From positions 186,001-250,000 of the forward strand of contig NZ_MVBC01000002.1 of NCBI RefSeq assembly GCF_002007105.1: a stretch of 64,000 bases of DNA. The letters run 5' to 3'. The notes beneath the pieces were generated by a model. The model was not told the origin of the DNA. It saw only the letters and a list, made by a program, of their open reading frames with translations, and made no database searches. Shown one piece after another: positions 1 to 64,000 of the stretch (position 1 is its first letter; every line of letters starts with the position of its first letter). A program made the translations under genes and the position numbers. This DNA comes from Hymenobacter sp. CRA2. Lineage in GTDB: Bacteria; Bacteroidota; Bacteroidia; Cytophagales; Hymenobacteraceae.

Positions 1-2
1 CC

Positions 3-635
3 CCAGCCCTGAGCGCGGCGGAGTATTCGCTGTTTAACCAGCCGCCGCTGCCCGCTGCAAAGCCTGCCCCGGCACAAACGCCTGAGCAGCCCGAGCCAGC
101 CCTTACCCAAACGCAACTCCCGACTCCGCTGGGCCCCATGCTGGCCTGCGCCACGGCCGAGGGCATCTGCCTGCTGGAATTCACCGACCGCCCTACCCTG
201 GACGCACAGCTGCTGGACCTCACCCAACGCCTGGGCGCCCTTGCTGCCCCCGGCACCAATCCGCACTTCGAGACGCTGCGCGCCCAATTGGCGGAATACT
301 TTGCTGGCACACGACAGGTATTTACCGTTCCGCTCTTGACGCCGGGTACCGAGTTTCAGCAGGCCGTGTGGGCCGAGCTGCAGCGCATTCCCTATGGCCG
401 CACCCGCAGCTACGGCCAGCAGGCCAATGCTTTGCAGCGCCCCGCCGCCGTACGCGCCGTGGCGGCAGCCAACGGGCAAAACCGGCTGGCCATCCTCATT
501 CCCTGCCACCGCGTCATTGGCGCCGATGGCAAGCTCACGGGCTACGCCGGCGGCCTGTGGCGTAAGCAGCGCCTACTGGCCCTGGAGCGGCAGCACCACC
601 TGCCGGCCGAGGGCTTTCAGACCTCGCTGCTCTAA
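3..635 (+). CDS. Ada-type methylated-DNA--protein-cysteine methyltransferase, C-terminal part
   Basis: Repairs O6-alkylguanine by moving the alkyl group to its own cysteine. The methyltransferase domain ends in a PCHRV active-site motif, with the acceptor Cys at residue 123 counted from the ATG at 138, followed by the usual GYAGGLWRK stretch. The reading frame is open from base 3 through a Pro/Ala/Gln-rich linker into that ATG, so the gene very probably starts outside the window. In Bacteroidota this arrangement usually means an N-terminal AraC-type DNA-binding domain (a one-protein adaptive-response sensor), but that part is not visible. A stand-alone Ogt starting at 138 is the alternative. 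Confidence 0.88.
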   Translation, partial: PALSAAEYSLFNQPPLPAAKPAPAQTPEQPEPALTQTQLPTPLGPMLACATAEGICLLEFTDRPTLDAQLLDLTQRLGALAAPGTNPHFETLRAQLAEYFAGTRQVFTVPLLTPGTEFQQAVWAELQRIPYGRTRSYGQQANALQRPAAVRAVAAANGQNRLAILIPCHRVIGADGKLTGYAGGLWRKQRLLALERQHHLPAEGFQTSLL

Positions 636-832
636 GTAGCCCTTACTGCATTACCGGTTGCAGCCTGCTTACTACTCGGCTGAAACCAGCATCATGGGCT
701 ACTTCGCGCATTTCTTTCGCACGATGGAGAAGTGGCTCGGGCCTGCTAGCCCCGCTACGCCGGAAGCTGGTTTGAGGCGGAACGGCAATCAAACAATGAC
801 GCATGCATAACAATTATGTAACAACTGCGTAG

Positions 833-840
833 TATCTTTG
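833..840 (+). promoter_or_regulatory. -7 promoter box TATCTTTG
   Basis: Exact match to the Bacteroidota -7 consensus TAnnTTTG, about 40 bases before the ATG of the 45-residue protein at 880. The -33 region is only loosely TTG-like, in an AT-rich stretch (ACAATTATGTAAC). Its position and the low local GC support a real promoter. Confidence 0.55.
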
Positions 841-879
841 CATCAAGAATCTGATCTACACCAACATAGAACATAGACA

Positions 880-1017
880 ATGAAAAAGACCACCGCCGTT
901 TCGACGTTGTTGCTGCTGGGTGGCCTAGGGTCCCTGGGGCTGTGGGCAGCCCGCACCTTGCGCTTTAAGCTGCACATTGATGCGCTTGAAGAAGACTGGA
1001 GCGACTACTGCTGCTAA
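880..1017 (+). CDS. 45-residue single-span membrane or exported peptide
   Basis: Starts MKKTTAVSTLLLLGGLGSLG, continues with a short basic stretch (ARTLRFK) and ends in an acidic tail finishing DYCC. The N-terminus is a plausible signal anchor or membrane segment (residues about 6-24), leaving roughly 20 residues exposed with a terminal Cys pair. It lies between a consensus -7 box and a strong rho-independent terminator, so it forms its own transcription unit, which is the main reason to believe in it. No family is recognised. The paired C-terminal cysteines could bind metal or form disulfides; that is inference. Confidence 0.6.
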   Translation: MKKTTAVSTLLLLGGLGSLGLWAARTLRFKLHIDALEEDWSDYCC

Positions 1018-1049
1018 TCCAGTTTTTTCCGGGACTTACTTCATATCGC

Positions 1050-1080
1050 GCCGGCTCCCCATCCAGGGAGCCGGCTTTTT
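1050..1080 (+). terminator. rho-independent terminator
   Basis: Ten-base-pair GC stem (GCCGGCTCCC with GGGAGCCGGC), six-base loop, then TTTTTATT. It ends the 45-residue peptide's transcript. Confidence 0.8.
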
Positions 1081-1266
1081 ATTGCCCGGCAGCCTATGCA
1101 GCCCATCCCGCCCAACGCACCGCCACCAACTCCGCCTGAGTAACAGCGGCCTCCAGCTTATCCGCAGTGAGAAGCAGATGCCCGGCAGCCAGCTGCGGGT
1201 GCTAGGGCGTGGAGGCGGCACGGCGCAAGTGAACTGCTCAGCTCATCTGATCTGAAATCGAGAAAT

Positions 1267-1274
1267 TAGCTTTG
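1267..1274 (+). promoter_or_regulatory. -7 promoter box TAGCTTTG
   Basis: Consensus TAnnTTTG 25 bases before the ATG at 1300. It argues against the earlier in-frame ATG at 1279, which would sit at or before the transcription start. Confidence 0.5.
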
Positions 1275-1299
1275 CTCTTTGCCGACCTACTGCTTTTCC

Positions 1300-2313
1300 A
1301 TGCGCGCCTTGCCCTCTTTTTCCCGTTGCAGCTTATTTCTGGCCGTGGGCCTCGGCAGCTTAGGCCTCGCCCACTCAGTTCAGGCCCAGCAGCCCGCCCC
1401 GCGCGATACGTCTTTCACCGTCCACAGCGCCTACGTCAAGGCCAAAAAGCAATTCCCCGACATCACGGTGGCCCGGCCGCCGATGCCTAGGAACGTGCGC
1501 GCGGCCCTCGCTCAACCTTACTGCACCCTGCCCGGCGGCCGCACCCTGCAGCTGGACGTATTCTACCCCAAGGCCAAGCGCAAGCAGACGTATCCGGCCG
1601 TGCTCGTCATCCACGGCGGGGGGTGGGCCTCCGGCGACCGGTCGCAGCACGTGCCGCTAGCCCAGCAGCTGGCCGCCCGCGGTTACGTGGCCGTTACGGC
1701 CGAGTACCGCCTCACGCCCGAGGCCCGGTACCCCGCGGCGGTGCAGGATCTTAAAACGGCCATCCGCTGGCTGCGGGCCAACGCCCGCCGCTACGCCATC
1801 GACACCACCAAAGTGGCGGTGTGGGGTTTCTCGGCCGGGGGGCAGCTGGCTACGCTCGTGGGCACCACCAACGGGGAGGCGCAGTACGAGGCGGGCTCGT
1901 GCTACCGCTCGCACTCCAGCCGCGTGCAGGCTATTGTCGACGCCGATGGCACCCTGGCTTTCATCCATCCCGAGTCGGGCGAGGGCGACGACCGAAAGGG
2001 CCCTTCAGCGGCCACGCGCTGGTTTGGGGCCTCCAAAACCGAAAAGCCCGAACTCTGGCACGAGGCCGGCGCCCTCAGCCACGTGTCGGCCCAGACGCCG
2101 TCCATCCTGTTCATCAACAGCGGCGTGGACCGCATGCACGCCGGCCGCGACGACATGCGCCGCCAGCTCGACGGCTTCGGCATCTACAGCGAGGTGCACA
2201 GTTTCCCGGAGGCCCCTCACCCCTTCCCGCTGTTCAACCCGTGGTTTGAGCCGACGCTGCAATACACCGTCGACTTTCTGAACCGGGTGTTCGGCCGCGG
2301 GCCTGCCAGGTAA
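1300..2313 (+). CDS. secreted alpha/beta-hydrolase (esterase/lipase, BD-FAE/Aes type)
   Basis: A 337-residue exported serine hydrolase. A signal peptide (MRALPSFSRC... to VQAQ) is followed by the oxyanion-hole motif HGGGW at about residues 105-109, the nucleophile elbow GFSAGG with Ser about 178, an acidic residue region near GVDRMH, and the final histidine in EAPHPF. This is the layout of HGGG-type carboxylesterases such as BD-FAE and acetyl esterases; the substrate is probably a short acyl ester on a sugar or small molecule. The start at 1300 rather than 1279 gives a normal signal peptide and a 19-base leader after the -7 box. The next gene follows closely and may be cotranscribed. Confidence 0.85.
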   Translation: MRALPSFSRCSLFLAVGLGSLGLAHSVQAQQPAPRDTSFTVHSAYVKAKKQFPDITVARPPMPRNVRAALAQPYCTLPGGRTLQLDVFYPKAKRKQTYPAVLVIHGGGWASGDRSQHVPLAQQLAARGYVAVTAEYRLTPEARYPAAVQDLKTAIRWLRANARRYAIDTTKVAVWGFSAGGQLATLVGTTNGEAQYEAGSCYRSHSSRVQAIVDADGTLAFIHPESGEGDDRKGPSAATRWFGASKTEKPELWHEAGALSHVSAQTPSILFINSGVDRMHAGRDDMRRQLDGFGIYSEVHSFPEAPHPFPLFNPWFEPTLQYTVDFLNRVFGRGPAR

Positions 2314-2363
2314 TTGCCGCTACCTTGCGCCCGCCTTTATTCCGCCGCGCTACCTTTTTACCC

Positions 2364-3281
2364 GTGAAACGCTCTGTGTTCCCGTCCTGGTCGGCGCCGC
2401 TGTGCGCCCTGCTGATGCTGGCCGCCTGCCAGTCCCGGCCTGACCGCATCAATTCCGGCGCGGCCGGCGACGCGCCACCTGAAAAGCCGGCCGCCGATGG
2501 CCCTACCGTGGCGGAAAGCAGTCAGCAGCTCGCGGGCCGGTTTCTGCCCATCGTCGGGGGCGTATGGCTGAACGCGGATTACCTGGACCGCGTCGGCCGC
2601 ACCCGCTCGCCCCGTCGGGCGCTGGCCGACATGCCCGGTGGAGCCCATGCCCCCACGGCGCTGCTGCTCAACCCGGCCGAGCGGCAGGCCGATACCCTGC
2701 AATTCCTGCTCGGCATCGACAACCACGAGGGCATGACGGCGACCCTGCTTTTTCGTCCGGGCCTCGGCACGACCACCCTGCCCGTGCGCATCAGCACCAA
2801 CGAGCCGGGCATGAGCCACACGCTCCGCTACCAGCTGCTGGGCCAAGATACCCTGCTGGTACTAAACAGCTATACCCGCCGAGGCAAGCTTCTCCGCACC
2901 AACACCTACCGTAAAGCCGCCATTCCACGCGGCAAGGCTCCGGAACTGGACTACGGCACCCAATGGATGCTGCGCCAGCGCCTGTTTGCCGGCCGCTACC
3001 GGGGCGTTGATTCCTTGGCGCGGCCCTACTCGGTGCGCTTCGATGCCACGGGCCAGGTGAGTGGCCTGCCCGGCGCCCGTACCTACGCGGTGCAGTACGA
3101 CTTCACGGGCCCCTACCTGAACCTGGATTACCTCACGCTAAACGCCGCCTCGAAACAGCCCCGGCAGCTGACTTACCGGTTTCACGGCGACACGCTCCGG
3201 CTCTACCGCGTGCAGGAAGATACCAGCACGTTTGAGCTGCGGCCGGGCGCGCTGCGCTACACCCTGATCCGGCAGCGCTAG
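2364..3281 (+). CDS. lipoprotein of unknown function
   Basis: 305 residues. The GTG start gives MKRSVFPSWSAPLCALLMLAAC, a classic lipobox with the lipidated Cys at residue 22. The mature part begins with a low-complexity Asp/Pro/Ala linker and continues as a beta-rich domain with repeated short motifs (ATLLF, LRYQLLG, YSVRFD, LTYRFHGDTLRLYR) that suggest a lipocalin- or barrel-like fold. No catalytic motif or family is recognised. A box resembling TACCTTTT ends only five bases before the GTG, so the mRNA may be leaderless. An upstream TTG (2325) would spoil the signal peptide and was not chosen. Confidence 0.72.
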   Translation: MKRSVFPSWSAPLCALLMLAACQSRPDRINSGAAGDAPPEKPAADGPTVAESSQQLAGRFLPIVGGVWLNADYLDRVGRTRSPRRALADMPGGAHAPTALLLNPAERQADTLQFLLGIDNHEGMTATLLFRPGLGTTTLPVRISTNEPGMSHTLRYQLLGQDTLLVLNSYTRRGKLLRTNTYRKAAIPRGKAPELDYGTQWMLRQRLFAGRYRGVDSLARPYSVRFDATGQVSGLPGARTYAVQYDFTGPYLNLDYLTLNAASKQPRQLTYRFHGDTLRLYRVQEDTSTFELRPGALRYTLIRQR

Positions 3282-3393
3282 GGCCGCCCGGCAGCGCCAG
3301 AACCCGCCGACCTGCTTTTTTTCTGCACCTTCGCCCCGCCGGCCGTATAACCACCTTTGGCCACTACGGCTCCTTTTATCCAAACCTACTTCC

Positions 3394-4020
3394 ATGGAAC
3401 TGACCTCGCTCAAGCAGCAAATCAGCTACATCATCGGCCGCGACCTGGCCCGCAACTTCGCCGAGCAGGGCGTTGACCTCGACGTGGACACGCTGGCCGC
3501 CAGCCTCAAAGAAGCCCTCAGCGGCCAGCAGAGCCGCCTTTCGCCCCAGCAAATGCAGGCGGCCATGCAGCAGTTTCAGCAGCAGATGCAGGCCCAGCAG
3601 CCCCAGGGCGGCGGTGGCGGCTCGGCCGAGGAAAACAAGGCCGAAGGCGAAGCTTTCCTGGCCGAAAACAAAAACAAGCCGGGCGTGACCACCCTGCCCA
3701 GCGGCCTGCAATACGAAGTGCTGCAGGAAGGCTCGGGCAAAAAAGCCGGCCCGAAAAGCTCCGTTACCACGCACTACCACGGCACGCTGATCGACGGGAC
3801 GGTGTTTGACTCGTCGTACGAGCGCGGCGAGCCCGCTACCTTCGGCGTCAACCAGGTTATTGCCGGCTGGACAGAAGCTCTGCAGCTGATGAGCGAAGGC
3901 GCGAAGTGGCGCCTGTACATTCCCTCGAACCTGGCCTACGGCACCCGCGGCGCCGGCTCAGATATCGGCCCGAACGCGGCGCTGGTCTTCGACGTGGAGC
4001 TGCTGAAAGTAAACAACTAA
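3394..4020 (+). CDS. FKBP-type peptidyl-prolyl isomerase (FklB/Mip-like)
   Basis: 208 residues. An N-terminal helical dimerisation domain of the FKBP_N type (residues about 1-65) is followed by a Gln-rich and Gly-rich linker (about 50-75) and a complete C-terminal FKBP domain (about 95-208) with VTTHYHGTLIDG, FDSSYERG, VIAGWTEALQLM, YIPSNLAYG and ALVFDVELL. It catalyses prolyl cis-trans isomerisation. No signal peptide is seen, unlike periplasmic Mip and FkpA, so it is probably cytoplasmic like FklB. A CACCTTTG box about 35 bases upstream resembles the -7 element. An inverted repeat follows the stop. Confidence 0.93.
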   Translation: MELTSLKQQISYIIGRDLARNFAEQGVDLDVDTLAASLKEALSGQQSRLSPQQMQAAMQQFQQQMQAQQPQGGGGGSAEENKAEGEAFLAENKNKPGVTTLPSGLQYEVLQEGSGKKAGPKSSVTTHYHGTLIDGTVFDSSYERGEPATFGVNQVIAGWTEALQLMSEGAKWRLYIPSNLAYGTRGAGSDIGPNAALVFDVELLKVNN

Positions 4021-4032
4021 GCAATCCGGCGG

Positions 4033-4061
4033 GTGGGCGGTTTATCAGAAAAACCGCCCAC
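4033..4061 (+). terminator. hairpin after the FKBP gene
   Basis: Eleven-base arms GTGGGCGGTTT and AAACCGCCCAC with a seven-base loop. No T-tract follows, so it may be a 3'-end stabilising structure rather than a true terminator. Confidence 0.5.
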
Positions 4062-4071
4062 TCACTCGGCT

Positions 4072-4623
4072 ATGGAACCGATTACTTACGGCTTTGCGCC
4101 GCCCCCTTTGCCCCTACCCCGGCCCCCGCAGCAAAGCGCGGACGGCCGCTGGCGCCTCACCGATGACGAGCTGACCTTGGAAGGTCGCACCTACAGCCTG
4201 CTGGAGCTGGAGCGCGTGGGCGTGCAGCCCGTGCGCTGGCTGCTCTGGATTATGACCGGGGCCCTGGTGCTGGGCGGCTTCACCCTGGCCTTTCTGCAGG
4301 ACTGGATTCGTACGCCCACGGCCATGCTCGGCATGGGCATCGGAGCGCTGCTGCTGGCCTGGGGCCGGCGCGGTGCCATTCGGGTGCGGCTGCACCGGCT
4401 GGGCCTGCAGGATGCCTACCACGCCCTCTCCGGCGAGCTGGCCGACTGGCAGAAGCTGGCCGCCGAAACCAACCTGCGTATTCACCTGCGCCACCAGCGC
4501 GCGGCCGCCGAGGCCATGGCCCTGCTGGCCGCCCAGGAAGCTGCGGCTGCGGCCGCCCGGGACGCCGAAGCCCGCGCTGCTGATGCTGAATCGGCCGCTC
4601 CCTCGGCATACGAAGCCATTTAA
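4072..4623 (+). CDS. two-span membrane protein with PH-like N-terminus
   Basis: 183 residues. A short Pro-rich start is followed by a beta-type segment (WRLTDDELTLEGRTYSLLELERVGV) like the opening of bacterial PH-like or DUF6232 proteins, two hydrophobic spans (about residues 50-70 and 80-95), the short strand GAIRVRLHRLGLQDAYHAL, and a long Ala/Glu-rich helical tail that may be a coiled coil. The family assignment is tentative and no enzymatic residues are seen. The ATG at 4072 was chosen because the upstream in-frame GTG lies inside the preceding hairpin. Confidence 0.65.
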   Translation: MEPITYGFAPPPLPLPRPPQQSADGRWRLTDDELTLEGRTYSLLELERVGVQPVRWLLWIMTGALVLGGFTLAFLQDWIRTPTAMLGMGIGALLLAWGRRGAIRVRLHRLGLQDAYHALSGELADWQKLAAETNLRIHLRHQRAAAEAMALLAAQEAAAAAARDAEARAADAESAAPSAYEAI

Positions 4624-4668
4624 CCGCGCGTAACTGCCCTGTGCCATCGGTGGATGGGGCCCGCGCCT

Positions 4669-4676
4669 TACCTTTG
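4669..4676 (+). promoter_or_regulatory. -7 promoter box TACCTTTG upstream of kup
   Basis: Exact TAnnTTTG consensus 49 bases before the kup start codon. It supports kup being transcribed separately from the preceding membrane-protein gene. Confidence 0.55.
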
Positions 4677-4724
4677 CGCGCCTCGCCAAAAGAGGCGCCT
4701 TTTATTTCTCGTTGTCGCGACATC

Positions 4725-6698
4725 ATGAGTGACACCCAAACCCTGGCGGACAGCAAAACCACGGCCGCCGCGCACCATTCGCACACCGCCATTTCCACGG
4801 CGGGCCTGCTCATTGCCCTCGGCATCATTTATGGCGACATCGGCACCTCGCCGCTGTACGTGATGAAAGCCATCGTGCCCAGCGTCATCACCAAAGACCT
4901 GGTGTACGGCGGCATCTCGGCCGTGCTCTGGACGCTCACGCTGCAAACCACCGTCAAGTACGTGCTGCTCACGCTGAACGCGGACAACAACGGTGAAGGC
5001 GGTATCTTCTCGCTCTACACCCTGGTGCGCCGGCGCGGAGCCTGGCTCTCGGCCGTGGCCATCGTGGGCGGGGCGGCCCTGCTCGCCGACGGGGTCATCA
5101 CCCCGCCGATTTCGGTATCCTCGGCCATCGAAGGGCTGGAAGCGGTTTACCCCGGCATCCCGACGATGTACATCGTCATTGCCATTCTTTTCGGGCTGTT
5201 TTTCCTGCAGAGCTTCGGCACGCAGATCGTGGGTAAAGCCTTCGGGCCCATCATGTTCCTGTGGTTTTCGATGCTGGCGGTGCTCGGCGTATACGGCATC
5301 ACGCAGCACCCCGAGATTCTGCAGGCCCTGAACCCCTACTACGCTTATAACATGCTGGTGAACACGCCCGGCGGCTTCTGGCTGCTCGGGGCCGTGTTCC
5401 TGTGCACCACCGGGGCCGAGGCCCTGTACTCTGACCTGGGCCACTGCGGCAAGGGCAACATCCGCATCAGCTGGACCTTTGTGAAGCTGTGCCTGGTGCT
5501 CAACTACTTCGGCCAGGGCGCCTGGCTGATGGAGCACGCCGGACAGCAGCTCAACGGCCGCAACCCCTTCTACTCCCTCATGCCCGAGTGGTTCCTGCTC
5601 ATCGGCATCGGCATTGCCACCATTGCCGCCATCATTGCCTCCCAGGCCCTGATTACCGGCTCGTTTACGCTGGTGGCCGAAGCCATCCGCCTGAACATGT
5701 GGCCCAAGGTGAAGCTGAACTACCCCACCGACGTGAAGGGCCAGCTCTACGTGCCTTCCATGAACCGCCTGCTCCTGCTGGGCTGCATTGCGGTGGTGCT
5801 CTACTTTCAGCGCTCCGAGCACATGGAAGCGGCCTACGGCCTGGCCATTACCATCACCATGCTCATGACCACGCTGCTGCTGAGCATGTGGCTGCGCTCC
5901 AAGCGCGTGGCCACGCCGCTGGTGTTGCTCTTCCTGGTGGTGTACGGCGCCATCGAAGGCTCCTTCCTGGTGGCCAACCTCATCAAGTTTCCCCACGGCG
6001 GCTGGGTGTCGGTAGCCATCAGCCTGTGCCTGATTTCGGTGATGTACGTGTGGCTGCGCGCCTTCTACATCAAGCGTCGCCTGACGGAATTCGTCAAGAT
6101 TGACCCGTACATGGACGCGCTGAAGGAGCTCAGCAACGACGAGACGGTGCCCAAGTACGCTACCCACCTCGTGTTCATGTCCTCGGCCGAGCGACAGACG
6201 GAAATCGAGTCGAAAATCATCTACAGCATCTTCCAGAAGCGGCCCAAGCGCGCCGACATCTACTGGTTTGTGCACGTGGATACCACCGACGAGCCGTACA
6301 CTATGGAGTACAAGGTGACGGAGCTGGCCCCGAACGACGCCTTCCGCGTGACCTTCCGCCTGGGCTTCCGGGTGGAGCAGCGCATCAACCTGTACTTCCG
6401 CAAGGTGGTGGAAGACCTGGTGCGCAACAAGGAAGTGGACATCACCTCGCGCTACGAGTCCTTGAGCAAGCAGCACGTCACCGGCGACTTCCGCTTTGTG
6501 GTGCTGGAAAAATTCCTTTCCGTGGAAAACGAGCTGCCGCTGGTAGAAAACCTCGTGATGCAGGCCTACTTCTACATCAAGCAGTTCATTGCCTCGGAGG
6601 ACAAGTACTTCGGTCTGGATACGTCCTCGGTGAAAATCGAGAAGGTGCCTTTGATTCTGACGCCCACGCGCAACGTGTCGCTGAAGCGCGTTTACTAA
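4725..6698 (+). CDS. kup: KUP-family potassium uptake transporter
   Basis: 657 residues, the normal length for Kup/HAK/KT transporters, which import K+ with protons across the inner membrane. The signature GDIGTSPLYVMK opens TM1. Other family motifs are NADNNGEGGIFSLYTLV after TM2-3 and TTGAEALYSDLGHCG in the middle. About twelve membrane spans run to residue 450, followed by a cytoplasmic C-terminal domain of about 190 residues (from LTEFVKIDP onward). The ATG at 4725 (MSDTQTLADS) lies after a consensus promoter; the longer open frame from 4641 overlaps that promoter and was rejected. The gene is monocistronic and ends at a strong terminator. Confidence 0.96.
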   Translation: MSDTQTLADSKTTAAAHHSHTAISTAGLLIALGIIYGDIGTSPLYVMKAIVPSVITKDLVYGGISAVLWTLTLQTTVKYVLLTLNADNNGEGGIFSLYTLVRRRGAWLSAVAIVGGAALLADGVITPPISVSSAIEGLEAVYPGIPTMYIVIAILFGLFFLQSFGTQIVGKAFGPIMFLWFSMLAVLGVYGITQHPEILQALNPYYAYNMLVNTPGGFWLLGAVFLCTTGAEALYSDLGHCGKGNIRISWTFVKLCLVLNYFGQGAWLMEHAGQQLNGRNPFYSLMPEWFLLIGIGIATIAAIIASQALITGSFTLVAEAIRLNMWPKVKLNYPTDVKGQLYVPSMNRLLLLGCIAVVLYFQRSEHMEAAYGLAITITMLMTTLLLSMWLRSKRVATPLVLLFLVVYGAIEGSFLVANLIKFPHGGWVSVAISLCLISVMYVWLRAFYIKRRLTEFVKIDPYMDALKELSNDETVPKYATHLVFMSSAERQTEIESKIIYSIFQKRPKRADIYWFVHVDTTDEPYTMEYKVTELAPNDAFRVTFRLGFRVEQRINLYFRKVVEDLVRNKEVDITSRYESLSKQHVTGDFRFVVLEKFLSVENELPLVENLVMQAYFYIKQFIASEDKYFGLDTSSVKIEKVPLILTPTRNVSLKRVY

Positions 6699-6722
6699 GT
6701 CCCAAATCCGCTTTTTACGGCC

Positions 6723-6763
6723 GCCGGCTCGCTTCCCTTTCGGGGAGCGGGCCGGCGTTTTTT
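6723..6763 (+). terminator. rho-independent terminator of kup
   Basis: GC-rich stem (GCCGGCTCGCTTCCC pairing imperfectly with GGGAGCGGGCCGGC), TTTCG loop, then a run of T. It sits between convergent genes. Confidence 0.8.
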
Positions 6764-6768
6764 GGCAC

Positions 6769-7233
6769 CTACTTATCGCCGTCGCAGAGCAGGATATGGT
6801 ACGTCTGGTCAATCAGCGCCCGGTCGTCCATGATGCGCCGGCCTTTGGCCAGTCGGCCCACCGTTACCACTAACTGGTCGCCGCCCTGCACTTTCGAGCG
6901 CATGGGTAGCTCGTAGCGCCGGGGCACCTGCGCCGCCGAGGGCGGGGCCACGCCGGGCGTGTTCAGCCAGGTCCGCACGTCGAACTGGTTGAACGCGGCC
7001 ACCGACGGAAACTGCCGCACCCCGATGGGCCGGTAGCCACGCACGACGATAAACTCCACCATCAGCGTATCGGGGCGGCCAACGGGCAGCGTCAGGCTGC
7101 GCAGTTCTGCCAGCGGCTGGCAGTCCTGAAACGGGGCACCGTTGACCACAATGGCCGGGCGGCTCTGGCCCCGGGCGGCAGTGGCCGCTGCCAGCCCACC
7201 GGCCAGCAGCACAATTCGCAAGAGTGGGTTCAT
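6769..7233 (-). CDS. small exported protein of unknown function
   Basis: 154 residues starting MNPLLRIVLLAGGLAAATAARG, a signal peptide with probable cleavage near ARGQS. The mature region is beta-rich (IVVNGAPFQDCQPL, LMVEFIVVRGYRPIGV, DQLVVTVGRLAKG) with a Cys near each end that could form a disulfide. Segments such as PDTLMVEFIVVRGYRPIG faintly resemble TonB C-terminal or plug-like repeats, but not enough to assign. An upstream in-frame start at 7239 adds only two residues. It converges with kup. Confidence 0.6.
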   Translation of the reverse strand: MNPLLRIVLLAGGLAAATAARGQSRPAIVVNGAPFQDCQPLAELRSLTLPVGRPDTLMVEFIVVRGYRPIGVRQFPSVAAFNQFDVRTWLNTPGVAPPSAAQVPRRYELPMRSKVQGGDQLVVTVGRLAKGRRIMDDRALIDQTYHILLCDGDK

Positions 7234-7450
7234 TGGCAAGGCAGAAGGCGGGCGTACGCCTGCCGGCGGAGCTACCTCCTACGCGTGGCCGGCCCGAATG
7301 GCTGGGTTTCGCTCTCGAAATCGTCCCTGCCAACTGCTCCGCGCTGGGAGCGGTTGGCGCCCGCAGGAAATTTGTTATGCATGTTGCAATAATCGGTGAT
7401 TTTACGTGCCTTGGCGGAATGTTCTCATTCCCAACCCAAAACACCACTTT

Positions 7451-9034
7451 ATGCGCAAGTTTACCCTATACCCCGCCGTGGCTGGCCTGCTGTGGCTGGG
7501 CGCCTGCCAAACCCAGGAGGAACAGCTAGTCCGACCCGAGCCGGCCGCCGCGGGGGAAGCGCTGAGCACTGCCGAGCTGGACGCGCAAATCTGGGCCCGG
7601 GTGCAGCAAAGCGGCAGCTACGACTGGCGCCAGGCCACCGACCACGTAGTTTGGAGCGCCCTGCAACGCTCCGACCAGGTGCTGAGCGTGGGCTACGCCC
7701 CTGCCGGCCATTGCAATCCGAACGAGACGCTACCCGCCAGTGCCGCCGACGATGCAGCTTACGCGCAGGCCCGTGAGCAGGTGCTGGCGCTGATCGTGGC
7801 CAGCGAGCAAGCCGCCGAACCGGCCGTGACGGCCCAGAACGTTCTGGTATTTCAGGAAAGCACGTTGCCGGTGCTCACCGTGCGCGTACGGCAGCTGAGC
7901 ACCGTGCAGCGCCTGCGCCGCTCCGGCCTCGTGCGCTACGCCGAGCCCATGGGTTACGAGCCTTACCACGCCACCGTAGCCAGCCGCACCGCCGCCAGCC
8001 TGAGCAGTAGCGGCTGCGGCAACAACGCCGCCACTGCCGGCCTGGCCGCCGGCTCCGACTACGTGGTGCTCAGCAACGGCAGCAAGTCGTCGTGGAACCA
8101 GGCCGATACCTACCACGGCATCCGCTCGGTCTGGTCGCAGAGCACCGGCCGTGGCGTCAAGATGGTTATCATCGATACGGGCTCGTCTACCGCGCAGGAA
8201 AACCTGGGTTCGGCTTTTAACCAAGGCCTGAGCACGGGCCGCACCATCGAGCGGCTGGTGACGCTACCGCGCAACAGCATCTTCGGCATCCCGTACGGCG
8301 ACGCCGAAACGCCCAACGACGGCTGCGGCCACGGCACCAGCATGGCCGGGGCAGCCGCCGCGCCCCGCGGCACCGACGGCGCCTCTACAGGCATTGCCTA
8401 CAACGCCAATCTCATCACCATCCGCGCCGCCGAGGATGTGTTCCTCGATGCCTCGCGCGAGGTGCAGGGCGTGTCCGATGCCTTCACGCTGGCCGCTGGT
8501 CGCGCCGATGTGCGCATCATCAGCATGAGCATGGGCCGCGTGACCAGCTCCTCCCAAATGGCCGATGCCATTCGGTACGCCTACGCGCGCGGCAAGCTCA
8601 TCTTCTGCGCCGCCGGCACCTCCTTCGATTGGTCGGCGGGCTGGGTGGGCGTCATCTTCCCCGCCAGCATGGCCGAGGCCGTGGCGGTGACGGGCGTAAA
8701 GGACAACCTCACCACCCGCTGCGACGAGTGCCACGTGGGGGCTGACGTGGAGTTTACGGTGGTCATGCAGCGCACCAGCAATAACCTGCGCCCCCTCTCC
8801 CTGGCTATGAGCGGCGACGCGCCCAGCACCGTCGGCGGCTCGTCGGTGTCCACGGCTTCGATGGCGGGCATGGCGGCCGTGGTTTGGAGCCGCTACCCCA
8901 CCGAAACGCGGGAGCAGATCAAAGCCCGCCTGGTAGCGGCCAGCTCCAACGCCACCAGCCGCGACCCGAACTTCGGCTACGGCCGCGTGAACCTGGCCCG
9001 GGCGGTGGGCGCCACTGCCACGCCGCTGCCGTAA
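7451..9034 (+). CDS. lipoprotein subtilisin-like serine protease (S8 family)
   Basis: 527 residues. The N-terminal MRKFTLYPAVAGLLWLGAC is a lipoprotein signal (Cys 19). A propeptide-like region (about 25-190) is followed by the S8 catalytic domain with Asp 242 (VIIDTGSS), His 294 (GCGHGTSMAG) and Ser 470 (STASMAG). The oxyanion-hole motif normally written AAGN reads AAGTSF, so the usual Asn is Thr, and the GTS before the nucleophile is changed to TAS. The protein may be a weak or specialised protease, or the oxyanion hole may be supplied differently. It is probably tethered to the outer or inner membrane. The start at 7451 was chosen over 7406 because it gives a proper lipobox. Confidence 0.85.
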   Translation: MRKFTLYPAVAGLLWLGACQTQEEQLVRPEPAAAGEALSTAELDAQIWARVQQSGSYDWRQATDHVVWSALQRSDQVLSVGYAPAGHCNPNETLPASAADDAAYAQAREQVLALIVASEQAAEPAVTAQNVLVFQESTLPVLTVRVRQLSTVQRLRRSGLVRYAEPMGYEPYHATVASRTAASLSSSGCGNNAATAGLAAGSDYVVLSNGSKSSWNQADTYHGIRSVWSQSTGRGVKMVIIDTGSSTAQENLGSAFNQGLSTGRTIERLVTLPRNSIFGIPYGDAETPNDGCGHGTSMAGAAAAPRGTDGASTGIAYNANLITIRAAEDVFLDASREVQGVSDAFTLAAGRADVRIISMSMGRVTSSSQMADAIRYAYARGKLIFCAAGTSFDWSAGWVGVIFPASMAEAVAVTGVKDNLTTRCDECHVGADVEFTVVMQRTSNNLRPLSLAMSGDAPSTVGGSSVSTASMAGMAAVVWSRYPTETREQIKARLVAASSNATSRDPNFGYGRVNLARAVGATATPLP

Positions 9035-9037
9035 AGC

Positions 9038-9101
9038 AGCTTGCTACAGCAAAGCGCCTCGCCCCGAAGCTTCGGGGCGAGGCGCTTTGCTGTAGCAAGC
9101 T
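9038..9101. terminator. perfect 64-bp palindrome between convergent genes
   Basis: Two 32-base arms are exact reverse complements with no spacer, centred on AAGCTT. It fills most of the gap between the protease stop (9034) and the convergent reductase stop (9109), and could act as a terminator in both directions. No long T-tract follows on either strand. Confidence 0.75.
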
Positions 9102-9108
9102 CAGACCT

Positions 9109-9747
9109 TTAGACTAATACCGGGCGCTGATTCAGCGCTTCGAGCATGCGGATGAAGTCCGCCTCCGCCTCGGTGCGCTCATCCGGGTTGAGGTGCTTGG
9201 CGCTACCGATCATAAAAGGTGCGTAGACCTGCATGCCGCAGTAAGCCAAGGTGCCCCGCAAAATATGGTTGAGCGTGCTTTCCAGGGTGGGCAACGTGCT
9301 GCCGTCCCACAAGTGATTGGGCGTACCCGAGGTCAACGACAGCAGTGCTTTCTTGCCGGCCAGCGCCTTGGTACCACCGTAGGCAAAACCAACGGCCAGC
9401 ACCCGGTCAATCCATCCTTTGAGAATGGCGGGTACTGAGTGCCACCAAAGCGGAAACTGCAGTAGCAGCAAATCACAGCGCCGCAGCTTTTCCATCTCGG
9501 CCTGCACATCGGCCGCAAACGTATCGTTGACCGCGGCGGCGCGCTGCTGGGCCTGCAAATCAAAGAAATCAGCCGCAGCGGGCGGGCTGAAGTCGGCCGG
9601 GCCACTGACGGCGGCGAAGCCCTGCCGGTACAGATCGGACACCTCTACCGTATGGCCGGCGGCGGTAAGGACCTCCTCGGCTAAGCGGGCAAGGCGGCCG
9701 TTGAAGGACGCTGGCTCGGGATGAGCCAGTACGAGAAGAACGTGCAT
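9109..9747 (-). CDS. NAD(P)H-dependent oxidoreductase, flavodoxin-like fold (MdaB/KefF type)
   Basis: 212 residues. It begins MHVLLVLAHPEPASFNGRLA, the FMN-phosphate-binding start of the Flavodoxin_2 family. Also visible are LLLLQFPLWWHSVPAILKGWIDRVL (active-site region of NQO1/MdaB-type enzymes) and SLTSGTP. It reduces quinones by two electrons using NAD(P)H and FMN, protecting against redox cycling. It is soluble, with no signal peptide. The exact substrate cannot be read from sequence. Confidence 0.9.
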   Translation of the reverse strand: MHVLLVLAHPEPASFNGRLARLAEEVLTAAGHTVEVSDLYRQGFAAVSGPADFSPPAAADFFDLQAQQRAAAVNDTFAADVQAEMEKLRRCDLLLLQFPLWWHSVPAILKGWIDRVLAVGFAYGGTKALAGKKALLSLTSGTPNHLWDGSTLPTLESTLNHILRGTLAYCGMQVYAPFMIGSAKHLNPDERTEAEADFIRMLEALNQRPVLV

Positions 9748-9813
9748 AACGGGGCAAAAAAAGCCACCGGCTCGTCTTGCGACGACACCGGCGGCGAGAT
9801 ACTTAGCGGAACG

Positions 9814-11619
9814 TTACTGCGGCAGCTGCAGCCACTTGCGGCGCACGGTCAACTGCTCGGGCGTGGCGTCGGCCGCCATGTCGATGCGGTAGCGGGTGGC
9901 CGTGCCAGCCAGCAGCGGGAAGCTCAGCTCGCGGGTCTGCCCGTCGCGCAGCACCAGCAGGCGCACCGTGCTGCCCACCGGGCGGGCCGCCATGGCTTGG
10001 TTGAGGTCCGTCGGGGGGCGCATACCGTCCACCGACAGGATTTCGTCGCTCACGTTCAGGCCGCCCTGCCAGGCGCTGCCGTCGCGCAGCACGCTGCTCA
10101 CCACAGCCCGGCCACCGGCGGCCGATACGGTGGCGCCCAGTGCCGCCGCATCCTGCGCGGCAGCGGAACTCAGGCGCAGGCCGGCGTAGCCCAGGGCGCC
10201 CTCGTAGTCGAGGCGCTTGGTGCCGTACACCGACTGACGGAAGAATTCGTCGAAGCGGCGGCCGGCTACTTTAGCCACGGCATCCTGAAACTCCGCGTCG
10301 GTGAAGCCGCGGCCCTGCTTTTTGTAATACTGATCGTAGAGGTAGCGCATCACGTCGTCGAGGCTCTTCTGGCCCTTCGTGGCGTTGATGACCATCAGAT
10401 CGAGCACTGCCCCGATAACCTCGCCCTTGTCGTAGTAGCTGATGGTGGAGTTGGGCGAGTTTTCGTTCGGGCGGTAGTACTTGATCCACGCGTCAAACGA
10501 GGCATCCGCCGCCGACTGCACCTTGTTGCCGGGCGTATTTTCGACCCGCGTAATACCGGTAGCCAGCTGATCGAGGTACTGCTGGGGCTTCTGGAAGCCG
10601 GCGCGCTGCACGATGAGGTTGGAGAAGTACTCCGTGCCGCCCTCGCTCAGCCAGAGCATACGGGTGTAGTTTTCCTTGTCGTAATCGAACGGCCCCAGCG
10701 CGATGGGCCGGATACGCTTCACGTTCCAGAGGTGGAAGTACTCGTGCGCGGCCAGGCCGAGGATGCCGTCGTAGCCGGCGGGCGTGTTGTAGGCGTTGCG
10801 CGAGACTTCCAGCGTGGTGGAGAACAAGTGCTCCAGGCCCCCGCCGCCGCGCTCCAGGTTGTGCACGATGAACAGGTAGCGGTCCAGCGGGTTCTGGCCC
10901 ACCACTTTCTGCGCCGTCTCGCAGATGCGCTTGAAGTCGGCCACCACCCGCTGCTCGTCGTAGTTGGCTTGGCCGTACATAGCAATGCGGTGCGGCGTGC
11001 CGCCGGCCTCAAACGACAACACCTTGTGGTTGCCGATTTCGATGGGCGAGTCGGCCAGCTCGTCGTAGTTGCTCGACTGGAACGTGAACGACGGGCCGTT
11101 GCCGGCAGGCTTCAGGCTGGTCGACACTTCCTTCCAGCCTTCGAAGGGGCGCACTTCCACCGTCGAGGGCAGTTGCTTCTGGCCGTCGGGGTACATGAAT
11201 ACGCTGGTGCCGTTCAGGTAGCCGTGCGAGGCATCAATGAAGCTCGTGCGCACGCTCAGTTCGTTGGCATACACGCGGTAGCGCACCGTGAAGTCCTTCT
11301 GCCCGGCGTGCGTGATGCGCCAGGTATTCTTGTTGATTTTGTCGACGGCCAGGTCTTTGCCTGCGCTCTGCGCCCCGAACGACTCCACGTTCTTGGCAAA
11401 CTCGCGCACCAAGTACGAGCCCGGCGCCCACACCGGCATTTTTACGTCGGTGGTGCGGCCCGAAAAGCCGCTGAGCTGCATCTCGACTTCGAAGTAGTGC
11501 GTTTGCGGGGCGGGCATGGTCAGCACGTAGCGCAGGGTGGGCGCTGCCCAGGCCGGAGCGGCGCCGAGCAGCGCCAGGGAGGCCGTTGCGCCGAGCCGGC
11601 GCCATGAGGAGTGAAGCAT
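9814..11619 (-). CDS. M61-family metallopeptidase with PDZ domain
   Basis: 601 residues. A signal peptide (MLHSSWRRLGATASLALLG to AWA) precedes an N-terminal beta domain. The M61 catalytic domain has zinc motif HEYFH at residues 292-296 (AAHEYFHLWNVKR) and downstream acidic residues in LWLSEGGTEYFS. A C-terminal PDZ domain follows from about residue 490 (GGRAVVSSVLRDGSAWQGGL, SVDGMRP). Family members are glycyl aminopeptidases or related exopeptidases acting in the periplasm or outside the cell. The ATG at 11619 was chosen because the longer frame to 11727 has no signal peptide. It is divergent from the NlpC/P60 gene. Confidence 0.92.
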   Translation of the reverse strand: MLHSSWRRLGATASLALLGAAPAWAAPTLRYVLTMPAPQTHYFEVEMQLSGFSGRTTDVKMPVWAPGSYLVREFAKNVESFGAQSAGKDLAVDKINKNTWRITHAGQKDFTVRYRVYANELSVRTSFIDASHGYLNGTSVFMYPDGQKQLPSTVEVRPFEGWKEVSTSLKPAGNGPSFTFQSSNYDELADSPIEIGNHKVLSFEAGGTPHRIAMYGQANYDEQRVVADFKRICETAQKVVGQNPLDRYLFIVHNLERGGGGLEHLFSTTLEVSRNAYNTPAGYDGILGLAAHEYFHLWNVKRIRPIALGPFDYDKENYTRMLWLSEGGTEYFSNLIVQRAGFQKPQQYLDQLATGITRVENTPGNKVQSAADASFDAWIKYYRPNENSPNSTISYYDKGEVIGAVLDLMVINATKGQKSLDDVMRYLYDQYYKKQGRGFTDAEFQDAVAKVAGRRFDEFFRQSVYGTKRLDYEGALGYAGLRLSSAAAQDAAALGATVSAAGGRAVVSSVLRDGSAWQGGLNVSDEILSVDGMRPPTDLNQAMAARPVGSTVRLLVLRDGQTRELSFPLLAGTATRYRIDMAADATPEQLTVRRKWLQLPQ

Positions 11620-11804
11620 GTAATCGGTGGGGAGGTGAATGATACCGCTGTAAACCGCGCGGCACGCCACTGACGAGGCTACGGGCGCGGGGCTGCAAAG
11701 TAAGCCGGAAAAGTGCCTCGCGCCCACCTCGGCAACACCCGCGGCGGCCCTTGCGTTAGGCAGAATGCCGCCGTTTCACACCACCCGCACGGCTTGGCAC
11801 GATT

Positions 11805-12365
11805 ATGCGTACCGTCTGGCTCGTGTTTGGCTCCCTGATGACTCTGCTGCTGGGCGTACTGGCCTGGCAAAACCTGCGCCCCAATGCCCCCGTGCCCGCC
11901 TCCGGCGACCTGCCGCCCGTGCGCGCGGTGGTGTACCGCGCTACCCTGCCCCACCACGCCGCCAACGACCGCGGCGACGAGGTAGTGCGTACGGCGCTGC
12001 GCCAGCTCGGCAAAGCGTACTGCTACGCCGGCACCACGCCCGAGGGCGGCTTCGACTGCTCTGGCTTTTTAACCTACGTCTACAGCCAGTTCGGCATCAA
12101 TGTGCCGCACTCCTCCGCCCTCCAATACCAAACCGGCACGGCCATACCGCGCGCCCAGGCCCGCAAGGGCGACCTGATCATCTTTACCGGCACGGCCCAG
12201 GACGCCGCCACCCCAGGCCACGCGGGCATCGTCATTTCCGAGCCGGGCCAGCCGTTGCGCTTCGTGCATTCATCCTCCTCCAAGCGCGACCCAGGCGTAA
12301 AAATCAGCCAGGTGGACGGCACCGACTACGAACGGCGCTTCCTCGGCATCCGCCGCGTGCTCTGA
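11805..12365 (+). CDS. NlpC/P60 (C40) cell-wall hydrolase
   Basis: 186 residues. An N-terminal signal anchor (MRTVWLVFGSLMTLLLGVLA) is followed by the C40 domain with Cys 85 in GGFDCSGFLTYVY, His 139 in PGHAGIVISE and the third polar residue His 155 in FVHSSSSK. These enzymes cut gamma-D-Glu to diamino-acid bonds in peptidoglycan stem peptides. It has no SH3 or LysM domain, so it is a compact single-domain form. It converges, across a 400-base repeat-bearing gap, with the micropeptide gene at 12768-12839. Confidence 0.92.
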   Translation: MRTVWLVFGSLMTLLLGVLAWQNLRPNAPVPASGDLPPVRAVVYRATLPHHAANDRGDEVVRTALRQLGKAYCYAGTTPEGGFDCSGFLTYVYSQFGINVPHSSALQYQTGTAIPRAQARKGDLIIFTGTAQDAATPGHAGIVISEPGQPLRFVHSSSSKRDPGVKISQVDGTDYERRFLGIRRVL

Positions 12366-12397
12366 AACCATAACGCCCAGACCAGCACAGCTGCACC

Positions 12398-12581
12398 GGC
12401 CGTCATTGCGAGCAACGCGAACCGGAGGTCGACGTAGTCAAGCAATCCTTCCTCTCGCGGCACAAACGGTACAAACAGCACCGTCCGACACCACAGACGC
12501 TGGTTCCGGACGGTGCGGCTCATTTGGTCGGCACGCTGTACAGGACCGATTGCTTCGTCCTTCGTCCTCGCAATGACGGCC
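12398..12581. repeat. 184-bp inverted-repeat element A (REP/MITE-like)
   Basis: The ends are perfect 15-base inverted repeats (GGCCGTCATTGCGAG and CTCGCAATGACGGCC). Just inside them, AGCAATCC and GATTGCTTCG partly pair. The centre holds another hairpin (GCACCGTCCG with CGGACGGTGC). It encodes no protein of its own. The left half (about 60 bases) is closely similar to bases 40737-40795, so this is a dispersed family rather than a unique structure. It lies between the convergent C40 gene and the micropeptide gene. Confidence 0.75.
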
Positions 12582-12619
12582 AGTTGAGCCGCGGCTTAAC
12601 CGAAGCGCGTAGAAACAGC

Positions 12620-12653
12620 GAAGCCCGGCTTCCTTCACAGGGAGCCGGGCTTC
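12620..12653. terminator. terminator-like hairpin beside repeat A
   Basis: Arms GAAGCCCGGCT and AGCCGGGCTTC plus two inner G-C pairs around a six-base loop. There are only weak T-rich flanks on either strand. It could end the minus-strand micropeptide transcript about 115 bases after its stop codon. Confidence 0.5.
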
Positions 12654-12767
12654 TAATCCTGGGGCCATCTTACCAAGCGACCGGCCACCGGGGATACCGG
12701 TGCGGCCATCTTAGTTCAGACCTGCCGTAATGCAGGGAAACATACGCTCCCCCGCGACACTTGAGTG

Positions 12768-12839
12768 TTACGCGCGTTCGGCGGTGAAGCGAACGACATT
12801 ACTCAGGCTTGGCAGGATGGATTTGGGACTATCAGACAT
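12768..12839 (-). CDS. 23-residue micropeptide with strong Shine-Dalgarno
   Basis: ATG at 12839 opens a 23-codon frame ending TAA: MSDSPKSILPSLSN then VVRFTAERA. It is preceded by AAAGAAAGGAGGTACAAAATG, a textbook Shine-Dalgarno at ideal spacing, which no other gene in the window has. A promoter (-33 TTTTG, 18 bases, -7 TAACTTTA) lies about 100 bases upstream, leaving a structured leader of about 90 bases. After the stop the same frame continues for 19 codons, with an internal ATG at 12743 giving a ten-residue MFPCITAGLN, to a second TAA. I recognise no family. It may be a leader peptide, a signalling or RiPP-like peptide, or the coding part of a dual-function small RNA. Confidence 0.6.
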   Translation of the reverse strand: MSDSPKSILPSLSNVVRFTAERA

Positions 12840-12935
12840 TTTGTACCTCCTTTCTTTTTGATGAAACATCTCCCGCGGGGGCGCTACCAACAACTTAGGT
12901 CCGCTGGCCGGGGCTGAAGCACTCGCTTCGGTTAC

Positions 12936-12966
12936 TAAAGTTATATCTGGTACGAATGGTTCAAAA
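12936..12966 (-). promoter_or_regulatory. promoter of the micropeptide unit
   Basis: On the minus strand: TTTTG (12966-12962), 18 bases, then TAACTTTA (12943-12936). It fits the Bacteroidota -33/-7 pattern with one mismatch in the -7 box. The predicted transcript start is near 12929. Confidence 0.55.
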
Positions 12967-13133
12967 TAAAAAGCCGGTTTTTTTTAGCCCTGACCGGGTT
13001 TTTCCGCCAGCTATTTGATTTTCAGCACTATTATTTTTAGCCACCCCATCCTACCGCCCCTTTGCTCCCGAGCTTGGTACGTTACTTGATTTAGTGGCGG
13101 CGCGTCGTTTGTTGCGGCGTCAAGTTGCTTTTG

Positions 13134-13141
13134 TATATTTT
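13134..13141 (+). promoter_or_regulatory. -7-like box TATATTTT upstream of the first DUF2147 gene
   Basis: One mismatch to TAnnTTTG. A TTTG at 13108-13111 lies 22 bases upstream as a possible -33 element. It leaves a leader of about 30 bases before the ATG at 13176. Confidence 0.4.
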
Positions 13142-13175
13142 CCGCCACCAACCTCATTCCCATACCCTCCTACTC

Positions 13176-13613
13176 ATGAAAAGACTCCTCCTGTGCCTCG
13201 TCGTGTTGCTCGGCCTGGCCGGTGCGGCCTCCGCCCAAAGCCTCTCGCCGCTGGGCGTGTGGACCAACAGCGAGAAGAAAGCGACGTTCGAGATTTACAA
13301 GTGCGGCGATAAGCTGTGCGGCAAAATCGTGACGCTGGCCGTGCCCAACGACCCGGCTACGGGCAAACCCAAAACCGACAGCCAGAACCCCGATCCGAAG
13401 CTGCGCAACCGCCCGCGCATGGGCCTCGTGTTTATGCGCGACTTCGAGTACGACGGCGACAATAAGTGGGACGATGGCAAAATCTACGACCCCGAAAACG
13501 GCAAAGAGTACTCCTGCTACATGAAAATGCTCAACGCCAACACGATGGAGGTAAAAGGCTACATCGGCTTTTCCCTCATCGGCCGCTCGCAGACGTGGAC
13601 GCGCGTGAAATAG
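13176..13613 (+). CDS. exported DUF2147 protein, copy 1
   Basis: 145 residues. A signal peptide (MKRLLLCLVVLLGLAGAASAQ) is followed by a single DUF2147 domain: SPLGVWTNSEKKATFEIYKC, then CGKIVTL, QNPDPKLRNRP, GKIYDPENGKEYSCYMKM and VKGYIGFSLIGRSQTWTRV. The family is a small periplasmic beta-barrel with a conserved GVW start and GYIGF end; its function is unknown. Two Cys (KCGDKLCG) probably form a disulfide. The longer frame from 13125 was rejected because the ATG at 13176 gives the signal peptide. A paralog follows 124 bases downstream. Confidence 0.9.
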   Translation: MKRLLLCLVVLLGLAGAASAQSLSPLGVWTNSEKKATFEIYKCGDKLCGKIVTLAVPNDPATGKPKTDSQNPDPKLRNRPRMGLVFMRDFEYDGDNKWDDGKIYDPENGKEYSCYMKMLNANTMEVKGYIGFSLIGRSQTWTRVK

Positions 13614-13636
13614 CCCTCGGCATCGGCTGAGACGCT

Positions 13637-13673
13637 AGCGGCCTGCCCCGACGATGGGGCAGGCCGCTTTTTT
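13637..13673 (+). terminator. rho-independent terminator
   Basis: Thirteen-base arms AGCGGCCTGCCCC and GGGGCAGGCCGCT, a short loop, then TTTTTT. It separates the two DUF2147 genes, so they are probably transcribed independently. Confidence 0.85.
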
Positions 13674-13737
13674 GTGCCCGTTGAACGGGAATGGCCCGGC
13701 TTGTGTACTTTAGGGCAATAGCCCAAACGTTTTCCCT

Positions 13738-14193
13738 TTGTTTTTTCTGCGTTACCTGCTCCTGCCGCTGCTCCTCCTGCTTGGCGCTCCGGCGGCCCGT
13801 GCTCAAACCGGTGCACCCGATGCCCCGCCCCTCGGCGTGTGGACGGACGAGCAAGGCGAAACCCAAGTAGAGCTGTACCGCTGCGGCGAACAGCTCTGCG
13901 GCCGCATTGTGCAGCTGCTGCACGGCACCGATGCCGAGGGCAAGCCCCGCCTCGACGTGCACAACCCCGACCCGAAACGGCGCACCCAGCCGCACGTGGG
14001 CCTGACCATCATTCAGGATTTGCACTTCAACCCCGACGAAAAGCGCTGGGACGGCGGCCAGATCTACGACCCGGACAACGGCCGGACCTACTCCTGCTAC
14101 GTGCGTCCGCTGACGGGCGACCGGCTGGAAGTCAAAGGCTACATCGGGTTTGCCCTCGTGGGCCGCGCGCAAGTGTGGAAACGCGTGCGTTAA
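13738..14193 (+). CDS. exported DUF2147 protein, copy 2
   Basis: 151 residues, paralogous to the previous gene over the whole mature domain (PPLGVWTDEQGE, CGEQLCGRIVQL, NPDPKRRTQP, IYDPDNGRTYSCYV, VKGYIGFALVGRAQVWKRV). The only start that keeps the signal peptide (FFLRYLLLPLLLLLGAPAARA) is TTG at 13738; an in-frame stop lies shortly upstream and no ATG or GTG intervenes. TACTTTAG near 13706 may be its -7 box. Function unknown; the copies differ most in the charged loop between the two conserved halves. Confidence 0.88.
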   Translation: MFFLRYLLLPLLLLLGAPAARAQTGAPDAPPLGVWTDEQGETQVELYRCGEQLCGRIVQLLHGTDAEGKPRLDVHNPDPKRRTQPHVGLTIIQDLHFNPDEKRWDGGQIYDPDNGRTYSCYVRPLTGDRLEVKGYIGFALVGRAQVWKRVR

Positions 14194-14274
14194 TGGCCGT
14201 TGCTACCGCGGCTTCCCGCGAAACTATTTTGCCAAGCCCGTGTTTTCCGGCTGTCTGCCCACGTTACTTGGCCA

Positions 14275-14892
14275 TTGTTACAGTTTCTCCGACGCCTATT
14301 CAAGGGGCAAAAGCCCGATGCCGACTGGCAGCCGCTGCAGCGCTCCGCCGCGGAGCAGCGCGCCTACGCGCAATGGGTAGCTGATGAGGTGTACCGCAAC
14401 TGGCTCGGTCCCTACTTCAAAGCCTACCATTACTGCAAAGCCGGCTTGCCGCCCTGCCACGGCGGCCTGCGCGTGCAGCGCCTGGAGTCCTGCGGGCAGC
14501 ACGGCGCCCTGCTGCTGTACGATGCGGGCATCGGCGTAAGCAATTTCCGCCACCTGTTTGACCTGCTTCGCGACCGGACGCAGGCTTTGGGCTACCACCT
14601 GGCGGCCTCTGATGTGCGGACGCGGCAGCACCCGCGCTATCAGGAAACCATTGCCAAGCACTTTCTGAAGCCCACCCCACACGACTGCCCCGAAACCGGC
14701 CGCTGCCAGCAGCGCTTCGGCACGGTAACTATCGATTTGGTTAGCCTGAACGGCAAGCCCGGGTTTATCCGCCTCGTGTGCAATCCGATTCAGGACGAGA
14801 TGTTCTGCCCGGCGTTTTCCTTTGACGAGTTCATGAACGCCCTTTTTAACGTTTCGTCCCCGGCGGCCGCTCCGGTTTCGTCCGGCAAGTAA
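14275..14892 (+). CDS. cysteine-rich protein of unknown function
   Basis: About 205 residues, with an uncertain start. No ATG precedes the conserved part; TTG at 14275 gives MLQFLRRLFKGQKPDADWQP, and TTG at 14200 would add 25 residues. The body holds seven or more Cys in short pairs (YCKAGLPPCHGG, ESCGQHG, DCPETGRC, VCNP, FCPAF), enough for a metal site or several disulfides. Clear secondary structure is present (YDAGIGVSNFRHLFDLLRDR, FGTVTIDLVSL, FSFDEFMNALFN). There is no signal peptide, so a cytoplasmic zinc-binding protein is possible. No family recognised. Confidence 0.6.
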   Translation: MLQFLRRLFKGQKPDADWQPLQRSAAEQRAYAQWVADEVYRNWLGPYFKAYHYCKAGLPPCHGGLRVQRLESCGQHGALLLYDAGIGVSNFRHLFDLLRDRTQALGYHLAASDVRTRQHPRYQETIAKHFLKPTPHDCPETGRCQQRFGTVTIDLVSLNGKPGFIRLVCNPIQDEMFCPAFSFDEFMNALFNVSSPAAAPVSSGK

Positions 14893-14896
14893 CTTC

Positions 14897-14950
14897 CACC
14901 ACCAACAAAAGCGCCGCTGCACAATTGCAGCGGCGCTTTTGTTGGTGGTG
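14897..14950. terminator. bidirectional terminator hairpin, 25-bp perfect arms
   Basis: The two 25-base arms are exact reverse complements around the loop CAAT. Each strand has AAAA...TTTT at the stem shoulders (GCGGCGCTTTTGTTGG). It lies between the convergent stops at 14892 and 14962. Confidence 0.85.
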
Positions 14951-14961
14951 AGCCTATTCTA

Positions 14962-17022
14962 TCATTCCTTCACGAAGCGCGTCGCGCTGCTCATCGAGCC
15001 GTCGGCTTGCTGCAGCCGCAGCAGGTACAGGCCGGCTTTGAGCTGGTCGACCCGGAGTTGGCGGTCGGCGGCTTTCAACGCCTGGCGCAACACCACGCGG
15101 CCGGTCGCGTCGGTTACTTCGGCCGTGCGGGCACCGCGGAGCTGCTCGGGCAGGAACAGCACGTCCTGACAGGGATTGGGGTACAGGCTGAAGGTCACAG
15201 TGGGTTGCCCCTGGTGCGCAGCCAGTACGATGGTATTGTCGCGGGTGGCGGTACTGCCTTCATCCAGCACCCATTGATTAGGGTCGACGGTGATGCTGAC
15301 AACGGTTTGGTCAGCTGGCACGGGTACGGAAAAGTCGGTGGTAGCCTGGGTCTGACGCAGGCGCACCAGCTGGCTTTGCCCCGAAGCATACACCACGTTG
15401 TAATCAACTTCGGTATCGAAAAAAGGCGTCACGGCGGGCATGGACACGGTTTCGGCGACGCGCAGGTATAGGCTGGTGCCCACTTGGTTCCAGCGCACCG
15501 CAAACGTGGGAAATCCTTCGCCCCGCCACCACTGATCAAAGAAATACTGCAACGAGCGTCCGGCCTCCTGCTCAAAAATGCGCTGCAGATCGGGTGTGCG
15601 GGCGGTGCGGCCGCCGTAGGTAGCTTGATAAGTGCGCAGGGCCCGGAAGAACTTGATGTCGTCGTTGAGCAGGTAGCGCAGCATGTGAATCACCGTAGCC
15701 CCCTTCTTATAGCTTAGCCGCGTGCTGAAAATGCGCCCGACGTTGGTGGTATCGGGCACGCGCACCGAGCCGCCGGGGGCCAGCACGTACGTCCGCGAGC
15801 TGGGGTCATACACGTTTTTGGCCGAAAAATGCGCCTGATCCATCCACTGACGGGCAGCGGTAGCCGACGCAAATCGTTCCAGCGACATGTACTCGCCGTA
15901 GGAGGCAAAGCTCTCGTTCAACCAGATGTCTTCCCAGGAGCCGCAGGTCACATTATCTCCGAACCACTGGTGAAACAGCTCGTGGGCCGTCAGGGTAAAC
16001 TCAAAACCATCCTGCGTGGTCATGGTCTGGTGTTCCATGCCGCCATTGATGGGTGCCATGCAATGGCCGTACTTCTCGTTGGCAAACGGGTAGAGCCCGA
16101 CTAGTGCCGAGTAGTTCTCGATAAAGCCGGGCGTACGGTCGATTTCCGCCCGAAAATCATTCAGAAACTGCTGGTTGTAGACGTAGTTGACAATGGCAAT
16201 GCGCGGCCCGCCCACGGGGTTGGCGTAATTCACGTACTCCACGTACGGCGCCACGGCCACCGAAATCAGGTAGTAATCGATGGGGCTGCGCCCGTGCCAT
16301 TCGTAGCGGCTGCGGTTGCCGGGCAGCGCCGTGACGCGGCGCAACACCCCATTGGAACCCACTCTGTTGGGGTTGGTAGTAGTAACCCAAACCGTTGAGG
16401 AGTCCGCTTTGTCGGTGAGCACCTGCTTGACGGGAAACCACTCGTGGGCGCTGTAGGGCTCCGACAGGCTCCAGGTCACGTTCACGCCGTAGTCGGTATC
16501 GGTATCGAGGGCGTTGCCGATGGCGGCCGTATTGCCGTGGGGCGCGGTACCGCGGTAGTAAATGCGCGCCTCGAACACGGAGCCGGCGGGCACGGCCTGC
16601 GGCAGGGCGGCCGTCACGTCGCTGCCGGCGCGGCGCCAGCCGGGGCTACGCCGGCCGGCCACCACGATGGAGTCGATGAAATAGCCCCAGTTGTTGGCCG
16701 CGTCGCGGTTGAAGAGTTCAAATGCCATCGAATCGAGCGGCTGCCCCGACACGTTGCGCGCCCGGATCAGCCCCGAACCGCTTACGTCGCGCGAATTATT
16801 TTCCAGGGCAATGTCCAGCTTGTAGTACTGTACATCGTAGCGGTCCATTTTCTGGCGGTGCCACACGGTGGTAGCGGGCTGGCGTAGCGCGGCGCTGGTG
16901 TGGGCCCGGGCGCAGCGCTGCGCCCCCGCCTCCAGGTCATCAACTGACAGGCGCACCGGCTGCTGCGCCATGGCGGCTCCGCTGAGCAGCAGGCCGGCCG
17001 TCAAACTGTAAAAAAGTCGCAT
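14962..17022 (-). CDS. secreted M1-family aminopeptidase with type A T9SS sorting tail
   Basis: 686 residues. A signal peptide (MRLFYSLTAGLLLSGAAMAQ) is followed by the aminopeptidase N-type beta domain, the exopeptidase motif GGMEHQTM and the zinc motif HELFH (His 347, His 351) with third ligand Glu 370 in WLNESFASY. From about residue 612 comes a T9SS type A domain (SLYPNPCQDVLFLPEQ, GRVVLRQ, AGLYLLRL, ATRFVKE). The enzyme removes N-terminal residues from peptides and should be exported through the outer membrane by the type IX system, then released or anchored. The longer frame to 17127 lacks a signal peptide and was rejected. Confidence 0.95.
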   Translation of the reverse strand: MRLFYSLTAGLLLSGAAMAQQPVRLSVDDLEAGAQRCARAHTSAALRQPATTVWHRQKMDRYDVQYYKLDIALENNSRDVSGSGLIRARNVSGQPLDSMAFELFNRDAANNWGYFIDSIVVAGRRSPGWRRAGSDVTAALPQAVPAGSVFEARIYYRGTAPHGNTAAIGNALDTDTDYGVNVTWSLSEPYSAHEWFPVKQVLTDKADSSTVWVTTTNPNRVGSNGVLRRVTALPGNRSRYEWHGRSPIDYYLISVAVAPYVEYVNYANPVGGPRIAIVNYVYNQQFLNDFRAEIDRTPGFIENYSALVGLYPFANEKYGHCMAPINGGMEHQTMTTQDGFEFTLTAHELFHQWFGDNVTCGSWEDIWLNESFASYGEYMSLERFASATAARQWMDQAHFSAKNVYDPSSRTYVLAPGGSVRVPDTTNVGRIFSTRLSYKKGATVIHMLRYLLNDDIKFFRALRTYQATYGGRTARTPDLQRIFEQEAGRSLQYFFDQWWRGEGFPTFAVRWNQVGTSLYLRVAETVSMPAVTPFFDTEVDYNVVYASGQSQLVRLRQTQATTDFSVPVPADQTVVSITVDPNQWVLDEGSTATRDNTIVLAAHQGQPTVTFSLYPNPCQDVLFLPEQLRGARTAEVTDATGRVVLRQALKAADRQLRVDQLKAGLYLLRLQQADGSMSSATRFVKE

Positions 17023-17144
17023 AAAAATCGGGGAGAATGGGCGGGAAGAGCCCCAAGCCAATGGGCGGGGTTCCGGATGCAAGGTAGAGCGTAGATCGGC
17101 AACCCGAAACGCCAGGAGGCGTGCCAAAGCGGCTGATTCCGTTG

Positions 17145-17152
17145 TATCTTAG
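17145..17152 (+). promoter_or_regulatory. -7-like box TATCTTAG
   Basis: One mismatch to TAnnTTTG, 69 bases before the ATG at 17221, in the divergent gap. Confidence 0.35.
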
Positions 17153-17220
17153 CATACGAGGCAAACCGCCCAAACGCCGATCGGGCCGGTAACTCAGCCA
17201 TATTCTCCAGTTCCTCTTCT

Positions 17221-19467
17221 ATGCGCCCACACCTCTACTTACGCTGGCTCCTTCCCTGCTTGCTGTGGCTACTAGCCGCGCCGGCCCGCGCCACCCACAT
17301 TGTGGGCGGCGAGCTGGACATGCAGTACCAAAACGGCGACAACTACCGCCTGACGCTCACGCTGTACTTCGACGCCATCAACGGCAGCAGCGGCGCGCTC
17401 GACAACGACGCAACGGCCGGCATCTTCGAGCGCGGCACCAACCGGCACATCCGCAACCTGACGCTGCCACTCACGCAGAACGCCTTCGTGCCGTACACCA
17501 GTGTGGCCTGCACCATCGGCTCGCTCAGTACCCGCAAGCTCACCTACTCCAGCTTCCTGAACTTACCGGCGGGCGAGTTCAACAGCCCCAACGGGTACTA
17601 CGTGGCCGTGGAGCGCTGCTGCCGCAACGGGGTCATCAGCAACATTGTGGCCCCGGGCGACGCCGCCCAGACGTACTACCTGGAGTTTCCGGCCGTGGTG
17701 CGTAACGGGCAGCCGTTGCGCAATTCCACCCCGCGCATTTTCCCGCCCCTGAGCGACTACGCTTGCGTGGGAGAGCTGTTCTACTTTGATTTCGGGGGCC
17801 AGGATGCCGACGGCGACTCGCTGGTGTACGACATGATTACGCCGCTGAACGGGCACGCGAATACGGTGGACCCGCGCCCGACGCAGCCGTTATCGGCGCC
17901 TTATTCGACGGTGACGTGGCTGGGCGGCCTGAGCCAGACCAATCAGATGCCCGGCTCGCCCACGCTATCGGTGGGCCGGCAGAGCGGCCGCCTCACGGTG
18001 CGGCCCACCCGCCAGGGCCTGTTCGTGTTCGGGGTGCGCTGCTCGGAATACCGCCGCGGCGTAAAGATCGGCGAAACGCGCCGCGACTTCCAGCTGCTGG
18101 TCATTGCCTGCCCGCGCAACCAGGCCCCCGCCATGGTGGTGCGCCCTCCCGGCCCGGGCCGCACGGCCTACCAGCCCGGCCGCGATACGCTGCACCTGCT
18201 GGCGGGCCAGAACCGCTGCCTGAGCCTGAGCTTCACCGACCCAGACCCGACCTCGCAGCTGCAACTGGAGCTGCGGGCCGTCAACTTTCCGCAGGCCATG
18301 GTGCCGACGCCGACCATCCGGCAGGGCACCGTGCGCGGCCCCGGCGTGCCGGATACGATTACCTCCACGGTGTGCTTTCCGGAGTGCTTCAACTCGCGCG
18401 GCCGGGTGTTTCTGCTCGACATCATCGTGGCCGACAATGGCTGCTCGCTGCCCAAGCGCGACACGGTGCGGGTAGCCTTCACGGCCCAGGCCCCGCCCAA
18501 CCAGCCGCCGACGCTGGCCTTACTGTCGCCGCCGACGCGCTTTCCGCTTTCGGCGCGGGTGGGCGACGTGGTGCAGCTGGATCTGGAAGGCCTCGACGTG
18601 GACCTGGATGCCGTAAGCCTGGAGCTGACTGGCCGCGGCTTCACCCCGGCTTCGGTGGGGGCACAATTGGCGGTGGTCAGCACGGCGCCGGGCCGCACGG
18701 TGGCCCGCCTCACGTGGCGCGTCGACTGCCGAGCAGTGGCCCGGGGCCTGCACGAGTTTGAGGTGGTAGCGGCGGCCAACCCCTGCCAGGAGCGGCAAAC
18801 CAGCACGGTACTGGTCATTCCGGTACAGGTCGATTACCGCAACGCCGCCCCGGTGCTCACCAGCTCGTTTCCGCCGGCTGCCGCCGATCCGGCGGCCCCG
18901 CCCGTGGTGGTGCGCCTGCCGCTGGGCGGGGTGTACGATGCCACGCTCGCCGGCCGCGATGCGGACCTGGATAACCTCACCCTCACGGCAGCCGGGGCCA
19001 ACTTCGACCTGGCGGCCATGGGCATGAGCATGCGCAGCACCAACGGCGCTGGCTCAGCCGCGGGCACCTTCCGGTGGCAGGCCACCTGCGACGCGGTGTA
19101 CCGTGGCCCGCTCGACGTGACGTTTACCCTCGTCGACGCCACCTGCGCGCCCGTGCCGCAGCAGCGCGTGGTGCGCTTCGAAGTGCAGCCGCCCGTGGTA
19201 CCAGACTTTCTGCCGCCCAACGTATTTACGCCCAACGCGGATAGCCTCAACGACTATTTTGAGCTGACCAACCTGCCCCCGGACTTCTGCGCCTCGCGCT
19301 TTGCGTCCGTCAAAATCTTCTCGCGCTGGGGCAATGAGGTTTACCGCTCCACCAACCGCTCGTTCCGCTGGAACGGCAAGGGCGTATCGGAAGGCGTGTA
19401 CTACTACCTGGTGGAGTACACCGACGAGCGGAAATTCCGCGGCACGGTAACGGTGCTGCCTCGCTAG
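17221..19467 (+). CDS. large secreted protein with type B (gliding-associated) T9SS C-terminal domain
   Basis: 748 residues. A signal peptide (MRPHLYLRWLLPCLLWLLAA to ARA) is followed at once by THIVGGELDMQY, a start typical of large Cytophaga-type surface proteins. Several Ig/cadherin-like segments follow; repeated patterns such as LSFTDPDPTSQLQLELRAVN, LEGLDVDLDAVSLELTG and AGRDADLDNLTLTAAGANFD mark roughly 100-residue repeats. The C-terminus (about 660-748) is the gliding motility-associated type B domain: LPPNVFTPNADSLNDYF, VKIFSRWGNEVYRS, WNGKGVSEGVYYYLVEY. It is probably secreted by T9SS and displayed or released as an adhesin or structural protein. Cys-rich spots (ERCCRNG) suggest disulfides. 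Confidence 0.92.
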   Translation: MRPHLYLRWLLPCLLWLLAAPARATHIVGGELDMQYQNGDNYRLTLTLYFDAINGSSGALDNDATAGIFERGTNRHIRNLTLPLTQNAFVPYTSVACTIGSLSTRKLTYSSFLNLPAGEFNSPNGYYVAVERCCRNGVISNIVAPGDAAQTYYLEFPAVVRNGQPLRNSTPRIFPPLSDYACVGELFYFDFGGQDADGDSLVYDMITPLNGHANTVDPRPTQPLSAPYSTVTWLGGLSQTNQMPGSPTLSVGRQSGRLTVRPTRQGLFVFGVRCSEYRRGVKIGETRRDFQLLVIACPRNQAPAMVVRPPGPGRTAYQPGRDTLHLLAGQNRCLSLSFTDPDPTSQLQLELRAVNFPQAMVPTPTIRQGTVRGPGVPDTITSTVCFPECFNSRGRVFLLDIIVADNGCSLPKRDTVRVAFTAQAPPNQPPTLALLSPPTRFPLSARVGDVVQLDLEGLDVDLDAVSLELTGRGFTPASVGAQLAVVSTAPGRTVARLTWRVDCRAVARGLHEFEVVAAANPCQERQTSTVLVIPVQVDYRNAAPVLTSSFPPAAADPAAPPVVVRLPLGGVYDATLAGRDADLDNLTLTAAGANFDLAAMGMSMRSTNGAGSAAGTFRWQATCDAVYRGPLDVTFTLVDATCAPVPQQRVVRFEVQPPVVPDFLPPNVFTPNADSLNDYFELTNLPPDFCASRFASVKIFSRWGNEVYRSTNRSFRWNGKGVSEGVYYYLVEYTDERKFRGTVTVLPR

Positions 19468-19494
19468 CGCGGCAGCCCAGGATTCACATAGCGA

Positions 19495-19528
19495 AAGGGG
19501 CGCCGGGCAGTACTGCCCGGCGCCCCTT
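19495..19528. terminator. perfect 34-bp palindrome between convergent genes
   Basis: Seventeen-base arms are exact reverse complements with no spacer, centred on AGTACT (AAGGGGCGCCGGGCAGT and its complement). It lies between stops at 19467 and 19573. Confidence 0.75.
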
Positions 19529-19572
19529 GTGTTGGTTGCCCATCGATTCGGCTGCTTGGCGCTGCCGTGCTC

Positions 19573-20217
19573 TTAAAACAAGAACAGGAAGACCATGAAC
19601 AGCAGCACCCACAGGGCATCGATGAAGTGCCAGTAGATGCCCAGCAGGCGCAGCTGCATGCGCCGGTAGGGGTTGCGGATGAATACCAGCGTGCGCACAC
19701 CGTCGCGGGCGGCGTAGGCGGTGCGGCCCAGCAATACCCCGAGGAAAATCATGCCGCCCAGCAGGTGCACCACGTGCAGGGCCGAAATCAGGTAGACGTA
19801 AGTACCCGATGCCTCGCCCGTCCAGAACACGCCCTGCTGGTTTAGCTCGCGCCAGCCCAGTACCTGCAGCCCGGCAAAAATGCAGCCCAGCAACAGCGTG
19901 GAACCCAGGCAGCGCGCCAGGCCCGGCACATCGTCGGCGCGGTAGAGGGCCGGAGCTTGCGCCAGCACGTAGCTGCTGAGCATGAGCACCACCGTGCCGA
20001 GCGAAAACCAGCGCGGAAAGGGGTGCGGGCTGCCGGTGCCGCCCAGGTCGGCGCGGTGCCGCAGGTAGAGCACCACCAGCACCCCAAACAGCACCGTGAT
20101 GCCGGCCAGGCTCAGGTACAACATCATCACCAGCGGCGGCACCCGCTCGATGCGGGTAAAGGCCGGCGTGGGCCGGCCCGCTCCTACTTTATCCTTGCGT
20201 TCCTTGTCTGAATTCAT
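19573..20217 (-). CDS. cytochrome c oxidase subunit III-like protein
   Basis: 214 residues with five to six hydrophobic spans. It matches the heme-copper oxidase subunit III family by GEASGTYVYLISALHVVHLLGG, by the C-terminal GIYWHFIDALWVLLF and by the LALGIT-like first span (MMLYLSLAGITVLFGVL). Subunit III stabilises the oxidase core but has no redox centres. No subunit I, II, IV or assembly gene adjoins it here, which is unusual; the rest of the complex must be encoded elsewhere. The charged N-terminus (MNSDKERKDK) is cytoplasmic. TACCTTGC on the minus strand near 20310 may be its -7 box. Confidence 0.88.
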   Translation of the reverse strand: MNSDKERKDKVGAGRPTPAFTRIERVPPLVMMLYLSLAGITVLFGVLVVLYLRHRADLGGTGSPHPFPRWFSLGTVVLMLSSYVLAQAPALYRADDVPGLARCLGSTLLLGCIFAGLQVLGWRELNQQGVFWTGEASGTYVYLISALHVVHLLGGMIFLGVLLGRTAYAARDGVRTLVFIRNPYRRMQLRLLGIYWHFIDALWVLLFMVFLFLF

Positions 20218-20364
20218 GACCGTGGGGGCAGCAGCTGCTACCGCCCAACAACAACTGCCAACCCGCTGAATGGTTGGCCCGCTGGCCCGGTAACGCCTTC
20301 TAGCAAGGTACGCAAAAACGATGGGTAGAGACAGGGGAAATGGCGCTTTTTCGGCGGCAAAAAT

Positions 20365-20944
20365 TTACCCCCGGAAAAACGAACCTATCTTGCCCAGCAC
20401 CGCGTTTAGCGTGATTTTTGGCCCGCGGCCGGCCCCAAACGTTACCCAGGTTTTACCTCCCACGCGCAGGTCGAGCACCAGCCCGAGGCGGCGCATCAGG
20501 TCATTGAGCTGCTGCAGCGGATCGGGCCCTTTCGGCCCTTTGGGCTGGCGCGGGTCTTTGGGCTTGTTGGCGCCGGTCAGCTCGTCGAGCACCTGGGCCG
20601 AGGGCAGGTTCAGAATCAGGTAAGTGCCGGAAGCGGCCAGCTGAAGGTTGTGCCCGTTCCAGGTGATGACCAGCTGCGCGTCGATTTCCAGCGCCTTAGC
20701 CACCGATACCGGGGTTGGAGGCGGGCGGCAGCTGGCCCGAAGCGGGTTTTTCGCCTTTGGTGCGGATGCGCAAGGAGCCGTTGAGGCGCCAGGTGGTCGG
20801 CGCGCCGGCGGGGTTTTGCGGGTTGGGCATTTGCAGTTCCATCTGCTCGAAGGTGCAGGCCAGCTCGACACCGCCCGAAAGCTTGGAGAGCAGCGAAGCG
20901 GCCATGTCGGCCCAGTTGGAGGAAGGTTGGGTGGAATCAGCCAT
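20365..20944 (-). pseudogene. frameshifted gene of unknown function
   Basis: The frame from ATG 20944 (MADSTQPSSNWADMAASLLS) reads to a TAA at 20696, ending PASNPGIGG. The frame one base away continues SVAKALEIDAQLVITWNG to the end at 20365. Removing one C from a CCCC run (GGGG at 20711-20714 on the plus strand) joins them as ASNP-VSVAKALE, giving one protein of about 192 residues. The N-terminal part holds FEQMELQMPNPQ and a strand-rich core; the C-terminal part has a Lys/Pro linker (GANKPKDPRQPKGPKGP) and hydrophobic strands. It could be a sequencing error, a recent mutation or programmed slippage. A longer open frame back to 21405 reads the wrong frame upstream. Confidence 0.65.
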
Positions 20945-21109
20945 AACGTAGCGGCAAAAAGGTGAAAAGGCGCAATCGGGCCGCAAGAAAGCAATGCCGC
21001 CCGATTCCTCCATACGTAGCCTGCGCCCGGGCGGTGCAGCACCCCGACAGGAGCTTTTGCGTATGCAGCTTCGGCAGCCCGGCTGCCCGCCTCATTCTGT
21101 GCCTTACCT

Positions 21110-21949
21110 ATGCCGCATTCCTTTCGTCCCCGCCAGTGGGGTTTTCTGCTGGCCCTGGGCCTGCTCAGCGCCTGCACCCGCCCCGACTCTGCCACACCGC
21201 CCGTCGCCGTTCCCGCCGCCGACTCGGCAGCCCGGACAGCGGCTCCGGCCGCGCCACCCGTGGCCGCCGGCCCCGTCGATTGTGCCCATCCCTTTGGGCT
21301 GACCGACGGCGCGGAGCTGACGTACCAGCTGCTCAACGAAAAAAACAAGCCCGAAGGCCTGCAGGTACTGAAAGTGGCGAGCATCACCCCCCACGAGGCC
21401 GCCAAAAAAGCGCCGGCTTATACCGAAGTCCTGCTCAAAAGCAGCCTCTACGACGCCAGCAACCGCCTGCAGCGCAACGACGAATACGTGTACCAGTGCC
21501 GCCAGGACACGGTGTTCACCGACGGCCGCCTGCTCCTCGACCCGGGGCTGCTTCGCTCCTTCCGCGACCGGCGCTTCGCCTTCGAGCCCATTCACCTGCC
21601 TTGGCCGAATCAGCCCACCGCGGGCCCACTGCCCGGCGGCAAGCTCACCGTGCAGGTCAGCAGCCCCAGCGTCGATATTGCCCAGGTCGTCACCAGCGTA
21701 TCGGAGCGCAAGCTCAGCGGCCCGCAAAGCGTGACGACGCCCGCCGGCACTTTTCAGTGCTACAAAGTAGAGTCGCGCTACGAGTACGTGACGCAGGCCC
21801 GCAGCGACATGGCCCGCCGCTCGGTTAAGCGCGTGGTCGACTTCTACGCGCCCGGCGTGGGCATTGTGCGCACCGAAATGCGCGACGCCGACGGCGAGCC
21901 GGACCACGTAGCGGAGCTCATCAAGCGCACGGCCGGTACCGCGCGCTAA
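21110..21949 (+). CDS. TapB/DUF3108-like lipoprotein
   Basis: 279 residues. MPHSFRPRQWGFLLALGLLSAC is a lipoprotein signal (Cys 22) and is followed by a 40-residue Ala/Pro linker. The folded part starts DCAHPFGLTDGAELTYQLLN and continues VLKVASIT, YEYVTQARSDM, VVDFYAPGVGIVRTEM, the beta-sandwich pattern of TapB/DUF3108-type periplasmic proteins (residue-by-residue family match not tested). No catalytic residues are known for that family. Two Cys (FQCYK, YQCRQ) may pair. A second lipoprotein gene follows 50 bases downstream on the same strand. Confidence 0.7.
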   Translation: MPHSFRPRQWGFLLALGLLSACTRPDSATPPVAVPAADSAARTAAPAAPPVAAGPVDCAHPFGLTDGAELTYQLLNEKNKPEGLQVLKVASITPHEAAKKAPAYTEVLLKSSLYDASNRLQRNDEYVYQCRQDTVFTDGRLLLDPGLLRSFRDRRFAFEPIHLPWPNQPTAGPLPGGKLTVQVSSPSVDIAQVVTSVSERKLSGPQSVTTPAGTFQCYKVESRYEYVTQARSDMARRSVKRVVDFYAPGVGIVRTEMRDADGEPDHVAELIKRTAGTAR

Positions 21950-21999
21950 CTCCCGCTGAATGCGTAAGTTTGGGAAGGTTTGTCCCCTTACTCTCTCGC

Positions 22000-22515
22000 A
22001 TGAAACGCTCTTTACTTGCCCTCACGGCCGCCGTAGCGCTGCTGACTGCCTGCCAGCAGCAGGCCGGTACTGAAACCGCCGCCGCGGCCACACCCGCTGC
22101 CGAAAAGGCCCCTGCCCCTGCGGGCGGCCAAACCTACGGCGCGGCCGTAACCGAGGACGGTGCCCAGCCCATGTCGGCGCTGGCTACGACCCTTGGCACA
22201 CAGGATTCGGCCAAGGTGAAGCTCGTCGGGCAAATCACCGACGTGTGCCAGGCCAAGGGCTGCTGGATGAAGATGCAGACCGCCGACGGCAAGGAAATGC
22301 GGGTACGCTTTAAGGATTACGCCTTCTTCGTGCCCAAGGACGTGAAGGGCAAAACGGTCGTCGTGGACGGCTGGGCCCACCGCGAGGAAGTGCCCGTGGC
22401 CGACCTGCAGCACTACGCCAAGGACGCCGGCAAGTCGGAGAAGGAAGTGGCCGCCATCACCCAGCCCGAGCAGCAGGTCAACTTTATGGCCGACGGCGTG
22501 CTCATTAAGGACTAA
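22000..22515 (+). CDS. DUF4920-type lipoprotein
   Basis: 171 residues. MKRSLLALTAAVALLTAC gives a lipobox (Cys 18); the mature N-terminus is Gln/Ala-rich. The folded domain carries VKLVGQITDVCQAKGCWMKM, RFKDYAFFVPKDVKGKTVVV and HYAKDAGKSEKEVAAITQPE, features of DUF4920 proteins, an OB-fold-like family often found with redox or copper functions in Bacteroidota. The CQAKGCWM motif (CxxxxCWM) is a likely metal or redox site. The start at 22000 was preferred over 21970 because of the signal peptide. Confidence 0.78.
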   Translation: MKRSLLALTAAVALLTACQQQAGTETAAAATPAAEKAPAPAGGQTYGAAVTEDGAQPMSALATTLGTQDSAKVKLVGQITDVCQAKGCWMKMQTADGKEMRVRFKDYAFFVPKDVKGKTVVVDGWAHREEVPVADLQHYAKDAGKSEKEVAAITQPEQQVNFMADGVLIKD

Positions 22516-22517
22516 TC

Positions 22518-22552
22518 ACGGATTTAGACGGATTAGTCGGATTGCACGGATT
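22518..22552 (+). repeat. phased ACGGATT repeat
   Basis: Four copies of ACGGATT or TCGGATT begin at 22518, 22528, 22537 and 22546, spaced 9-10 bases. It lies just after a stop codon and before a terminator. Similar degenerate arrays are known in many bacterial genomes without an agreed role. Confidence 0.5.
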
Positions 22553-22576
22553 GTGCGGACGCTTGTCGTCCAGCGT

Positions 22577-22616
22577 AGCAGTGCCACGGCTTTGAGCCGT
22601 GGCACTGCTGTTTTTA
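22577..22616 (+). terminator. rho-independent terminator
   Basis: Fifteen-base arms AGCAGTGCCACGGCT and AGCCGTGGCACTGCT, three-base loop, then GTTTTT. It ends the two-lipoprotein cluster. Confidence 0.88.
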
Positions 22617-22668
22617 CCCCAATCCATCGGCTGTAGGAGCCAGAGCCATCAAGCTTCTTTTGCACTGA

Positions 22669-24840
<2,172 letters not shown>

Positions 24841-24863
24841 GTCTCACGTCTAGCCTAGACCAC

Positions 24864-24895
24864 AAAAAGCCCGGCTGCGCGCAGCCGGGCTTTTT
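24864..24895. terminator. perfect 32-bp palindrome, bidirectional terminator
   Basis: AAAAAGCCCGGCTGCG and its exact reverse complement, no spacer. T-runs on both strands make it a convincing two-way terminator between stops at 24840 and 24907. Confidence 0.88.
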
Positions 24896-24906
24896 ATTTG
24901 CCAAAA

Positions 24907-25308
24907 TCAACCGCCCAAGTCGGGGTTGTCGGTGCCACCGCCACCGCCCGTACCACCGCCACCGGTACCGCCGCCACCTGGCCCACTGCAATACACAGGC
25001 GTGTTGTAGCCCTCGGCCATGCCGTCGAGGTAGCCGTTCCAGTAATCCCGTTGCTCATCCGTCATCGGGTAGTTGAAGGATGATTCGATGTGTCCACGGT
25101 AGTACCAATACCTTTCCACAAAAAGGTCACCATCGATGCACTTGTTCTGTTCGGTTTCGCGCTTGCCGTTGGCGTAGCCTTCCTGGTAATCGATGTAGGA
25201 GCGGCGCATGCTCACTTCGGATCTGGTACCGCTCAGCGGCACGGCCGAAGAGGCGCTGCCGACCGCCAGGGCAGCAGCGAGGGTGAAAAACTTCAGCAAC
25301 TGTTTCAT
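24907..25308 (-). CDS. small exported protein with Gly-rich tail
   Basis: 133 residues. The signal peptide MKQLLKFFTLAAALAVGSAS is followed by a charged helical core (YIDYQEGYANGKRETEQNKC, WNGYLDGMAEGYNTP) and a C-terminal Gly/Thr tract (residues about 112-130). The repeated pattern GYxxGxxxG (YQEGYANGK, WNGYLDGMAEGY) resembles short repeats that line a helix. No family recognised. A 284-base gap follows upstream with AT-rich sequence and no clear promoter box. Confidence 0.68.
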   Translation of the reverse strand: MKQLLKFFTLAAALAVGSASSAVPLSGTRSEVSMRRSYIDYQEGYANGKRETEQNKCIDGDLFVERYWYYRGHIESSFNYPMTDEQRDYWNGYLDGMAEGYNTPVYCSGPGGGGTGGGGTGGGGGTDNPDLGG

Positions 25309-25592
25309 AAGGCTTAAAAAATGAAGGGTTAATGACAGTTGCCAATGTAGCCTTCCCGCTTGTTTATCAAATACTTGCCACCTCCACTAACTCGTTTATC
25401 ATTAATATTCAAGCAGATAAAATTTATCCTATATTGAAATAGTATTGCCTGCCTGGTTAAACCATAGGGTGCTAAGGCCTTGACCCTTCCGCGCCTGCCA
25501 GGGCGTGCAATAATTTTAACCTAGCCCGGCACGTTATGGCCGGCGCGCGTTGTTTACCTTGCCAGCGCGTCACCAGACTTTTCAGCGTAGCG

Positions 25593-25973
25593 ATGAAACA
25601 GCTTCTACCCTTCTTGTGCGGCCTGGCCCTTGCCACGAGCGTAGCGTCGGCGCATGCCCAAACAGCTCCTACTGCGACGCCTCAGCAAACCCAACAGCTG
25701 CTGACCAAGCCCGGCGTTGTCCTGCTCGACGTGCGCACGCCCACCGAGTTTGCCGCCGGCCACCTGCGGGGCGCCCGCAACGTGAATTTCCTGTCCACGG
25801 ATTTTGCCGACCAGGTCGCCAAGCTCGACCCCGGCGCCACCTACGTGCTCTACTGCAAGTCCGGCAACCGCTCTTCCCAGGCCATTGCCTTGATGCAGCA
25901 GAAAGGCTTCAAACAACTCTTCAACGCCGGTGGCTTCGAAGCGCTGAAGGCCGGGGGCCTGACGGCGGAGTAA
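25593..25973 (+). CDS. periplasmic rhodanese-like protein
   Basis: 126 residues. A signal peptide (MKQLLPFLCGLALATSVASA to AQT) is followed by a single rhodanese domain: PGVVLLDVRTPTEFAAGHLRG (CH2A-type) and active-site loop YCKSGNRSSQ with catalytic Cys. It would transfer sulfane sulfur, or act as a PspE-type thiosulfate sulfurtransferase in the periplasm. TACCTTGC (25555-25562) is a possible -7 box. The next gene begins six bases after the stop, suggesting cotranscription. Confidence 0.9.
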   Translation: MKQLLPFLCGLALATSVASAHAQTAPTATPQQTQQLLTKPGVVLLDVRTPTEFAAGHLRGARNVNFLSTDFADQVAKLDPGATYVLYCKSGNRSSQAIALMQQKGFKQLFNAGGFEALKAGGLTAE

Positions 25974-25979
25974 GCCTGC

Positions 25980-26291
25980 ATGGAAATCCGCTTCTCGCCC
26001 GGTCGCTGGGTCGGCAATCAGTGGGCGTGCATCAGCATTACCCCGCCCGCGGCGTATCACTACCACGTGTTCAAGCCGTTGCTAGCTTACTTAGCCTCGA
26101 CTTACGGATTCGAATTGCCCCGCATTGCGCCCATGCTCGACGGCTACGCCGCCGATTTCTGTCTGCTGGGCTCCGAAGCCACCCTGCAAGCCGACAACTG
26201 GGATGTGTCGCTGGCTTTTGAGCAGGACGCGGTGCGCGACCAGGTGCTGGCGCATCTGCAAAGCCAGCCCACCGGTTTTCTGCTCAACTAA
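25980..26291 (+). CDS. small protein of unknown function
   Basis: 103 residues with no signal peptide. It starts MEIRFSPGRWVGNQWACISI and continues as an alpha/beta domain (YHYHVFKPLLAYLASTYGFE, DNWDVSLAFEQDAVRDQVLA). It follows the rhodanese gene by six bases, so the two are probably translated from one mRNA. No family recognised. Confidence 0.7.
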   Translation: MEIRFSPGRWVGNQWACISITPPAAYHYHVFKPLLAYLASTYGFELPRIAPMLDGYAADFCLLGSEATLQADNWDVSLAFEQDAVRDQVLAHLQSQPTGFLLN

Positions 26292-26306
26292 ATTTCCGCT
26301 CATCAA

Positions 26307-26340
26307 AAAAGCCCCGGCTGCGCGTGCAGCCGGGGCTTTT
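26307..26340. terminator. bidirectional terminator
   Basis: Fifteen-base perfect arms (AAAAGCCCCGGCTGC and complement) around GCGT, with A/T runs on both shoulders. It lies between convergent stops 26291 and 26361. Confidence 0.88.
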
Positions 26341-26360
26341 CCGTTTTAAGTCAATCGGCC

Positions 26361-27302
26361 CTATTTGCCGTCGAAGCTGTTGACGATGCTGTTGTGCAGG
26401 GTCTTGGGGCTCCAGTAGCCGGAGGCGATGATGCGGCGGATGGTAAACAGCGGGTCCTGCTGGTCACGCTTCTCGGCCAGCACGAAGGCGGCCACCATGC
26501 CGCGCTTCTTCAGCTCCGGAATGGCCTCGGGGTTCCACAGGCCGAAGGGGTAAGCGAAGTAGTTGATTTTCTTGCCGGTAATTTCTTCCAGCGTTTTGGT
26601 GGGCTTCTCGATCTGCGTTTCCCAGTCCTTGCCCTGGTATTTCTTCACATTGTGGTGGTCCCAGGTGTGCGAGCCGATGATGTTGCCCTCGTCGGAGAGC
26701 TGCTTCACCTGCGCCTTGCTCATGTAGTTCGGGCGGCCCAAGGACACGGTCATCACGAAGTACACCGCCTTGTAGCCGTACTTGTCCAGCGTGGGCTTGG
26801 CCACGGTGAACTGGTCGAGGTCGGTGTCGTCGAAGGTGAGCATCACCGGCTTTGAGGGCAGCTTGGCGCCGGTGGTCAGGTAGGCGTAGAGCTGGTCGGG
26901 CAGAATGGTGTGGTAACCCGAGTCGGCCAGCATCTTGATCTGGGCCTTGAACTGCTCCACCGGCACAATGTAGTCCTTAGCACCCTTGGAGTCCTTGGCG
27001 CGCCAGTCGCGGATCTGGTGGTAGCACAGGATGGGCACCTGCGGACGGGCCAGGATGGCGGCGGCATTGCCTACGGCCGAAGCCGGGATGCTGCTCGGGT
27101 CGGGAGCCGTGGTGGTGACGTCGGCGGGCGTGGCGGCTTTTTCCTCGGCGGCCGTGGCAGCGGCGCCCGACATGGCTTCGGCCGCGGCAGCCGGGTTTTC
27201 AGCTTCGGTAGCCGAAGCCTTTTCAGTGTTGCAGGACGACACGGCGAGGCCGGCGGCTAGAGCGGCGGTGCCTAGCAGAAAAGAGGAAAAACGATGCGAC
27301 AT
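26361..27302 (-). CDS. lipoprotein polysaccharide deacetylase (NodB domain)
   Basis: 313 residues. The signal MSHRFSSFLLGTAALAAGLA to SSC (lipid Cys about 25) is followed by an Ala/Glu/Thr linker. The NodB homology domain includes MLTFDDTDLDQF (the TFDD motif), GSHTWDHHNVKKY (metal-binding HxxxH) and NYFAYPFGLWNPEAIP. Family members remove N- or O-acetyl groups from chitin, poly-N-acetylglucosamine or peptidoglycan. It is probably anchored in the outer membrane or periplasm. Divergent from dapA; the start at 27302 was chosen for the lipobox. Confidence 0.9.
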   Translation of the reverse strand: MSHRFSSFLLGTAALAAGLAVSSCNTEKASATEAENPAAAAEAMSGAAATAAEEKAATPADVTTTAPDPSSIPASAVGNAAAILARPQVPILCYHQIRDWRAKDSKGAKDYIVPVEQFKAQIKMLADSGYHTILPDQLYAYLTTGAKLPSKPVMLTFDDTDLDQFTVAKPTLDKYGYKAVYFVMTVSLGRPNYMSKAQVKQLSDEGNIIGSHTWDHHNVKKYQGKDWETQIEKPTKTLEEITGKKINYFAYPFGLWNPEAIPELKKRGMVAAFVLAEKRDQQDPLFTIRRIIASGYWSPKTLHNSIVNSFDGK

Positions 27303-27427
27303 GCGGGGAAGAGGCGGCCAACGCGGCCTGAAAGGAGGAAATCGAGCCAAGGAACCGGCCAAAGCCTGACGCTTTCGTACCTTCGCGCGGCCGGTTCTTC
27401 CCACAAAACTAACGGATTCGGCCCCTC

Positions 27428-28294
27428 ATGCACAAACTTCACGGCACCGGCGTAGCGTTGGTTACGCCCTTCTCCCCCACCGATTTCTCCGTTGATTACG
27501 CTGCCCTGCGGCGTTTGCTCGATTTTGTCATCGACGGCGGCGTGGAATACATCGTCATCAACGGCACCACGGCCGAGTCGCCGACCACGACCACGGAGGA
27601 AAAAGCAGAGATTCTGCGCGTGGCCAAAGAACACGTAGCCGGCCGCGTGCCGCTGGTCTACGGCATCGGGGGCAACGACACGGCCGCCGTGGAGCGCACC
27701 ATCCGCAGCACCGATCTGGAAGGCATTACGGCCATTCTGTCGGCCTCGCCTTACTACAACAAGCCCACGCAGCGCGGCATCGTGGCCCACTACCAACGCC
27801 TGGCCGACGCGGCCCCGGTGCCGGTGCTGCTCTACAACGTGCCCGGCCGCACGGCCTCCAACATCAGCGCCGAAACCACCCTCACGCTGGCCCAACATCC
27901 GAACATCATCGGCACGAAGGAAGCCAGCGGCAACGTGGAGCAATGCATGCAGATTGCCGCCGGCAAGCCCACCGACTTTCTGCTCATCTCCGGCGACGAC
28001 ATGCTCACCACCCCGCTCATCAGCTTCGGCGGCGTGGGCATCATCTCGGTACTGGCCAACGCCTTCCCGCGCAAGTTCTCCGACATGACCCGCCACGCCC
28101 TGGCCGGCGACTACGCCGCGGCTTCGAAGCTGCTGTTTGAACTGTTGCCGCTGAACCCGCTGATGTACGAAGAGGCCAACCCCGTGGGCGTGAAAGTCGC
28201 GCTGGAGCTGCTGGAAGTAATTCCCGGCGCCGTGCGCCTGCCGCTGCTGGAGGCTTCGGAAGGGCTGAAAGCGCGCATCAAGGCGTTGCTGTAG
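27428..28294 (+). CDS. dapA: 4-hydroxy-tetrahydrodipicolinate synthase
   Basis: 288 residues, full length. It condenses pyruvate with aspartate semialdehyde, the first committed step to diaminopimelate and lysine. Visible features are the pyruvate-binding INGTTAES, the Schiff-base Lys 164 (IIGTKEASGN), catalytic Tyr 136 (LYNVPGRT) and SPYYNKPTQRG. The second Thr of the classical GTTGES motif is kept but Gly is replaced by Ala, common in Bacteroidota. TACCTTCG about 43 bases upstream (27378-27385) is a likely -7 box. Monocistronic. Confidence 0.96.
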   Translation: MHKLHGTGVALVTPFSPTDFSVDYAALRRLLDFVIDGGVEYIVINGTTAESPTTTTEEKAEILRVAKEHVAGRVPLVYGIGGNDTAAVERTIRSTDLEGITAILSASPYYNKPTQRGIVAHYQRLADAAPVPVLLYNVPGRTASNISAETTLTLAQHPNIIGTKEASGNVEQCMQIAAGKPTDFLLISGDDMLTTPLISFGGVGIISVLANAFPRKFSDMTRHALAGDYAAASKLLFELLPLNPLMYEEANPVGVKVALELLEVIPGAVRLPLLEASEGLKARIKALL

Positions 28295-28303
28295 CCTGCT
28301 TCA

Positions 28304-28401
28304 TCATCCTGAGCAACGCCAAGGACCTTCTCTCTACCAAACGAGTCGTTGTTACGACAGTCGTTCCGGCGAGGGAAGGTCCTTCGCGTTGCTCAGGATG
28401 A
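28304..28401. repeat. 98-bp inverted-repeat element B (REP-like)
   Basis: Arms of 31 bases with two mismatches, TCATCCTGAGCAACGC... at the left and ...GCGTTGCTCAGGATGA at the right, with about 36 bases between. The CATCCTGAGC ... GAAGGACCTT theme is typical of dispersed repeats in this group. It fills the gap between convergent dapA and the LutA-like gene and could fold into a long hairpin. Confidence 0.75.
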
Positions 28402-28415
28402 CAGGATAACAATCC

Positions 28416-29153
28416 TTACCAGCCGCTGGCCAACACGTCGGCCACGTGCAGCGTGCGTAGCGGCAGCTTTTCCTTGCGGATGTAGGCGTCCAGGTGCATC
28501 AGGCAGCTCGTGTCGGTGCTTACCACGTACTGCGCGCCGGTGGCCAGCGCGTGCTCTACTTTCTGCTGAGCCATGGCCACCGAAATCGGCTCGAACTTCA
28601 CGGCGAAGGTGCCGCCGAAGCCGCAGCAGGTTTCGGTTTCGGCCATTTCCAGGCGCTCCAGGCCCGTTACGGCGTCGAGCAGCTGGCGCGGCTCCTCGCG
28701 GATGTGGCACTCGCGCAGGGCCGAGCAGGAGTCGTGGTAGGTGTACTTGCCCGCCAGCTGCGCCTTTGGGATGCTGGTGACGCCGAGCACGCCCACCAGG
28801 AATTCGGTGAATTCGAACACCCGGCGCTGCAGGGCCGGAAACTCGTTGCAGCGCGGCGAATCGGCCAGCAGCTCGCCGTAGTGGTTGCGCACCATGCCCA
28901 CGCACGAGGCCGAAGGGCCCACCACGTAGCGCTCGGCGGGGCCGGCAAAATCGGTGAGAAACTTCTCGGCCACCTGCTGGCTTTCCTGGCGGTAGCCGGC
29001 GTTGTAGGCGGGCTGGCCGCAGCAGGTTTGCGCGGGGTTGTAGTTTACCTGGCAGCCGACGGATTCCAACACCTTCACCATATTCATGGCGGTGTCAGGG
29101 AACAGCTGATCGACAAAGCAGGGCACGAAGAGGTCAACGAGGGCGGCGGGCAT
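28416..29153 (-). CDS. LutA/GlpC-like (Fe-S)-binding oxidoreductase subunit
   Basis: 245 residues. Two CCG domains: the first has CFVDQLFP and TCCGQPAYNAGY, the second YHDSCSALRE and TCCGFGGTFAVK. This is the LutA family, the lactate-utilisation protein of the LutABC complex, or the related glycolate/heterodisulfide reductase subunits. LutB and LutC are not adjacent, so it may act with partners encoded elsewhere. The upstream neighbour on the same strand overlaps its start by 20 bases. Confidence 0.9.
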   Translation of the reverse strand: MPAALVDLFVPCFVDQLFPDTAMNMVKVLESVGCQVNYNPAQTCCGQPAYNAGYRQESQQVAEKFLTDFAGPAERYVVGPSASCVGMVRNHYGELLADSPRCNEFPALQRRVFEFTEFLVGVLGVTSIPKAQLAGKYTYHDSCSALRECHIREEPRQLLDAVTGLERLEMAETETCCGFGGTFAVKFEPISVAMAQQKVEHALATGAQYVVSTDTSCLMHLDAYIRKEKLPLRTLHVADVLASGW

Positions 29154-29649
29154 GGCGAAGGGGCTTGGGCATCGGCCGGGCAAACAGCTGTTTGCGACCG
29201 GCGTACGCGAAAATCACGAGAAGAACAAACGAGACAAGACTGCCGATTTGATTCTGTAAGGTAGAGTGCCGAAGCTGGATAAGCTCCTGCCCATCGGCCG
29301 TTAGCTGGTAAATAACGACTTCTGAGGCGGCCGGATCAACATCAAAACGGGCGAAGACCCGGGCAGCCGTCCGCAACTGCTGCGCCAGACTGGCCTGCCG
29401 GCTGGGCGGGAATGACGACTCCGGCCCCAGATAACCGCTCAACACGTAGGGCACACCTTCCAACCGTAGCTGTAGTATTACTTTGCGGCTGCGCCCCTGC
29501 GGCTCAAAGCTGACCTGCTCAACGCGCCCCATTGCCTGCTGCAACTCATCGGGCGTGCGGCGGCCCCGGTAGCCCAGCAGCACGGTGGCGTACCCCAGAA
29601 TCAGCAGCAACATGATCAGCACCCACCGCCGCCGTTGGTCATTGGTCAC
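29134..29649 (-). CDS. two-span membrane protein of unknown function
   Basis: 171 residues starting at GTG 29649 (MTNDQRRRWVLIMLLLILGY): TM1 about 9-26, an extracytoplasmic middle domain (VILQLRLEGVPYVLSGYLGP, FARFDVDPAASEVVIYQLTA), TM2 about 137-156 (SLVSFVLLVIFAYAG) and a short basic tail. The middle part could be a small beta domain. Its end overlaps the downstream LutA-like start by 20 bases, so translation may be coupled. No family recognised. Confidence 0.7.
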   Translation of the reverse strand: MTNDQRRRWVLIMLLLILGYATVLLGYRGRRTPDELQQAMGRVEQVSFEPQGRSRKVILQLRLEGVPYVLSGYLGPESSFPPSRQASLAQQLRTAARVFARFDVDPAASEVVIYQLTADGQELIQLRHSTLQNQIGSLVSFVLLVIFAYAGRKQLFARPMPKPLRHARRPR

Positions 29650-29666
29650 GTCGACAGCTGGTCAGG

Positions 29667-30518
29667 TTAGTGGCTTGCAAATACCTGCTGGCTCAGCCGT
29701 TGGGCCTCGCCGAGCGCGCTCATATCCAGGCCCGTGGGCACGCCCTGCTCCTGCAGGTACTGCACCAGGTGCTCGGTGGCCATGTTGCCGGTAAGCTCGT
29801 CGGCGGCCATGGGGCAGCCGCCGATGCCGCCCAAAGCGCCGTCGAAGCGGCGGCAACCGGCGGCGTAGGCCGCTTCCACCTTCTCGCGCCAGCTCTGGGG
29901 CGTGGTGTGCAGGTGGGCGCCGAACTCGATGTGCGGGAAAGCGGCCGTCAGCTCGCGGAAGGGCGGCGCGATGGTTTCGGGCGTCGAGGCGCCGATGGTA
30001 TCGGACAGGGCCACGATGCGCACGCCCAGCGCGTCGAGCCGCTGGGTGAACTCGCCGAGCACCTCGGGGTTCCACGGGTCGCCGTATGGGTTGCCGAAGC
30101 CCATGGAGAGATACACCACCAGCTCTTTGCCGCGTTGCGCGCACAGGTTCTGCATCTGGGCGACTTCAGCCAGCGCTTCGGCAATGCTCTTATTGGTGTT
30201 GCGCTGCTGAAAGGTTTCGGACACCGACAGCGGGAAGCCCAGGTACTGGATTTCGGGGTAGCCCACGGCCGTTTCGGCTCCGCGCAGGTTGGCCACGATG
30301 GCCAGCAGCTTGGTCGTGGTGCGGCTCAGGTCGAGGCCGGCCAGCACCTCGGCCGTGTCGCGCAGCTGCGGAATGGCCTTGGGCGAGACGAACGAGCCGA
30401 AGTCGAGCGTATCGAAGCCGACGCGCAGCAACTGGTTGAGGTAAGCGGTTTTGGTGTCAGTGGGGATGAAGTCCGGCCAGCCTTGCATGGCGTCGCGGGG
30501 GCATTCGATGAGTTTCAT
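29667..30518 (-). CDS. hydroxymethylglutaryl-CoA lyase
   Basis: 283 residues. It cleaves HMG-CoA to acetyl-CoA and acetoacetate in leucine and ketone-body metabolism. The N-terminal MKLIECPRDAMQGW is the variant seen in Bacteroidota HMGL-like enzymes. The signature GGIGGCPMA contains the catalytic Cys, and FGAHLHTTP and LSDTIGAS are metal-binding and active-site segments. The ATG at 30518 was preferred to the longer frame at 30611. TACCTTTA on the minus strand about 22 bases upstream (30547-30540) is a likely -7 box. Cytoplasmic. Confidence 0.9.
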   Translation of the reverse strand: MKLIECPRDAMQGWPDFIPTDTKTAYLNQLLRVGFDTLDFGSFVSPKAIPQLRDTAEVLAGLDLSRTTTKLLAIVANLRGAETAVGYPEIQYLGFPLSVSETFQQRNTNKSIAEALAEVAQMQNLCAQRGKELVVYLSMGFGNPYGDPWNPEVLGEFTQRLDALGVRIVALSDTIGASTPETIAPPFRELTAAFPHIEFGAHLHTTPQSWREKVEAAYAAGCRRFDGALGGIGGCPMAADELTGNMATEHLVQYLQEQGVPTGLDMSALGEAQRLSQQVFASH

Positions 30519-30647
30519 GGGCAGGAAGGGGACGGGCCGTAAAGGTAACGGCGCGGCCGATAACCCCTGCTTCCCGCTCCCTACCGCCGCTGGTTTCGGC
30601 CGATTCGGCAAGCCGCTCGGTTCGGCCCTGTTGCGGCGAAAAGCAGC

Positions 30648-31619
30648 TTAGCGCACCAGCCCGAAGCGTCCTCTCTGCACGTCGAGGATCAGCGTACTGG
30701 TGGCAAAAGGCTCGTTGCCGAGCATACCTTCCATGCCCGAAAAGCGCATCATCATTTCTTCCGCCATCGTAATGCCCTCCACGTAGGTGACGGTGCGCAG
30801 CGGAACGTCAGCGGCGCCAAAGCGGAGCTGCGCGGCCGTAGGCACGGTGTGCACCACTAGCTTCTTGCCCAGGTAGTTGCTGCCGGAAGTGTGCTCCGGC
30901 GCTTGGGGCACGGCCAGTTTTTGCCAGTTGTCTTTGTTGGTGAGCAGGGCGTACGCACTGGAGCCAGAGTCAAACAGCAACTGCTTGGTATGGCCTTCCA
31001 GGTCCGCATTCACTATCACCCGACGGTTGTCGAAGGCCAGGGGCGCAAACGCAGCCCGGCGCGTGAGGCCTTCGGCGACGTGCGTATCAAGCGTGAACCG
31101 ACGCTGGGCATAATCCAGCACCAGCACGCGGCCCTCCAGCACATCGGTGCCGAGCGTCCCGATGATGAACGCGCTGCTGTCGGCAGGCAGCGCGCTGGCG
31201 CCGTGCTCCAGCACCTTGATGCGGCCCAGCGTCAGCTGCCCGCTGCCCAGCGTGCACTGGAAGTTCTGAACGTAATTGTCTTTGACTTGCAGCGCCGACT
31301 GTAGCGCGGGATAGGCGGCAACGAGGGCTGTCAGCGGACGGGAATACAGCCGGGTGTACGGCGAGCCGGTATCGAACTGCAGGTAGCAGGTACGCGGGTA
31401 GCCCGGCACCGTCACGGGCACGAGCAGCGCGGCGTGTGGCACCGCCGGCCGCCACACCGTATCGGCGTACCAGCGCAGGTCGCCGCTGACCGGGAGGCCG
31501 GTTACGGTAACTTCACTTGGGGCGGGGGTAAACTTCTGCTTCATGAAGAAGTAGCCGCCGACGGCGCTTACTACAAGCAAGGCTAACAGGATAAGCAGGA
31601 TGTTGCGGAGCATTTTCAT
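30648..31619 (-). CDS. membrane-anchored two-lobed aspartyl protease-like protein
   Basis: 323 residues. An N-terminal anchor (MKMLRNILLILLALLVVSAV) is followed by two lobes, each with an aspartyl-protease motif: LQFDTGSPYTRLY (Asp 83) and LLFDSGSSAYALL (Asp 217). Each lobe also has hydrophobic strands after the motif (FIIGTLGTDVLEGR; GMEGMLGNEPF). Most bacterial retropepsins are single-lobe dimers, so one chain carrying two motifs looks pepsin-like or a fused retropepsin. It probably works outside the cytoplasmic membrane. A consensus promoter lies 32 bases upstream. Confidence 0.78.
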   Translation of the reverse strand: MKMLRNILLILLALLVVSAVGGYFFMKQKFTPAPSEVTVTGLPVSGDLRWYADTVWRPAVPHAALLVPVTVPGYPRTCYLQFDTGSPYTRLYSRPLTALVAAYPALQSALQVKDNYVQNFQCTLGSGQLTLGRIKVLEHGASALPADSSAFIIGTLGTDVLEGRVLVLDYAQRRFTLDTHVAEGLTRRAAFAPLAFDNRRVIVNADLEGHTKQLLFDSGSSAYALLTNKDNWQKLAVPQAPEHTSGSNYLGKKLVVHTVPTAAQLRFGAADVPLRTVTYVEGITMAEEMMMRFSGMEGMLGNEPFATSTLILDVQRGRFGLVR

Positions 31620-31650
31620 AAGGGAGGTAACAGGGGGCTGATTGATGCAC

Positions 31651-31658
31651 CAAACGTA
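31651..31658 (-). promoter_or_regulatory. -7 promoter box TACGTTTG (minus strand)
   Basis: Exact TAnnTTTG consensus 32 bases upstream of the aspartyl protease start at 31619, predicting a leader of about 25 bases. Confidence 0.55.
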
Positions 31659-31742
31659 GCGGGCTTCCCTCCTACGGCCTTGCGTCATTTTGCCGCCATT
31701 TGCGCGACGCCAAATACAACCACTTAATAATCAATTCTAAAA

Positions 31743-32402
31743 TCACAGCCTAACCGGGTAGATGTCCAGGCTCCCCTGCCGCAACCGGCGGGCATTGCGG
31801 AGCACCGTCACTACATTGAAGACGTAGGAAATGACCGTCCAGGCGAGGTAAGTGCCCGGCACCACCACCTGAAAATACCGCGCCGCCACCCAGTGCCCGA
31901 GCACCAGCAGCAGGTAGCCAAAGAAGCTGACCACCTGCCACAGCACCTGAAAACCAACCACGCGCCGGCCCACTTCCGCCACGTGCTCGGTATCGTGGCG
32001 ACGGGCCCGCCAGAGCAGCAGCGGCACCACAATATTGAGCAGCGGCAACACCAGCAGGCTCAGCGCGCTGAGGTTGAGCAACTGCAGAAATTGCGGATCG
32101 GCCCGCAGCCCGGCCGTTGGCGGCGCAGTGGTTGCCTCGGCTGGTAGGGACACGTCTACGCGCACCGTTACCGTGGGCCCATCCGCCGGCAAGGGCGAAG
32201 CCGGGGCAGGCTCTGGACGGAAATCATCGAGGGTGACGCCCAAAGCACCGGCCAAAGCATGCAGGGTGTGCCCGCGCGGTACGGTGTCGCCCTGCTCCAC
32301 GCGCTGAATGGTGCGCAGGCTGAGGCCCGATTGCTCGGCCAGCAGTTCCTGTGATAAGCCTTTGCTTTTGCGGATAGCCAGAATACGAGCGGCCGAAAAC
32401 AT
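31743..32402 (-). CDS. XRE-type HTH regulator with DUF4870 membrane domain
   Basis: 219 residues. The N-terminal helix-turn-helix (IRKSKGLSQELLAEQSGLSL through RTIQRVEQG, residues about 8-40) is a clear XRE/Cro type. After a Pro/Ala linker (about 60-105) comes a DUF4870-like domain with three to four hydrophobic spans (LLNLSALSLLVLPLLNIVVP, VVGFQVLWQVVSFFGYLLLV). A DNA-binding domain fixed to the membrane suggests a one-component sensor of an envelope signal. The ligand is unknown. It is divergent from the M23 peptidase gene, a possible target. Confidence 0.82.
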   Translation of the reverse strand: MFSAARILAIRKSKGLSQELLAEQSGLSLRTIQRVEQGDTVPRGHTLHALAGALGVTLDDFRPEPAPASPLPADGPTVTVRVDVSLPAEATTAPPTAGLRADPQFLQLLNLSALSLLVLPLLNIVVPLLLWRARRHDTEHVAEVGRRVVGFQVLWQVVSFFGYLLLVLGHWVAARYFQVVVPGTYLAWTVISYVFNVVTVLRNARRLRQGSLDIYPVRL

Positions 32403-32551
32403 AGCGGAAGAATAGCACGATAAACCGCCAATGATACAGCTTCTGCCGCACACGCACCCACATTCGGGGCGGAACTGAGGGCTGATCTGCACCCCGGCGC
32501 AGAAGCCGGCCGGAACGAACCCTGCGCTTCGCCTTGGTGTTCTGCCTGGGT

Positions 32552-33907
32552 ATGACCATGCGCCTTCTGACGACGTGCCGGCCGCTGGGCTGGCTTTTTG
32601 CTTGTTTTATCGGTTCCTTCTTCCTGTTTTCCTGCGGCAAGCAGCAAACGCTGCAGGGCATTTTCAGCCAGCCCCGCACCCCGCACGAAGCCTACGCCCG
32701 CAAGCTCCGGCAGTCGGGCCTGGACGAGACGGCGCTGGGCCGCGACTGGCTCACCGCGGCCGACCGCGCCCTGCGGGATTCGCTGGTGGTGACGCTGCCC
32801 TTCCGCGAGACGGGCATCTTCCGGGCCGAGCAGGCCTTCGCCGCTTCTTACCGCTACGCCGTGCGGCAGGGCGAGAAAATCAACATTACGCTGACCGTGG
32901 AACCGGCTACCGCCGACGTACACGTGTTTCTCGACGCCTTTGAGTTGGACCCGAGCAACGCCCGCCTGCGCCCCTTGGCCTCAGCCGACACCACCGCCCG
33001 CAGCTTCAGCTACGTGGCCGAGGACGACCGACAGCACCTACTGCGCGTGCAGCCCGAGCTGCTGCGCACGGCCCGCTTTACCATTCGCATTCAGCGGGCG
33101 CCTTCCCTCGCTTTTCCGGTGCAGGGCAAAAGCGACGCGGCCGCCGGCTCCTTCTGGGGAGCCGACCGCGACAACGGCGCCCGCCGCCACGAGGGTGTTG
33201 ACATCTTTGCCAAGAAAGGCACGCCGGTGGTGGCTGCCGCGCCGGGCATGATTACCCGCGTGGGCGATACGCCCCGGGGCGGTTTGGTAGTGTGGCTGGC
33301 CGATGCCACGCACCACCAGCACCTCTACTACGCGCACCTTTCCAAGCAGCTCGTGCAGCCCGGCCAGCTCGTGCACATCGGGGATACGCTGGGCCTGGTG
33401 GGCAATACCGGCAACGCCCGCACCACGCCCGCCCACCTGCACTTTGGCATTTACCGCACGGGCGGGGCTGTCGACCCATTTCCTTTCGTGCGCCGCGCCG
33501 ATAAGGAGCCGGCTGCACCGCGCACGCCGGCGGAGCGCCTCGGCGAGTGGGTGCGCCTGACGGGCGCCCGCACCGCGCTGCAGGCCGCTCCCACCGACCA
33601 CAAGCAGCGCACCGCCGCGCTGCCCAAGAACACGCCGCTGCTGGTAGTAGGTGCCACTGCCGAGTGGCTCCGCGTGCAGGCCCCGAGCGGCAAGCTCGGC
33701 TACGTGCCCGCCAAGGCCGTGGCCTCGGAAGCTATGCGCCGCGAGGCCCTGGCCACTACCGCCGATCTGCTTAGCTCGCCCGCGGCTTCGGCGGCCCCGC
33801 TGGATACGCTGCCGGCCAACACCCGCGTGGCAGTGCTCGGCGAATGGAGCGGCTACCGCCTGGTGCGCAACGCGGCAGGGCGCGTGGGCTGGCTGCGGAT
33901 GGGGTAA
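32552..33907 (+). CDS. lipoprotein M23 peptidase with two SH3 domains
   Basis: 451 residues. MTMRLLTTCRPLGWLFACFI to FLFSC is a lipoprotein signal. A beta-rich region is followed by the M23 (LytM) domain with RRHEGVDIFAKKGTPV (first His and Asp ligands), the distinctive hairpin THHQHLYYAHLSKQLVQPGQ and HLHFGIY, whose HxH provides the remaining ligand and catalytic His. Two SH3-type repeats end the protein (LPKNTPLLVVGATAEWLRVQ; LPANTRVAVLGEWSGYRLV). M23 enzymes are glycyl or D,D-endopeptidases of peptidoglycan, so it should remodel cell wall at the envelope. The GTG at 32534 and ATG at 32558 are alternative starts. Confidence 0.92.
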   Translation: MTMRLLTTCRPLGWLFACFIGSFFLFSCGKQQTLQGIFSQPRTPHEAYARKLRQSGLDETALGRDWLTAADRALRDSLVVTLPFRETGIFRAEQAFAASYRYAVRQGEKINITLTVEPATADVHVFLDAFELDPSNARLRPLASADTTARSFSYVAEDDRQHLLRVQPELLRTARFTIRIQRAPSLAFPVQGKSDAAAGSFWGADRDNGARRHEGVDIFAKKGTPVVAAAPGMITRVGDTPRGGLVVWLADATHHQHLYYAHLSKQLVQPGQLVHIGDTLGLVGNTGNARTTPAHLHFGIYRTGGAVDPFPFVRRADKEPAAPRTPAERLGEWVRLTGARTALQAAPTDHKQRTAALPKNTPLLVVGATAEWLRVQAPSGKLGYVPAKAVASEAMRREALATTADLLSSPAASAAPLDTLPANTRVAVLGEWSGYRLVRNAAGRVGWLRMG

Positions 33908-33936
33908 TTAGAGCAAACTTATTTGGCTTTGAGGAG

Positions 33937-33982
33937 CCAACAAAAAAGGCGGCTCCCACGTGGGAGCCGCCTTTTTTGTTGG
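33937..33982. terminator. perfect 46-bp palindrome, bidirectional terminator
   Basis: Two 23-base arms exactly complementary with no spacer, centred on CCCACGTGGG, with AAAAAA/TTTTTT on the arms. It lies between convergent stops 33907 and 34012. Confidence 0.88.
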
Positions 33983-34011
33983 GCTGGGGCCGACTGGTCG
34001 GCCATTCAACT

Positions 34012-34617
34012 CTAATCCGCCACGACGACGGCTTTGTTCAGCTTTTTGGCAAAGGCAATGCGTTTTTCGCGGCCCGAGGCATCCACGTAGTCGAAGCCCA
34101 CGGCGCGGTTGTCGGCCTGCACGGCGCTCCAGCCGGTGGCGTCGCTGCCCTCGGGCGGCGCGGTGACAGTGCGCGGAATAGCGGGGGACGTGAATTTATC
34201 CTCGGCGAAAAACTTATTCATGCCCTGCAAAATGGCCAGCTCGCGGCCCCGCACGGAAGCGGCCTGCGGGTCGTCCTGCAGGGCGCGCTCGTCAATAAGG
34301 GCCTTGGCCGGAATGACTTCGTTGCGCAGGGTGTCGCCTTTGGCCGAGATGATTAGGAAACGGGCGTTGGCGTCGATGATTTTCGGGCCTTGCAGCAACA
34401 GAACAAAGCGGTCCTTGCTACCGCGGTCTGAAAAGGCGTGTTGGGTTTGCACGGTGCGCAGCACGGTGCGGCTGGTGAGGCGGCTGCGGTCGGCTTCGGG
34501 TTTGGGGGTGTATACCTTCTCCGGGTTATTGGACGTGCCTACTTCGCGGTCCGTCGTCACGCACGACGACTGGGCCAGCAGCAGCAGCAGCGCAGCGGGG
34601 AGCAATATGTGTTTCAT
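34012..34617 (-). CDS. lipoprotein of unknown function
   Basis: 201 residues. MKHILLPAALLLLLAQSSC is a lipoprotein signal (Cys 19). The mature part has a charged helical start and a repeated-strand core (SRTVLRTVQTQHAFSDRGSK, RFVLLLQGPKIIDANARFLI, NKFFAEDKFTSPAIPRTVTA, VGFDYVDASGREKRIAFAKK). No catalytic motif or family recognised. It faces a barrel-like protein and a subtilase on the same strand upstream, but a 137-base gap separates them and no promoter box is obvious. Confidence 0.68.
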   Translation of the reverse strand: MKHILLPAALLLLLAQSSCVTTDREVGTSNNPEKVYTPKPEADRSRLTSRTVLRTVQTQHAFSDRGSKDRFVLLLQGPKIIDANARFLIISAKGDTLRNEVIPAKALIDERALQDDPQAASVRGRELAILQGMNKFFAEDKFTSPAIPRTVTAPPEGSDATGWSAVQADNRAVGFDYVDASGREKRIAFAKKLNKAVVVAD

Positions 34618-34754
34618 TGGGGAGGAGAATCAGCAGGAAAGTAAGCCTAGGTACGAAAAAAGCGGGCTGACGGTGTAGTTAGCCGCGAATTTTGTACCAA
34701 ATGGCTGCATGTTGGCCCGTACGCAAGGCGGCCGTAACAGTTGCGCTTACGCAC

Positions 34755-35477
34755 TTAGAGCAAGCCGATTTCCAGCCCGAGTACCCAGCGAGGCGGTTCG
34801 GGATACGTAGCAGCCAGCGGCCCCCGGAACGTGTCGCTGAGACGGTAGCGGCCAGACAGGGCAAAACGCTGACTGCCCAGCCGCGCGCCCACCCCGTATT
34901 GCCAGCGCCGGCAGTAGGCCAGGCCGGTTTCGGTGGTTTTCTGGCGCCGGGCAGTTCCGCCTGCGGGTTCGTCGTCGGTGTGGTGGGCAGTGCCGGCTAC
35001 CCAGCCGCCCCAGCCAGACAGGTCGAGGTAGCGGCCCACGGTGTTGCCCCGCCGGTCGAAGCGCAGCCGGGCCCAGCCTTCCAGATCGAGGCGGTGCAGC
35101 ACCAGCGACTCGCTTTTGTGCAGGGTAGCGGTGGGCAACACCTTGGCTTCGTTCTGCCGGAGCGCGTACTGCAGCCGCACGTAGCGCACATCGGCTCCTA
35201 TGGCAAACAGCGGCGTGAGCTGCAGCTTTTCGCGCAGGCCAAGCTGCACTTCCGAAGAGGCCCAGGAGCGTAACTCCGCGCCGGGGTGCGCTGGCTGCCC
35301 GAGCACGGGCAGCCAGCCGCCGTACAGGTGCCGAAAATGCCGGCGGTGCGGACCGTAGTTCTGCCGCGCGGTATCGGCGGCTACTTCGGTGCTGAGCAGG
35401 GGGCGCTGGGCCTGGGCCGGGACGGCACCGACCAGCAAGGCGGCCATCAGCAGCGACGACAACAGGGCGTGTTTCAT
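34755..35477 (-). CDS. outer-membrane beta-barrel-like protein
   Basis: 240 residues. The signal peptide MKHALLSSLLMAALLVGAVP to AQAQ is followed by alternating polar/hydrophobic strands (SEVQLGLREKLQLTPLFAIG, DVRYVRLQYALRQNE, LVLHRLDLEGWARLRFDR, YLDLSGWGGWVAG, RFALSGRYRLSDTFRG) and a final WVLGLEIGLL, a pattern typical of 8-10-stranded barrels. Its ATG overlaps the stop of the upstream subtilase gene by four bases (ATGA), so their translation is coupled. The pair may export or retain the protease, but that is inference. Confidence 0.72.
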   Translation of the reverse strand: MKHALLSSLLMAALLVGAVPAQAQRPLLSTEVAADTARQNYGPHRRHFRHLYGGWLPVLGQPAHPGAELRSWASSEVQLGLREKLQLTPLFAIGADVRYVRLQYALRQNEAKVLPTATLHKSESLVLHRLDLEGWARLRFDRRGNTVGRYLDLSGWGGWVAGTAHHTDDEPAGGTARRQKTTETGLAYCRRWQYGVGARLGSQRFALSGRYRLSDTFRGPLAATYPEPPRWVLGLEIGLL

Positions 35478-37261
35478 GGCAGCTTCTGTTCAGTGGTGTA
35501 GCCGCGGTAGTGCACCCGCAGCACGTCGCCGGGGCTCCAGCTGCCCGCGGGCAGGCGCAGCACCGCCCGCTGCGACACTTCCAGTACCTCGTAGCGGCGC
35601 AGGCGGCCGCGGGCGTCGGCCAGGTGCCAGTAGCAGTAATCGGGGTACGGCAGTGGCAGGGGTACGCTGTTCGGCTCGCCGTTGCCGGGGCGGTTGGCGA
35701 GGGTTTTCTCCCGGCCGGGCCGCGGCACCGGCGGCGGCGTGCGGCTCGAGCCCGCCAGCGCACCTACCGCTCCTACCGAATCGGTGAACAGTGGCAGCGG
35801 CCGCAGCGCCAGCGTGGCTTCGGGCCGAATAACTACCTGCACTGCCGCCTCGCCGGGTATGATATCCAGCGTGGGCGCGGGCGCTGAGGCCGGCTGCAGG
35901 CAGCGGCCGGCCTGGGGCAGCCCGTAGCCATGGGCGTAGTCGTAATACGGATAGAGCGTGGCCGAGCTTTCGAGCAGGCGAAACAGCTCCATGGCCTTCA
36001 GCTCCCGGCGCTGCTGCCACACGCAGGCGGCCAGGCCCGCTACCAGCGGGCTGGCAAACGAGGTGCCTTCCAGTTCCTGCACATCGCCGCCGGGCGTGGC
36101 CGTCATCACCACCCCGAAGGCCGTCACATTGGGCTTGCGCCTTCCGCCCACCGCCGGGCCGCAGGAGCTGAAGTCGGCCGTCAGCCAGGTGTCGGGGTCG
36201 AGGGCCCCCACGGCCAGCACCGAATCGGCATCGGCGGGCGTACCGATGATGCGCCACCGCTCGTCGTCGCCGTCGTTGCCGGCGGCGCACACCACCAGCA
36301 GGCCCTTGCCGGCGGCCATGTTTGCGGCCCGGGCCACCAGGCTGGTGCGGCCGTCCATCTGCTCGCGGAAGTAGCGCGTGTCGGTGTAGCCCAGGGAAGA
36401 GTTGATGATGTCGGCGCCGAGGCGGTCGGCCCACTCAGCGGCGGCCAGCCAGGCTTCCTCCTCGCCGTAGGTTTCACGGGCCAGCAGTTCGGTACGGGCC
36501 AGCAGGTATTCGGCCTGTGGGGCCAAGCCCAGCGGCGTGCCATCGGTGAGGCGGCCGGCCAGGCAGGCCAGCACTTCGGTGCCGTGCGAGCCGCCGCGAA
36601 ACACCTCGGGGCGGTGGCGCATGAAGTCCTGGGTGGCCACCACGCGTTTTTCGCGCAGCAAGTGCGCCAGCGCGGGGTGCCGATCGGCGCCCGTGAAGCC
36701 CACATCGAGCACGGCAATGCGCAGGCCGCGGCCGTCGAGGCCCTGGCGGCGCAGTACTTCGCCGCCAAGGGTGCGCGTTTGGCGCTGGGCCAGCTGCCGC
36801 TCATCGGCAGTGAGGCGGGGCGTGCTATCGGGCGGGGCTACTACTGACCGCGCCGTGGCCCTGCGGCTGGCAGGCTGCTGCGCCCGCGCCGGCATGGGCG
36901 CCACCGACTTCACGCCCGGCAGCTGGCGCAGAGCGGCTACCTGGGCGGGCGTGGCCCAGCAGGCCACGGCGTTGAACCACCGGCTCACCCCCGCCACGGA
37001 ATCGACGCCGGCCTGCACTTGGCCTAGGTAATCCGGGCGCAACGGAAAGTCAGTAGTATCGGCGGCGGGCAGGTGCTGGCGGCGGCGGCGGGCCTGAGCT
37101 TCGGGCGAAAAGTAGGTGGCCGCATCGAAGCGCACGCCGTGCTTGTCGCGCAGAAACACCCAATACTTGGCCGGCGGCGCGGCAGGACGCGGGGCATCCG
37201 CCAGCGGCCGCGGCAGGGCGGCGAGCATCAGGAGGCCAGCGGAAAGCAGACGAAGTAGCAC
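35474..37261 (-). CDS. secreted subtilisin-like serine peptidase (S8)
   Basis: 595 residues. The GTG start gives MLLRLLSAGLLMLAALPRPL as signal peptide, then a propeptide (about 25-165) with VFLRDKHGVRFDAATYFSPE. The catalytic triad is complete: Asp 186 (IAVLDVGFTG), His 226 (GGSHGTEVLA), Ser 401 (EGTSFASPLVAG), with oxyanion Asn 329 (CAAGNDGD). The C-terminal 150 residues are Pro-rich followed by a beta region (YCYWHLADARGRLRRYEVLE) and end without a recognised T9SS tail. Acts outside the cytoplasm. Its stop overlaps the start of the barrel-like gene by four bases. Confidence 0.92.
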   Translation of the reverse strand: MLLRLLSAGLLMLAALPRPLADAPRPAAPPAKYWVFLRDKHGVRFDAATYFSPEAQARRRRQHLPAADTTDFPLRPDYLGQVQAGVDSVAGVSRWFNAVACWATPAQVAALRQLPGVKSVAPMPARAQQPASRRATARSVVAPPDSTPRLTADERQLAQRQTRTLGGEVLRRQGLDGRGLRIAVLDVGFTGADRHPALAHLLREKRVVATQDFMRHRPEVFRGGSHGTEVLACLAGRLTDGTPLGLAPQAEYLLARTELLARETYGEEEAWLAAAEWADRLGADIINSSLGYTDTRYFREQMDGRTSLVARAANMAAGKGLLVVCAAGNDGDDERWRIIGTPADADSVLAVGALDPDTWLTADFSSCGPAVGGRRKPNVTAFGVVMTATPGGDVQELEGTSFASPLVAGLAACVWQQRRELKAMELFRLLESSATLYPYYDYAHGYGLPQAGRCLQPASAPAPTLDIIPGEAAVQVVIRPEATLALRPLPLFTDSVGAVGALAGSSRTPPPVPRPGREKTLANRPGNGEPNSVPLPLPYPDYCYWHLADARGRLRRYEVLEVSQRAVLRLPAGSWSPGDVLRVHYRGYTTEQKLP

Positions 37262-37432
37262 TAGGGAGACGAAGCGGGAAACGTGCCGAAAAATACGCCG
37301 GAAAAGCCAGCCAGCCCAACGACGGCGCAGCTGGTGGGCACAACTCGCCGCTGTCGAGCTGCGTAACCGGCCCCAAACACACCGCCGGGCCTGCCGGGGC
37401 CGGGGCGCTTTTGTTCACCCACGTTTTCCTCC

Positions 37433-38263
37433 ATGAACCTCGTCTTTTCCCGCGGCCTGCTGGCCGCCTCGTTGCTGGCCGCCGGCACCCTGGCGCCCGG
37501 CTGCGTATCGCAGAAGAAATACACTGCCCTGCAAACCCAATACAGCGAGCTGACCAAATCACGCGACCAGCTTCAAGTGGAAAAAAGCTCGCTGGAGCAG
37601 GAAAAAGCCCGCACCGAAGAGGAGCTGCGCGGCCGGCTGGCCGCCCGTAGTCAGCAGGTAAACCGGCTCAACCAGAATCTGAGCGGCGCCGAAGCCCAGA
37701 ACACCCAGCTCTCGGCCGACTTGAAGGACCGGGAGCAGCGCCTGGCCGAGCTGCAGCGCAAGCTGGTCGAGAAGGACCAGGCCGTGCAGGCTCTGCGCAA
37801 GCGCGTGGCCGATGCCCTGCTCGGCTTCAACGCCCAGGACCTGCAGGTAAACATGAAAAACGGCAAGGTGTACGTGTCCTTGTCGGAGCAATTGCTGTTC
37901 AAATCGGGCTCGACCAAGGTGGACCCGCGCGGGCAAGAGGCGCTACGCAAGCTGGCCACGGCCCTGAAGGGCAACCAGGACGTGAACGTGCTGGTGGAAG
38001 GCCACACCGACAACGTGCCGATTGTCAAGGGCACGGCCGGCATGCGCGACAACTGGGACCTGTCGGTGCTGCGCGCCACCGAAATCACCCGCCTGCTGAC
38101 GGAAGCCGGCATGGCGCCGGGCCAGGTGACGCCCTCGGGCCGCTCGCAGTATGTGCCAGTGGCCCAGAACGACTCGCCGCAGAACAAGGCCCTAAACCGC
38201 CGCACCGAAATCATCCTCACGCCCAAGCTCGACGAGCTGTTTCAGATCCTGGAGCAGAACTAG
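37433..38263 (+). CDS. OmpA-family lipoprotein with coiled coil
   Basis: 276 residues. MNLVFSRGLLAASLLAAGTL to APGC is a lipoprotein signal (Cys 24). Residues about 30-125 form a coiled coil (QTQYSELTKSRDQLQVEKSS, LNQNLSGAEAQNTQLSADLK). The C-terminal OmpA-like domain binds peptidoglycan: VLVEGHTDNVPI, NWDLSVLRATEITRLLTEAG and NKALNRRTEIIL, which include the diaminopimelate-binding Asp and Arg. It resembles MotB/OmpA-type proteins and should link the outer membrane to the cell wall. Confidence 0.93.
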   Translation: MNLVFSRGLLAASLLAAGTLAPGCVSQKKYTALQTQYSELTKSRDQLQVEKSSLEQEKARTEEELRGRLAARSQQVNRLNQNLSGAEAQNTQLSADLKDREQRLAELQRKLVEKDQAVQALRKRVADALLGFNAQDLQVNMKNGKVYVSLSEQLLFKSGSTKVDPRGQEALRKLATALKGNQDVNVLVEGHTDNVPIVKGTAGMRDNWDLSVLRATEITRLLTEAGMAPGQVTPSGRSQYVPVAQNDSPQNKALNRRTEIILTPKLDELFQILEQN

Positions 38264-38283
38264 GCTCCTCCCCCTTGCTTTAG

Positions 38284-38320
38284 CAAAAAAGCCCCCGCAC
38301 TGTGGTACGGGGGCTTTTTG
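38284..38320. terminator. terminator between convergent genes
   Basis: Arms CAAAAAGCCCCCG and CGGGGGCTTTTTG around a ten-base loop, with A/T tracts on both strands. Confidence 0.85.
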
Positions 38321-38349
38321 TTTATCAGGCAGGCTGCCGTACGGCTAGC

Positions 38350-39336
38350 TTACCACAGGTCGTACTTGTTCTCGGTGTAGGTGTGGCCCTGATCGGAAGA
38401 CACCCAGGAGCTGATACGGCCGCTGATGGAGAAATCCCAGTACACGCTCGACGGGTCGCTGCCGCCGCCCATGTAGCAATCGGCAATGGTGTACTCCTGG
38501 TCGTAGTTGGTTTCGTTGTAGGCCGTGATGTTGAACGGCTTGCTGCACCAAGGCTGGGTGCTGCCGGAGATGATGGAGTTGGCATCCCCGCTGATGGCCA
38601 GATCCACCACGCGCTGCTCGCCGGCCACGCGCCACTGGCCTTTGCTGTTGCGGAACTCCAGCTTAACGGCCAGCACGAGCGCCGTGTACCAGTAGTCGAC
38701 GCCCATCCCTTGGGTGTAGATGTAGCGCTCGAACACAATTTTGCGGCGCGAGCCGCAGTCGTTCCACAGGCAGAAGTCATACTGGTACTTGCCGTCGCGG
38801 CCGTAGCTGCTGTTGGCTTGCGAGCGGGAAGCCTCGGTGTCCTGCACTTTGGTGCGGCCGGCAAAAGCCGAGCGGTGCTCCACCGTCTGGTTCTGCTGGA
38901 AGGCCAGCATGTCGGCCTGGGTCTTGAACTCGTGTACCTGGCCGGCCTTGAAGTAGTAATAGAGGTTGCCTACCTGGTATTCGCCGTTGGGGTTGATTAC
39001 CGCCGTCAGGTGGCGCGGAAAACCGAACTCCTCGCGCAGAGCGGCTGCTTCCTTGCTCGTGCTCTTGTTCAGAGAGGTAAAATTCAGGTTGGTATCCCAG
39101 GCCTTCAGCTCGGCATCCGACTTGCTGGCCAGCGTGCTGAGGATGCTGGCGAGGGTGCTCTGGTCTTTGAACACCAAGCGGCCTTCTACCACGCGCACAT
39201 CGGCCGAATCCGCCGTGGTGACAGTGGGTGTGGGTGCTACATCGGCCTCTTGCTTGGAGCAGCTGATCAGGCCGCCCATCAGGCCAAAGGCCAGGAAGGC
39301 GCTAGCAACGCGGAGTTTGATTTGTTTGTTTTTCAT
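38350..39336 (-). CDS. lipoprotein of unknown function
   Basis: 328 residues. MKNKQIKLRVASAFLAFGLM to GLISC is a lipoprotein signal, followed by an Asp/Thr linker. The body is beta-rich and unusually rich in Tyr, Ser and Trp (YQVGNLYYYFKAGQVHEFKT, YQYDFCLWNDCGSRRKIVFE, MGVDYWYTALVLAVKLEFRN, SGRISSWVSSDQGHTYTENK), like secreted Bacteroidota proteins. Cys pairs (FCLWNDC, WCSKPF, DCYMGGG) suggest disulfides. The ATG at 39336 gives the lipobox; CATCTTTG on the minus strand at 39370-39377 is a likely -7 box. Confidence 0.72.
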   Translation of the reverse strand: MKNKQIKLRVASAFLAFGLMGGLISCSKQEADVAPTPTVTTADSADVRVVEGRLVFKDQSTLASILSTLASKSDAELKAWDTNLNFTSLNKSTSKEAAALREEFGFPRHLTAVINPNGEYQVGNLYYYFKAGQVHEFKTQADMLAFQQNQTVEHRSAFAGRTKVQDTEASRSQANSSYGRDGKYQYDFCLWNDCGSRRKIVFERYIYTQGMGVDYWYTALVLAVKLEFRNSKGQWRVAGEQRVVDLAISGDANSIISGSTQPWCSKPFNITAYNETNYDQEYTIADCYMGGGSDPSSVYWDFSISGRISSWVSSDQGHTYTENKYDLW

Positions 39337-39636
39337 AGGGTAGTGTGAGAAAAAGGATGAGTACTGGCACAAAGATGCCCGCACACTCCCCTACCCAAAA
39401 GGAACAAACCGGCCGCTGAGTGACTAGGCCTTTACTTACTATTAACTGCACTACGCCTGCACACTTGCACTGAATGCAGATGCATAAACCTCATTAGCAA
39501 ATGCTGGCAGCAACGTAGTGTGCAGCTAATGTTTGTGTTTTTTCACCTCATGAAGGACATCCGGGCCGCGCGATATATCGACCTGCACTCCTCAACTTCC
39601 GCTTAGCTGCTACCACTCCCAGCAGAGCCGCTGGTA
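39337..39636. other. intergenic region, no gene seen
   Basis: About 300 bases between two minus-strand genes. The right part is AT-rich and holds no good open frame; the left part carries the CATCTTTG box (39370-39377) used by the lipoprotein gene. No hairpin, repeat or RNA gene is evident. Confidence 0.6.
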
Positions 39637-40200
39637 TTAGTGCCCTGCCAGGGCAAACTCGTGGAGGGCTTGCCACTGCCGGCCGTCGTGGCGGAAGAGC
39701 ACCAGGGAGGTGACGAGAAACGTAGCGGCGTAGCGCCGGGCGGCGAAGTCCTGCTTGAGCGCGGGCACCTGGGCGGGCGGCAGGTCGCGGGTGGCCAGGG
39801 TCATGTGCGCAGTAAAGGGGCGCGTTTCGTGCGGCACCTCGGGCAAGTCGGCGCGGCAGCGGGCCACCAGCGCAGCATGCAGCTGCTCTAGCGCTTCGGC
39901 CTGGGCCACATGCACAAAGAGCGTGCGGTGGTCGAACCAGGCAAAGTCCTGCAGACTTACCTCCGCGGGTGCCTGCGTAGCGGCAAAGTCTGCGAATACG
40001 GCTTGGGCGCGCAGCTCGAAATCGGCCGGCACGAGGCGGAAGGGCGGAATCAGGGTGATGTGCGGGGGCAGGCGCACGGCGTTGCGCGAGCCGGTGAGGC
40101 GGTGGACTTCCTGCTTCAGGGCCCAGACCTCGGCAAAGACGGGCTCGGACGGCAGGGTAGCCAGCAGGTAGAGGGCGGGTTGGGCGTCGGTTGGATTCAC
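39637..40200 (-). CDS. 2'-5' RNA ligase-family (2H phosphoesterase) protein
   Basis: 187 residues starting at GTG 40200. It has the two HxT motifs of LigT/2H phosphoesterases: LPPHITLIPP (His 47, Thr 49) and FTAHMTLATRD (His 132, Thr 134), spaced normally. Family members cyclise, ligate or hydrolyse 2',3'-phosphates on RNA. No membrane segment. It is divergent from a small membrane protein gene across 92 bases. The longer overlapping minus-strand frame 39548-40207 is in another reading frame. Confidence 0.9.
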   Translation of the reverse strand: MNPTDAQPALYLLATLPSEPVFAEVWALKQEVHRLTGSRNAVRLPPHITLIPPFRLVPADFELRAQAVFADFAATQAPAEVSLQDFAWFDHRTLFVHVAQAEALEQLHAALVARCRADLPEVPHETRPFTAHMTLATRDLPPAQVPALKQDFAARRYAATFLVTSLVLFRHDGRQWQALHEFALAGH

Positions 40201-40292
40201 GCTGCACTCTAACGCAAACGGTTGGGAAAATGCTTCCCCGGCAATGCTCCGGCCCGAGTTACGTTATTGCGGGCATCTTACTTCTTATTCCG

Positions 40293-40733
40293 ATGCCCAC
40301 GTCCCAATCCTCGCCCCACCTGACGTGGGCTTTGCTGCTGATGGCAACTTTTGGCGCCCTGCTGGGTGGGTGGTGGTTTTTCAAGCCCAGCTACGATATC
40401 AGCTACCACACCATTCCGGGCTGCCCCCAGCCGCTGACGAGCCTGATGGTCAGCCAGGTTGGTCATGACCGGGGCCTCTACCTTATTGCCGGCCGTTACG
40501 CTGCTACCGAACCGCCAACGCAGGATTACGTGTACATGGGCGACCTGAGCGGTTTCGACGCCTCCTTCCAGTGCGTTGTCACTTGTGAAAACGGCCGGCT
40601 CATCGTCAATCACTACGAAGCCTCGCTCAAGCCCAGGCCGGATTCGGGCCGCCTAACTTCTCGTCGGCTGTACTCCGAAGACTGGAGTAAGCTGCGCGCC
40701 AGCGGCCAGGGTACGCTGCTGGAGTTTTTCTAA
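40293..40733 (+). CDS. small membrane protein of unknown function
   Basis: 146 residues. After MPTSQSSPHL comes one membrane span (about 11-27, TWALLLMATFGALLGGWWFF) and a beta-rich domain outside (SYDISYHTIPGCPQPLTSLM, RGLYLIAGRYAATEPP, FQCVVTCENGRLIVNHYEAS). Three Cys (GCPQ, QCVVTC) could form a disulfide. The upstream frame to 40191 lacks a plausible start and was rejected. No family recognised. The next 190 bases carry repeat C. Confidence 0.65.
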   Translation: MPTSQSSPHLTWALLLMATFGALLGGWWFFKPSYDISYHTIPGCPQPLTSLMVSQVGHDRGLYLIAGRYAATEPPTQDYVYMGDLSGFDASFQCVVTCENGRLIVNHYEASLKPRPDSGRLTSRRLYSEDWSKLRASGQGTLLEFF

Positions 40734-40925
40734 GCCGGCCGTCATACCAAGCGCACCGAACCGAAGGTCGAAGTTGCCAAGCATCTCGCGGGTGTGGTTG
40801 AACCACTTGAAAAAGGTAGTCATGTCGAGCTTGTCGAGACATCTCGTGTGCCGACTCTTGGTAGTAACCCCACTCGTTCAACGACGAAATTACTATTCAG
40901 CGAGATGTCTCGACAAGCTCGACAT
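40734..40925. repeat. inverted-repeat element C with half copy of element A
   Basis: Bases 40737-40795 match the left half of repeat A closely (CCGGCCGTCATNCNNAGC, then GAACCGNAGGTCGAAGT). Next come perfect 25-base inverted arms at 40822-40846 and 40901-40925 (ATGTCGAGCTTGTCGAGACATCTCG and complement) with 54 bases between. No protein is encoded. It lies between a small membrane protein gene and the convergent M28 peptidase gene. Confidence 0.75.
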
Positions 40926-40950
40926 AACGTTCTGCTGGCTTCTTAAACGG

Positions 40951-42345
40951 CTACAGCCCGTACTTGCTCAGCAGGTAGATCAACGAGGCCATGCCGGCGC
41001 CGCCCAGCTCCAGCTCGCGGCGGTGCACTTTGTCGAAGGTGTCGGCGGCGGTGTGGTGGATGTCGAAGTAGCGCTGCGAGTCGCAGTCGTAGCCGATCAG
41101 CGCCGTGGCTTGGCCTTTCAGCGGGCCAATATCGGTGCCGCCGTGGCCGGCCGCAATGTCGCCGGCGTGGTAGGGCGCCAGCAGCGGAGCCCACTGCTGC
41201 ACCTTGGCTACGGTGGCCGGCGAGGCGGCTTCTACCCCGAAGCCGCGGGGCGTGAAGCCGCCGCCGTCGGACTCAATGGCGGCCACGTGCTTCTCGCCGG
41301 CGGCTTTGGCCAGCTCAGCGTACTTGATGCCGCCGCGGTTGCCGTTTTCCTCGTTTATGAAGAGCACGGCGCGCACGGTGCGCTCGGGGCGCAGGCCGGT
41401 GGCCAGCAGCAGGCGCAGGGCCTCCATGCTCTGCACGCAGCCGGTGCCGTCGTCGTGGGCACCCTGGGCCAGGTCCCAGGAATCGAGGTGGCCGCCCACG
41501 GTGATGATTTCGTTGGGGTACTTCGAGCCCTTCACCTCCCCTACCACGTTATAGGATTTCACGTCGGGCAGGGTCTGGCAGGCCATTTCCAGCTCAAACT
41601 CCACCGCGGGGTTCTGCTTCAGCTCAGCGCTGAGGCGGTCGGCGGCCAGGGTACTGAGAGCCGCGGCCGGAATCTTGGTCACTTTGTCGTCGTAGCGGGT
41701 GGTGCCGGTGTGCGGGTTGTCGTCCTTGGCCGAAGTCATGGAGCGCACCAGGGCCCCCACAGCGCCGCGCTTGGCGGCCTCTACCGGGCCGCGGCCGCGC
41801 TGATCCACGGCCCCGCTGTAGGCCCCACCCGGCTCGATGAGCTTGTCGTCGAAGGGGCGGTTGAAGAACACAAACTTGCCCTTCACCTGCGCGTCGGGCA
41901 GCTTGGCCAGCTCGTCCCAGCTGCGCACCTCCACCACCTGGGCCTTGAGCTTGCCACTGGTGCCCACCGAGCCGCCGAGCGCGCACAGGGCCACGTTCTG
42001 GGCTTTGCCTTTGGGGGCCTTGAAGCTGCCTTTTTCCTTGGCGCCGCGCACCCAGTGCGGCACCATCACCTCCTGCAGGTACACGCGGTCGAAGCCCAGC
42101 TTTTCCATGGTTTGCTTGCCCCACTGCACGGCCTGCTCGGCCTGCGGCGAGCCGCTCAGGCGCGGGCCGATGTTCTGGCAGAGGTAGCGCAGGTTGTCGT
42201 AGCTCTGCCCGCGCAGCAAGGCTTCGTCGTAGATTTTGCGCAGGTTCAGCGAGTCGGTTTTGGCGGCGGTCTGGGCGTGGGCGGGTGCGGCCAGCGCGGC
42301 GGCGAGCAGCAGGCCGGCGGCCGCAGTGCGGAGGTGGTGGAGCAT
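40951..42345 (-). CDS. secreted M28-family metallopeptidase
   Basis: 464 residues. The signal peptide MLHHLRTAAAGLLLAAALAA to AHAQ is followed by a PA insert region (PAEVRSWDELAKLP-like stretch) and the M28 catalytic domain with GGHLDSWDLAQGAHDDGTG (His and bridging Asp ligands), FINEENGNRGGIKYAEL (catalytic Glu and ligand), ESDGGGFTPRGF and HHTAADTFDKV (final His). Enzymes of this group are aminopeptidases or dipeptidases, and plasma glutamate carboxypeptidase is a close relative in layout. It is exported. The ATG at 42345 was chosen for the signal peptide. Confidence 0.92.
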   Translation of the reverse strand: MLHHLRTAAAGLLLAAALAAPAHAQTAAKTDSLNLRKIYDEALLRGQSYDNLRYLCQNIGPRLSGSPQAEQAVQWGKQTMEKLGFDRVYLQEVMVPHWVRGAKEKGSFKAPKGKAQNVALCALGGSVGTSGKLKAQVVEVRSWDELAKLPDAQVKGKFVFFNRPFDDKLIEPGGAYSGAVDQRGRGPVEAAKRGAVGALVRSMTSAKDDNPHTGTTRYDDKVTKIPAAALSTLAADRLSAELKQNPAVEFELEMACQTLPDVKSYNVVGEVKGSKYPNEIITVGGHLDSWDLAQGAHDDGTGCVQSMEALRLLLATGLRPERTVRAVLFINEENGNRGGIKYAELAKAAGEKHVAAIESDGGGFTPRGFGVEAASPATVAKVQQWAPLLAPYHAGDIAAGHGGTDIGPLKGQATALIGYDCDSQRYFDIHHTAADTFDKVHRRELELGGAGMASLIYLLSKYGL

Positions 42346-42453
42346 GGAGGCAGATGAAAAGCGCACGCCCAACCGGGCGCGGCACACACAGACGCAGCCG
42401 TGGTCCGGGAGTTGCGTATCCCGGCGCCTCGCCTACGTGCTGGCCACAAATAA

Positions 42454-42502
42454 ACGCCCGTCGGGGCTGGCTACCAAACCGGCAACCAGCCCCGACGGGC
42501 GT
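42454..42502 (-). terminator. terminator of the universal stress protein gene
   Basis: Seventeen-base perfect arms ACGCCCGTCGGGGCTGG and complement around a 15-base loop; on the minus strand a TTTATTTG tract follows the stem. Confidence 0.8.
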
Positions 42503-42528
42503 ATATCCGCCGTAAGCTTGCCCGGCGC

Positions 42529-43395
42529 TTATACCGCGGCGGCTTTGCTTCGGGCGGGCGCCGGCGCGGGCGCGGGCTCGGCCACAGGCAGCAGCAACAC
42601 CGGCAGCGTGGCCTGGCGCAGTACCCGGGCCGTGACGCTGCGGTGAAACAGCTGCCCCAGGAAGCTGCGACGCCGGGCCAGCAGCACCAGCAGGTTGGCG
42701 TTGCGCTCGGCGGCCGTCTGCAGCAGGCCGGCTTCGGGCGTTTGGGCCAGCGGTTGGTAGAAGCTCACTTCCGTATCGCCGGGCACCAGGCCGCTGGCTT
42801 GCACCGCGCGCAGCACCTCGTTGCGGCTCAGGCTGCTGTCGGGCGTGGTGGTGTAGGTGATGGTGGGCACGGCCTGCCAGGTGGCGAGCAGCTCCTGAAA
42901 CACAGTGCTGGCAGGGTCGCGCACCGCAAAGGCTTCGCCATCCACGCCGACTACTACACGGCGCGGGGGCAGCAGGGCGGCCGTTTCGGGCACGAGCAGC
43001 GCGGGGTAGGCGCTGTGGCGCAGCAGCGGCAGGGCGCGGTTGGCCAGCATGGCGTCGAAGTAGTTTTCGGTGGCCGTCAGGCCCAGCACCAGCAGCAGGG
43101 GCTGGTAGCGGGCCACGGCCGCTTCCAGGGCTTCGCCGAAGGCCCCGTCGACTACCTCTACCGTGGTGGGCACCAGCATTTCCTCGGCAATGGCGCGCAG
43201 GGCATCGGTCACTTGCTCCCGGTCGCAAGGCAGCACGTCGGTCAGGGCCAGGCCGGTTTCGGCGGGCAGCACCGGCGGCTGGTACACGTGCAGGAGCACC
43301 ACGCGGGCGCCCAGCGGGCCGGCGAGTTGGGCAGCGTAGCGGCGGGCGCGCTCGGCCGCCGGCGAAAGGTTGGTGAGTACGACGAGGTTGTCCAT
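42529..43395 (-). CDS. tandem universal stress protein (UspA family)
   Basis: 288 residues, two Usp domains. The first has MDNLVVLTNLSPAAERARRY and VVLLHVYQPP; the second VVVGVDGEAFAVRDPASTVF and a C-terminal LLVLLARRRSFLGQLFHRSV with TLPVLLLPV. The second domain lacks a clean GxxG(9)GS/T ATP-binding signature, so nucleotide binding is uncertain. These proteins help survival under starvation, oxidative or membrane stress. The ATG at 43395 was chosen over 43455 because it begins the Usp fold. Confidence 0.9.
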   Translation of the reverse strand: MDNLVVLTNLSPAAERARRYAAQLAGPLGARVVLLHVYQPPVLPAETGLALTDVLPCDREQVTDALRAIAEEMLVPTTVEVVDGAFGEALEAAVARYQPLLLVLGLTATENYFDAMLANRALPLLRHSAYPALLVPETAALLPPRRVVVGVDGEAFAVRDPASTVFQELLATWQAVPTITYTTTPDSSLSRNEVLRAVQASGLVPGDTEVSFYQPLAQTPEAGLLQTAAERNANLLVLLARRRSFLGQLFHRSVTARVLRQATLPVLLLPVAEPAPAPAPARSKAAAV

Positions 43396-43498
43396 GGCTG
43401 TGAGAGCGGGTTGGAATACGTCGTAAAGGTCCAGCTCGGGGGAAGCGGCGGGCATGAGCGTCGTCAGCCGAAAAGTTGATTTTGCTCAGGCCTGGCGG

Positions 43499-44671
43499 CT
43501 ACCACAAGCCGCGCTGCTGCAGCATGCGGGCCACGGCTGAGCCCGGCCGCACCACCGCCCGCAGCTCGCGGTAGGGAATGACGATGGGCACCTGCTGAAT
43601 CACGTGCGGCGCACCGAAGCTGCCGAGCAGGCAGTACGCGCCTTCGCTGTTCAGGCCGAACTCCTCCGGCAGCGAGACCAGCTGGCTTCCGTCCTCCCCT
43701 CCCGGTATGAGGCCTTCGGCGTAGGGCGAGGCGCGCAAATACCGCGTCAGCAGCCGCTGCAGAGCTTTTTCCTGGCCCGGGCGCAGCCAGTCCGCGGTGT
43801 GCACCTGCTTGCCGGTCATCAGGTCAAAGGTCTGCAGCTCCTGCTGGTTGTTGGGGTAGGCACCGCCCGTGTCCTCGCTTTCGTCGAGCTGCAGGCCGAG
43901 CAGTCCGTAGCCGTTCAGCACGACCATGACGAAGCCGTATTGGCCGAATGTACTCTCGCAGTCAAGGGCATCCAGCTCCACGGCCAGCTGATTGCGGCGC
44001 TGCTCGGGCAAGGGGCACTGCAGCGGGCGCAAAGCCGGCTGCAAGGTATCGGGGCCCAGCAGGTGCAGAAACACGCGCCCCACCTCGGGCGGGCGTGGGT
44101 GGGGTACTTCTTCTTCCGCGGCGGGCGGGCACGGGGCGCCGGTAGCCGTTTCGCGCAGCAGCTCGTAGCGCACGGCGCCGGTGTAGTCTTCGCGCAGCGC
44201 AAAGGGCAGCCGGTGCCGGCCGTCGGCGCTTTCCCAGGTGCCGTTGAGCACGGGGCCCGCGGGCTGAGCGGCCCGCCAGCGGCCCGTTGGGACTGTTTCG
44301 GCGGGGTTGTCGGGCTTGGGCCAGCCTTCGTTTAGCAACAAAGGCTGGCCGGGCTGGTATTTAGCCGGGGCGCTCAGGAGTAATTCCTGACCGCGCCGCT
44401 CGTAGTAGTAAGCGCCCGAAAGCGGCTCGGCGGAGCCAGCAGCCGGAATGGTCAGCTCAAGCACCGCCGGCAGCTTGCCCACGGTGCCCACGTAGCGGTG
44501 GTACCCGGTAAAAGCAGCCTGGGGGCTGGCGGTGGGCCGTGCCTTCGTGCGGGCGGGTACCGGTGCGGCGACGCGGCCGACCTGCTCCGGACTGGTCTGG
44601 CCCTGGCAGGCCCACCAGGCCGGAGCGGCTAGCAACAGGCTTAGCTGTTGGCCTAAGCGGCGAAATTTCAT
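43499..44671 (-). CDS. lipoprotein, paralog of the next gene
   Basis: 390 residues. MKFRRLGQQLSLLLAAPAWWAC is a lipoprotein signal (Cys 22). The mature part has an N-terminal beta domain (PQAAFTGYHRYVGTVGKLPA, EPLSGAYYYERRGQELLLSA, WESADGRHRLPFALREDY, AVRYELL) and a C-terminal part with LQLDESEDTGGAYPNN and VIPYRELRAVV. It is clearly homologous to the next gene over the whole length, sharing EDYTGAVRY and the Pro-rich GRW segments. Possibly DUF3298-like in the C-terminal half. No enzymatic motif seen. Confidence 0.72.
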   Translation of the reverse strand: MKFRRLGQQLSLLLAAPAWWACQGQTSPEQVGRVAAPVPARTKARPTASPQAAFTGYHRYVGTVGKLPAVLELTIPAAGSAEPLSGAYYYERRGQELLLSAPAKYQPGQPLLLNEGWPKPDNPAETVPTGRWRAAQPAGPVLNGTWESADGRHRLPFALREDYTGAVRYELLRETATGAPCPPAAEEEVPHPRPPEVGRVFLHLLGPDTLQPALRPLQCPLPEQRRNQLAVELDALDCESTFGQYGFVMVVLNGYGLLGLQLDESEDTGGAYPNNQQELQTFDLMTGKQVHTADWLRPGQEKALQRLLTRYLRASPYAEGLIPGGEDGSQLVSLPEEFGLNSEGAYCLLGSFGAPHVIQQVPIVIPYRELRAVVRPGSAVARMLQQRGLW

Positions 44672-44726
44672 GGAATAAGGAATCAGATGCCCGAGTCAGC
44701 GACCTTGCCCGACGGCCCGATGCTGC

Positions 44727-45908
44727 CTACTTAAAACGTGCCAGTACCGGGGCCAACGGGCCGGTTGGACGGAGCAGCGGGCGCAGGTCGGCGTAGCTGA
44801 TATTCACGGTCTGCGGGCCGATTACGTAGGGCCCTATCTCGTACTCATTCCACTGAAAGCTTATTTCGCCCGGCATGAGGCTGAAGCCGCTGCCGGGCAG
44901 CGGGACCAGGGCTTGCGGGTTTCCCTGCTCATCGGTCCAACGCTCAAACGGCTGCCCCGGCTGGCCGCCCTCGTCGCGGTAAAAATCCCCGTAGAGGTTG
45001 TCGGCGAGCAGCCGCTTGGTCAGCAGGCGGCGCAAGGGCTGCTCGTAGCCGGGCTTGAGTAAGTCAGGCAGCAGCAGCCGGCGCCCCGTGCGCAGGTCGA
45101 AGGTGAGCGGGGTAAACTCGTGCGTGGGGTGCGCGCCGCCAAACTGGTAAATCTGCTCAAACCGCGTCAGCGACAGCAGCTGGTCGGCGTTGTACGTTAC
45201 CTGGGCCTGCTGTTCGGTCTGCTCGCAGCTACTGCTCGTCTGCTCATCGGCGTAGGCCTGCAGCGTCGGGTAGGGCGCGGGCAGCAGCTGTTTCTGGATG
45301 CGCTGCAGCACCGGGTTGCGGTCGGCGTCGAGCAGGTGCACTACCTCCAGGGCGTAGCTGGCGGTGTCGCCTGCCCGGAGGCATCCCACGCTGTCGGCGG
45401 CCTTTTTGCCCTGGCTGCTGTACCACTCTATGGCGTAGCGCACGGCGCCGGTGTAGTCTTCGGTCAGCTCGAAAGGCAATTCGCGCCGCCCATCGACGCT
45501 CCGCCAGGTGCCACTCAGCCGGGGGCCGGGCGCCTGGGCGCTCTGCCAGCGACCCGTGGGCTGGCTACCCGCCGTTTCCTCCAGCAGCAGGGGCTGATCC
45601 GGCCGGGCCTTGGCCGCTTTCAGCCCCAGGGTGCCACCCCGGCGCTGGTAGTAGTAGGTGCCGGCCGTGCCCGAGTCCGTGATTAGCAGCTCCACGACCA
45701 CGGGCAGCTGCCCTACCCGCCCGGTGTAGCGGCGGTAGCCTTCAAAAGTGGCCGCCGGGGTCGTTTCCGTCGCGGCGGCCCCTGCCGAAGCGGCTGGCGG
45801 GACACTGCCCAAACTACTATCAGCGGGCTTTTCAGGCTGACAAGCGCTTAAAAGCAAGCCGACCAGCAAGCTCATACTTGCTGGTCGGCGGCAGGGTGAA
45901 AACATCAT
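44727..45908 (-). CDS. lipoprotein with DUF3298-like domain
   Basis: 393 residues. MMFSPCRRPASMSLLVGLLLSAC gives a lipid Cys at 23 with a positively charged start; the internal ATG at 45875 would leave too short a signal, so 45908 is preferred. The N-terminal half parallels its neighbour (FEGYRRYTGRVGQLPVVVEL, AGTYYYQRRGGTLGL, GTWRSVDGRRELPFELTED). The C-terminal half holds FGGAHPTHEFTPLTFDLRTG and FQWNEYEIGPYVIGPQTVNI, characteristic of DUF3298/RsiV-like domains, which in RsiV bind lysozyme. A ligand-binding role is possible but unproved. A TATACTTG box ends five bases before the ATG. Confidence 0.78.
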   Translation of the reverse strand: MMFSPCRRPASMSLLVGLLLSACQPEKPADSSLGSVPPAASAGAAATETTPAATFEGYRRYTGRVGQLPVVVELLITDSGTAGTYYYQRRGGTLGLKAAKARPDQPLLLEETAGSQPTGRWQSAQAPGPRLSGTWRSVDGRRELPFELTEDYTGAVRYAIEWYSSQGKKAADSVGCLRAGDTASYALEVVHLLDADRNPVLQRIQKQLLPAPYPTLQAYADEQTSSSCEQTEQQAQVTYNADQLLSLTRFEQIYQFGGAHPTHEFTPLTFDLRTGRRLLLPDLLKPGYEQPLRRLLTKRLLADNLYGDFYRDEGGQPGQPFERWTDEQGNPQALVPLPGSGFSLMPGEISFQWNEYEIGPYVIGPQTVNISYADLRPLLRPTGPLAPVLARFK

Positions 45909-45913
45909 AGCTG

Positions 45914-45921
45914 CAAGTATA
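45914..45921 (-). promoter_or_regulatory. -7-like box TATACTTG directly before a start codon
   Basis: One mismatch to TAnnTTTG on the minus strand, followed after CAGCT by ATG ATG. If the usual spacing applies, transcription begins at the start codon. Confidence 0.4.
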
Positions 45922-45954
45922 GCACTTGCCCCACAGGCGGCCGCCCGTGCCGGC

Positions 45955-46509
45955 TTACTTTTTCTGGGCTCCGTAGCGTCGCGCCACGGCCGTGGCCGGG
46001 CCGCCGCTGGCCGGCAGCTTCACCTCGAACAGGTAGCCAAATTCGTCGTCGGCAATGGTTTTGACGGGCCGCACGGCGCCCAGGGCCTCGATGGTTTCGA
46101 GCACGGTGTTGGAGTGGCCCACCACCAGCACGGCTTTGCCGGGCGTGGTCTGCCGGATGCGGGCGGCCAGGGCGGCCAGGCCGGGGGCATCGGTAGTGTA
46201 CGTTTCGGTGGTCAGCTTTTTAGCCTCGGCCAGCGGGGCGGCGGTGTCGCGGGTGCGCTTGGTATCGGTGGAGTACACGGCCACGATGGGCTGCTTGCCC
46301 AGCGCGTCGCGCAGGGCGAAGGCGCGCTGGTCACCCGCCGTGCTCAGGGGCTGCTCGGCGGGCTTCTGCGGATCGGCCAGCGGGCCTTTTTCGGCGTGGC
46401 GCACGAGGTACACGGTTATGGCTTTGGGCTTGGCGAAGTGGGCCGGAGCGGCAGCCGGGGCGCTCAGCACCGTGAGCAACAAGTAGAATAAGCGGGTCAG
46501 CAGCAACAT
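45955..46509 (-). CDS. exported histidine phosphatase (SixA/PGM family)
   Basis: 184 residues. An N-terminal signal or anchor (MLLLTRLFYLLLTVLSAPAA) is followed by the catalytic RHG-type start TVYLVRHAEKG (Arg 37, His 38), then VYSTDTKRTRDTAAPL and VVGHSNTVLETIEALG, whose His completes the phosphate pocket. SixA removes phosphate from histidine phosphotransfer proteins, but the signal peptide makes an extracytoplasmic phosphomonoesterase more likely. The ATG at 46509 is preferred over 46536. It sits between the DUF1028 gene and the paralogous lipoproteins, all on the minus strand. Confidence 0.85.
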   Translation of the reverse strand: MLLLTRLFYLLLTVLSAPAAAPAHFAKPKAITVYLVRHAEKGPLADPQKPAEQPLSTAGDQRAFALRDALGKQPIVAVYSTDTKRTRDTAAPLAEAKKLTTETYTTDAPGLAALAARIRQTTPGKAVLVVGHSNTVLETIEALGAVRPVKTIADDEFGYLFEVKLPASGGPATAVARRYGAQKK

Positions 46510-46570
46510 AGGCGAGACGGAAAAGGGAAAGGACACGGCCCAGAGACACAGCCGCGCGGGGTCGGGTGGC

Positions 46571-47599
46571 TTACTTCAGCTCCAGGATTTGCTTTAAATC
46601 GGCGGCCGACACGGTGAGCAGGCCCACTTTGGGCAGCCGCTCGGTGAGGGTGCGCCAGTTGGGCTCCTGGCGGAAGATGGGCTGCAGCAGCTTTTTGGCT
46701 TCGGCTACCTGCCCCTTGTTGGCCAGCGTGATGGCGTGCCAGTAGCGCATCTCGAGGTTGTTGGGGAATGCTTTTTCGGCCGTCTCGTACTCGCGCACGG
46801 CGGCGGGCATGTCGTTTTTCTCCACGGCCAGGTCGCCGGCGTTCATGTGGTCGTAGGCGCGCTGCAGCTGCAGCAGGCGGCGCAGCTCCTTGAGCGGCTC
46901 CTGGGCGTCGTCCACGCGCAGGTCCACCAGCCGGTCGTCCCAGGGGGCGGCGCTGGCCGTGCCGCGCACCACCAGCAGGGCCGCCGACTGCCGGCCGCGG
47001 ATGTCGCCACCCTGGGCCTGGGCCGCGTCGAGGGCGGCAAGCATGCGCTCGGGCAGTGGCAGCTGGCTGTTGGCTTCGAAGGCCTTGGCCATGGCGGGCC
47101 ACACCTTGTCGGAAAGCATCATGTTGGCCTGCACCGAAAATTGCTTGCCCTGCTGGTGCCCGGCCATATCCACGCACTTGTTGCCGGTGTGGGTGGCCAC
47201 GTTGCCCTTGCTGTCGACAATGGCTACCTGGCGCACGTCGCGGCCTTCGTCGGTGCTGAGCAGCTCATCGAGGGCCTGCTGGGCAGTTTTGCCGCTTTTC
47301 AGCAAAGCCAGCCCGCGCAGGCCGAAGGATTTATTGGTAAACGACTGGGTGGCAATGGCCCCTACCCCGGCCTCGGCCCAAGACACGGCCGTTCCCACCG
47401 AAAACCAGTGGCTTTGCACGGCCACGGCCAGGTCGCCGGTTTGCGGGTCGCGGGCCACGATGGAGAAGGTATGGGCCAGCGGGTCGGTGGCGCTGTACAC
47501 GTGCTGGGCGTGGGCCCGGAAGGCCGGGCTGCCTAGCAGCAGGGCCAGCAGTCCGCAGAGGCGGAACAGATAAGCGGAAACGGCCGGAAAACGGAGCAT
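46571..47599 (-). CDS. secreted DUF1028 protein with helical C-terminal repeats
   Basis: 342 residues. The signal peptide MLRFPAVSAYLFRLCGLLAL to AHAQ is followed by a complete DUF1028 domain (HTFSIVARDPQTGDLAVAVQ, SWAEAGVGAIATQSFTNKSF, DVRQVAIVDSKGNVATHTGN, FSVQANMMLSDKVWPAMAKA). DUF1028 is an Ntn-hydrolase-like fold of unknown substrate. From about residue 230 come TPR-like helices (LKELRRLLQLQRAYDHMNAG, AVREYETAEKAFPNNLEMRY, ANKGQVAEAKKLLQPIFRQE). The protein is exported. A weak TATCTTGC near 47626 on the minus strand may be its -7 box. Confidence 0.9.
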   Translation of the reverse strand: MLRFPAVSAYLFRLCGLLALLLGSPAFRAHAQHVYSATDPLAHTFSIVARDPQTGDLAVAVQSHWFSVGTAVSWAEAGVGAIATQSFTNKSFGLRGLALLKSGKTAQQALDELLSTDEGRDVRQVAIVDSKGNVATHTGNKCVDMAGHQQGKQFSVQANMMLSDKVWPAMAKAFEANSQLPLPERMLAALDAAQAQGGDIRGRQSAALLVVRGTASAAPWDDRLVDLRVDDAQEPLKELRRLLQLQRAYDHMNAGDLAVEKNDMPAAVREYETAEKAFPNNLEMRYWHAITLANKGQVAEAKKLLQPIFRQEPNWRTLTERLPKVGLLTVSAADLKQILELK

Positions 47600-47724
47600 A
47601 GTCAGGTTAATTACAGCTGGGCAGGCAAGATACGCCGCGGTTTGGTTTGCCCTCATCCGGCCTTCACCCGGCACGTCTAGATTCAGATCATCCAGTCACC
47701 ATAACCACATCATTCACAGCATAA

Positions 47725-47991
47725 AAAGCCCTTGCCCCTGCTACCCCCGCGCTGGTAGCTGCCGCCGCAGCCCAAGCCCAGACCACGCCGACCAAAACCA
47801 CTACCACCACGCAAACGGGGTCGGCGTCGACGCGCACCAAGACCATGACCACGCCCAGCGGCCAGTCGTACACCGTGGTGCACTCGAAGGCGGCGAGTCA
47901 GCACCGCAAGACGATGACGCACACCACGCCCAGCGGCACCAGGCAGACCAAAACGTCGAGCACAACTACCAAGTCGGCTTCCCGGCAATAG
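47725..47991 (+). pseudogene. Thr/Ser-rich small exported protein without a usable start
   Basis: An open frame of 88 codons after a TAA at 47722 reads KALAPATPALVAAAAAQAQT, then a Thr/Ser/Lys-rich region with two copies of a KTMT..TPSG motif (TKTMTTPSGQSYTVV; RKTMTHTTPSGTRQTK), ending KSASRQ. Composition and the AQAQ cleavage-like site are typical of small exported proteins, but no ATG, GTG or TTG lies at its beginning. ATAAAAAGCCCTTGCCCCTG looks like a damaged MKK... start, with a nearby CCCCC run where a base change would join frames. The first in-frame ATG is 47845. It may be a decayed gene or one with an unusual start. Confidence 0.4.
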
Positions 47992-48013
47992 GCTCCGCTT
48001 GGTCCGATAAAAA

Positions 48014-48048
48014 AACGCGCCCCGGTCACTGCTCGACCGGGGCGCGTT
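48014..48048 (-). terminator. terminator of surE
   Basis: Fourteen-base arms AACGCGCCCCGGTC and complement around a seven-base loop; the minus strand continues with a run of T, so it ends the surE transcript. Confidence 0.85.
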
Positions 48049-48066
48049 GGCTTTGCAGCGGGTGGC

Positions 48067-48942
48067 TTAGCCCTGCGGGTTGGCCGGGCCGTAGTCGCCG
48101 GGGCTGACGGGGCGCGGCTGGGCGGGCTCGGCCGGCACGGAGCGGCCCGGCACCTGTAGCGTCCAGTCGCTTTGCAGCTGGCGCAGGCCGGGGTGGTTGG
48201 TGAAATCGAACTGGCAGGGCACGATGCTCACGTAGTTGTGCGCCAGGGCCCATTCGTCGGTGTCTTCGGCTTCGAGGTCTTCGTTGACGAAGTTGCCGAG
48301 CACCCAGTAGTACGGGCGGTTGTAGGGGTCCTGGCGGGTATCAAACTCCTCCTGCCACTTGGCCCGGGCCTGCCGGCACACCTTGGCGCCCACGATGTCG
48401 TCGTCCGACTTCTTGGGAATGTTCACGTTCAGGGCAGTGCCGGCCGGAATGCCCTTGCTCAGGGCTTCGCGGGCAATGTGCTCAATCCACGGCTCGGCGT
48501 GGGAGAAATCGGCCTGGTGCGAGAAGTCGCAGAGCGAAAAACCGATGGCGGGCAGGCCCTCGATGGCGGCTTCCAGGGCGGCTGACATGGTGCCCGAATA
48601 AATCACGTTTACCGAGGCGTTGGAGCCGTGGTTGACGCCCGATACCACCAGATCGGGCCGACGGCCCTTCAGCACCAGGTGCTTGGCGATTTTGACGCAG
48701 TCGGCGGGCGTGCCCGAGCAGGTGTAGGCCTCCAGGCCAGGAAACAGCTGGCTGCGGTCGAGGCGCAGCGGCTCGCTGAGCGTAATGGCGTGGCCCATGC
48801 CCGATTGCGGGGCGGCCGGCGCTACCACCACCACCTCGCCGAGGCGCTGCATCACGCGCACCAGCACGGCAATGCCGGGGGCGGAAATGCTGTCGTCGTT
48901 GGAAATCAGAATTAGCGGCTGCGGGGAAGCGTCGGCACTCAC
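48067..48942 (-). CDS. surE: 5'-nucleotidase SurE
   Basis: 291 residues starting at GTG 48942. Divalent-metal motif ILISNDDSISAPG (Asn 15, Asp 16, Asp 17) near the N-terminus, then VVVVAPAAPQSGMGHAITLS, SGTPADCVKIAKH and VSGVNHGSNASVNVIYSGT, all SurE hallmarks. It hydrolyses nucleoside 5'- and 3'-monophosphates and polyphosphate and helps stationary-phase survival. A consensus TACCTTTG box lies 39 bases upstream. Cytoplasmic. Confidence 0.96.
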   Translation of the reverse strand: MSADASPQPLILISNDDSISAPGIAVLVRVMQRLGEVVVVAPAAPQSGMGHAITLSEPLRLDRSQLFPGLEAYTCSGTPADCVKIAKHLVLKGRRPDLVVSGVNHGSNASVNVIYSGTMSAALEAAIEGLPAIGFSLCDFSHQADFSHAEPWIEHIAREALSKGIPAGTALNVNIPKKSDDDIVGAKVCRQARAKWQEEFDTRQDPYNRPYYWVLGNFVNEDLEAEDTDEWALAHNYVSIVPCQFDFTNHPGLRQLQSDWTLQVPGRSVPAEPAQPRPVSPGDYGPANPQG

Positions 48943-48980
48943 GGCAAAAAATGGTCAGGTGAAACCCAAAAACTACGCGG

Positions 48981-48988
48981 CAAAGGTA
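48981..48988 (-). promoter_or_regulatory. -7 promoter box TACCTTTG (minus strand)
   Basis: Exact consensus upstream of surE, predicting a leader of about 30 bases. Confidence 0.55.
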
Positions 48989-49098
48989 GACCAGGCAGGT
49001 AAACGGAAGGTTAACGAATAAAAGGGGATTAAGGTCGGGCCGCTTGGATTCGAGCTTTGTACCGCGCTCCAGGCCCAACAAGCCGCGGGCAAGTGTCG

Positions 49099-49106
49099 TA
49101 GGTTTG
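49099..49106 (+). promoter_or_regulatory. -7 promoter box TAGGTTTG ending four bases before an ATG
   Basis: Exact TAnnTTTG, then CGCC, then ATG at 49111. Normal spacing would place the transcription start at or next to the start codon. Confidence 0.5.
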
Positions 49107-49110
49107 CGCC

Positions 49111-49755
49111 ATGCTTCGCTCCTTCGCTCTTTGCGCGGCCGCCGGTGCGGCCCTGCTGCTCAGCGCCTGCGGCCCCGACCGCCGCCCCGCCTCCGCCCCG
49201 ACCACCACGGCCCCGATGCCTGCCCCGTCGGCGCCGGCCCCAGCCGTGCCAGCACCAGCGCCGCCCGCCGCGCCGGATAGCAGCCTGCTGCTGCGCGCCG
49301 GCTACGTGGGACCGCTGCGCCTGAACATGAAGGAGACGGCCCTGCTGGAGCTGCTACCGCCCAGTTCTCTGCGCAAAACCACCCGCAGCTTGGAAGGCAT
49401 CGAGTACCCCGCCTACGAATACCGGCCGGCCGGCGCACCGGCCAGCGCTGCGCCCCTGCTGTTGGAAATGGTGACGGCCCTCGACGGCAACGGCAACCGC
49501 CTGTGGCGCGTGCAGCTTCAGGACCCGCGCTACCGCACCGCCGAGGGCATCGGGGTGGGCAGCCGCTACGGCGACGCCCGCCGCACCTACGGCGTTCAGA
49601 CCATCGAGCGGGCCGAAGGGCGGCTGGTAGCCGTATCGGAGCGCGTGGGCATGACCTGGGTGCTCGACAAAACCGGCCTGCCCACTAAAGGGCTGCTGCG
49701 CAAGGATGACATTCCCCCGGCCACGCGCATCACCGGCATTATACTTTACCAGTAA
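49111..49755 (+). CDS. lipoprotein of unknown function
   Basis: 214 residues. MLRSFALCAAAGAALLLSAC is a lipoprotein signal (Cys 20), then a 35-residue Ala/Pro linker. The folded domain has LRAGYVGPLRLNMKETALLE, GVGSRYGDARRTYGVQTIER and VSERVGMTWVLDKTGLPTKG, a pattern seen in small conserved lipoproteins of Bacteroidota; no family is assigned. It lies next to a candidate leaderless promoter and upstream of a DoxX gene. Confidence 0.7.
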   Translation: MLRSFALCAAAGAALLLSACGPDRRPASAPTTTAPMPAPSAPAPAVPAPAPPAAPDSSLLLRAGYVGPLRLNMKETALLELLPPSSLRKTTRSLEGIEYPAYEYRPAGAPASAAPLLLEMVTALDGNGNRLWRVQLQDPRYRTAEGIGVGSRYGDARRTYGVQTIERAEGRLVAVSERVGMTWVLDKTGLPTKGLLRKDDIPPATRITGIILYQ

Positions 49756-49880
49756 GGCTTGGCTTTTGGCGGTGCGAATCAGCTGACGTTTGTGTACTTT
49801 GGCGGCGAAGGCCCGCAGTCGGCAGCTGGATGTTGCCGCGGCGCGGGCCGGTCCGCCCTACCTCACCGCCTACTGCCGCT

Positions 49881-50315
49881 ATGCCCCTGCTCGAAAACCG
49901 TTACCGCTTCGCCGACTTGGGCCTGCTGCTGCTGCGCCTGGGCCTGGGCGTAATGCTCGTCGCCCACGGCTACCCCAAGCTGATGAGCGGGCCCGAGAAG
50001 TGGGCGGCGCTGGGCGGCGAGATGCGCCACTTCGGCATCACCTTCGCCCCGGTGGCGTGGGGCTTGGCCGCGGCCATAGCCGAAACCATCGGCGGGCAGC
50101 TGCTGGTGCTGGGGTTGCTGTTTCGTTGGGCCTGCGGGGCACTGCTGCTGACCATGGTGGTGGCGGCCGCTTCGCATATTGGCACCGGCGAGGGATTCAA
50201 TGCTTACTCGCACGCGGTAGAAATCGGCTTTGTGCTGCTGGGGCTGCTGTTTATCGGGCCGGGCAAGTACAGCGTAGATCAGCAGGTGTTTCCGCCGAGC
50301 CGGCGGCGGTATTAG
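49881..50315 (+). CDS. DoxX-family membrane protein
   Basis: 144 residues with four spans (about 12-28, 57-77, 80-98, 112-128). MPLLENRYRFADLGLLLLRL, GVMLVAHGYPKLMSGPEKWA, AAIAETIGGQLLVLGLLFRW and YSHAVEIGFVLLGLLFIGP are characteristic of DoxX/DoxD-related quinone-pathway membrane proteins, including the conserved HG-PKL. Members transfer electrons from substrates to quinone or have unknown roles. The ATG at 49881 fits the family start. Confidence 0.92.
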   Translation: MPLLENRYRFADLGLLLLRLGLGVMLVAHGYPKLMSGPEKWAALGGEMRHFGITFAPVAWGLAAAIAETIGGQLLVLGLLFRWACGALLLTMVVAAASHIGTGEGFNAYSHAVEIGFVLLGLLFIGPGKYSVDQQVFPPSRRRY

Positions 50316-50350
50316 TAGCCGGGCAGTCAGGGCTCTGAGGCGACCGGGCG

Positions 50351-50839
50351 TTACAACGGTTCTTGCCTGAGTTGCTGTTTGAGCATCTGGTATTGCGCTA
50401 GTGTGTAGACAATCAGCCCGTCACTGGTTTTACCGCCGCCCAAGTACACCACCACACCATAGTCAGAGCCGGCGTAGAGCCGCCAACGCGTCTTGTTCAC
50501 GCCGCGCCGCAAGGAGCCCTCCGGCAGCAGTTGCGCCGCCGGGAGCTGATTGAGCAATCCTCGAAACCATTTGGCAGTCGGGCCCGATAATTCCACGCGG
50601 TCAATCTTCCTTTCCGTTCCCAGGGCGTAGGCGTAAATGATGCCTTCGTTGCTAAGCCAGGCAATTTTGTTGCCTGTAACGTCGCCGTAAGAATAGCCGC
50701 GGCTGACCATGAATTTGTTATCAGCCATCAGGGGTTGGCCCAACAGGCTCCGCATTTCTTGCAAAGTCAAACGCTGGGCTTGCGCTTCAAGCGCAGTAAA
50801 TGTCAGCATAACCGCCGCAGCGAGTCGGGGCATGAGCAT
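50351..50839 (-). CDS. small exported protein of unknown function
   Basis: 162 residues from ATG 50839 (MLMPRLAAAVMLTFTALEAQ, signal peptide); ATG 50869 and 50833 are alternatives. The mature part has RLTLQEMRSLLGQPLMADNK, YSYGDVTGNKIAWLSNEGI, IDRVELSGPTAKWFRGLLNQ and RWRLYAGSDYGVVVYLGGGK, an alpha/beta pattern without known catalytic residues. Convergent with DoxX across only 35 bases, one of the few convergent junctions here without a hairpin. Confidence 0.68.
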   Translation of the reverse strand: MLMPRLAAAVMLTFTALEAQAQRLTLQEMRSLLGQPLMADNKFMVSRGYSYGDVTGNKIAWLSNEGIIYAYALGTERKIDRVELSGPTAKWFRGLLNQLPAAQLLPEGSLRRGVNKTRWRLYAGSDYGVVVYLGGGKTSDGLIVYTLAQYQMLKQQLRQEPL

Positions 50840-50978
50840 GGGGGTACGCAAAACCGGGTAGTTGAGCAACCGAATCTAGTGGGTTCTTGTCAAGATAAGG
50901 CACCTCGTAGCTTTCTGGTGGCGAGCCGCCGGCATTTGCCGCTTCCGTGGCATCTTGCCGGCCCGAACGCTTTTCCTC

Positions 50979-52736
50979 ATGCTCGCCACCCTCATGCTAG
51001 CCGCTGCCCTGCACACTGCCCCCGCCGCCGACAAACCCGACTGGCGTACGCCCTTCGAGCTGGGCAACGGCAACACCACGGCCACCTACGCCGAGTGCAT
51101 TGCCTACTACAAGCGCCTCGACGCGGCCTACCCCGAAGTGACCATGCGCGAAGTAGGGCCCACCGACAGCGGGGAGCCGCTGCACGAGGTGGTCATTTCC
51201 CTCGATGGCGACGCCGATCCGGCTTCGGTGCGCGCCAAGAACCGGCGCGTGGTATTTATCCAAAACGGCATTCACCCCGGTGAGCCAGAGGGCATAGATG
51301 CCTCCATGATGCTGGTCCGCGACTACCTGCAGCAGAAAAAGCTGCGCGAGCAGCTGCAGAACGTGACCCTGGTGGTGGTGCCCGTGTACAACGTGGACGG
51401 CATGCTCAACCGCAACGCCACCACGCGCGTCAACCAGAACGGGCCCGAGCAGTACGGCTTCCGCGGCAACGGCCGGCACTACGACCTCAACCGCGACTAC
51501 ATCAAGCAGGAGTCGCGCAACGCCCGCTCCTTTGCCGAGCTGTTTCAGCGCTGGCGGCCCGAGGTGTTCGTGGAGACGCACACCTCCAACGGCGCCGACT
51601 ACCAGTATACCATGACGCTCATTGCCACGCAGAAGGACAAGCTGCACCCGGTGCTGAGCCAGTACCTGCAGCAGCGCCTGCTGCCGGCCCTGTACGGCGG
51701 CATGGAGAAGCGCAAGTGGCCGATGACGCCCTACGTGGACTTCGAAGGTCAGACGCCGGAAAGCGGGCTGATCGGGTTTCTGGAGTCGCCGCGCTACTCC
51801 ACCGGCTACGCGGCGCTGTTCAATACCATCGGCTTCATGCCCGAGACGCACATGCTTAAAGCCTTCAAGCCGCGCGTGGAATCCACCTACGCCCTGCTCG
51901 ATGAGGTCATCCACTTCGTGCACCGCGACGCCGACGCCCTGGCCGCCGCCCGCGCCGAGGCCGACCGGCAGCTACTGGCCCAGACGCTGTTTTCGCTGAC
52001 CTGGCAGCTTGACAAGTCGGCCGCCGACGAGGTGCAGTTTCGCGGCTACGAGGGCCGCACCCGGCCCAGCGAGGTGAGCGGCCAGCCGCGCCTGTACTAC
52101 GACCGGAAAGCGCCCTTCACCCGCCCTGTGAAGCACTACAACACCTACCGCCCCGCGGCCACGGTGCAGAAGCCGGCTGCTTACCTGATTCCGCAGGCCT
52201 GGGAAACGGTGATTGAGCGCCTGCGCCGCAACGGCGTGCAGCTCCAGCGCCTGACTCAGGACGCCACCATCGAAGTCGATGCCCAGTACATCGAGGAATT
52301 TCAGACCACGCCGCGCCCCTTCGAAGGCCACTACGTGCACAGCCGGGTGCAGCTGCGCACGGTGCGCCAGTCCCAGCACCTGCGCCGCGGCGACTACGTG
52401 GCGCGGCTTGATCAGCCCGCCGTGCGCTACCTTGTGGAGACGCTGGAGCCGCAGGCCACCGACTCCTTCTTTACCTGGGGCTTCTTCGACAGCATCCTGC
52501 AGGGCAAGGAGCACTTCTCCGACTACGTATTTGAGGACCTGGCCGCTGAGGTACTGCGCCGCCAGCCGGCGCTGCGCCAGGAGCTGGAGGAGAAGAAAAA
52601 AGCCGACGCGAAGTTTGCCCAGGACGGTGCCGCCCAGCTCGAATGGGTGTACCGCCGCTCGGAGTATTCGGAGCCCGGCTACCGCCGCTACCCGGTGCTA
52701 CGCCTGACGGGCGCGGAAAATCTGGTAGTGGAGTAG
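50979..52736 (+). CDS. secreted M14-family zinc carboxypeptidase
   Basis: 585 residues from ATG 50979, which gives the signal MLATLMLAAALHTAPAA; an earlier in-frame TTG at 50955 overlaps the likely promoter CATCTTGC. The M14 catalytic domain has QNGIHPGEPEGIDAS (first His and Glu ligands), NRDYIKQESRNARSF and FVETHTSNGADYQYT (third His), with catalytic Glu in FMPETHMLKAF. The C-terminal 220 residues are beta-rich and typical of the bacterial M14 subgroup. The enzyme releases C-terminal amino acids outside the cytoplasm. Confidence 0.93.
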   Translation: MLATLMLAAALHTAPAADKPDWRTPFELGNGNTTATYAECIAYYKRLDAAYPEVTMREVGPTDSGEPLHEVVISLDGDADPASVRAKNRRVVFIQNGIHPGEPEGIDASMMLVRDYLQQKKLREQLQNVTLVVVPVYNVDGMLNRNATTRVNQNGPEQYGFRGNGRHYDLNRDYIKQESRNARSFAELFQRWRPEVFVETHTSNGADYQYTMTLIATQKDKLHPVLSQYLQQRLLPALYGGMEKRKWPMTPYVDFEGQTPESGLIGFLESPRYSTGYAALFNTIGFMPETHMLKAFKPRVESTYALLDEVIHFVHRDADALAAARAEADRQLLAQTLFSLTWQLDKSAADEVQFRGYEGRTRPSEVSGQPRLYYDRKAPFTRPVKHYNTYRPAATVQKPAAYLIPQAWETVIERLRRNGVQLQRLTQDATIEVDAQYIEEFQTTPRPFEGHYVHSRVQLRTVRQSQHLRRGDYVARLDQPAVRYLVETLEPQATDSFFTWGFFDSILQGKEHFSDYVFEDLAAEVLRRQPALRQELEEKKKADAKFAQDGAAQLEWVYRRSEYSEPGYRRYPVLRLTGAENLVVE

Positions 52737-52821
52737 CACGTCCAGTCGAATTCTATTCTCAAAATCAGCCCCGTGCCAAATCAGCTCTATCTTCCCTGGT
52801 CTATTTTATTTCCTGTTAGTA

Positions 52822-53280
52822 ATGCAAAACGCCCTGCGTATTTCACTGGCCGCCGGCTTGGCCCTGCTGAGCGGTGCTTGTGACACCTGCAAAAACGATG
52901 AGTCACCGACCAACACCCTGCTTTTCCGGCTCGTCTCCCTGGCTAACCAAAACCTGATTGGCCAGGGTCCTACCCAGTATTCGCCTGATTCTATTCGCGT
53001 GCTGCTGAACGGCCAGCCGTTCGACTTCGAGGTGACGACGCAACCGCTGTTTGGGGACGCTCCCGTTGTCGGACTATCGGCGCGTCACCTGTTTGCCAGT
53101 CCGCCCGAGGCGCGCCTGCTGCTACGGCTCAGCCGCACCGATACCGACACCATCGATTTGCGATACGCCGTGCGTGAAGGCCGCTGCTTCCGCTCCCTTG
53201 AGTACCAGGCCGTGCGCTACAACGGCCGCCTGGCGGCGCCTGACCCGGTCAGCGGCTACTACCACTTCGTCAAGCGTTAG
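52822..53280 (+). CDS. lipoprotein of unknown function
   Basis: 152 residues. MQNALRISLAAGLALLSGAC is a lipoprotein signal (Cys 20), followed by DTCKNDESPTNTLLFRLVSL and a beta-rich domain (SIRVLLNGQPFDFEVTTQPL, DTIDLRYAVREGRCFRSLEY). The Cys near the end may pair with DTC. TATCTTCC just before it resembles a -7 box. The ABC ATPase gene starts 18 bases after the stop, so the three downstream genes may be cotranscribed with it. Confidence 0.68.
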   Translation: MQNALRISLAAGLALLSGACDTCKNDESPTNTLLFRLVSLANQNLIGQGPTQYSPDSIRVLLNGQPFDFEVTTQPLFGDAPVVGLSARHLFASPPEARLLLRLSRTDTDTIDLRYAVREGRCFRSLEYQAVRYNGRLAAPDPVSGYYHFVKR

Positions 53281-53297
53281 CACGCTTTTCCGCTCCC

Positions 53298-54206
53298 ATG
53301 TCTGCCATTCTCGACATTCAACATCTGACCAAGCGCTACGGCCGCACCACGGCCGTGCAGGACCTGACGCTCAGTGTACCCGCGGGCAGCGTATTCGGCC
53401 TGCTCGGGCCCAACGGCTCCGGCAAAACTACCACGCTCGGCATTGCCCTGGGCGTGCTGCACGCCACGGCCGGCTCGGTCAGCTGGTTTGGCGCGGCGCC
53501 TACGGCCGCGGCCCGGCGGCGCGTGGGCGCCTTGCTCGAAACACCCAACTTCTTTCCCTATCTCTCGGCCCGCCAAAACCTGCAGATCAGCGCCGACACC
53601 AAGCGCGCTACGCCGGCCACCATCGAGCGGGCCCTGGAGACGGTGCAGCTGGCGGGCCGCCAGCACGAGCCGGTGCGGGGCTTCTCGCTGGGCATGAAGC
53701 AGCGCCTGGCCCTGGCCGCGGCCCTGCTCGGCGAGCCGGAGGTCCTGGTGCTCGACGAGCCCACCAACGGCCTCGATCCGCAGGGCATTGCCGACGTGCG
53801 CCGGCTGGTGCAGCGCCTCGCCGCCGAAGGCCGCACCGTCATCCTGGCCAGCCACCTGCTCGACGAGGTGCAGAAAGTGTGCACCCACGTGGGCGTGCTG
53901 CACCAGGGCCACCTGCGCGCCGCCGGCCCCGTAGCGCAGATCCTGTCCACCGCCGACCGCGTGCACCTGCGCCTGGCCGCCGACGCCGACCCGCAAACCT
54001 TGCCCGAGGCGCTGGCCACCATTCCCTTCGTGCGCGACGTGCAGGCCGGCCCGCAGGGCGCCGTCAGCCTCACGCTTGCCGCCGACCACTCCGCGGCCGA
54101 CCTCAACCGGGCTTTGTTTGGGCGCGGCGTCACGCTAGCCCACCTGAGCACGGAGCAGCGCAGCTTGGAAAGCCAGTTCCTGGAATTGATCAAGCCCGAA
54201 AGGTGA
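53298..54206 (+). CDS. ABC transporter ATP-binding protein
   Basis: 302 residues. Walker A GPNGSGKTT (37-45), Q-loop around ETPNFFPYLSAR, signature FSLGMKQRLALAAALL, Walker B VLVLDEPTNGLDP, and H-loop ILASHLLDEV. The C-terminal 80 residues are typical of exporter-type ATPases of the CcmA/NatA group. It powers the permease encoded 116 bases downstream. Cytoplasmic face of the inner membrane. Confidence 0.95.
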   Translation: MSAILDIQHLTKRYGRTTAVQDLTLSVPAGSVFGLLGPNGSGKTTTLGIALGVLHATAGSVSWFGAAPTAAARRRVGALLETPNFFPYLSARQNLQISADTKRATPATIERALETVQLAGRQHEPVRGFSLGMKQRLALAAALLGEPEVLVLDEPTNGLDPQGIADVRRLVQRLAAEGRTVILASHLLDEVQKVCTHVGVLHQGHLRAAGPVAQILSTADRVHLRLAADADPQTLPEALATIPFVRDVQAGPQGAVSLTLAADHSAADLNRALFGRGVTLAHLSTEQRSLESQFLELIKPER

Positions 54207-54322
54207 GGAAGGAAGCCCGGCCACTGCCGGCTTGGCTCATGTAGCTGTGGCCAGCAGCGGCAACTGCCGCGCCGGCCCAGCGCCCTACCTATTCTTCGTT
54301 CTTCATTCCTCCTTCGTCCTTC

Positions 54323-55090
54323 ATGTTAAGAACCGAACTCCGCAAGCTGCTGCCCTACCGCACCGCCTGGATTATTCTGCTGTTGTTTACGGGCCTGCTA
54401 GCCGCCACGGTGGCCGGTGCGGGCAGCGTCAATGTCAACGGTTAGCAGCTGGGCCAGGCGCTGTACGCGCTGCCGGGGCTGTGGACCAATTTGGTGTACA
54501 TCGCCGGGTATTTTTCCCTGCTGCCGGCCTTTCTGCTCATCATGCTCCTCACCGATGAGTTTCAGTACCGCACGCTGCGCCAGCAGGTTATCGACGGGGC
54601 CTCGCGTGGGCAGTGGGTGCTCGACAAGCTGCTGGTAGCCCTGCTGCTCACGGCCTGGGGCATGCTGTCGGTGCTGCTGGTAGGCGTGTTTTTTGGCCTG
54701 ACGCGCACGCCCGACGCCTCCTTCGGCGCCGTGCTGGCGGCCGCGCCCCGGCCCCTGCTGCTCTACGCGGCGCAGTTGCTGGGCTACTTGTCCTTGGCCG
54801 CGCTGCTAGCCCTGCTCATCCGCAAGAGCACGCCGGCCATCGTAGCACTGCTGCTTTACGTGTGGGTGGTGGAGCGGCTGATTCGCTACTTTCTACCCGA
54901 CGCCATCGACCGGTTTCTGCCCGTCAAGGCCCTGGATATTCTCACACCCTCGCCTTTTGCCCAGACGCTCGATACCGTGCTGGGGCCCAGCGGCGCCCTG
55001 TTGCCCGGTCAGGCCGTACTGGTGGCCCTGGGTTACGCGGCGCTTTTTTGGCTGTTGAGCCTCGCGTGGATACGCACCCGCGACCTATAG
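54323..55090 (+). pseudogene. ABC transporter permease interrupted by an amber codon
   Basis: ATG 54323 starts MLRTELRKLLPYRTAWIILLLF and reads in frame to TAG at 54443-54445, then continues in the same frame (LGQALYALPGLWTNLVYIAG, FLLIMLLTDEFQYRTLRQQV, SLAALLALLIRKSTPAIVAL) to the stop at 55088-55090. Removing the amber gives 255 residues with five to six spans, the usual size of an ABC-2 type permease partner. The context NVNG-Q-QLGQALY suggests a CAG-to-TAG change. It may be a sequencing error, a recent null mutation or a readthrough product; the upstream ATPase looks intact. Confidence 0.8.
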
Positions 55091-55094
55091 CCGT

Positions 55095-55102
55095 TACCTT
55101 TG
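55095..55102 (+). promoter_or_regulatory. -7 promoter box TACCTTTG
   Basis: Exact consensus four bases after the permease stop and 36 bases before the TPR protein start at 55138, so that gene has its own promoter. Confidence 0.55.
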
Positions 55103-55137
55103 CCGCGTTGCGTTTTTCAGCCGCAGCCGATGCGCGT

Positions 55138-55965
55138 ATGCGTCCAGTAGCTTTACTCACCGGCGCCCTCGTGGCGCTGTCCCTTACCGCCACCGCCCAA
55201 ACCGCCGGCACGCTCGAAGCAGAGCTGAAGTCCGGCCGGGACTTTGTGGCGGCCAACAACTTCGAAAACGCGGCCTGGCGCCTTGAAACCGTGCGCCAGC
55301 GCTGGCCCGACAACGCCGAGGCCCGTCTGTTGCTGGGCCAGTGCTACGTGGAACTAGGCAAATACGCCGACGCCCGCACCGAGCTGGCCAAAGCCGCCGC
55401 GCTGAACCCGGCTCTGCAGGAGCGCGCCAACCAGTACCTGGCCCTGGCCAGCACCCGCGAGCAAAGCGCCTCCCAGGCGCAGGCCAAAGCGCAGACCGAA
55501 AAGGACGCCATCCGCGCCCGCGCCGCGGCTGCCCTGCAGGCCCGCGCCACTGCCGACGCGGCGGCCAAAAATGCGGTGGGCGGCCCGGCCGCCACGGCGC
55601 CCATTGCCGCCGCGCAGCTGGTATACGGCGCCTACGTGTGCACCTACACCCTCGTCGACCCGGCCTCGAAGCGCATGACGTTTGTGCCGAAAGGCGCCAT
55701 TCAGCTCAACGCCAACGGCACCTACCGCTACCTCGACGGCGGACCGCTGGGCCGCTACACGTACAATGCCGTCACGCGCCAGCTGACGTGGATATCGGGC
55801 TTCTTTGCCGAACGTGGCCAACCCAAAACTACCTTCTCGCCCGGCGACAAGGAAGCTCAGCTCGACATCGAGCTGCCGACCGCCACCGGAACCCAACGCT
55901 GGCTCTGCGGCTGCAACAAAGCCCAGCCCGTAACACCCAAGCCCGCTACGACCACGCAGCCCTGA
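55138..55965 (+). CDS. exported TPR protein
   Basis: 275 residues. The signal peptide MRPVALLTGALVALSLTATA is followed by TPR-like helices (FVAANNFENAAWRLETVRQR, ARLLLGQCYVELGKYADART, ELAKAAALNP), an Ala-rich region (about 120-160) and a C-terminal beta domain (YGAYVCTYTLVDPASKRMTF, RWLCGCNKAQPVTP). The last residues TTTQP are encoded inside the 66-bp palindrome that also encodes the end of the convergent gene. No family beyond TPR recognised. Confidence 0.8.
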   Translation: MRPVALLTGALVALSLTATAQTAGTLEAELKSGRDFVAANNFENAAWRLETVRQRWPDNAEARLLLGQCYVELGKYADARTELAKAAALNPALQERANQYLALASTREQSASQAQAKAQTEKDAIRARAAAALQARATADAAAKNAVGGPAATAPIAAAQLVYGAYVCTYTLVDPASKRMTFVPKGAIQLNANGTYRYLDGGPLGRYTYNAVTRQLTWISGFFAERGQPKTTFSPGDKEAQLDIELPTATGTQRWLCGCNKAQPVTPKPATTTQP

Positions 55966-56017
55966 ACAGAAAGGCCCGGCCGCATGCGGCCGGGCCTTTC
56001 TGTTCAGGGCTGCGTGG
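55952..56017. terminator. perfect 66-bp palindrome overlapping both convergent stops
   Basis: Two 33-base arms exactly complementary, centred on GCATGC. It contains the stop codons of the plus gene (55963-55965) and the minus gene (56004-56006); both coding regions end ...ACGCAGCCCTGA within it. A T-rich end (GCCTTTCTG) on each strand makes bidirectional termination plausible. Confidence 0.8.
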
Positions 56018-56849
56018 CTGCCGGCGCCAGCGAGTTGGCATAGTCGACAATGCGCGACAATTCCTCGGGTTTGTTAAAGCTGAGCTTGTGCTGACGCGCA
56101 TACTGCTTGATAGCAGCAGCGTTGGGCTTAAAAAGGGTCAGCGTTTCTTTTTCGGCTTGCTGCACCGGTACCACCAAGGCCGTAGAAGTAACCAGGTACA
56201 GTTGCTGCTCAGTCCTGATCTGCCGGGTCTGCGTAGTTTTCACCGGCGAAGGAATATCCTTATAGACCATCTGGTTGCGCAGGTCTCTGCGCATATCCGC
56301 CGTCAAAATGGGGTCCGTTTCGTACTTGCTCCGCTCCGGCGTGGATTTGCTGGGGCTGGAGTGCAGCGAGGTACGCTGCCACAGGCACACATCGCCCACG
56401 CTTAGCACTTCGTAAAAGCCGGGCTCCCCTGCACCCGGGCTTTGAGCTGCCGACTGCCGCATGATGCCGCGGTAGCTCACGAAGGCGTGCATTGCCGTAT
56501 CCAGGGCTACTGTGGTGTAGGCTTGGTTGTGATACAACGTCTCGCCCATAGCGTTAATGTTTTGGTCTCTAAAAGCCAGCTTCTGCTGCACCTTCTGCAG
56601 CAAGCGCCCTTTAGCCGCAAAAGCCTTCACCGTGAGGGGGGAGTGCGTACTGGTCGCGCCGTCCGCGGTTTTGACGACGAGGGTATTGCTGTCGTTGTAG
56701 AGCGTCAGTTGACCGCGGAGCGTGTCGCCGGAAGCCAGTAGCACTGTTCCGCTGGAAAAACTCATTCCCAATTCGACTTGCGCCGAAGCCGGCAAGGCAA
56801 CAACTACGCCCGCAGCCATAATGCCAGCTAACAGTAGGTACTTCTTCAT
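56004..56849 (-). CDS. exported protein of unknown function
   Basis: 281 residues. The signal peptide MKKYLLLAGIMAAGVVVALP to ASA is followed by a DUF4369-like start (GTVLLASGDTLRGQLTLYND, LVVKTADGATS, LTVKAFAAKG) and a helical/beta second half (MAHAFVSYRGIM-like MHAFVSYRGIMRQSA, KLSFNKPEELSRIVDYANSL). It ends in ATQP encoded by the shared palindrome. The ATG at 56849 gives the signal peptide; the longer frame to 56912 does not. No enzymatic motif. Confidence 0.72.
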   Translation of the reverse strand: MKKYLLLAGIMAAGVVVALPASAQVELGMSFSSGTVLLASGDTLRGQLTLYNDSNTLVVKTADGATSTHSPLTVKAFAAKGRLLQKVQQKLAFRDQNINAMGETLYHNQAYTTVALDTAMHAFVSYRGIMRQSAAQSPGAGEPGFYEVLSVGDVCLWQRTSLHSSPSKSTPERSKYETDPILTADMRRDLRNQMVYKDIPSPVKTTQTRQIRTEQQLYLVTSTALVVPVQQAEKETLTLFKPNAAAIKQYARQHKLSFNKPEELSRIVDYANSLAPAATQP

Positions 56850-57257
56850 AGGCGAATGGCTAAAAATGAACCTTAAGCTCAGAGTGAGCCAGGCCGTAAG
56901 CGTAGCAAACAAATAACGCGCCTAATTGCCCGCAGCTCGCAATTAGCTAGTCGGCTTCAGCGGGGAAAGCAGGGCGCAGGCATCGCGGAAAGGGCGGTGC
57001 CGGTTCTGCGAACAGCTGGCCGGAGCCCGAATACAAGCTGGCAGGGGTGCGGCGCAGGTGGCACAGCGCTACCCAGCCAGCGTGAGCAGCAAGGAGATTG
57101 GCTCCCGAATGAAAATGCAATAGGCTACAGAACCGCGTAAGGCATCGACCTAGAGGCAGTAGCGCCGATAGCGCGCCCACCCTGCTCCGGCTTTTTTATA
57201 TGTTCGGGCGGTTTTTACGTAGCTGCTTTTCGTCTCATCCGCTATTCCCTATTGCCC
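56850..57257. other. intergenic region, no convincing gene
   Basis: About 408 bases. A small hairpin CTAATTGC/GCAATTAG lies at 56922-56946. A 77-codon minus-strand frame (56947-57180) reads MGALSALLPLGRCLTRF... but lacks a promoter and homology and was not called. TATGTTCG (57199-57206) is a possible -7 box for the FG-GAP gene. Confidence 0.55.
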
Positions 57258-59243
57258 ATGTCCCTTTGTACTTCCCGCTGCGGGCTACTGGCCGCCGGTA
57301 TCGTGCTGGCCACAGCGCCGGCTTTCGGCCAGGCCCCCGCTCTTACGGCCATCAGCCCGGCCCGGCACGCGGTCAATGTGCCCCGCACCGCCGGCATTTC
57401 GCTCACGTTTTCCCAACCCGTGACGGGCGCCGGCACCGTGCGCATCCACAGCAGCCAGTGGCGCGGCTACCGCGCGGCCAGCAACAACGGCGACGGCACC
57501 ACCACCCTGCGCCTGCAGCCCACGCAGGCTTTCGCTCCCGGCGAGCTGGTCAGCGTCACCGTTCCGGGTACCGTGCAAAACAGCAGCGGCCAGAGCCTGA
57601 CGGGCGGCAGCCAAGTACTGCAGTTTCGGGCGGCCGCCGGGCCGGGTAGCGCCACTTTCACCGGCTCGGCCGTGTACAACGAGACCAGTGCGTCTATTTA
57701 CACGCCCCGGCTGGCCGACGTCAACAACGACGGGCGCCTGGATTTTCTGCTGGTCGACGGCCAGAGCAGCCGGGTGAAGCTGCGCCTGGGCGACGGGCGT
57801 GGCAACCTGGGCAGCCCCACCAACCTGATTCTGGGGCAGGACCCGCGCGAAATTCAGCTTGCCGACTTCAACAACGACGGCAACCTGGATCTGGCCACGG
57901 CGGCGCTGGGCGTTACGCGGTTCGTAACGGTGGCGCTGGGCTCCGGCACGGGCGCCTTCGCCCTCGTCACGCCCATACCCGCCACAGCCCTGCCCACGGG
58001 TCTGCAGGTGGGCGACGTGAACGGCGACGGCAACCAGGATCTGGTGTTTGCCGTGGTGGCGCCCCCGGCCACTCCGGCCGGCCCGGCCTCGCTGGCGGTA
58101 CACCTCGGCGACGGGCAGGGCGGCTTTACGGAGCTGCCAGCTATGCCGCTCGTCGCGGGCAGCTCCTACCCCTACCTGCACGACCTGAACAACGACGGCC
58201 GCCTGGATTGCGTGGTAGGCAACGCCACCACGGGCCTGCTGACTTCTTACCTAGGCTCGGGTACGGGCACCTTTACCCCGGCTACCGGCGCCTCCCTAAG
58301 CGTAGGCACGGCAGCGCCGGGCGTGTCGGTAGCCGACCTTACCGGTGATGGAACCCTGGACGCCGTGGTGCCCGACAACACGGCCGGAACCGTGCGCGTG
58401 CACCCCGGGGACGGGCAGGGCAACTTCGGCGCGGCCGTGCAGACGCTGAGCTTGCCCGGCGCGCTGCGTACCTGGACGGCCGATATGAATGGCGACGGCG
58501 CCTTGGATATTGTGGTGGTAACGGGCGGCAGCGGAGCCCTGAACGGCAACGTCTTCGTGCTGCTCCGCAACAGCACGGGCGGCTTTCAGCCCGCGGTACA
58601 GGCCGCAACCGGCGCCACCCAGCTGGCCACCGGCGACCTGAACAACGACGGCACCCTCGACCTGGCCCTGATGGACCTGGGCATCAGCGGGACCGACCCG
58701 AAAGTGCAACTGCTGCTCAACCAAGCGCTGCCCACGGCGCCTACCATCAGCAACTTCACCCCTACCAGTACCAATCCGGGGGCGGTAGTCACGGTGAGCG
58801 GCACCAATTTTACCGGCGCTACGGCCGTGCTGCTGGGCGGAGTGCCTACGTCCTTTGCCGTGAACAGCGCCAGCTCCCTGCAGTTCTTCGTGCCGGCCGC
58901 CGCCACTGGCCAGGCGGCCCTGGTGACGGTGATTACCCCAAATGGCACGGCCACCGGCTTTGTGCCCTTCACCGCCGTGCTGGCTACCCGCCGTGGCGCC
59001 AACGCGCTGGCCGTAACGACCTACCCCAACCCTGCGCACGGGCGCCTGTTCGTGCAGCTAGTCAGCCCGGGCGCCGTGCACCTGACGCTATATAATCAGC
59101 TGGGGCAGCAGGTACGCCGGGCAGCCGCGACTTCCGGCAGCACCCCGCTTTCCTTCGACCTGACGGGCGTAGCGCCGGGCCTGTACACGCTGCGCGTGCA
59201 GACGGGCGAGCGGATGGCCACCCAACGCATCCTGGTAGAGTAA
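57258..59243 (+). CDS. secreted FG-GAP/VCBS protein with type A T9SS tail
   Basis: 661 residues from ATG 57258. The signal peptide MSLCTSRCGLLAAGIVLATA to FGQ is followed by an Ig-like domain (about 25-125; ALTAISPARHAVNVPRTAGI). Seven FG-GAP/VCBS repeats follow with DxNxDGxxD cores (DVNNDGRLDF, DFNNDGNLDL, DVNGDGNQDL, DLNNDGRLDC, DLTGDGTLDA, DMNGDGALDI, DLNNDGTLDL), which bind calcium. Then an IPT/TIG domain (PTISNFTPTSTNPGAVVTVS) and a T9SS type A tail (TTYPNPAHGRLFVQLVSPGA, GLYTLRVQTGERMATQRILV). It is probably a secreted or surface adhesin or carbohydrate-binding protein. Confidence 0.94.
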   Translation: MSLCTSRCGLLAAGIVLATAPAFGQAPALTAISPARHAVNVPRTAGISLTFSQPVTGAGTVRIHSSQWRGYRAASNNGDGTTTLRLQPTQAFAPGELVSVTVPGTVQNSSGQSLTGGSQVLQFRAAAGPGSATFTGSAVYNETSASIYTPRLADVNNDGRLDFLLVDGQSSRVKLRLGDGRGNLGSPTNLILGQDPREIQLADFNNDGNLDLATAALGVTRFVTVALGSGTGAFALVTPIPATALPTGLQVGDVNGDGNQDLVFAVVAPPATPAGPASLAVHLGDGQGGFTELPAMPLVAGSSYPYLHDLNNDGRLDCVVGNATTGLLTSYLGSGTGTFTPATGASLSVGTAAPGVSVADLTGDGTLDAVVPDNTAGTVRVHPGDGQGNFGAAVQTLSLPGALRTWTADMNGDGALDIVVVTGGSGALNGNVFVLLRNSTGGFQPAVQAATGATQLATGDLNNDGTLDLALMDLGISGTDPKVQLLLNQALPTAPTISNFTPTSTNPGAVVTVSGTNFTGATAVLLGGVPTSFAVNSASSLQFFVPAAATGQAALVTVITPNGTATGFVPFTAVLATRRGANALAVTTYPNPAHGRLFVQLVSPGAVHLTLYNQLGQQVRRAAATSGSTPLSFDLTGVAPGLYTLRVQTGERMATQRILVE

Positions 59244-59255
59244 TAACCTGCTAAC

Positions 59256-59307
59256 CTGAAAACGCCACGCCCGCTACCGAATTCGGCAGCGGGCGTGGCG
59301 TTTTCAG
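59256..59307. terminator. bidirectional terminator, near-perfect 52-bp inverted repeat
   Basis: Twenty-base perfect arms (CTGAAAACGCCACGCCCGCT and complement), then one A/C mismatch and the inner palindrome CCGAATTCGG. It lies between stops 59243 and 59330. Confidence 0.85.
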
Positions 59308-59329
59308 AGCTAACGAATAGCAGCTTCCG

Positions 59330-60583
59330 CTATTCCGTGGGCAGCACTTCGGCGGCGGTTTGGGCGGGGTGCGGACCGCGGTCCTTCGTCAGAATGGTGT
59401 GGCCCAGCTTGTCGCGTTTGGTGGTCAGGTACCGCTCGTTGTGCTCGTTGGGCGTCACCTCGATGGCCACCGTATCCACGATTTCCAGGCCGTAGCCGAT
59501 CAGGCCGGTGCGCTTGCGGGGGTTGTTGGTGAGCAGGCGCATCTTGGTCAGGCCCAGGTCGCGCAGGATCTGCGCGCCCACGCCGTAGTCGCGCTCGTCC
59601 ATGCCGAAGCCCAGCTCCAGGTTGGCTTCCACGGTGTCGCGGCCATGCTCCTGCAGCTTGTAGGCGCGCAGCTTGTTGAGCAAGCCGATGCCGCGGCCTT
59701 CCTGGTTCATGTACACGAGCACGCCTTTGCCTTCGCGCTCAATCTGCTGCATGGCGTGGTGCAGCTGCGGGCCGCAGTCGCAGCGGCAGGAGCCGAAAAT
59801 GTCGCCGGTCACGCAGCTTGAGTGCACGCGCACCAGCACGGGCTCGTCGCCGGAAATGTCGCCTTTCACCAGGGCCAGGTGCTGGGCGCCGGTGCTGCGC
59901 TGGGTGTAGGCTATCAGGTCGAAGTCGCCCCACTGGGTGGGCATCTTCACCGAGATTTCGCGGTCGATGAGGCTTTCCTGCTTGAGGCGGTACTTGATCA
60001 GGTCCTGCACCGAAATTAGCTTCAGGCCCCAGCGGTCCGCAATTTCGCGCAGCTCGGGCAGGCGGGCCATTTCGCCGTCTTCCTTCAGGATTTCCACCAA
60101 CACACCAGCGGGCTCGAAGCCGGCCAGACGCGACAGGTCGATGGCGGCTTCGGTGTGGCCGGCGCGGCGCAGCACACCTTCCTTACGGGCCTTCAGCGGA
60201 AAGATGTGGCCGGGTTTGCCCAGCTCTTCGGGCTTAGTATCCGGGTCGATGAGGGCCAGGATGGTCTTGGAGCGGTCGGAAGCCGAAATGCCGGTGGTTA
60301 CGCCGTTCTTCAAGAGGTCCACCGATACGGTGAAGGGCGTTGCGTGTAGGGCCGTGTTGCGACCCACCATCAGCTCCAGGCCCAGGGCTTCGCAACGGTC
60401 TTCGATGAGCGGGGCGCACACCAGGCCGCGGCCGTGGGTGGCCATAAAGTTGATGACTTCGGGGGTAGCGCAGCGGGCGGCGCAGATAAAGTCGCCTTCG
60501 TTTTCGCGGTCTTCGTCGTCCACTACCACGACCACTTTGCCGGCGCGGATGTCGGCAATGGCGTCTTCGATGGGGTCAAGCAT
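59330..60583 (-). CDS. ribBA: bifunctional riboflavin protein RibBA (DHBP synthase / GTP cyclohydrolase II)
   Basis: 417 residues. The N-terminal DHBP synthase domain has DRENEGD (25-31) and [11 protein letters not shown]; it converts ribulose 5-phosphate to dihydroxybutanone phosphate. The C-terminal GTP cyclohydrolase II has the zinc ligands [10 protein letters not shown] (three Cys) and NQEGRGIGL; it opens GTP to the first riboflavin pyrimidine. Both supply the two branches of riboflavin synthesis. TAACTTTG (60670-60663, minus) is a consensus promoter 80 bases upstream. No FMN riboswitch fold is visible in the leader. Confidence 0.97.
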
Positions 60584-60662
60584 GGCTTGCTTCAGGAATT
60601 GCGGCCGGCTGAGATGGGGCGGCCGCGGTGGGGTATTGGGCTGACAACCGCCAGCGGCCCTA

Positions 60663-60670
60663 CAAAGTTA
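60663..60670 (-). promoter_or_regulatory. -7 promoter box TAACTTTG (minus strand)
   Basis: Exact consensus upstream of ribBA, predicting a leader of about 75 bases with no clear RFN-type riboswitch motif. Confidence 0.55.
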
Positions 60671-60812
60671 ACGGCCCGGCCGGAATCGTTGGTGGTAGCC
60701 AGCCGAACACTTGTTAGGGTCGGTGCTCTTTTCGCTGCAGGCCCTGGGAAAGAGCGAAGCCGGCAGGCCAGTCCAGGTGGCCCCGCCCACAATCTAGCGC
60801 CGTTTATTCATG

Positions 60813-61499
60813 CTACCGCCAGCGGCTGCGGCGGCCCTGAATGCGGCCCGTAGCCGCAAACCGTTCGTACTCTTCGCCCTCCCACTGGCGCAGGCCGGCC
60901 CGCTCAAAGGCAGCGCTTAATGCATCGAGTTGCGCAGCACGGCAGTACACGTGCAAGGTCCCGTACTTGCACACGTGGGCCACAAAATCGTCGGTATCAG
61001 AAGTTAAGAAGATGTACTCGGGCGCGGCGGCATCGTAACGGCTGATGCGGAAGAGCACCCGCACAAATGCCGCCGTGGCAGCCAGCGGCACGTGGTAGGC
61101 CCCGCAGTAGCCGGGTGCGGCGCCCCAGCGCTTGAGTTGCCGCGTAGCCAGCTGCACCGGGCGGTACGAGTGGCGCGGGTTGCCTACCAATGGCCAGGCG
61201 CCAAACGGCAGACAATACCAGGTGCTGGCGCCCAGTTCTCGCAGCACCTGCCGCAACGCCGCGCCCAACTGGCCGGGCAGCGTCGCTAGCTCGGGACCGG
61301 GATGGTAGAGCCGTAACTCCAGCGTCGGCAGGTTGGGCGTCGGCAGCAGCTGCGGCTCGAAACCCCTTGCTACGATGTCGGCGGGAGAATCCTCGTCGTC
61401 ATCGGCCAGGAAAGCGCGCTGCAAGCCGGCTACGACACTGCGCAGCAAAGGCAGAGCCAGGGCTTCGGCGCGGCTGATGAGTCGAACGGCATTTTGCAT
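60813..61499 (-). CDS. protein of unknown function
   Basis: 228 residues with no signal peptide. It begins MQNAVRLISRAEALALPLLR and has LFHPGPELATLPGQLGAALR-like segments (ELRLYHPGPELATLPGQLGA), RQVLRELGASTWYCLPFGAW, FVRVLFRISRYDAAAPEYIF and HVCKYGTLHVYCRAAQLDAL, an alpha/beta fold. Cys cluster (STWYC, YCGAYH, HVCKYGTLHVYC) might bind a metal. No family recognised. It lies just downstream of the glycosyltransferase pair on the minus strand. Confidence 0.65.
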   Translation of the reverse strand: MQNAVRLISRAEALALPLLRSVVAGLQRAFLADDDEDSPADIVARGFEPQLLPTPNLPTLELRLYHPGPELATLPGQLGAALRQVLRELGASTWYCLPFGAWPLVGNPRHSYRPVQLATRQLKRWGAAPGYCGAYHVPLAATAAFVRVLFRISRYDAAAPEYIFLTSDTDDFVAHVCKYGTLHVYCRAAQLDALSAAFERAGLRQWEGEEYERFAATGRIQGRRSRWR

Positions 61500-61511
61500 G
61501 GGGCTGCTTAA

Positions 61512-62687
61512 CTACTCCCGCAGCAGCTGCGCCAGCCGCTCGGTGGTGCCCTCCCAGGTGTACCGCTCGCGCACAAACTCGCGGCCCTGCGCCGCCAATC
61601 CCGCCGCTTCCGCGGGCTGCTCCAGCAGCTGGCAGATGCTCTCGGCCAGCCCCACGGTATCAGCCCCTACGAGCAGGTGCTGACCGGGCGTGCCGCCGAG
61701 GGCGTTGTTGGCCAACGGCGTGGTCACGCTGGGGCGGGCCATGGCCATGGCTTCGAGCAGCTTGTTTTGCAGGCCGGTACCGGTGCGCATGGGCGCCACG
61801 AATACGCGGGCCGAGGCGTAGGCCGTGCGGATATCGGGCAGCCAGCCGCTCACCGTCACGCGCGGGCCTTGCAGAGCCAGCACGCGCGCGGCGGGCGTAG
61901 TGCCAGCCAGCAGCAGCCGCGCTTGCGGGTGGCGGCGCTGCACCTGGGGCAGGATTTCCTCGGCCAGCCACACGGCGGCTTCCACGTTGGGGTGGTAGGC
62001 CATGTTGCCGCAGAACACCAGCTCGTACGGCTCACCCGCAGCTACGGCATCGGGACGAAAAAACTCGGTGTCGATGCCGTTGGGCACCACCTGAATGCGC
62101 TGCCGGGCTTCGTGGTCGATGAGCTGCCGGTCCTGGTCGCTGATGATGGTGTGGTGGCGAAACCAATCGAAGGCGCGAGCTTCGTACTGCTGCAGGCGGC
62201 GCGCTTCCAGGGCCATAACCGGGCGCTGCCAAGCGGGCGCTTTGTCGGCCCAGCGCTGCATGCCGGTCGAGAATACATCCATGTAGTCCAGCGTGAAGGG
62301 CACCCGGTGGGCGTGCGGACGGGCGTACTCGGCCATGCGGATAAGCTGGCAGTAGCCGCGCTCGGGCCGGAACTGGCGCACCACCTCGGCCAGCCGGCGC
62401 TGGGCGGCCGCGTCGCGGAAGTAACCAACCTGGAAGGGCTGGCCCTTGAGGCCGGCCAGAGCCATGTTGGCGGCAATGCCGGGCTTCTGGAGCCGGTGCA
62501 CGTGCACGCCGCCCCGGCAGAGCGGGGCCACGGCGGCATGGGCGTCGGGCGTTACGTCTTCGTCGCTAAGGGCGAAGAGGCACACCTCGAAGTGCCGCGC
62601 CAGGTAGCGCAGCTGGTGGTACGCGCGGAGCTTGTCGCCCTTGTCGAGCGGGTACGGAAAGCGGGAAAGCAGGACGAGCAGCTTCAT
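61512..62687 (-). CDS. glycosyltransferase, GT4-like
   Basis: 391 residues from ATG 62687. The N-terminal Rossmann domain begins MKLLVLLSRFPYPLDKGDKL. The C-terminal domain has the donor-binding motif IQVVPNGIDTEFFRPD and YELVFCGNMAYHPNVEAAVW, plus FVAPMRTGTGLQNKLLEAMA, whose acidic residue matches the GT4 EX7E region. The family uses NDP-sugars for lipopolysaccharide, capsule or other glycans; donor and acceptor are unknown. Its ATG overlaps the stop of the upstream glycosyltransferase by four bases (ATGA). Confidence 0.9.
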   Translation of the reverse strand: MKLLVLLSRFPYPLDKGDKLRAYHQLRYLARHFEVCLFALSDEDVTPDAHAAVAPLCRGGVHVHRLQKPGIAANMALAGLKGQPFQVGYFRDAAAQRRLAEVVRQFRPERGYCQLIRMAEYARPHAHRVPFTLDYMDVFSTGMQRWADKAPAWQRPVMALEARRLQQYEARAFDWFRHHTIISDQDRQLIDHEARQRIQVVPNGIDTEFFRPDAVAAGEPYELVFCGNMAYHPNVEAAVWLAEEILPQVQRRHPQARLLLAGTTPAARVLALQGPRVTVSGWLPDIRTAYASARVFVAPMRTGTGLQNKLLEAMAMARPSVTTPLANNALGGTPGQHLLVGADTVGLAESICQLLEQPAEAAGLAAQGREFVRERYTWEGTTERLAQLLRE

Positions 62688-63916
62688 CGGGGCGGCAAAG
62701 CTACGGCCTGGCCCGCACCCACGCGCTGGTACAGCTCCACAAAGCGCTGCACCACCTGCCGGTTGTCGTAGAGGCGCTGCACGGTGCGCCGGGCCTGCGC
62801 GCCCACGGCCGCAGGCTCCACCTCGCCGCGGCAGTACTGATCGAGCACGTGCAGCCACTGCTCCGGCTCGTCGCACACCAGGATGTCGTGCCCGTGGTGC
62901 ACGGCAATGCCTTCGGCGCCCAGACCGGTGCTGATGATGCACTTGCCCAGGGCCATGCCCTCAATGATTTTGACGCGCATGCCGCCGCCCGAAAGCAGGG
63001 GTACAATCATCACCTCGTACTGCTGCATGAATGCCGCCGCCGATTCCACGAAGCCGTGCACCTGCACGCCCGGCAAGCGCAGCTGCCGGATGTACTCGGG
63101 CATGTTCTTGCCGGCCACGTGCAGCTCCAGCTTGGGGTAACGGCGCCGCGCCTCGGGCCACACGCGTTCCAGAAACCACTCCAGCCCTTCCTGATTCGGC
63201 CGCCAGTCCAGCGACCCGAGGAAAAACAGCGTGTGAGGCGCGGGCCAGATGGCGGAATCGGGCTGCATGCGGATGAGGTCGGCGCCGGCCGGGATGAACA
63301 CCACCGGCTCCTGGCAGCCGAGCTGGCGCAGGCGGCGCTGGTCGGGCTCGGTGATGGCGGCCACGGCCGAAAAGCGCGGCAGGTACCGAGCCTCGAAGCG
63401 CTTAAGCCGGCGAGCCAGGTGGCGCAGGTAGCGGGCTTTGAACAGTTGTCGCTCCCCGGTAGCCAGCTGGTCCCAGATTTCGTGCTCCACGTTGTGGGCG
63501 CGCAGCACGGTGGGTACTTGTGGGGCCACGCGCTGCACCACGTCCACGTACCAGGCCACGAAGGTGCCTTCCATCTGCACCACGTCGAATTGCTCGGTGG
63601 TGAGCAGCTCCGCCAGCCGGGCCGCCAGCGCGTCGGACATGAAGCGCTCCACGTTGTAGGGGTTCGGGCTAAAGAGCAGATTGCGCAGAGCCTTGAGCGG
63701 CGACAGGCTCGTGTCCACGTCCACTGTGACCAGGCGCAGGTTGGGCCCGAGGTGCGCCAGCGCGTCGGCGGCCTGGCGGTGCTTGGGCGTGTTGGCGGCC
63801 AGCAACGTGACCGTGTGGCCGGCCTGTACCAGGCCCGCCGCCACGTCGTACATGGCAATGGCGCCGCCATCGGTGGGCGGAAACGGGACGCGGGGGCAGA
63901 GCTGAAGAACGTTCAC
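62684..63916 (-). CDS. glycosyltransferase, GT4-like
   Basis: 410 residues from GTG 63916. It begins MNVLQLCPRVPFPPTDGGAI and has the GT4 Rossmann pair, donor-site FIPAGADLIRMQPDSA and LFFLGSLDWRPNQEGLEWFL, and the C-terminal IVPLLSGGGMRVKIIEGMAL with EGxALGK (acid/sugar contact). It overlaps the next glycosyltransferase by four bases, so the two are translated from one mRNA and probably act in the same glycan pathway, which continues past the window edge. Confidence 0.9.
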   Translation of the reverse strand: MNVLQLCPRVPFPPTDGGAIAMYDVAAGLVQAGHTVTLLAANTPKHRQAADALAHLGPNLRLVTVDVDTSLSPLKALRNLLFSPNPYNVERFMSDALAARLAELLTTEQFDVVQMEGTFVAWYVDVVQRVAPQVPTVLRAHNVEHEIWDQLATGERQLFKARYLRHLARRLKRFEARYLPRFSAVAAITEPDQRRLRQLGCQEPVVFIPAGADLIRMQPDSAIWPAPHTLFFLGSLDWRPNQEGLEWFLERVWPEARRRYPKLELHVAGKNMPEYIRQLRLPGVQVHGFVESAAAFMQQYEVMIVPLLSGGGMRVKIIEGMALGKCIISTGLGAEGIAVHHGHDILVCDEPEQWLHVLDQYCRGEVEPAAVGAQARRTVQRLYDNRQVVQRFVELYQRVGAGQAVALPPR

Positions 63917-63944
63917 AGACCGGTGCGGCTGGGCGGGTGGACCG

Positions 63945-63952
63945 CAAAGATA
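63945..63952 (-). promoter_or_regulatory. -7 promoter box TATCTTTG (minus strand)
   Basis: Exact consensus 29 bases upstream of the GTG at 63916, marking the start of the glycosyltransferase operon near the window edge. Confidence 0.55.
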
Positions 63953-64000
63953 ATGGTGTGAGTAGGTGATTGGGTGGCCACGGTAGGCAGATGCAGCCAG

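Follow-up and report, generated by a model that had tools for sequence, protein, structure and literature searches.

A gene for a small structured RNA lies on the minus strand of the window (the whole 64,000-nucleotide stretch of Hymenobacter sp. CRA2 DNA analysed here), from 12966 to about 12620; the ends predicted from the sequence give an RNA of ~310 nt. The gene is standalone and contains, in order, a promoter, a folded 5' domain, an extended Shine-Dalgarno (SD) sequence, a 23-codon open reading frame (ORF) and a terminator-like hairpin. A preliminary description had noted a micropeptide gene with a well-placed SD at this position; the observation is confirmed as real and is larger than first described. 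The RNA family and its fold are well supported by comparison among relatives, and we infer a ribosome-sensing role for the RNA.

The gene and its surroundings

The promoter (12935-12966, minus strand), which is of the Bacteroidota type, has a -33 element TTTTG at 12966-12962 and a -7 element TATAACTTTAG at 12945-12935, beginning TATAACTTTA at 12945. Both elements are found where the preliminary description had placed a promoter, and the alignment keeps them in relatives. The hairpin that had been noted near the end of the unit is likewise present (12653-12620, minus strand) and, in a single-sequence fold, resembles an intrinsic terminator; the T-run after its stem is present in the relatives printed and short in the window's own copy. 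As a single sequence, 12936-12618 folds more stably than 100 of 100 shuffles (z -5.0).

Conservation was profiled as mean pairwise identity over 74 distinct sequences from the window's genus and Hymenobacter-type units. Identity is 0.95 in ORF codons 1-12, 0.87 in codons 13-24, 0.85 in the spacer and SD, 0.87 in the 3' strand of the long-range helix P4 (described below) and 0.74 in the promoter, and it drops outside the promoter and terminator, to 0.41 in the upstream flank and 0.26 in the downstream flank. A chance frame can be rejected given this profile and the occurrence of the unit in 204 of 204 genomes of the family, as the preliminary description had anticipated; its wording 'small RNA or peptide' also holds. 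A known RNA family was ruled out with Rfam 15, which gives no match at the gathering score for the window and for 16 loci, and six matches, all below gathering, at a permissive threshold (E up to 10). No published description of the RNA was found in the titles and abstract openings of open-licence papers.

The neighbouring genes lie outside the RNA. Downstream and convergent is an NlpC/P60 protein (11805-12365, plus strand; PF00877, 3.8e-20); upstream and divergent is a DUF2147 protein (13125-13613, plus strand; PF09917, 1.6e-40). Of the 134 Hymenobacteraceae-type units (among 168, sorted by peptide), 128 have a DUF2147 homologue upstream in divergent orientation and 125 have an NlpC/P60 homologue downstream in convergent orientation, counts limited by the locus ends; neither homologue was found alongside the other 34 units. 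Because its neighbours are convergent and divergent, the gene is standalone in Hymenobacteraceae, and for these units a cis leader is rejected on the same orientation. The window also holds a DUF2147 tandem pair (13125-13613 and 13738-14193, plus strand; PF09917) and a repeat-like element adjoining the RNA (12380-12600), of which a 77.6% identical piece lies at 40735-40783. A tRNA-Thr called by ARAGORN (8289-8376, minus strand) lies opposite a long ORF, protease-like by eye (7406-9034), and is probably a false call.

The Shine-Dalgarno sequence and the hidden anti-SD

The extended SD, AGAAAGGAGGU (12845-12855, minus strand), is complementary to the 3' end of the genome's own 16S rRNA. Since that tail ends ...GGATCACCTCCTTTCT, the pairing is 11 bp long here (-17.4 kcal/mol) and 12 bp long in relatives with a G after the SD; an extended-SD mRNA read by bS21-less ribosomes would be expected to pair over at least 9 bp at the correct spacing, as this one does. 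The AAGGAGG reported in the preliminary description is well placed, AGAAAGGAGGT at 12855-12845 being 5 nt ahead of the ATG at 12839. The SD is identical in 166 of 168 distinct units (the pattern that picked this set allows few changes in the SD). In L149, a copy whose genome is 75% complete, most of the SD is gone. Consensus folds leave the SD only moderately open, with an unpaired fraction of 0.19-0.60 across the 8 groups (of 9) for which it was computed. Alignment A3 (47 sequences) also shows an almost invariant AUGU motif ~9-10 nt upstream of the SD, with no explained partner.

The SD had been described as unique in the window, which is correct for the full motif and not for its shorter cores: AAAGGAGG has a start codon 3-9 nt downstream at a single place in the 64 kb, but AAGGAGG occurs twice (the second heading a 48-aa frame at 54708), AGGAGG seven times (once ahead of a candidate start of a 370-aa frame at 42063, minus strand) and GGAGG 23 times (five ahead of candidate starts of frames of at least 60 aa). 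The frame at 42063 is possibly another SD-bearing gene. In the 5.88-Mb genome, AAAGGAGGN{3,9}ATG is found 6 times, against 21 times for a reversed-pattern control; the other five sites head frames of 23-42 aa, and two of them fall within one palindromic element (G000:C11:536222-536269, L081) that carries AAAGGAGGAGTGAAGAATG on both arms. In two genomes of another family, a 200-aa frame that is sigma-factor-like by eye has AAAGGAGGT before its start (L161, L162), another possible SD-using gene in Bacteroidia.

According to PMC9976891, the anti-SD of Bacteroidia is intact and hidden in a pocket of bS21, bS18 and bS6, so that ordinary ribosomes fail on SDs; ribosomes without bS21 regain the anti-SD and translate rpsU in Flavobacterium. 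The same paper reports an extended SD for rpsU in ~80% of Flavobacteriales and only ~20% of Cytophagales, and describes few genes, chiefly rpsU, as known to exploit the hidden anti-SD. Strong translation, which the preliminary description had read from the SD, does not follow if ordinary ribosomes hide their anti-SD as that account states; because they fail to use SDs, the extended SD more probably signifies conditional translation.

An extended SD is absent from rpsU in all 17 genomes checked, 14 of them RNA carriers, and the best 16S pairing of rpsU in these genomes is -6.9 kcal/mol, against -17.4 for the SD of the RNA. Thus, the bacteria of these 17 genomes do not seem to use the Flavobacterium rpsU circuit in its usual form. 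The absence does not separate carriers from non-carriers, since it is shared by the three genomes without a model match. As pairing targets of the RNA, rpsU leaders were the ones tried, and over 14 genomes they give no average excess over shuffles (mean z 0.18; z -2.0 in the window's own genome). The RNA does not encode bS21; its frame has 18-23 codons, and rpsU lies elsewhere, for example on G000:C11.

Distribution

A DNA search finds the unit in all 8 genomes searched from the window's genus, the window's own genome among them, and in 133 of 200 Hymenobacteraceae. The covariance model R1 describes the 5' part and was made from 27 units, with the SD included. It matches all 204 Hymenobacteraceae genomes, from all six genera, with a weakest best E of 1.4e-6; there is one match in 201 of these genomes and two in the other three. 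The two copies in G198 (contig C110, 12913 and 178076) are on one contig in opposite orientation, and second matches also occur in G126 and G045.

With R1 at E up to 1, matches are returned for 93 of the 291 genomes in a sample of the order: 45 from the family, 9 others at E <=3.1e-4 and 39 weaker. All nine, out of 246 non-family genomes, read as the same kind of unit, L149 with its damaged SD included; one of the 39 weaker matches was read (L150) and is a false positive. A pattern scan of named genomes yields 91 stretches, and 89 hold up when their ORF length and 3' pairing are checked; L249 (a chance match) and L255 (no pairing found) do not. Carriers among the 80 listed by name include Pontibacter, Rufibacter, Adhaeribacter, Chryseolinea and Ohtaekwangia, as well as Rhodocytophaga, Nafulsella, Marivirga and Anditalea. 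What reads as the same kind of unit therefore occurs in Cytophagales besides Hymenobacteraceae.

In a second order, 5 of 22 genomes carry the unit (all five were read), and one genome of a further family has a similar unit (L270). Searching the class with a second model, R2, gives matches in 25 of 395 genomes, of which 4 are Hymenobacteraceae; those in G802, G745, G478, G765 and G532 read as units, and nine matches are unread. The R2 matches in G636 and G791 are starts of a 200-aa frame, and weaker R2 places (L273, L274, L275, L280, L281) are, on reading, not units. An exact-motif search of the class hits 11 of 395 genomes, three with real units of the same family, the other places reading as something else; it misses the window's own genome because codon 3 differs from the pattern. 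A search of the order with the peptide (E up to 10) matches 71 of 291 genomes, with 36 matches at E <=1.7e-5, all in the family, and the remainder at 0.02 or weaker. These searches sample the class rather than exhaust it, and their negatives are weak because the models were built on known units.

The reading frame

The micro-ORF (MSDSPKSILPSLSNVVRFTAERA; 12768-12839, minus strand) has 23 codons and a stop, beginning at ATG 12839 as first described. Its length is 18-23 codons in 168 of 168 distinct units, compared with 4-42 for the +1 frame and 1-2 for the +2 frame. The set was chosen by SD/start patterns, and L174 was left out because it is too close to its locus end. As units and anchors were picked by SD/start and GGATT patterns, the constancy of the SD, start and P4 anchors is partly due to selection of the set; 71 of 73 loci found with R1, itself built with the SD included, fit the SD/start pattern.

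The SD, the start and the 18-23-codon frame persist, whereas the peptide diverges between genera, which share MS(S/N)P only. Changes counted by parsimony at the three codon positions are 22/13/40 in the 74 Hymenobacter-type and window-genus units and 0/1/6 in 14 Rufibacter units, a third-position excess in both cases. Two Pontibacter-type sets, which also include two Adhaeribacter units and the Marivirga unit, show no bias (35/37/35 in 29 units, 26/17/24 in 10), nor does the upstream non-coding stretch of the first set of 74 units (214/190/203). The alignment contains 3-nt indels that keep the frame and a Ser codon changed from AGT to TCG, and in some Chryseolinea-type units the C-terminal frame shifts, by eye, with nearby nucleotides kept. 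Pfam has no match for the two peptides tried.

The third-position excess points to some selection on the peptide in Hymenobacter-type units and Rufibacter. On the alignments, the frame is kept, and conservation of the peptide appears limited to some genera and partly explained by base pairing; we take the two together to mean that what is selected is the act of translating or initiating, and in some lineages the peptide may have a function. The term 'micropeptide gene' is half supported: the peptide is not the same from genus to genus, and part of the nucleotide conservation is accounted for by RNA structure. The internal ATG at 12743, also pointed out in the preliminary description, is in frame and opens 10 codons, but it is absent from the Hymenobacter-type rows of the alignment shown; a second internal peptide was dropped, since none of the rows seen from outside the window's genus conserves it.

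The RNA fold

The 5' end of the RNA forms hairpin P1, GAAGC-GAGU-GCUUC (12916-12929, minus strand), every cell of which is paired throughout alignment A2 (27 sequences); of the five pairs, one has two-sided changes and three never vary. In the adjoining P2/P3 domain (12867-12915, minus strand), which covaries in A2, two-sided changes are found in 6 of 7 P2 pairs and 2 of 3 P3 pairs. For P1-P3 together, the covariation score (0.469 against 0.163 shuffled), the share of paired cells (94.2% against 76.6%) and the number of cells with two-sided changes (71 against 26.6) are each matched by 0 of 500 shuffles, and shifting the partners by 1-3 columns lowers the covariation score to at most 0.126. 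Two further measures are weak: pairs with a two-sided change (9 against 7.2, reached in 10 of 500 shuffles) and further pair types (21 against 20.2, reached in 204 of 500).

P4 is a long-range helix between ORF codons 3-12 and the strand directly before the terminator. In the window its 5' strand covers codons 4-11 (12807-12830, minus strand), pairing with 12678-12655, and its 3' strand is GCUUGGUAAGAUGGCCCCAGGAUU (12655-12678, minus strand). The helix begins with ORF nt 7 in 94 units and with nt 10 in 74. Its strands change together: CCAUC..CCAAGC with GCUUGG..GAUGG in the window's genus, CAAAUC..CCAAGC with GCUUGG..GAUUUG in Hymenobacter-type units and AAAUG/CAUUU in Rufibacter. Over 12 groups, two of them single-sequence, strands from the same group pair at -19.5 kcal/mol on average and swapped strands at -11.7; 0 of 20000 permutations are as low, and no partner beats the own strand in 10 of 12 rows and in 10 of 12 columns. 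Fitting of the anchors, and of the registers per group, together with the choice of the best-pairing GGATT, flatters the own values somewhat; in fixed registers 0.89 of pairs form with own strands and 0.76 with swapped ones. Consensus folds recover P4 in the window's genus, Hymenobacter-type, Adh-b, f5, Pon-K, Rufibacter and Cesiribacter-like groups and partially in Pon-S; it is not recovered in the consensus fold of the Chryseolinea-type group. P4 thus co-evolves between groups, and P1-P3 covary.

A further hairpin, over the last ORF codons (12776-12794, minus strand), is a reading of the sequences by eye. It is GUUCG/CGAAC here and GUCCG/CGGAC or GUAC/GUAC in relatives, and its pair changes switch residue 21 between E, G and V. 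A toggle in which ACCUC after the stop would cover the SD was dropped; by eye it is present in Chryseolinea-type units and absent in Hymenobacter-type units.

A possible mechanism and its alternatives

The reading that we favour, tentatively and with real reservations, is that of a riboregulator, structured and standalone, which takes its conformation from ribosomes whose anti-SD is exposed. While the RNA is closed, P4 would lock the start of the ORF to the 3' end of the RNA, with the SD and start codon just outside the helix. Ordinary 30S subunits containing bS21 would not pair with the SD. Subunits without bS21, the known case of a free 16S tail, or with the tail free for another reason, would anneal over 11-12 bp and then initiate. 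An initiating ribosome would sit on the first P4 pairs and, as it elongates, would open the remainder of P4 and the ORF-end hairpin; the 3' strand might thereby be freed, or the stability of the RNA changed. In this way the RNA could report or buffer the pool of SD-competent ribosomes. Because the 30S initiation footprint includes ORF nt 7 and 10, where P4 starts, an RNA on which a ribosome initiates should not be able to keep P4 complete, and the loaded and closed forms should be mutually exclusive. Bacteroidia ribosomes of the ordinary kind do not use SDs, so a loaded RNA should be a sign of ribosomes whose 16S tail is free.

The riboregulator is favoured by the model matches throughout the family, by an SD that complements the own 16S tail of a genome where the motif is rarer than its reversed control (6 against 21), by the co-evolution of P4 and covariation of P1-P3, by the persistence of SD, start and frame length while the peptide diverges and Pontibacter-type units lack codon bias, by the absence of an extended SD from rpsU in 17 of 17 genomes, and by neighbours whose orientation argues against a cis leader. 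Counting against it are the lack of mean pairing with rpsU leaders, the third-position excess in Hymenobacter-type units and Rufibacter, the moderate openness of the SD, the absence of P4 from the Chryseolinea-type consensus fold, the two weak covariation measures of five for P1-P3, and the mostly lost SD of L149. A bolder proposal, which we consider somewhat more doubtful, is that this is a widespread Bacteroidia RNA class reading ribosome composition: only ribosomes without bS21 would translate the micro-ORF, and the act of translation, not the peptide, would switch the closed form to an open one that regulates other genes or ribosome assembly.

The same features allow other readings. Were the RNA a micropeptide gene or dual-function RNA, with an acting peptide of 18-23 aa whose synthesis is regulated by the structure, then the constant frame length, the in-frame indels and serine codon swap, and the third-position excess in Hymenobacter-type units and Rufibacter would be as expected. 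However, genera have nothing in common beyond MS(S/N)P, Pontibacter-type units lack codon-position bias, some Chryseolinea-type frames shift with nearby nucleotides kept (by eye), residue 21 tracks a base pair and neither peptide tried has a Pfam match; we consider this reading unlikely, if still a serious competitor. That the constant parts are the extended SD and the RNA fold rather than the peptide would also suit a trans-acting small RNA in which the SD is only a 30S anchor or anti-SD decoy and the ORF is incidental. A decoy needs neither a start at normal spacing nor a stop after 18-23 codons, yet both are found in 168 of 168 units (a set partly chosen by start and SD), and this reading too appears rather improbable.

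The return of the 3' strand to the start of a tiny ORF recalls a self-limiting mRNA of the type I toxin kind, with a hok-like fold-back; but the peptides are polar by eye and divergent, and 201 of 204 family genomes have a single match, which leaves such a toxin very improbable. A short ORF adjoining a terminator-like hairpin could also suggest a leader or attenuator of a neighbouring gene. We give this almost no credence, as the downstream neighbour is convergent (125 of 134) and the upstream one divergent (128 of 134) in Hymenobacteraceae-type units, and the RNA has its own promoter-like sequence.

If the riboregulator reading is true, it is a second use of the hidden anti-SD, by a family-wide, co-evolving RNA that carries an extended SD in genomes where rpsU has none, and it offers a concrete way to ask whether Bacteroidia use specialised ribosomes as a signal. 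A strong ribosome docking site on a fold-back RNA, in bacteria that seldom rely on one, suggests a sensor of an unusual kind of ribosome. The unit also represents an RNA family that Rfam does not match; an ORF of 18-23 codons is probably too short for usual gene calling.

Comparison with known systems

Dual-function RNAs such as RNAIII/hld and SgrS/SgrT are, like this one, structured standalone RNAs with a micro-ORF, and conserved RNA structure outside the ORF is found here as well (P4, P1-P3). Those systems are from other phyla, access to a hidden anti-SD is not part of them, and the peptide here is not conserved across genera. tmRNA, too, is structured, with folded ends on either side of a short ORF, but the present RNA has its own SD and start codon and a terminator-like 3' end; ARAGORN reports no tmRNA for the window and no gene at all for the loci of 12 relatives, and a tRNA-like part was not found. 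The hok-type mRNAs, known for fold-back inhibition, similarly pair their 3' part back to the translation start region; here, in contrast, the SD is outside the helix and the peptide is no evident hydrophobic toxin. With the rpsU (bS21) mRNA of Flavobacteriales, described in PMC9976891 as autoregulated through its extended SD by bS21-less ribosomes, the RNA shares an extended SD pairing over ~9-13 bp with the 16S tail, a host in the anti-SD-hiding class and transcription of its own; unlike that mRNA, it carries a frame of 18-23 codons within a structured RNA, not bS21.
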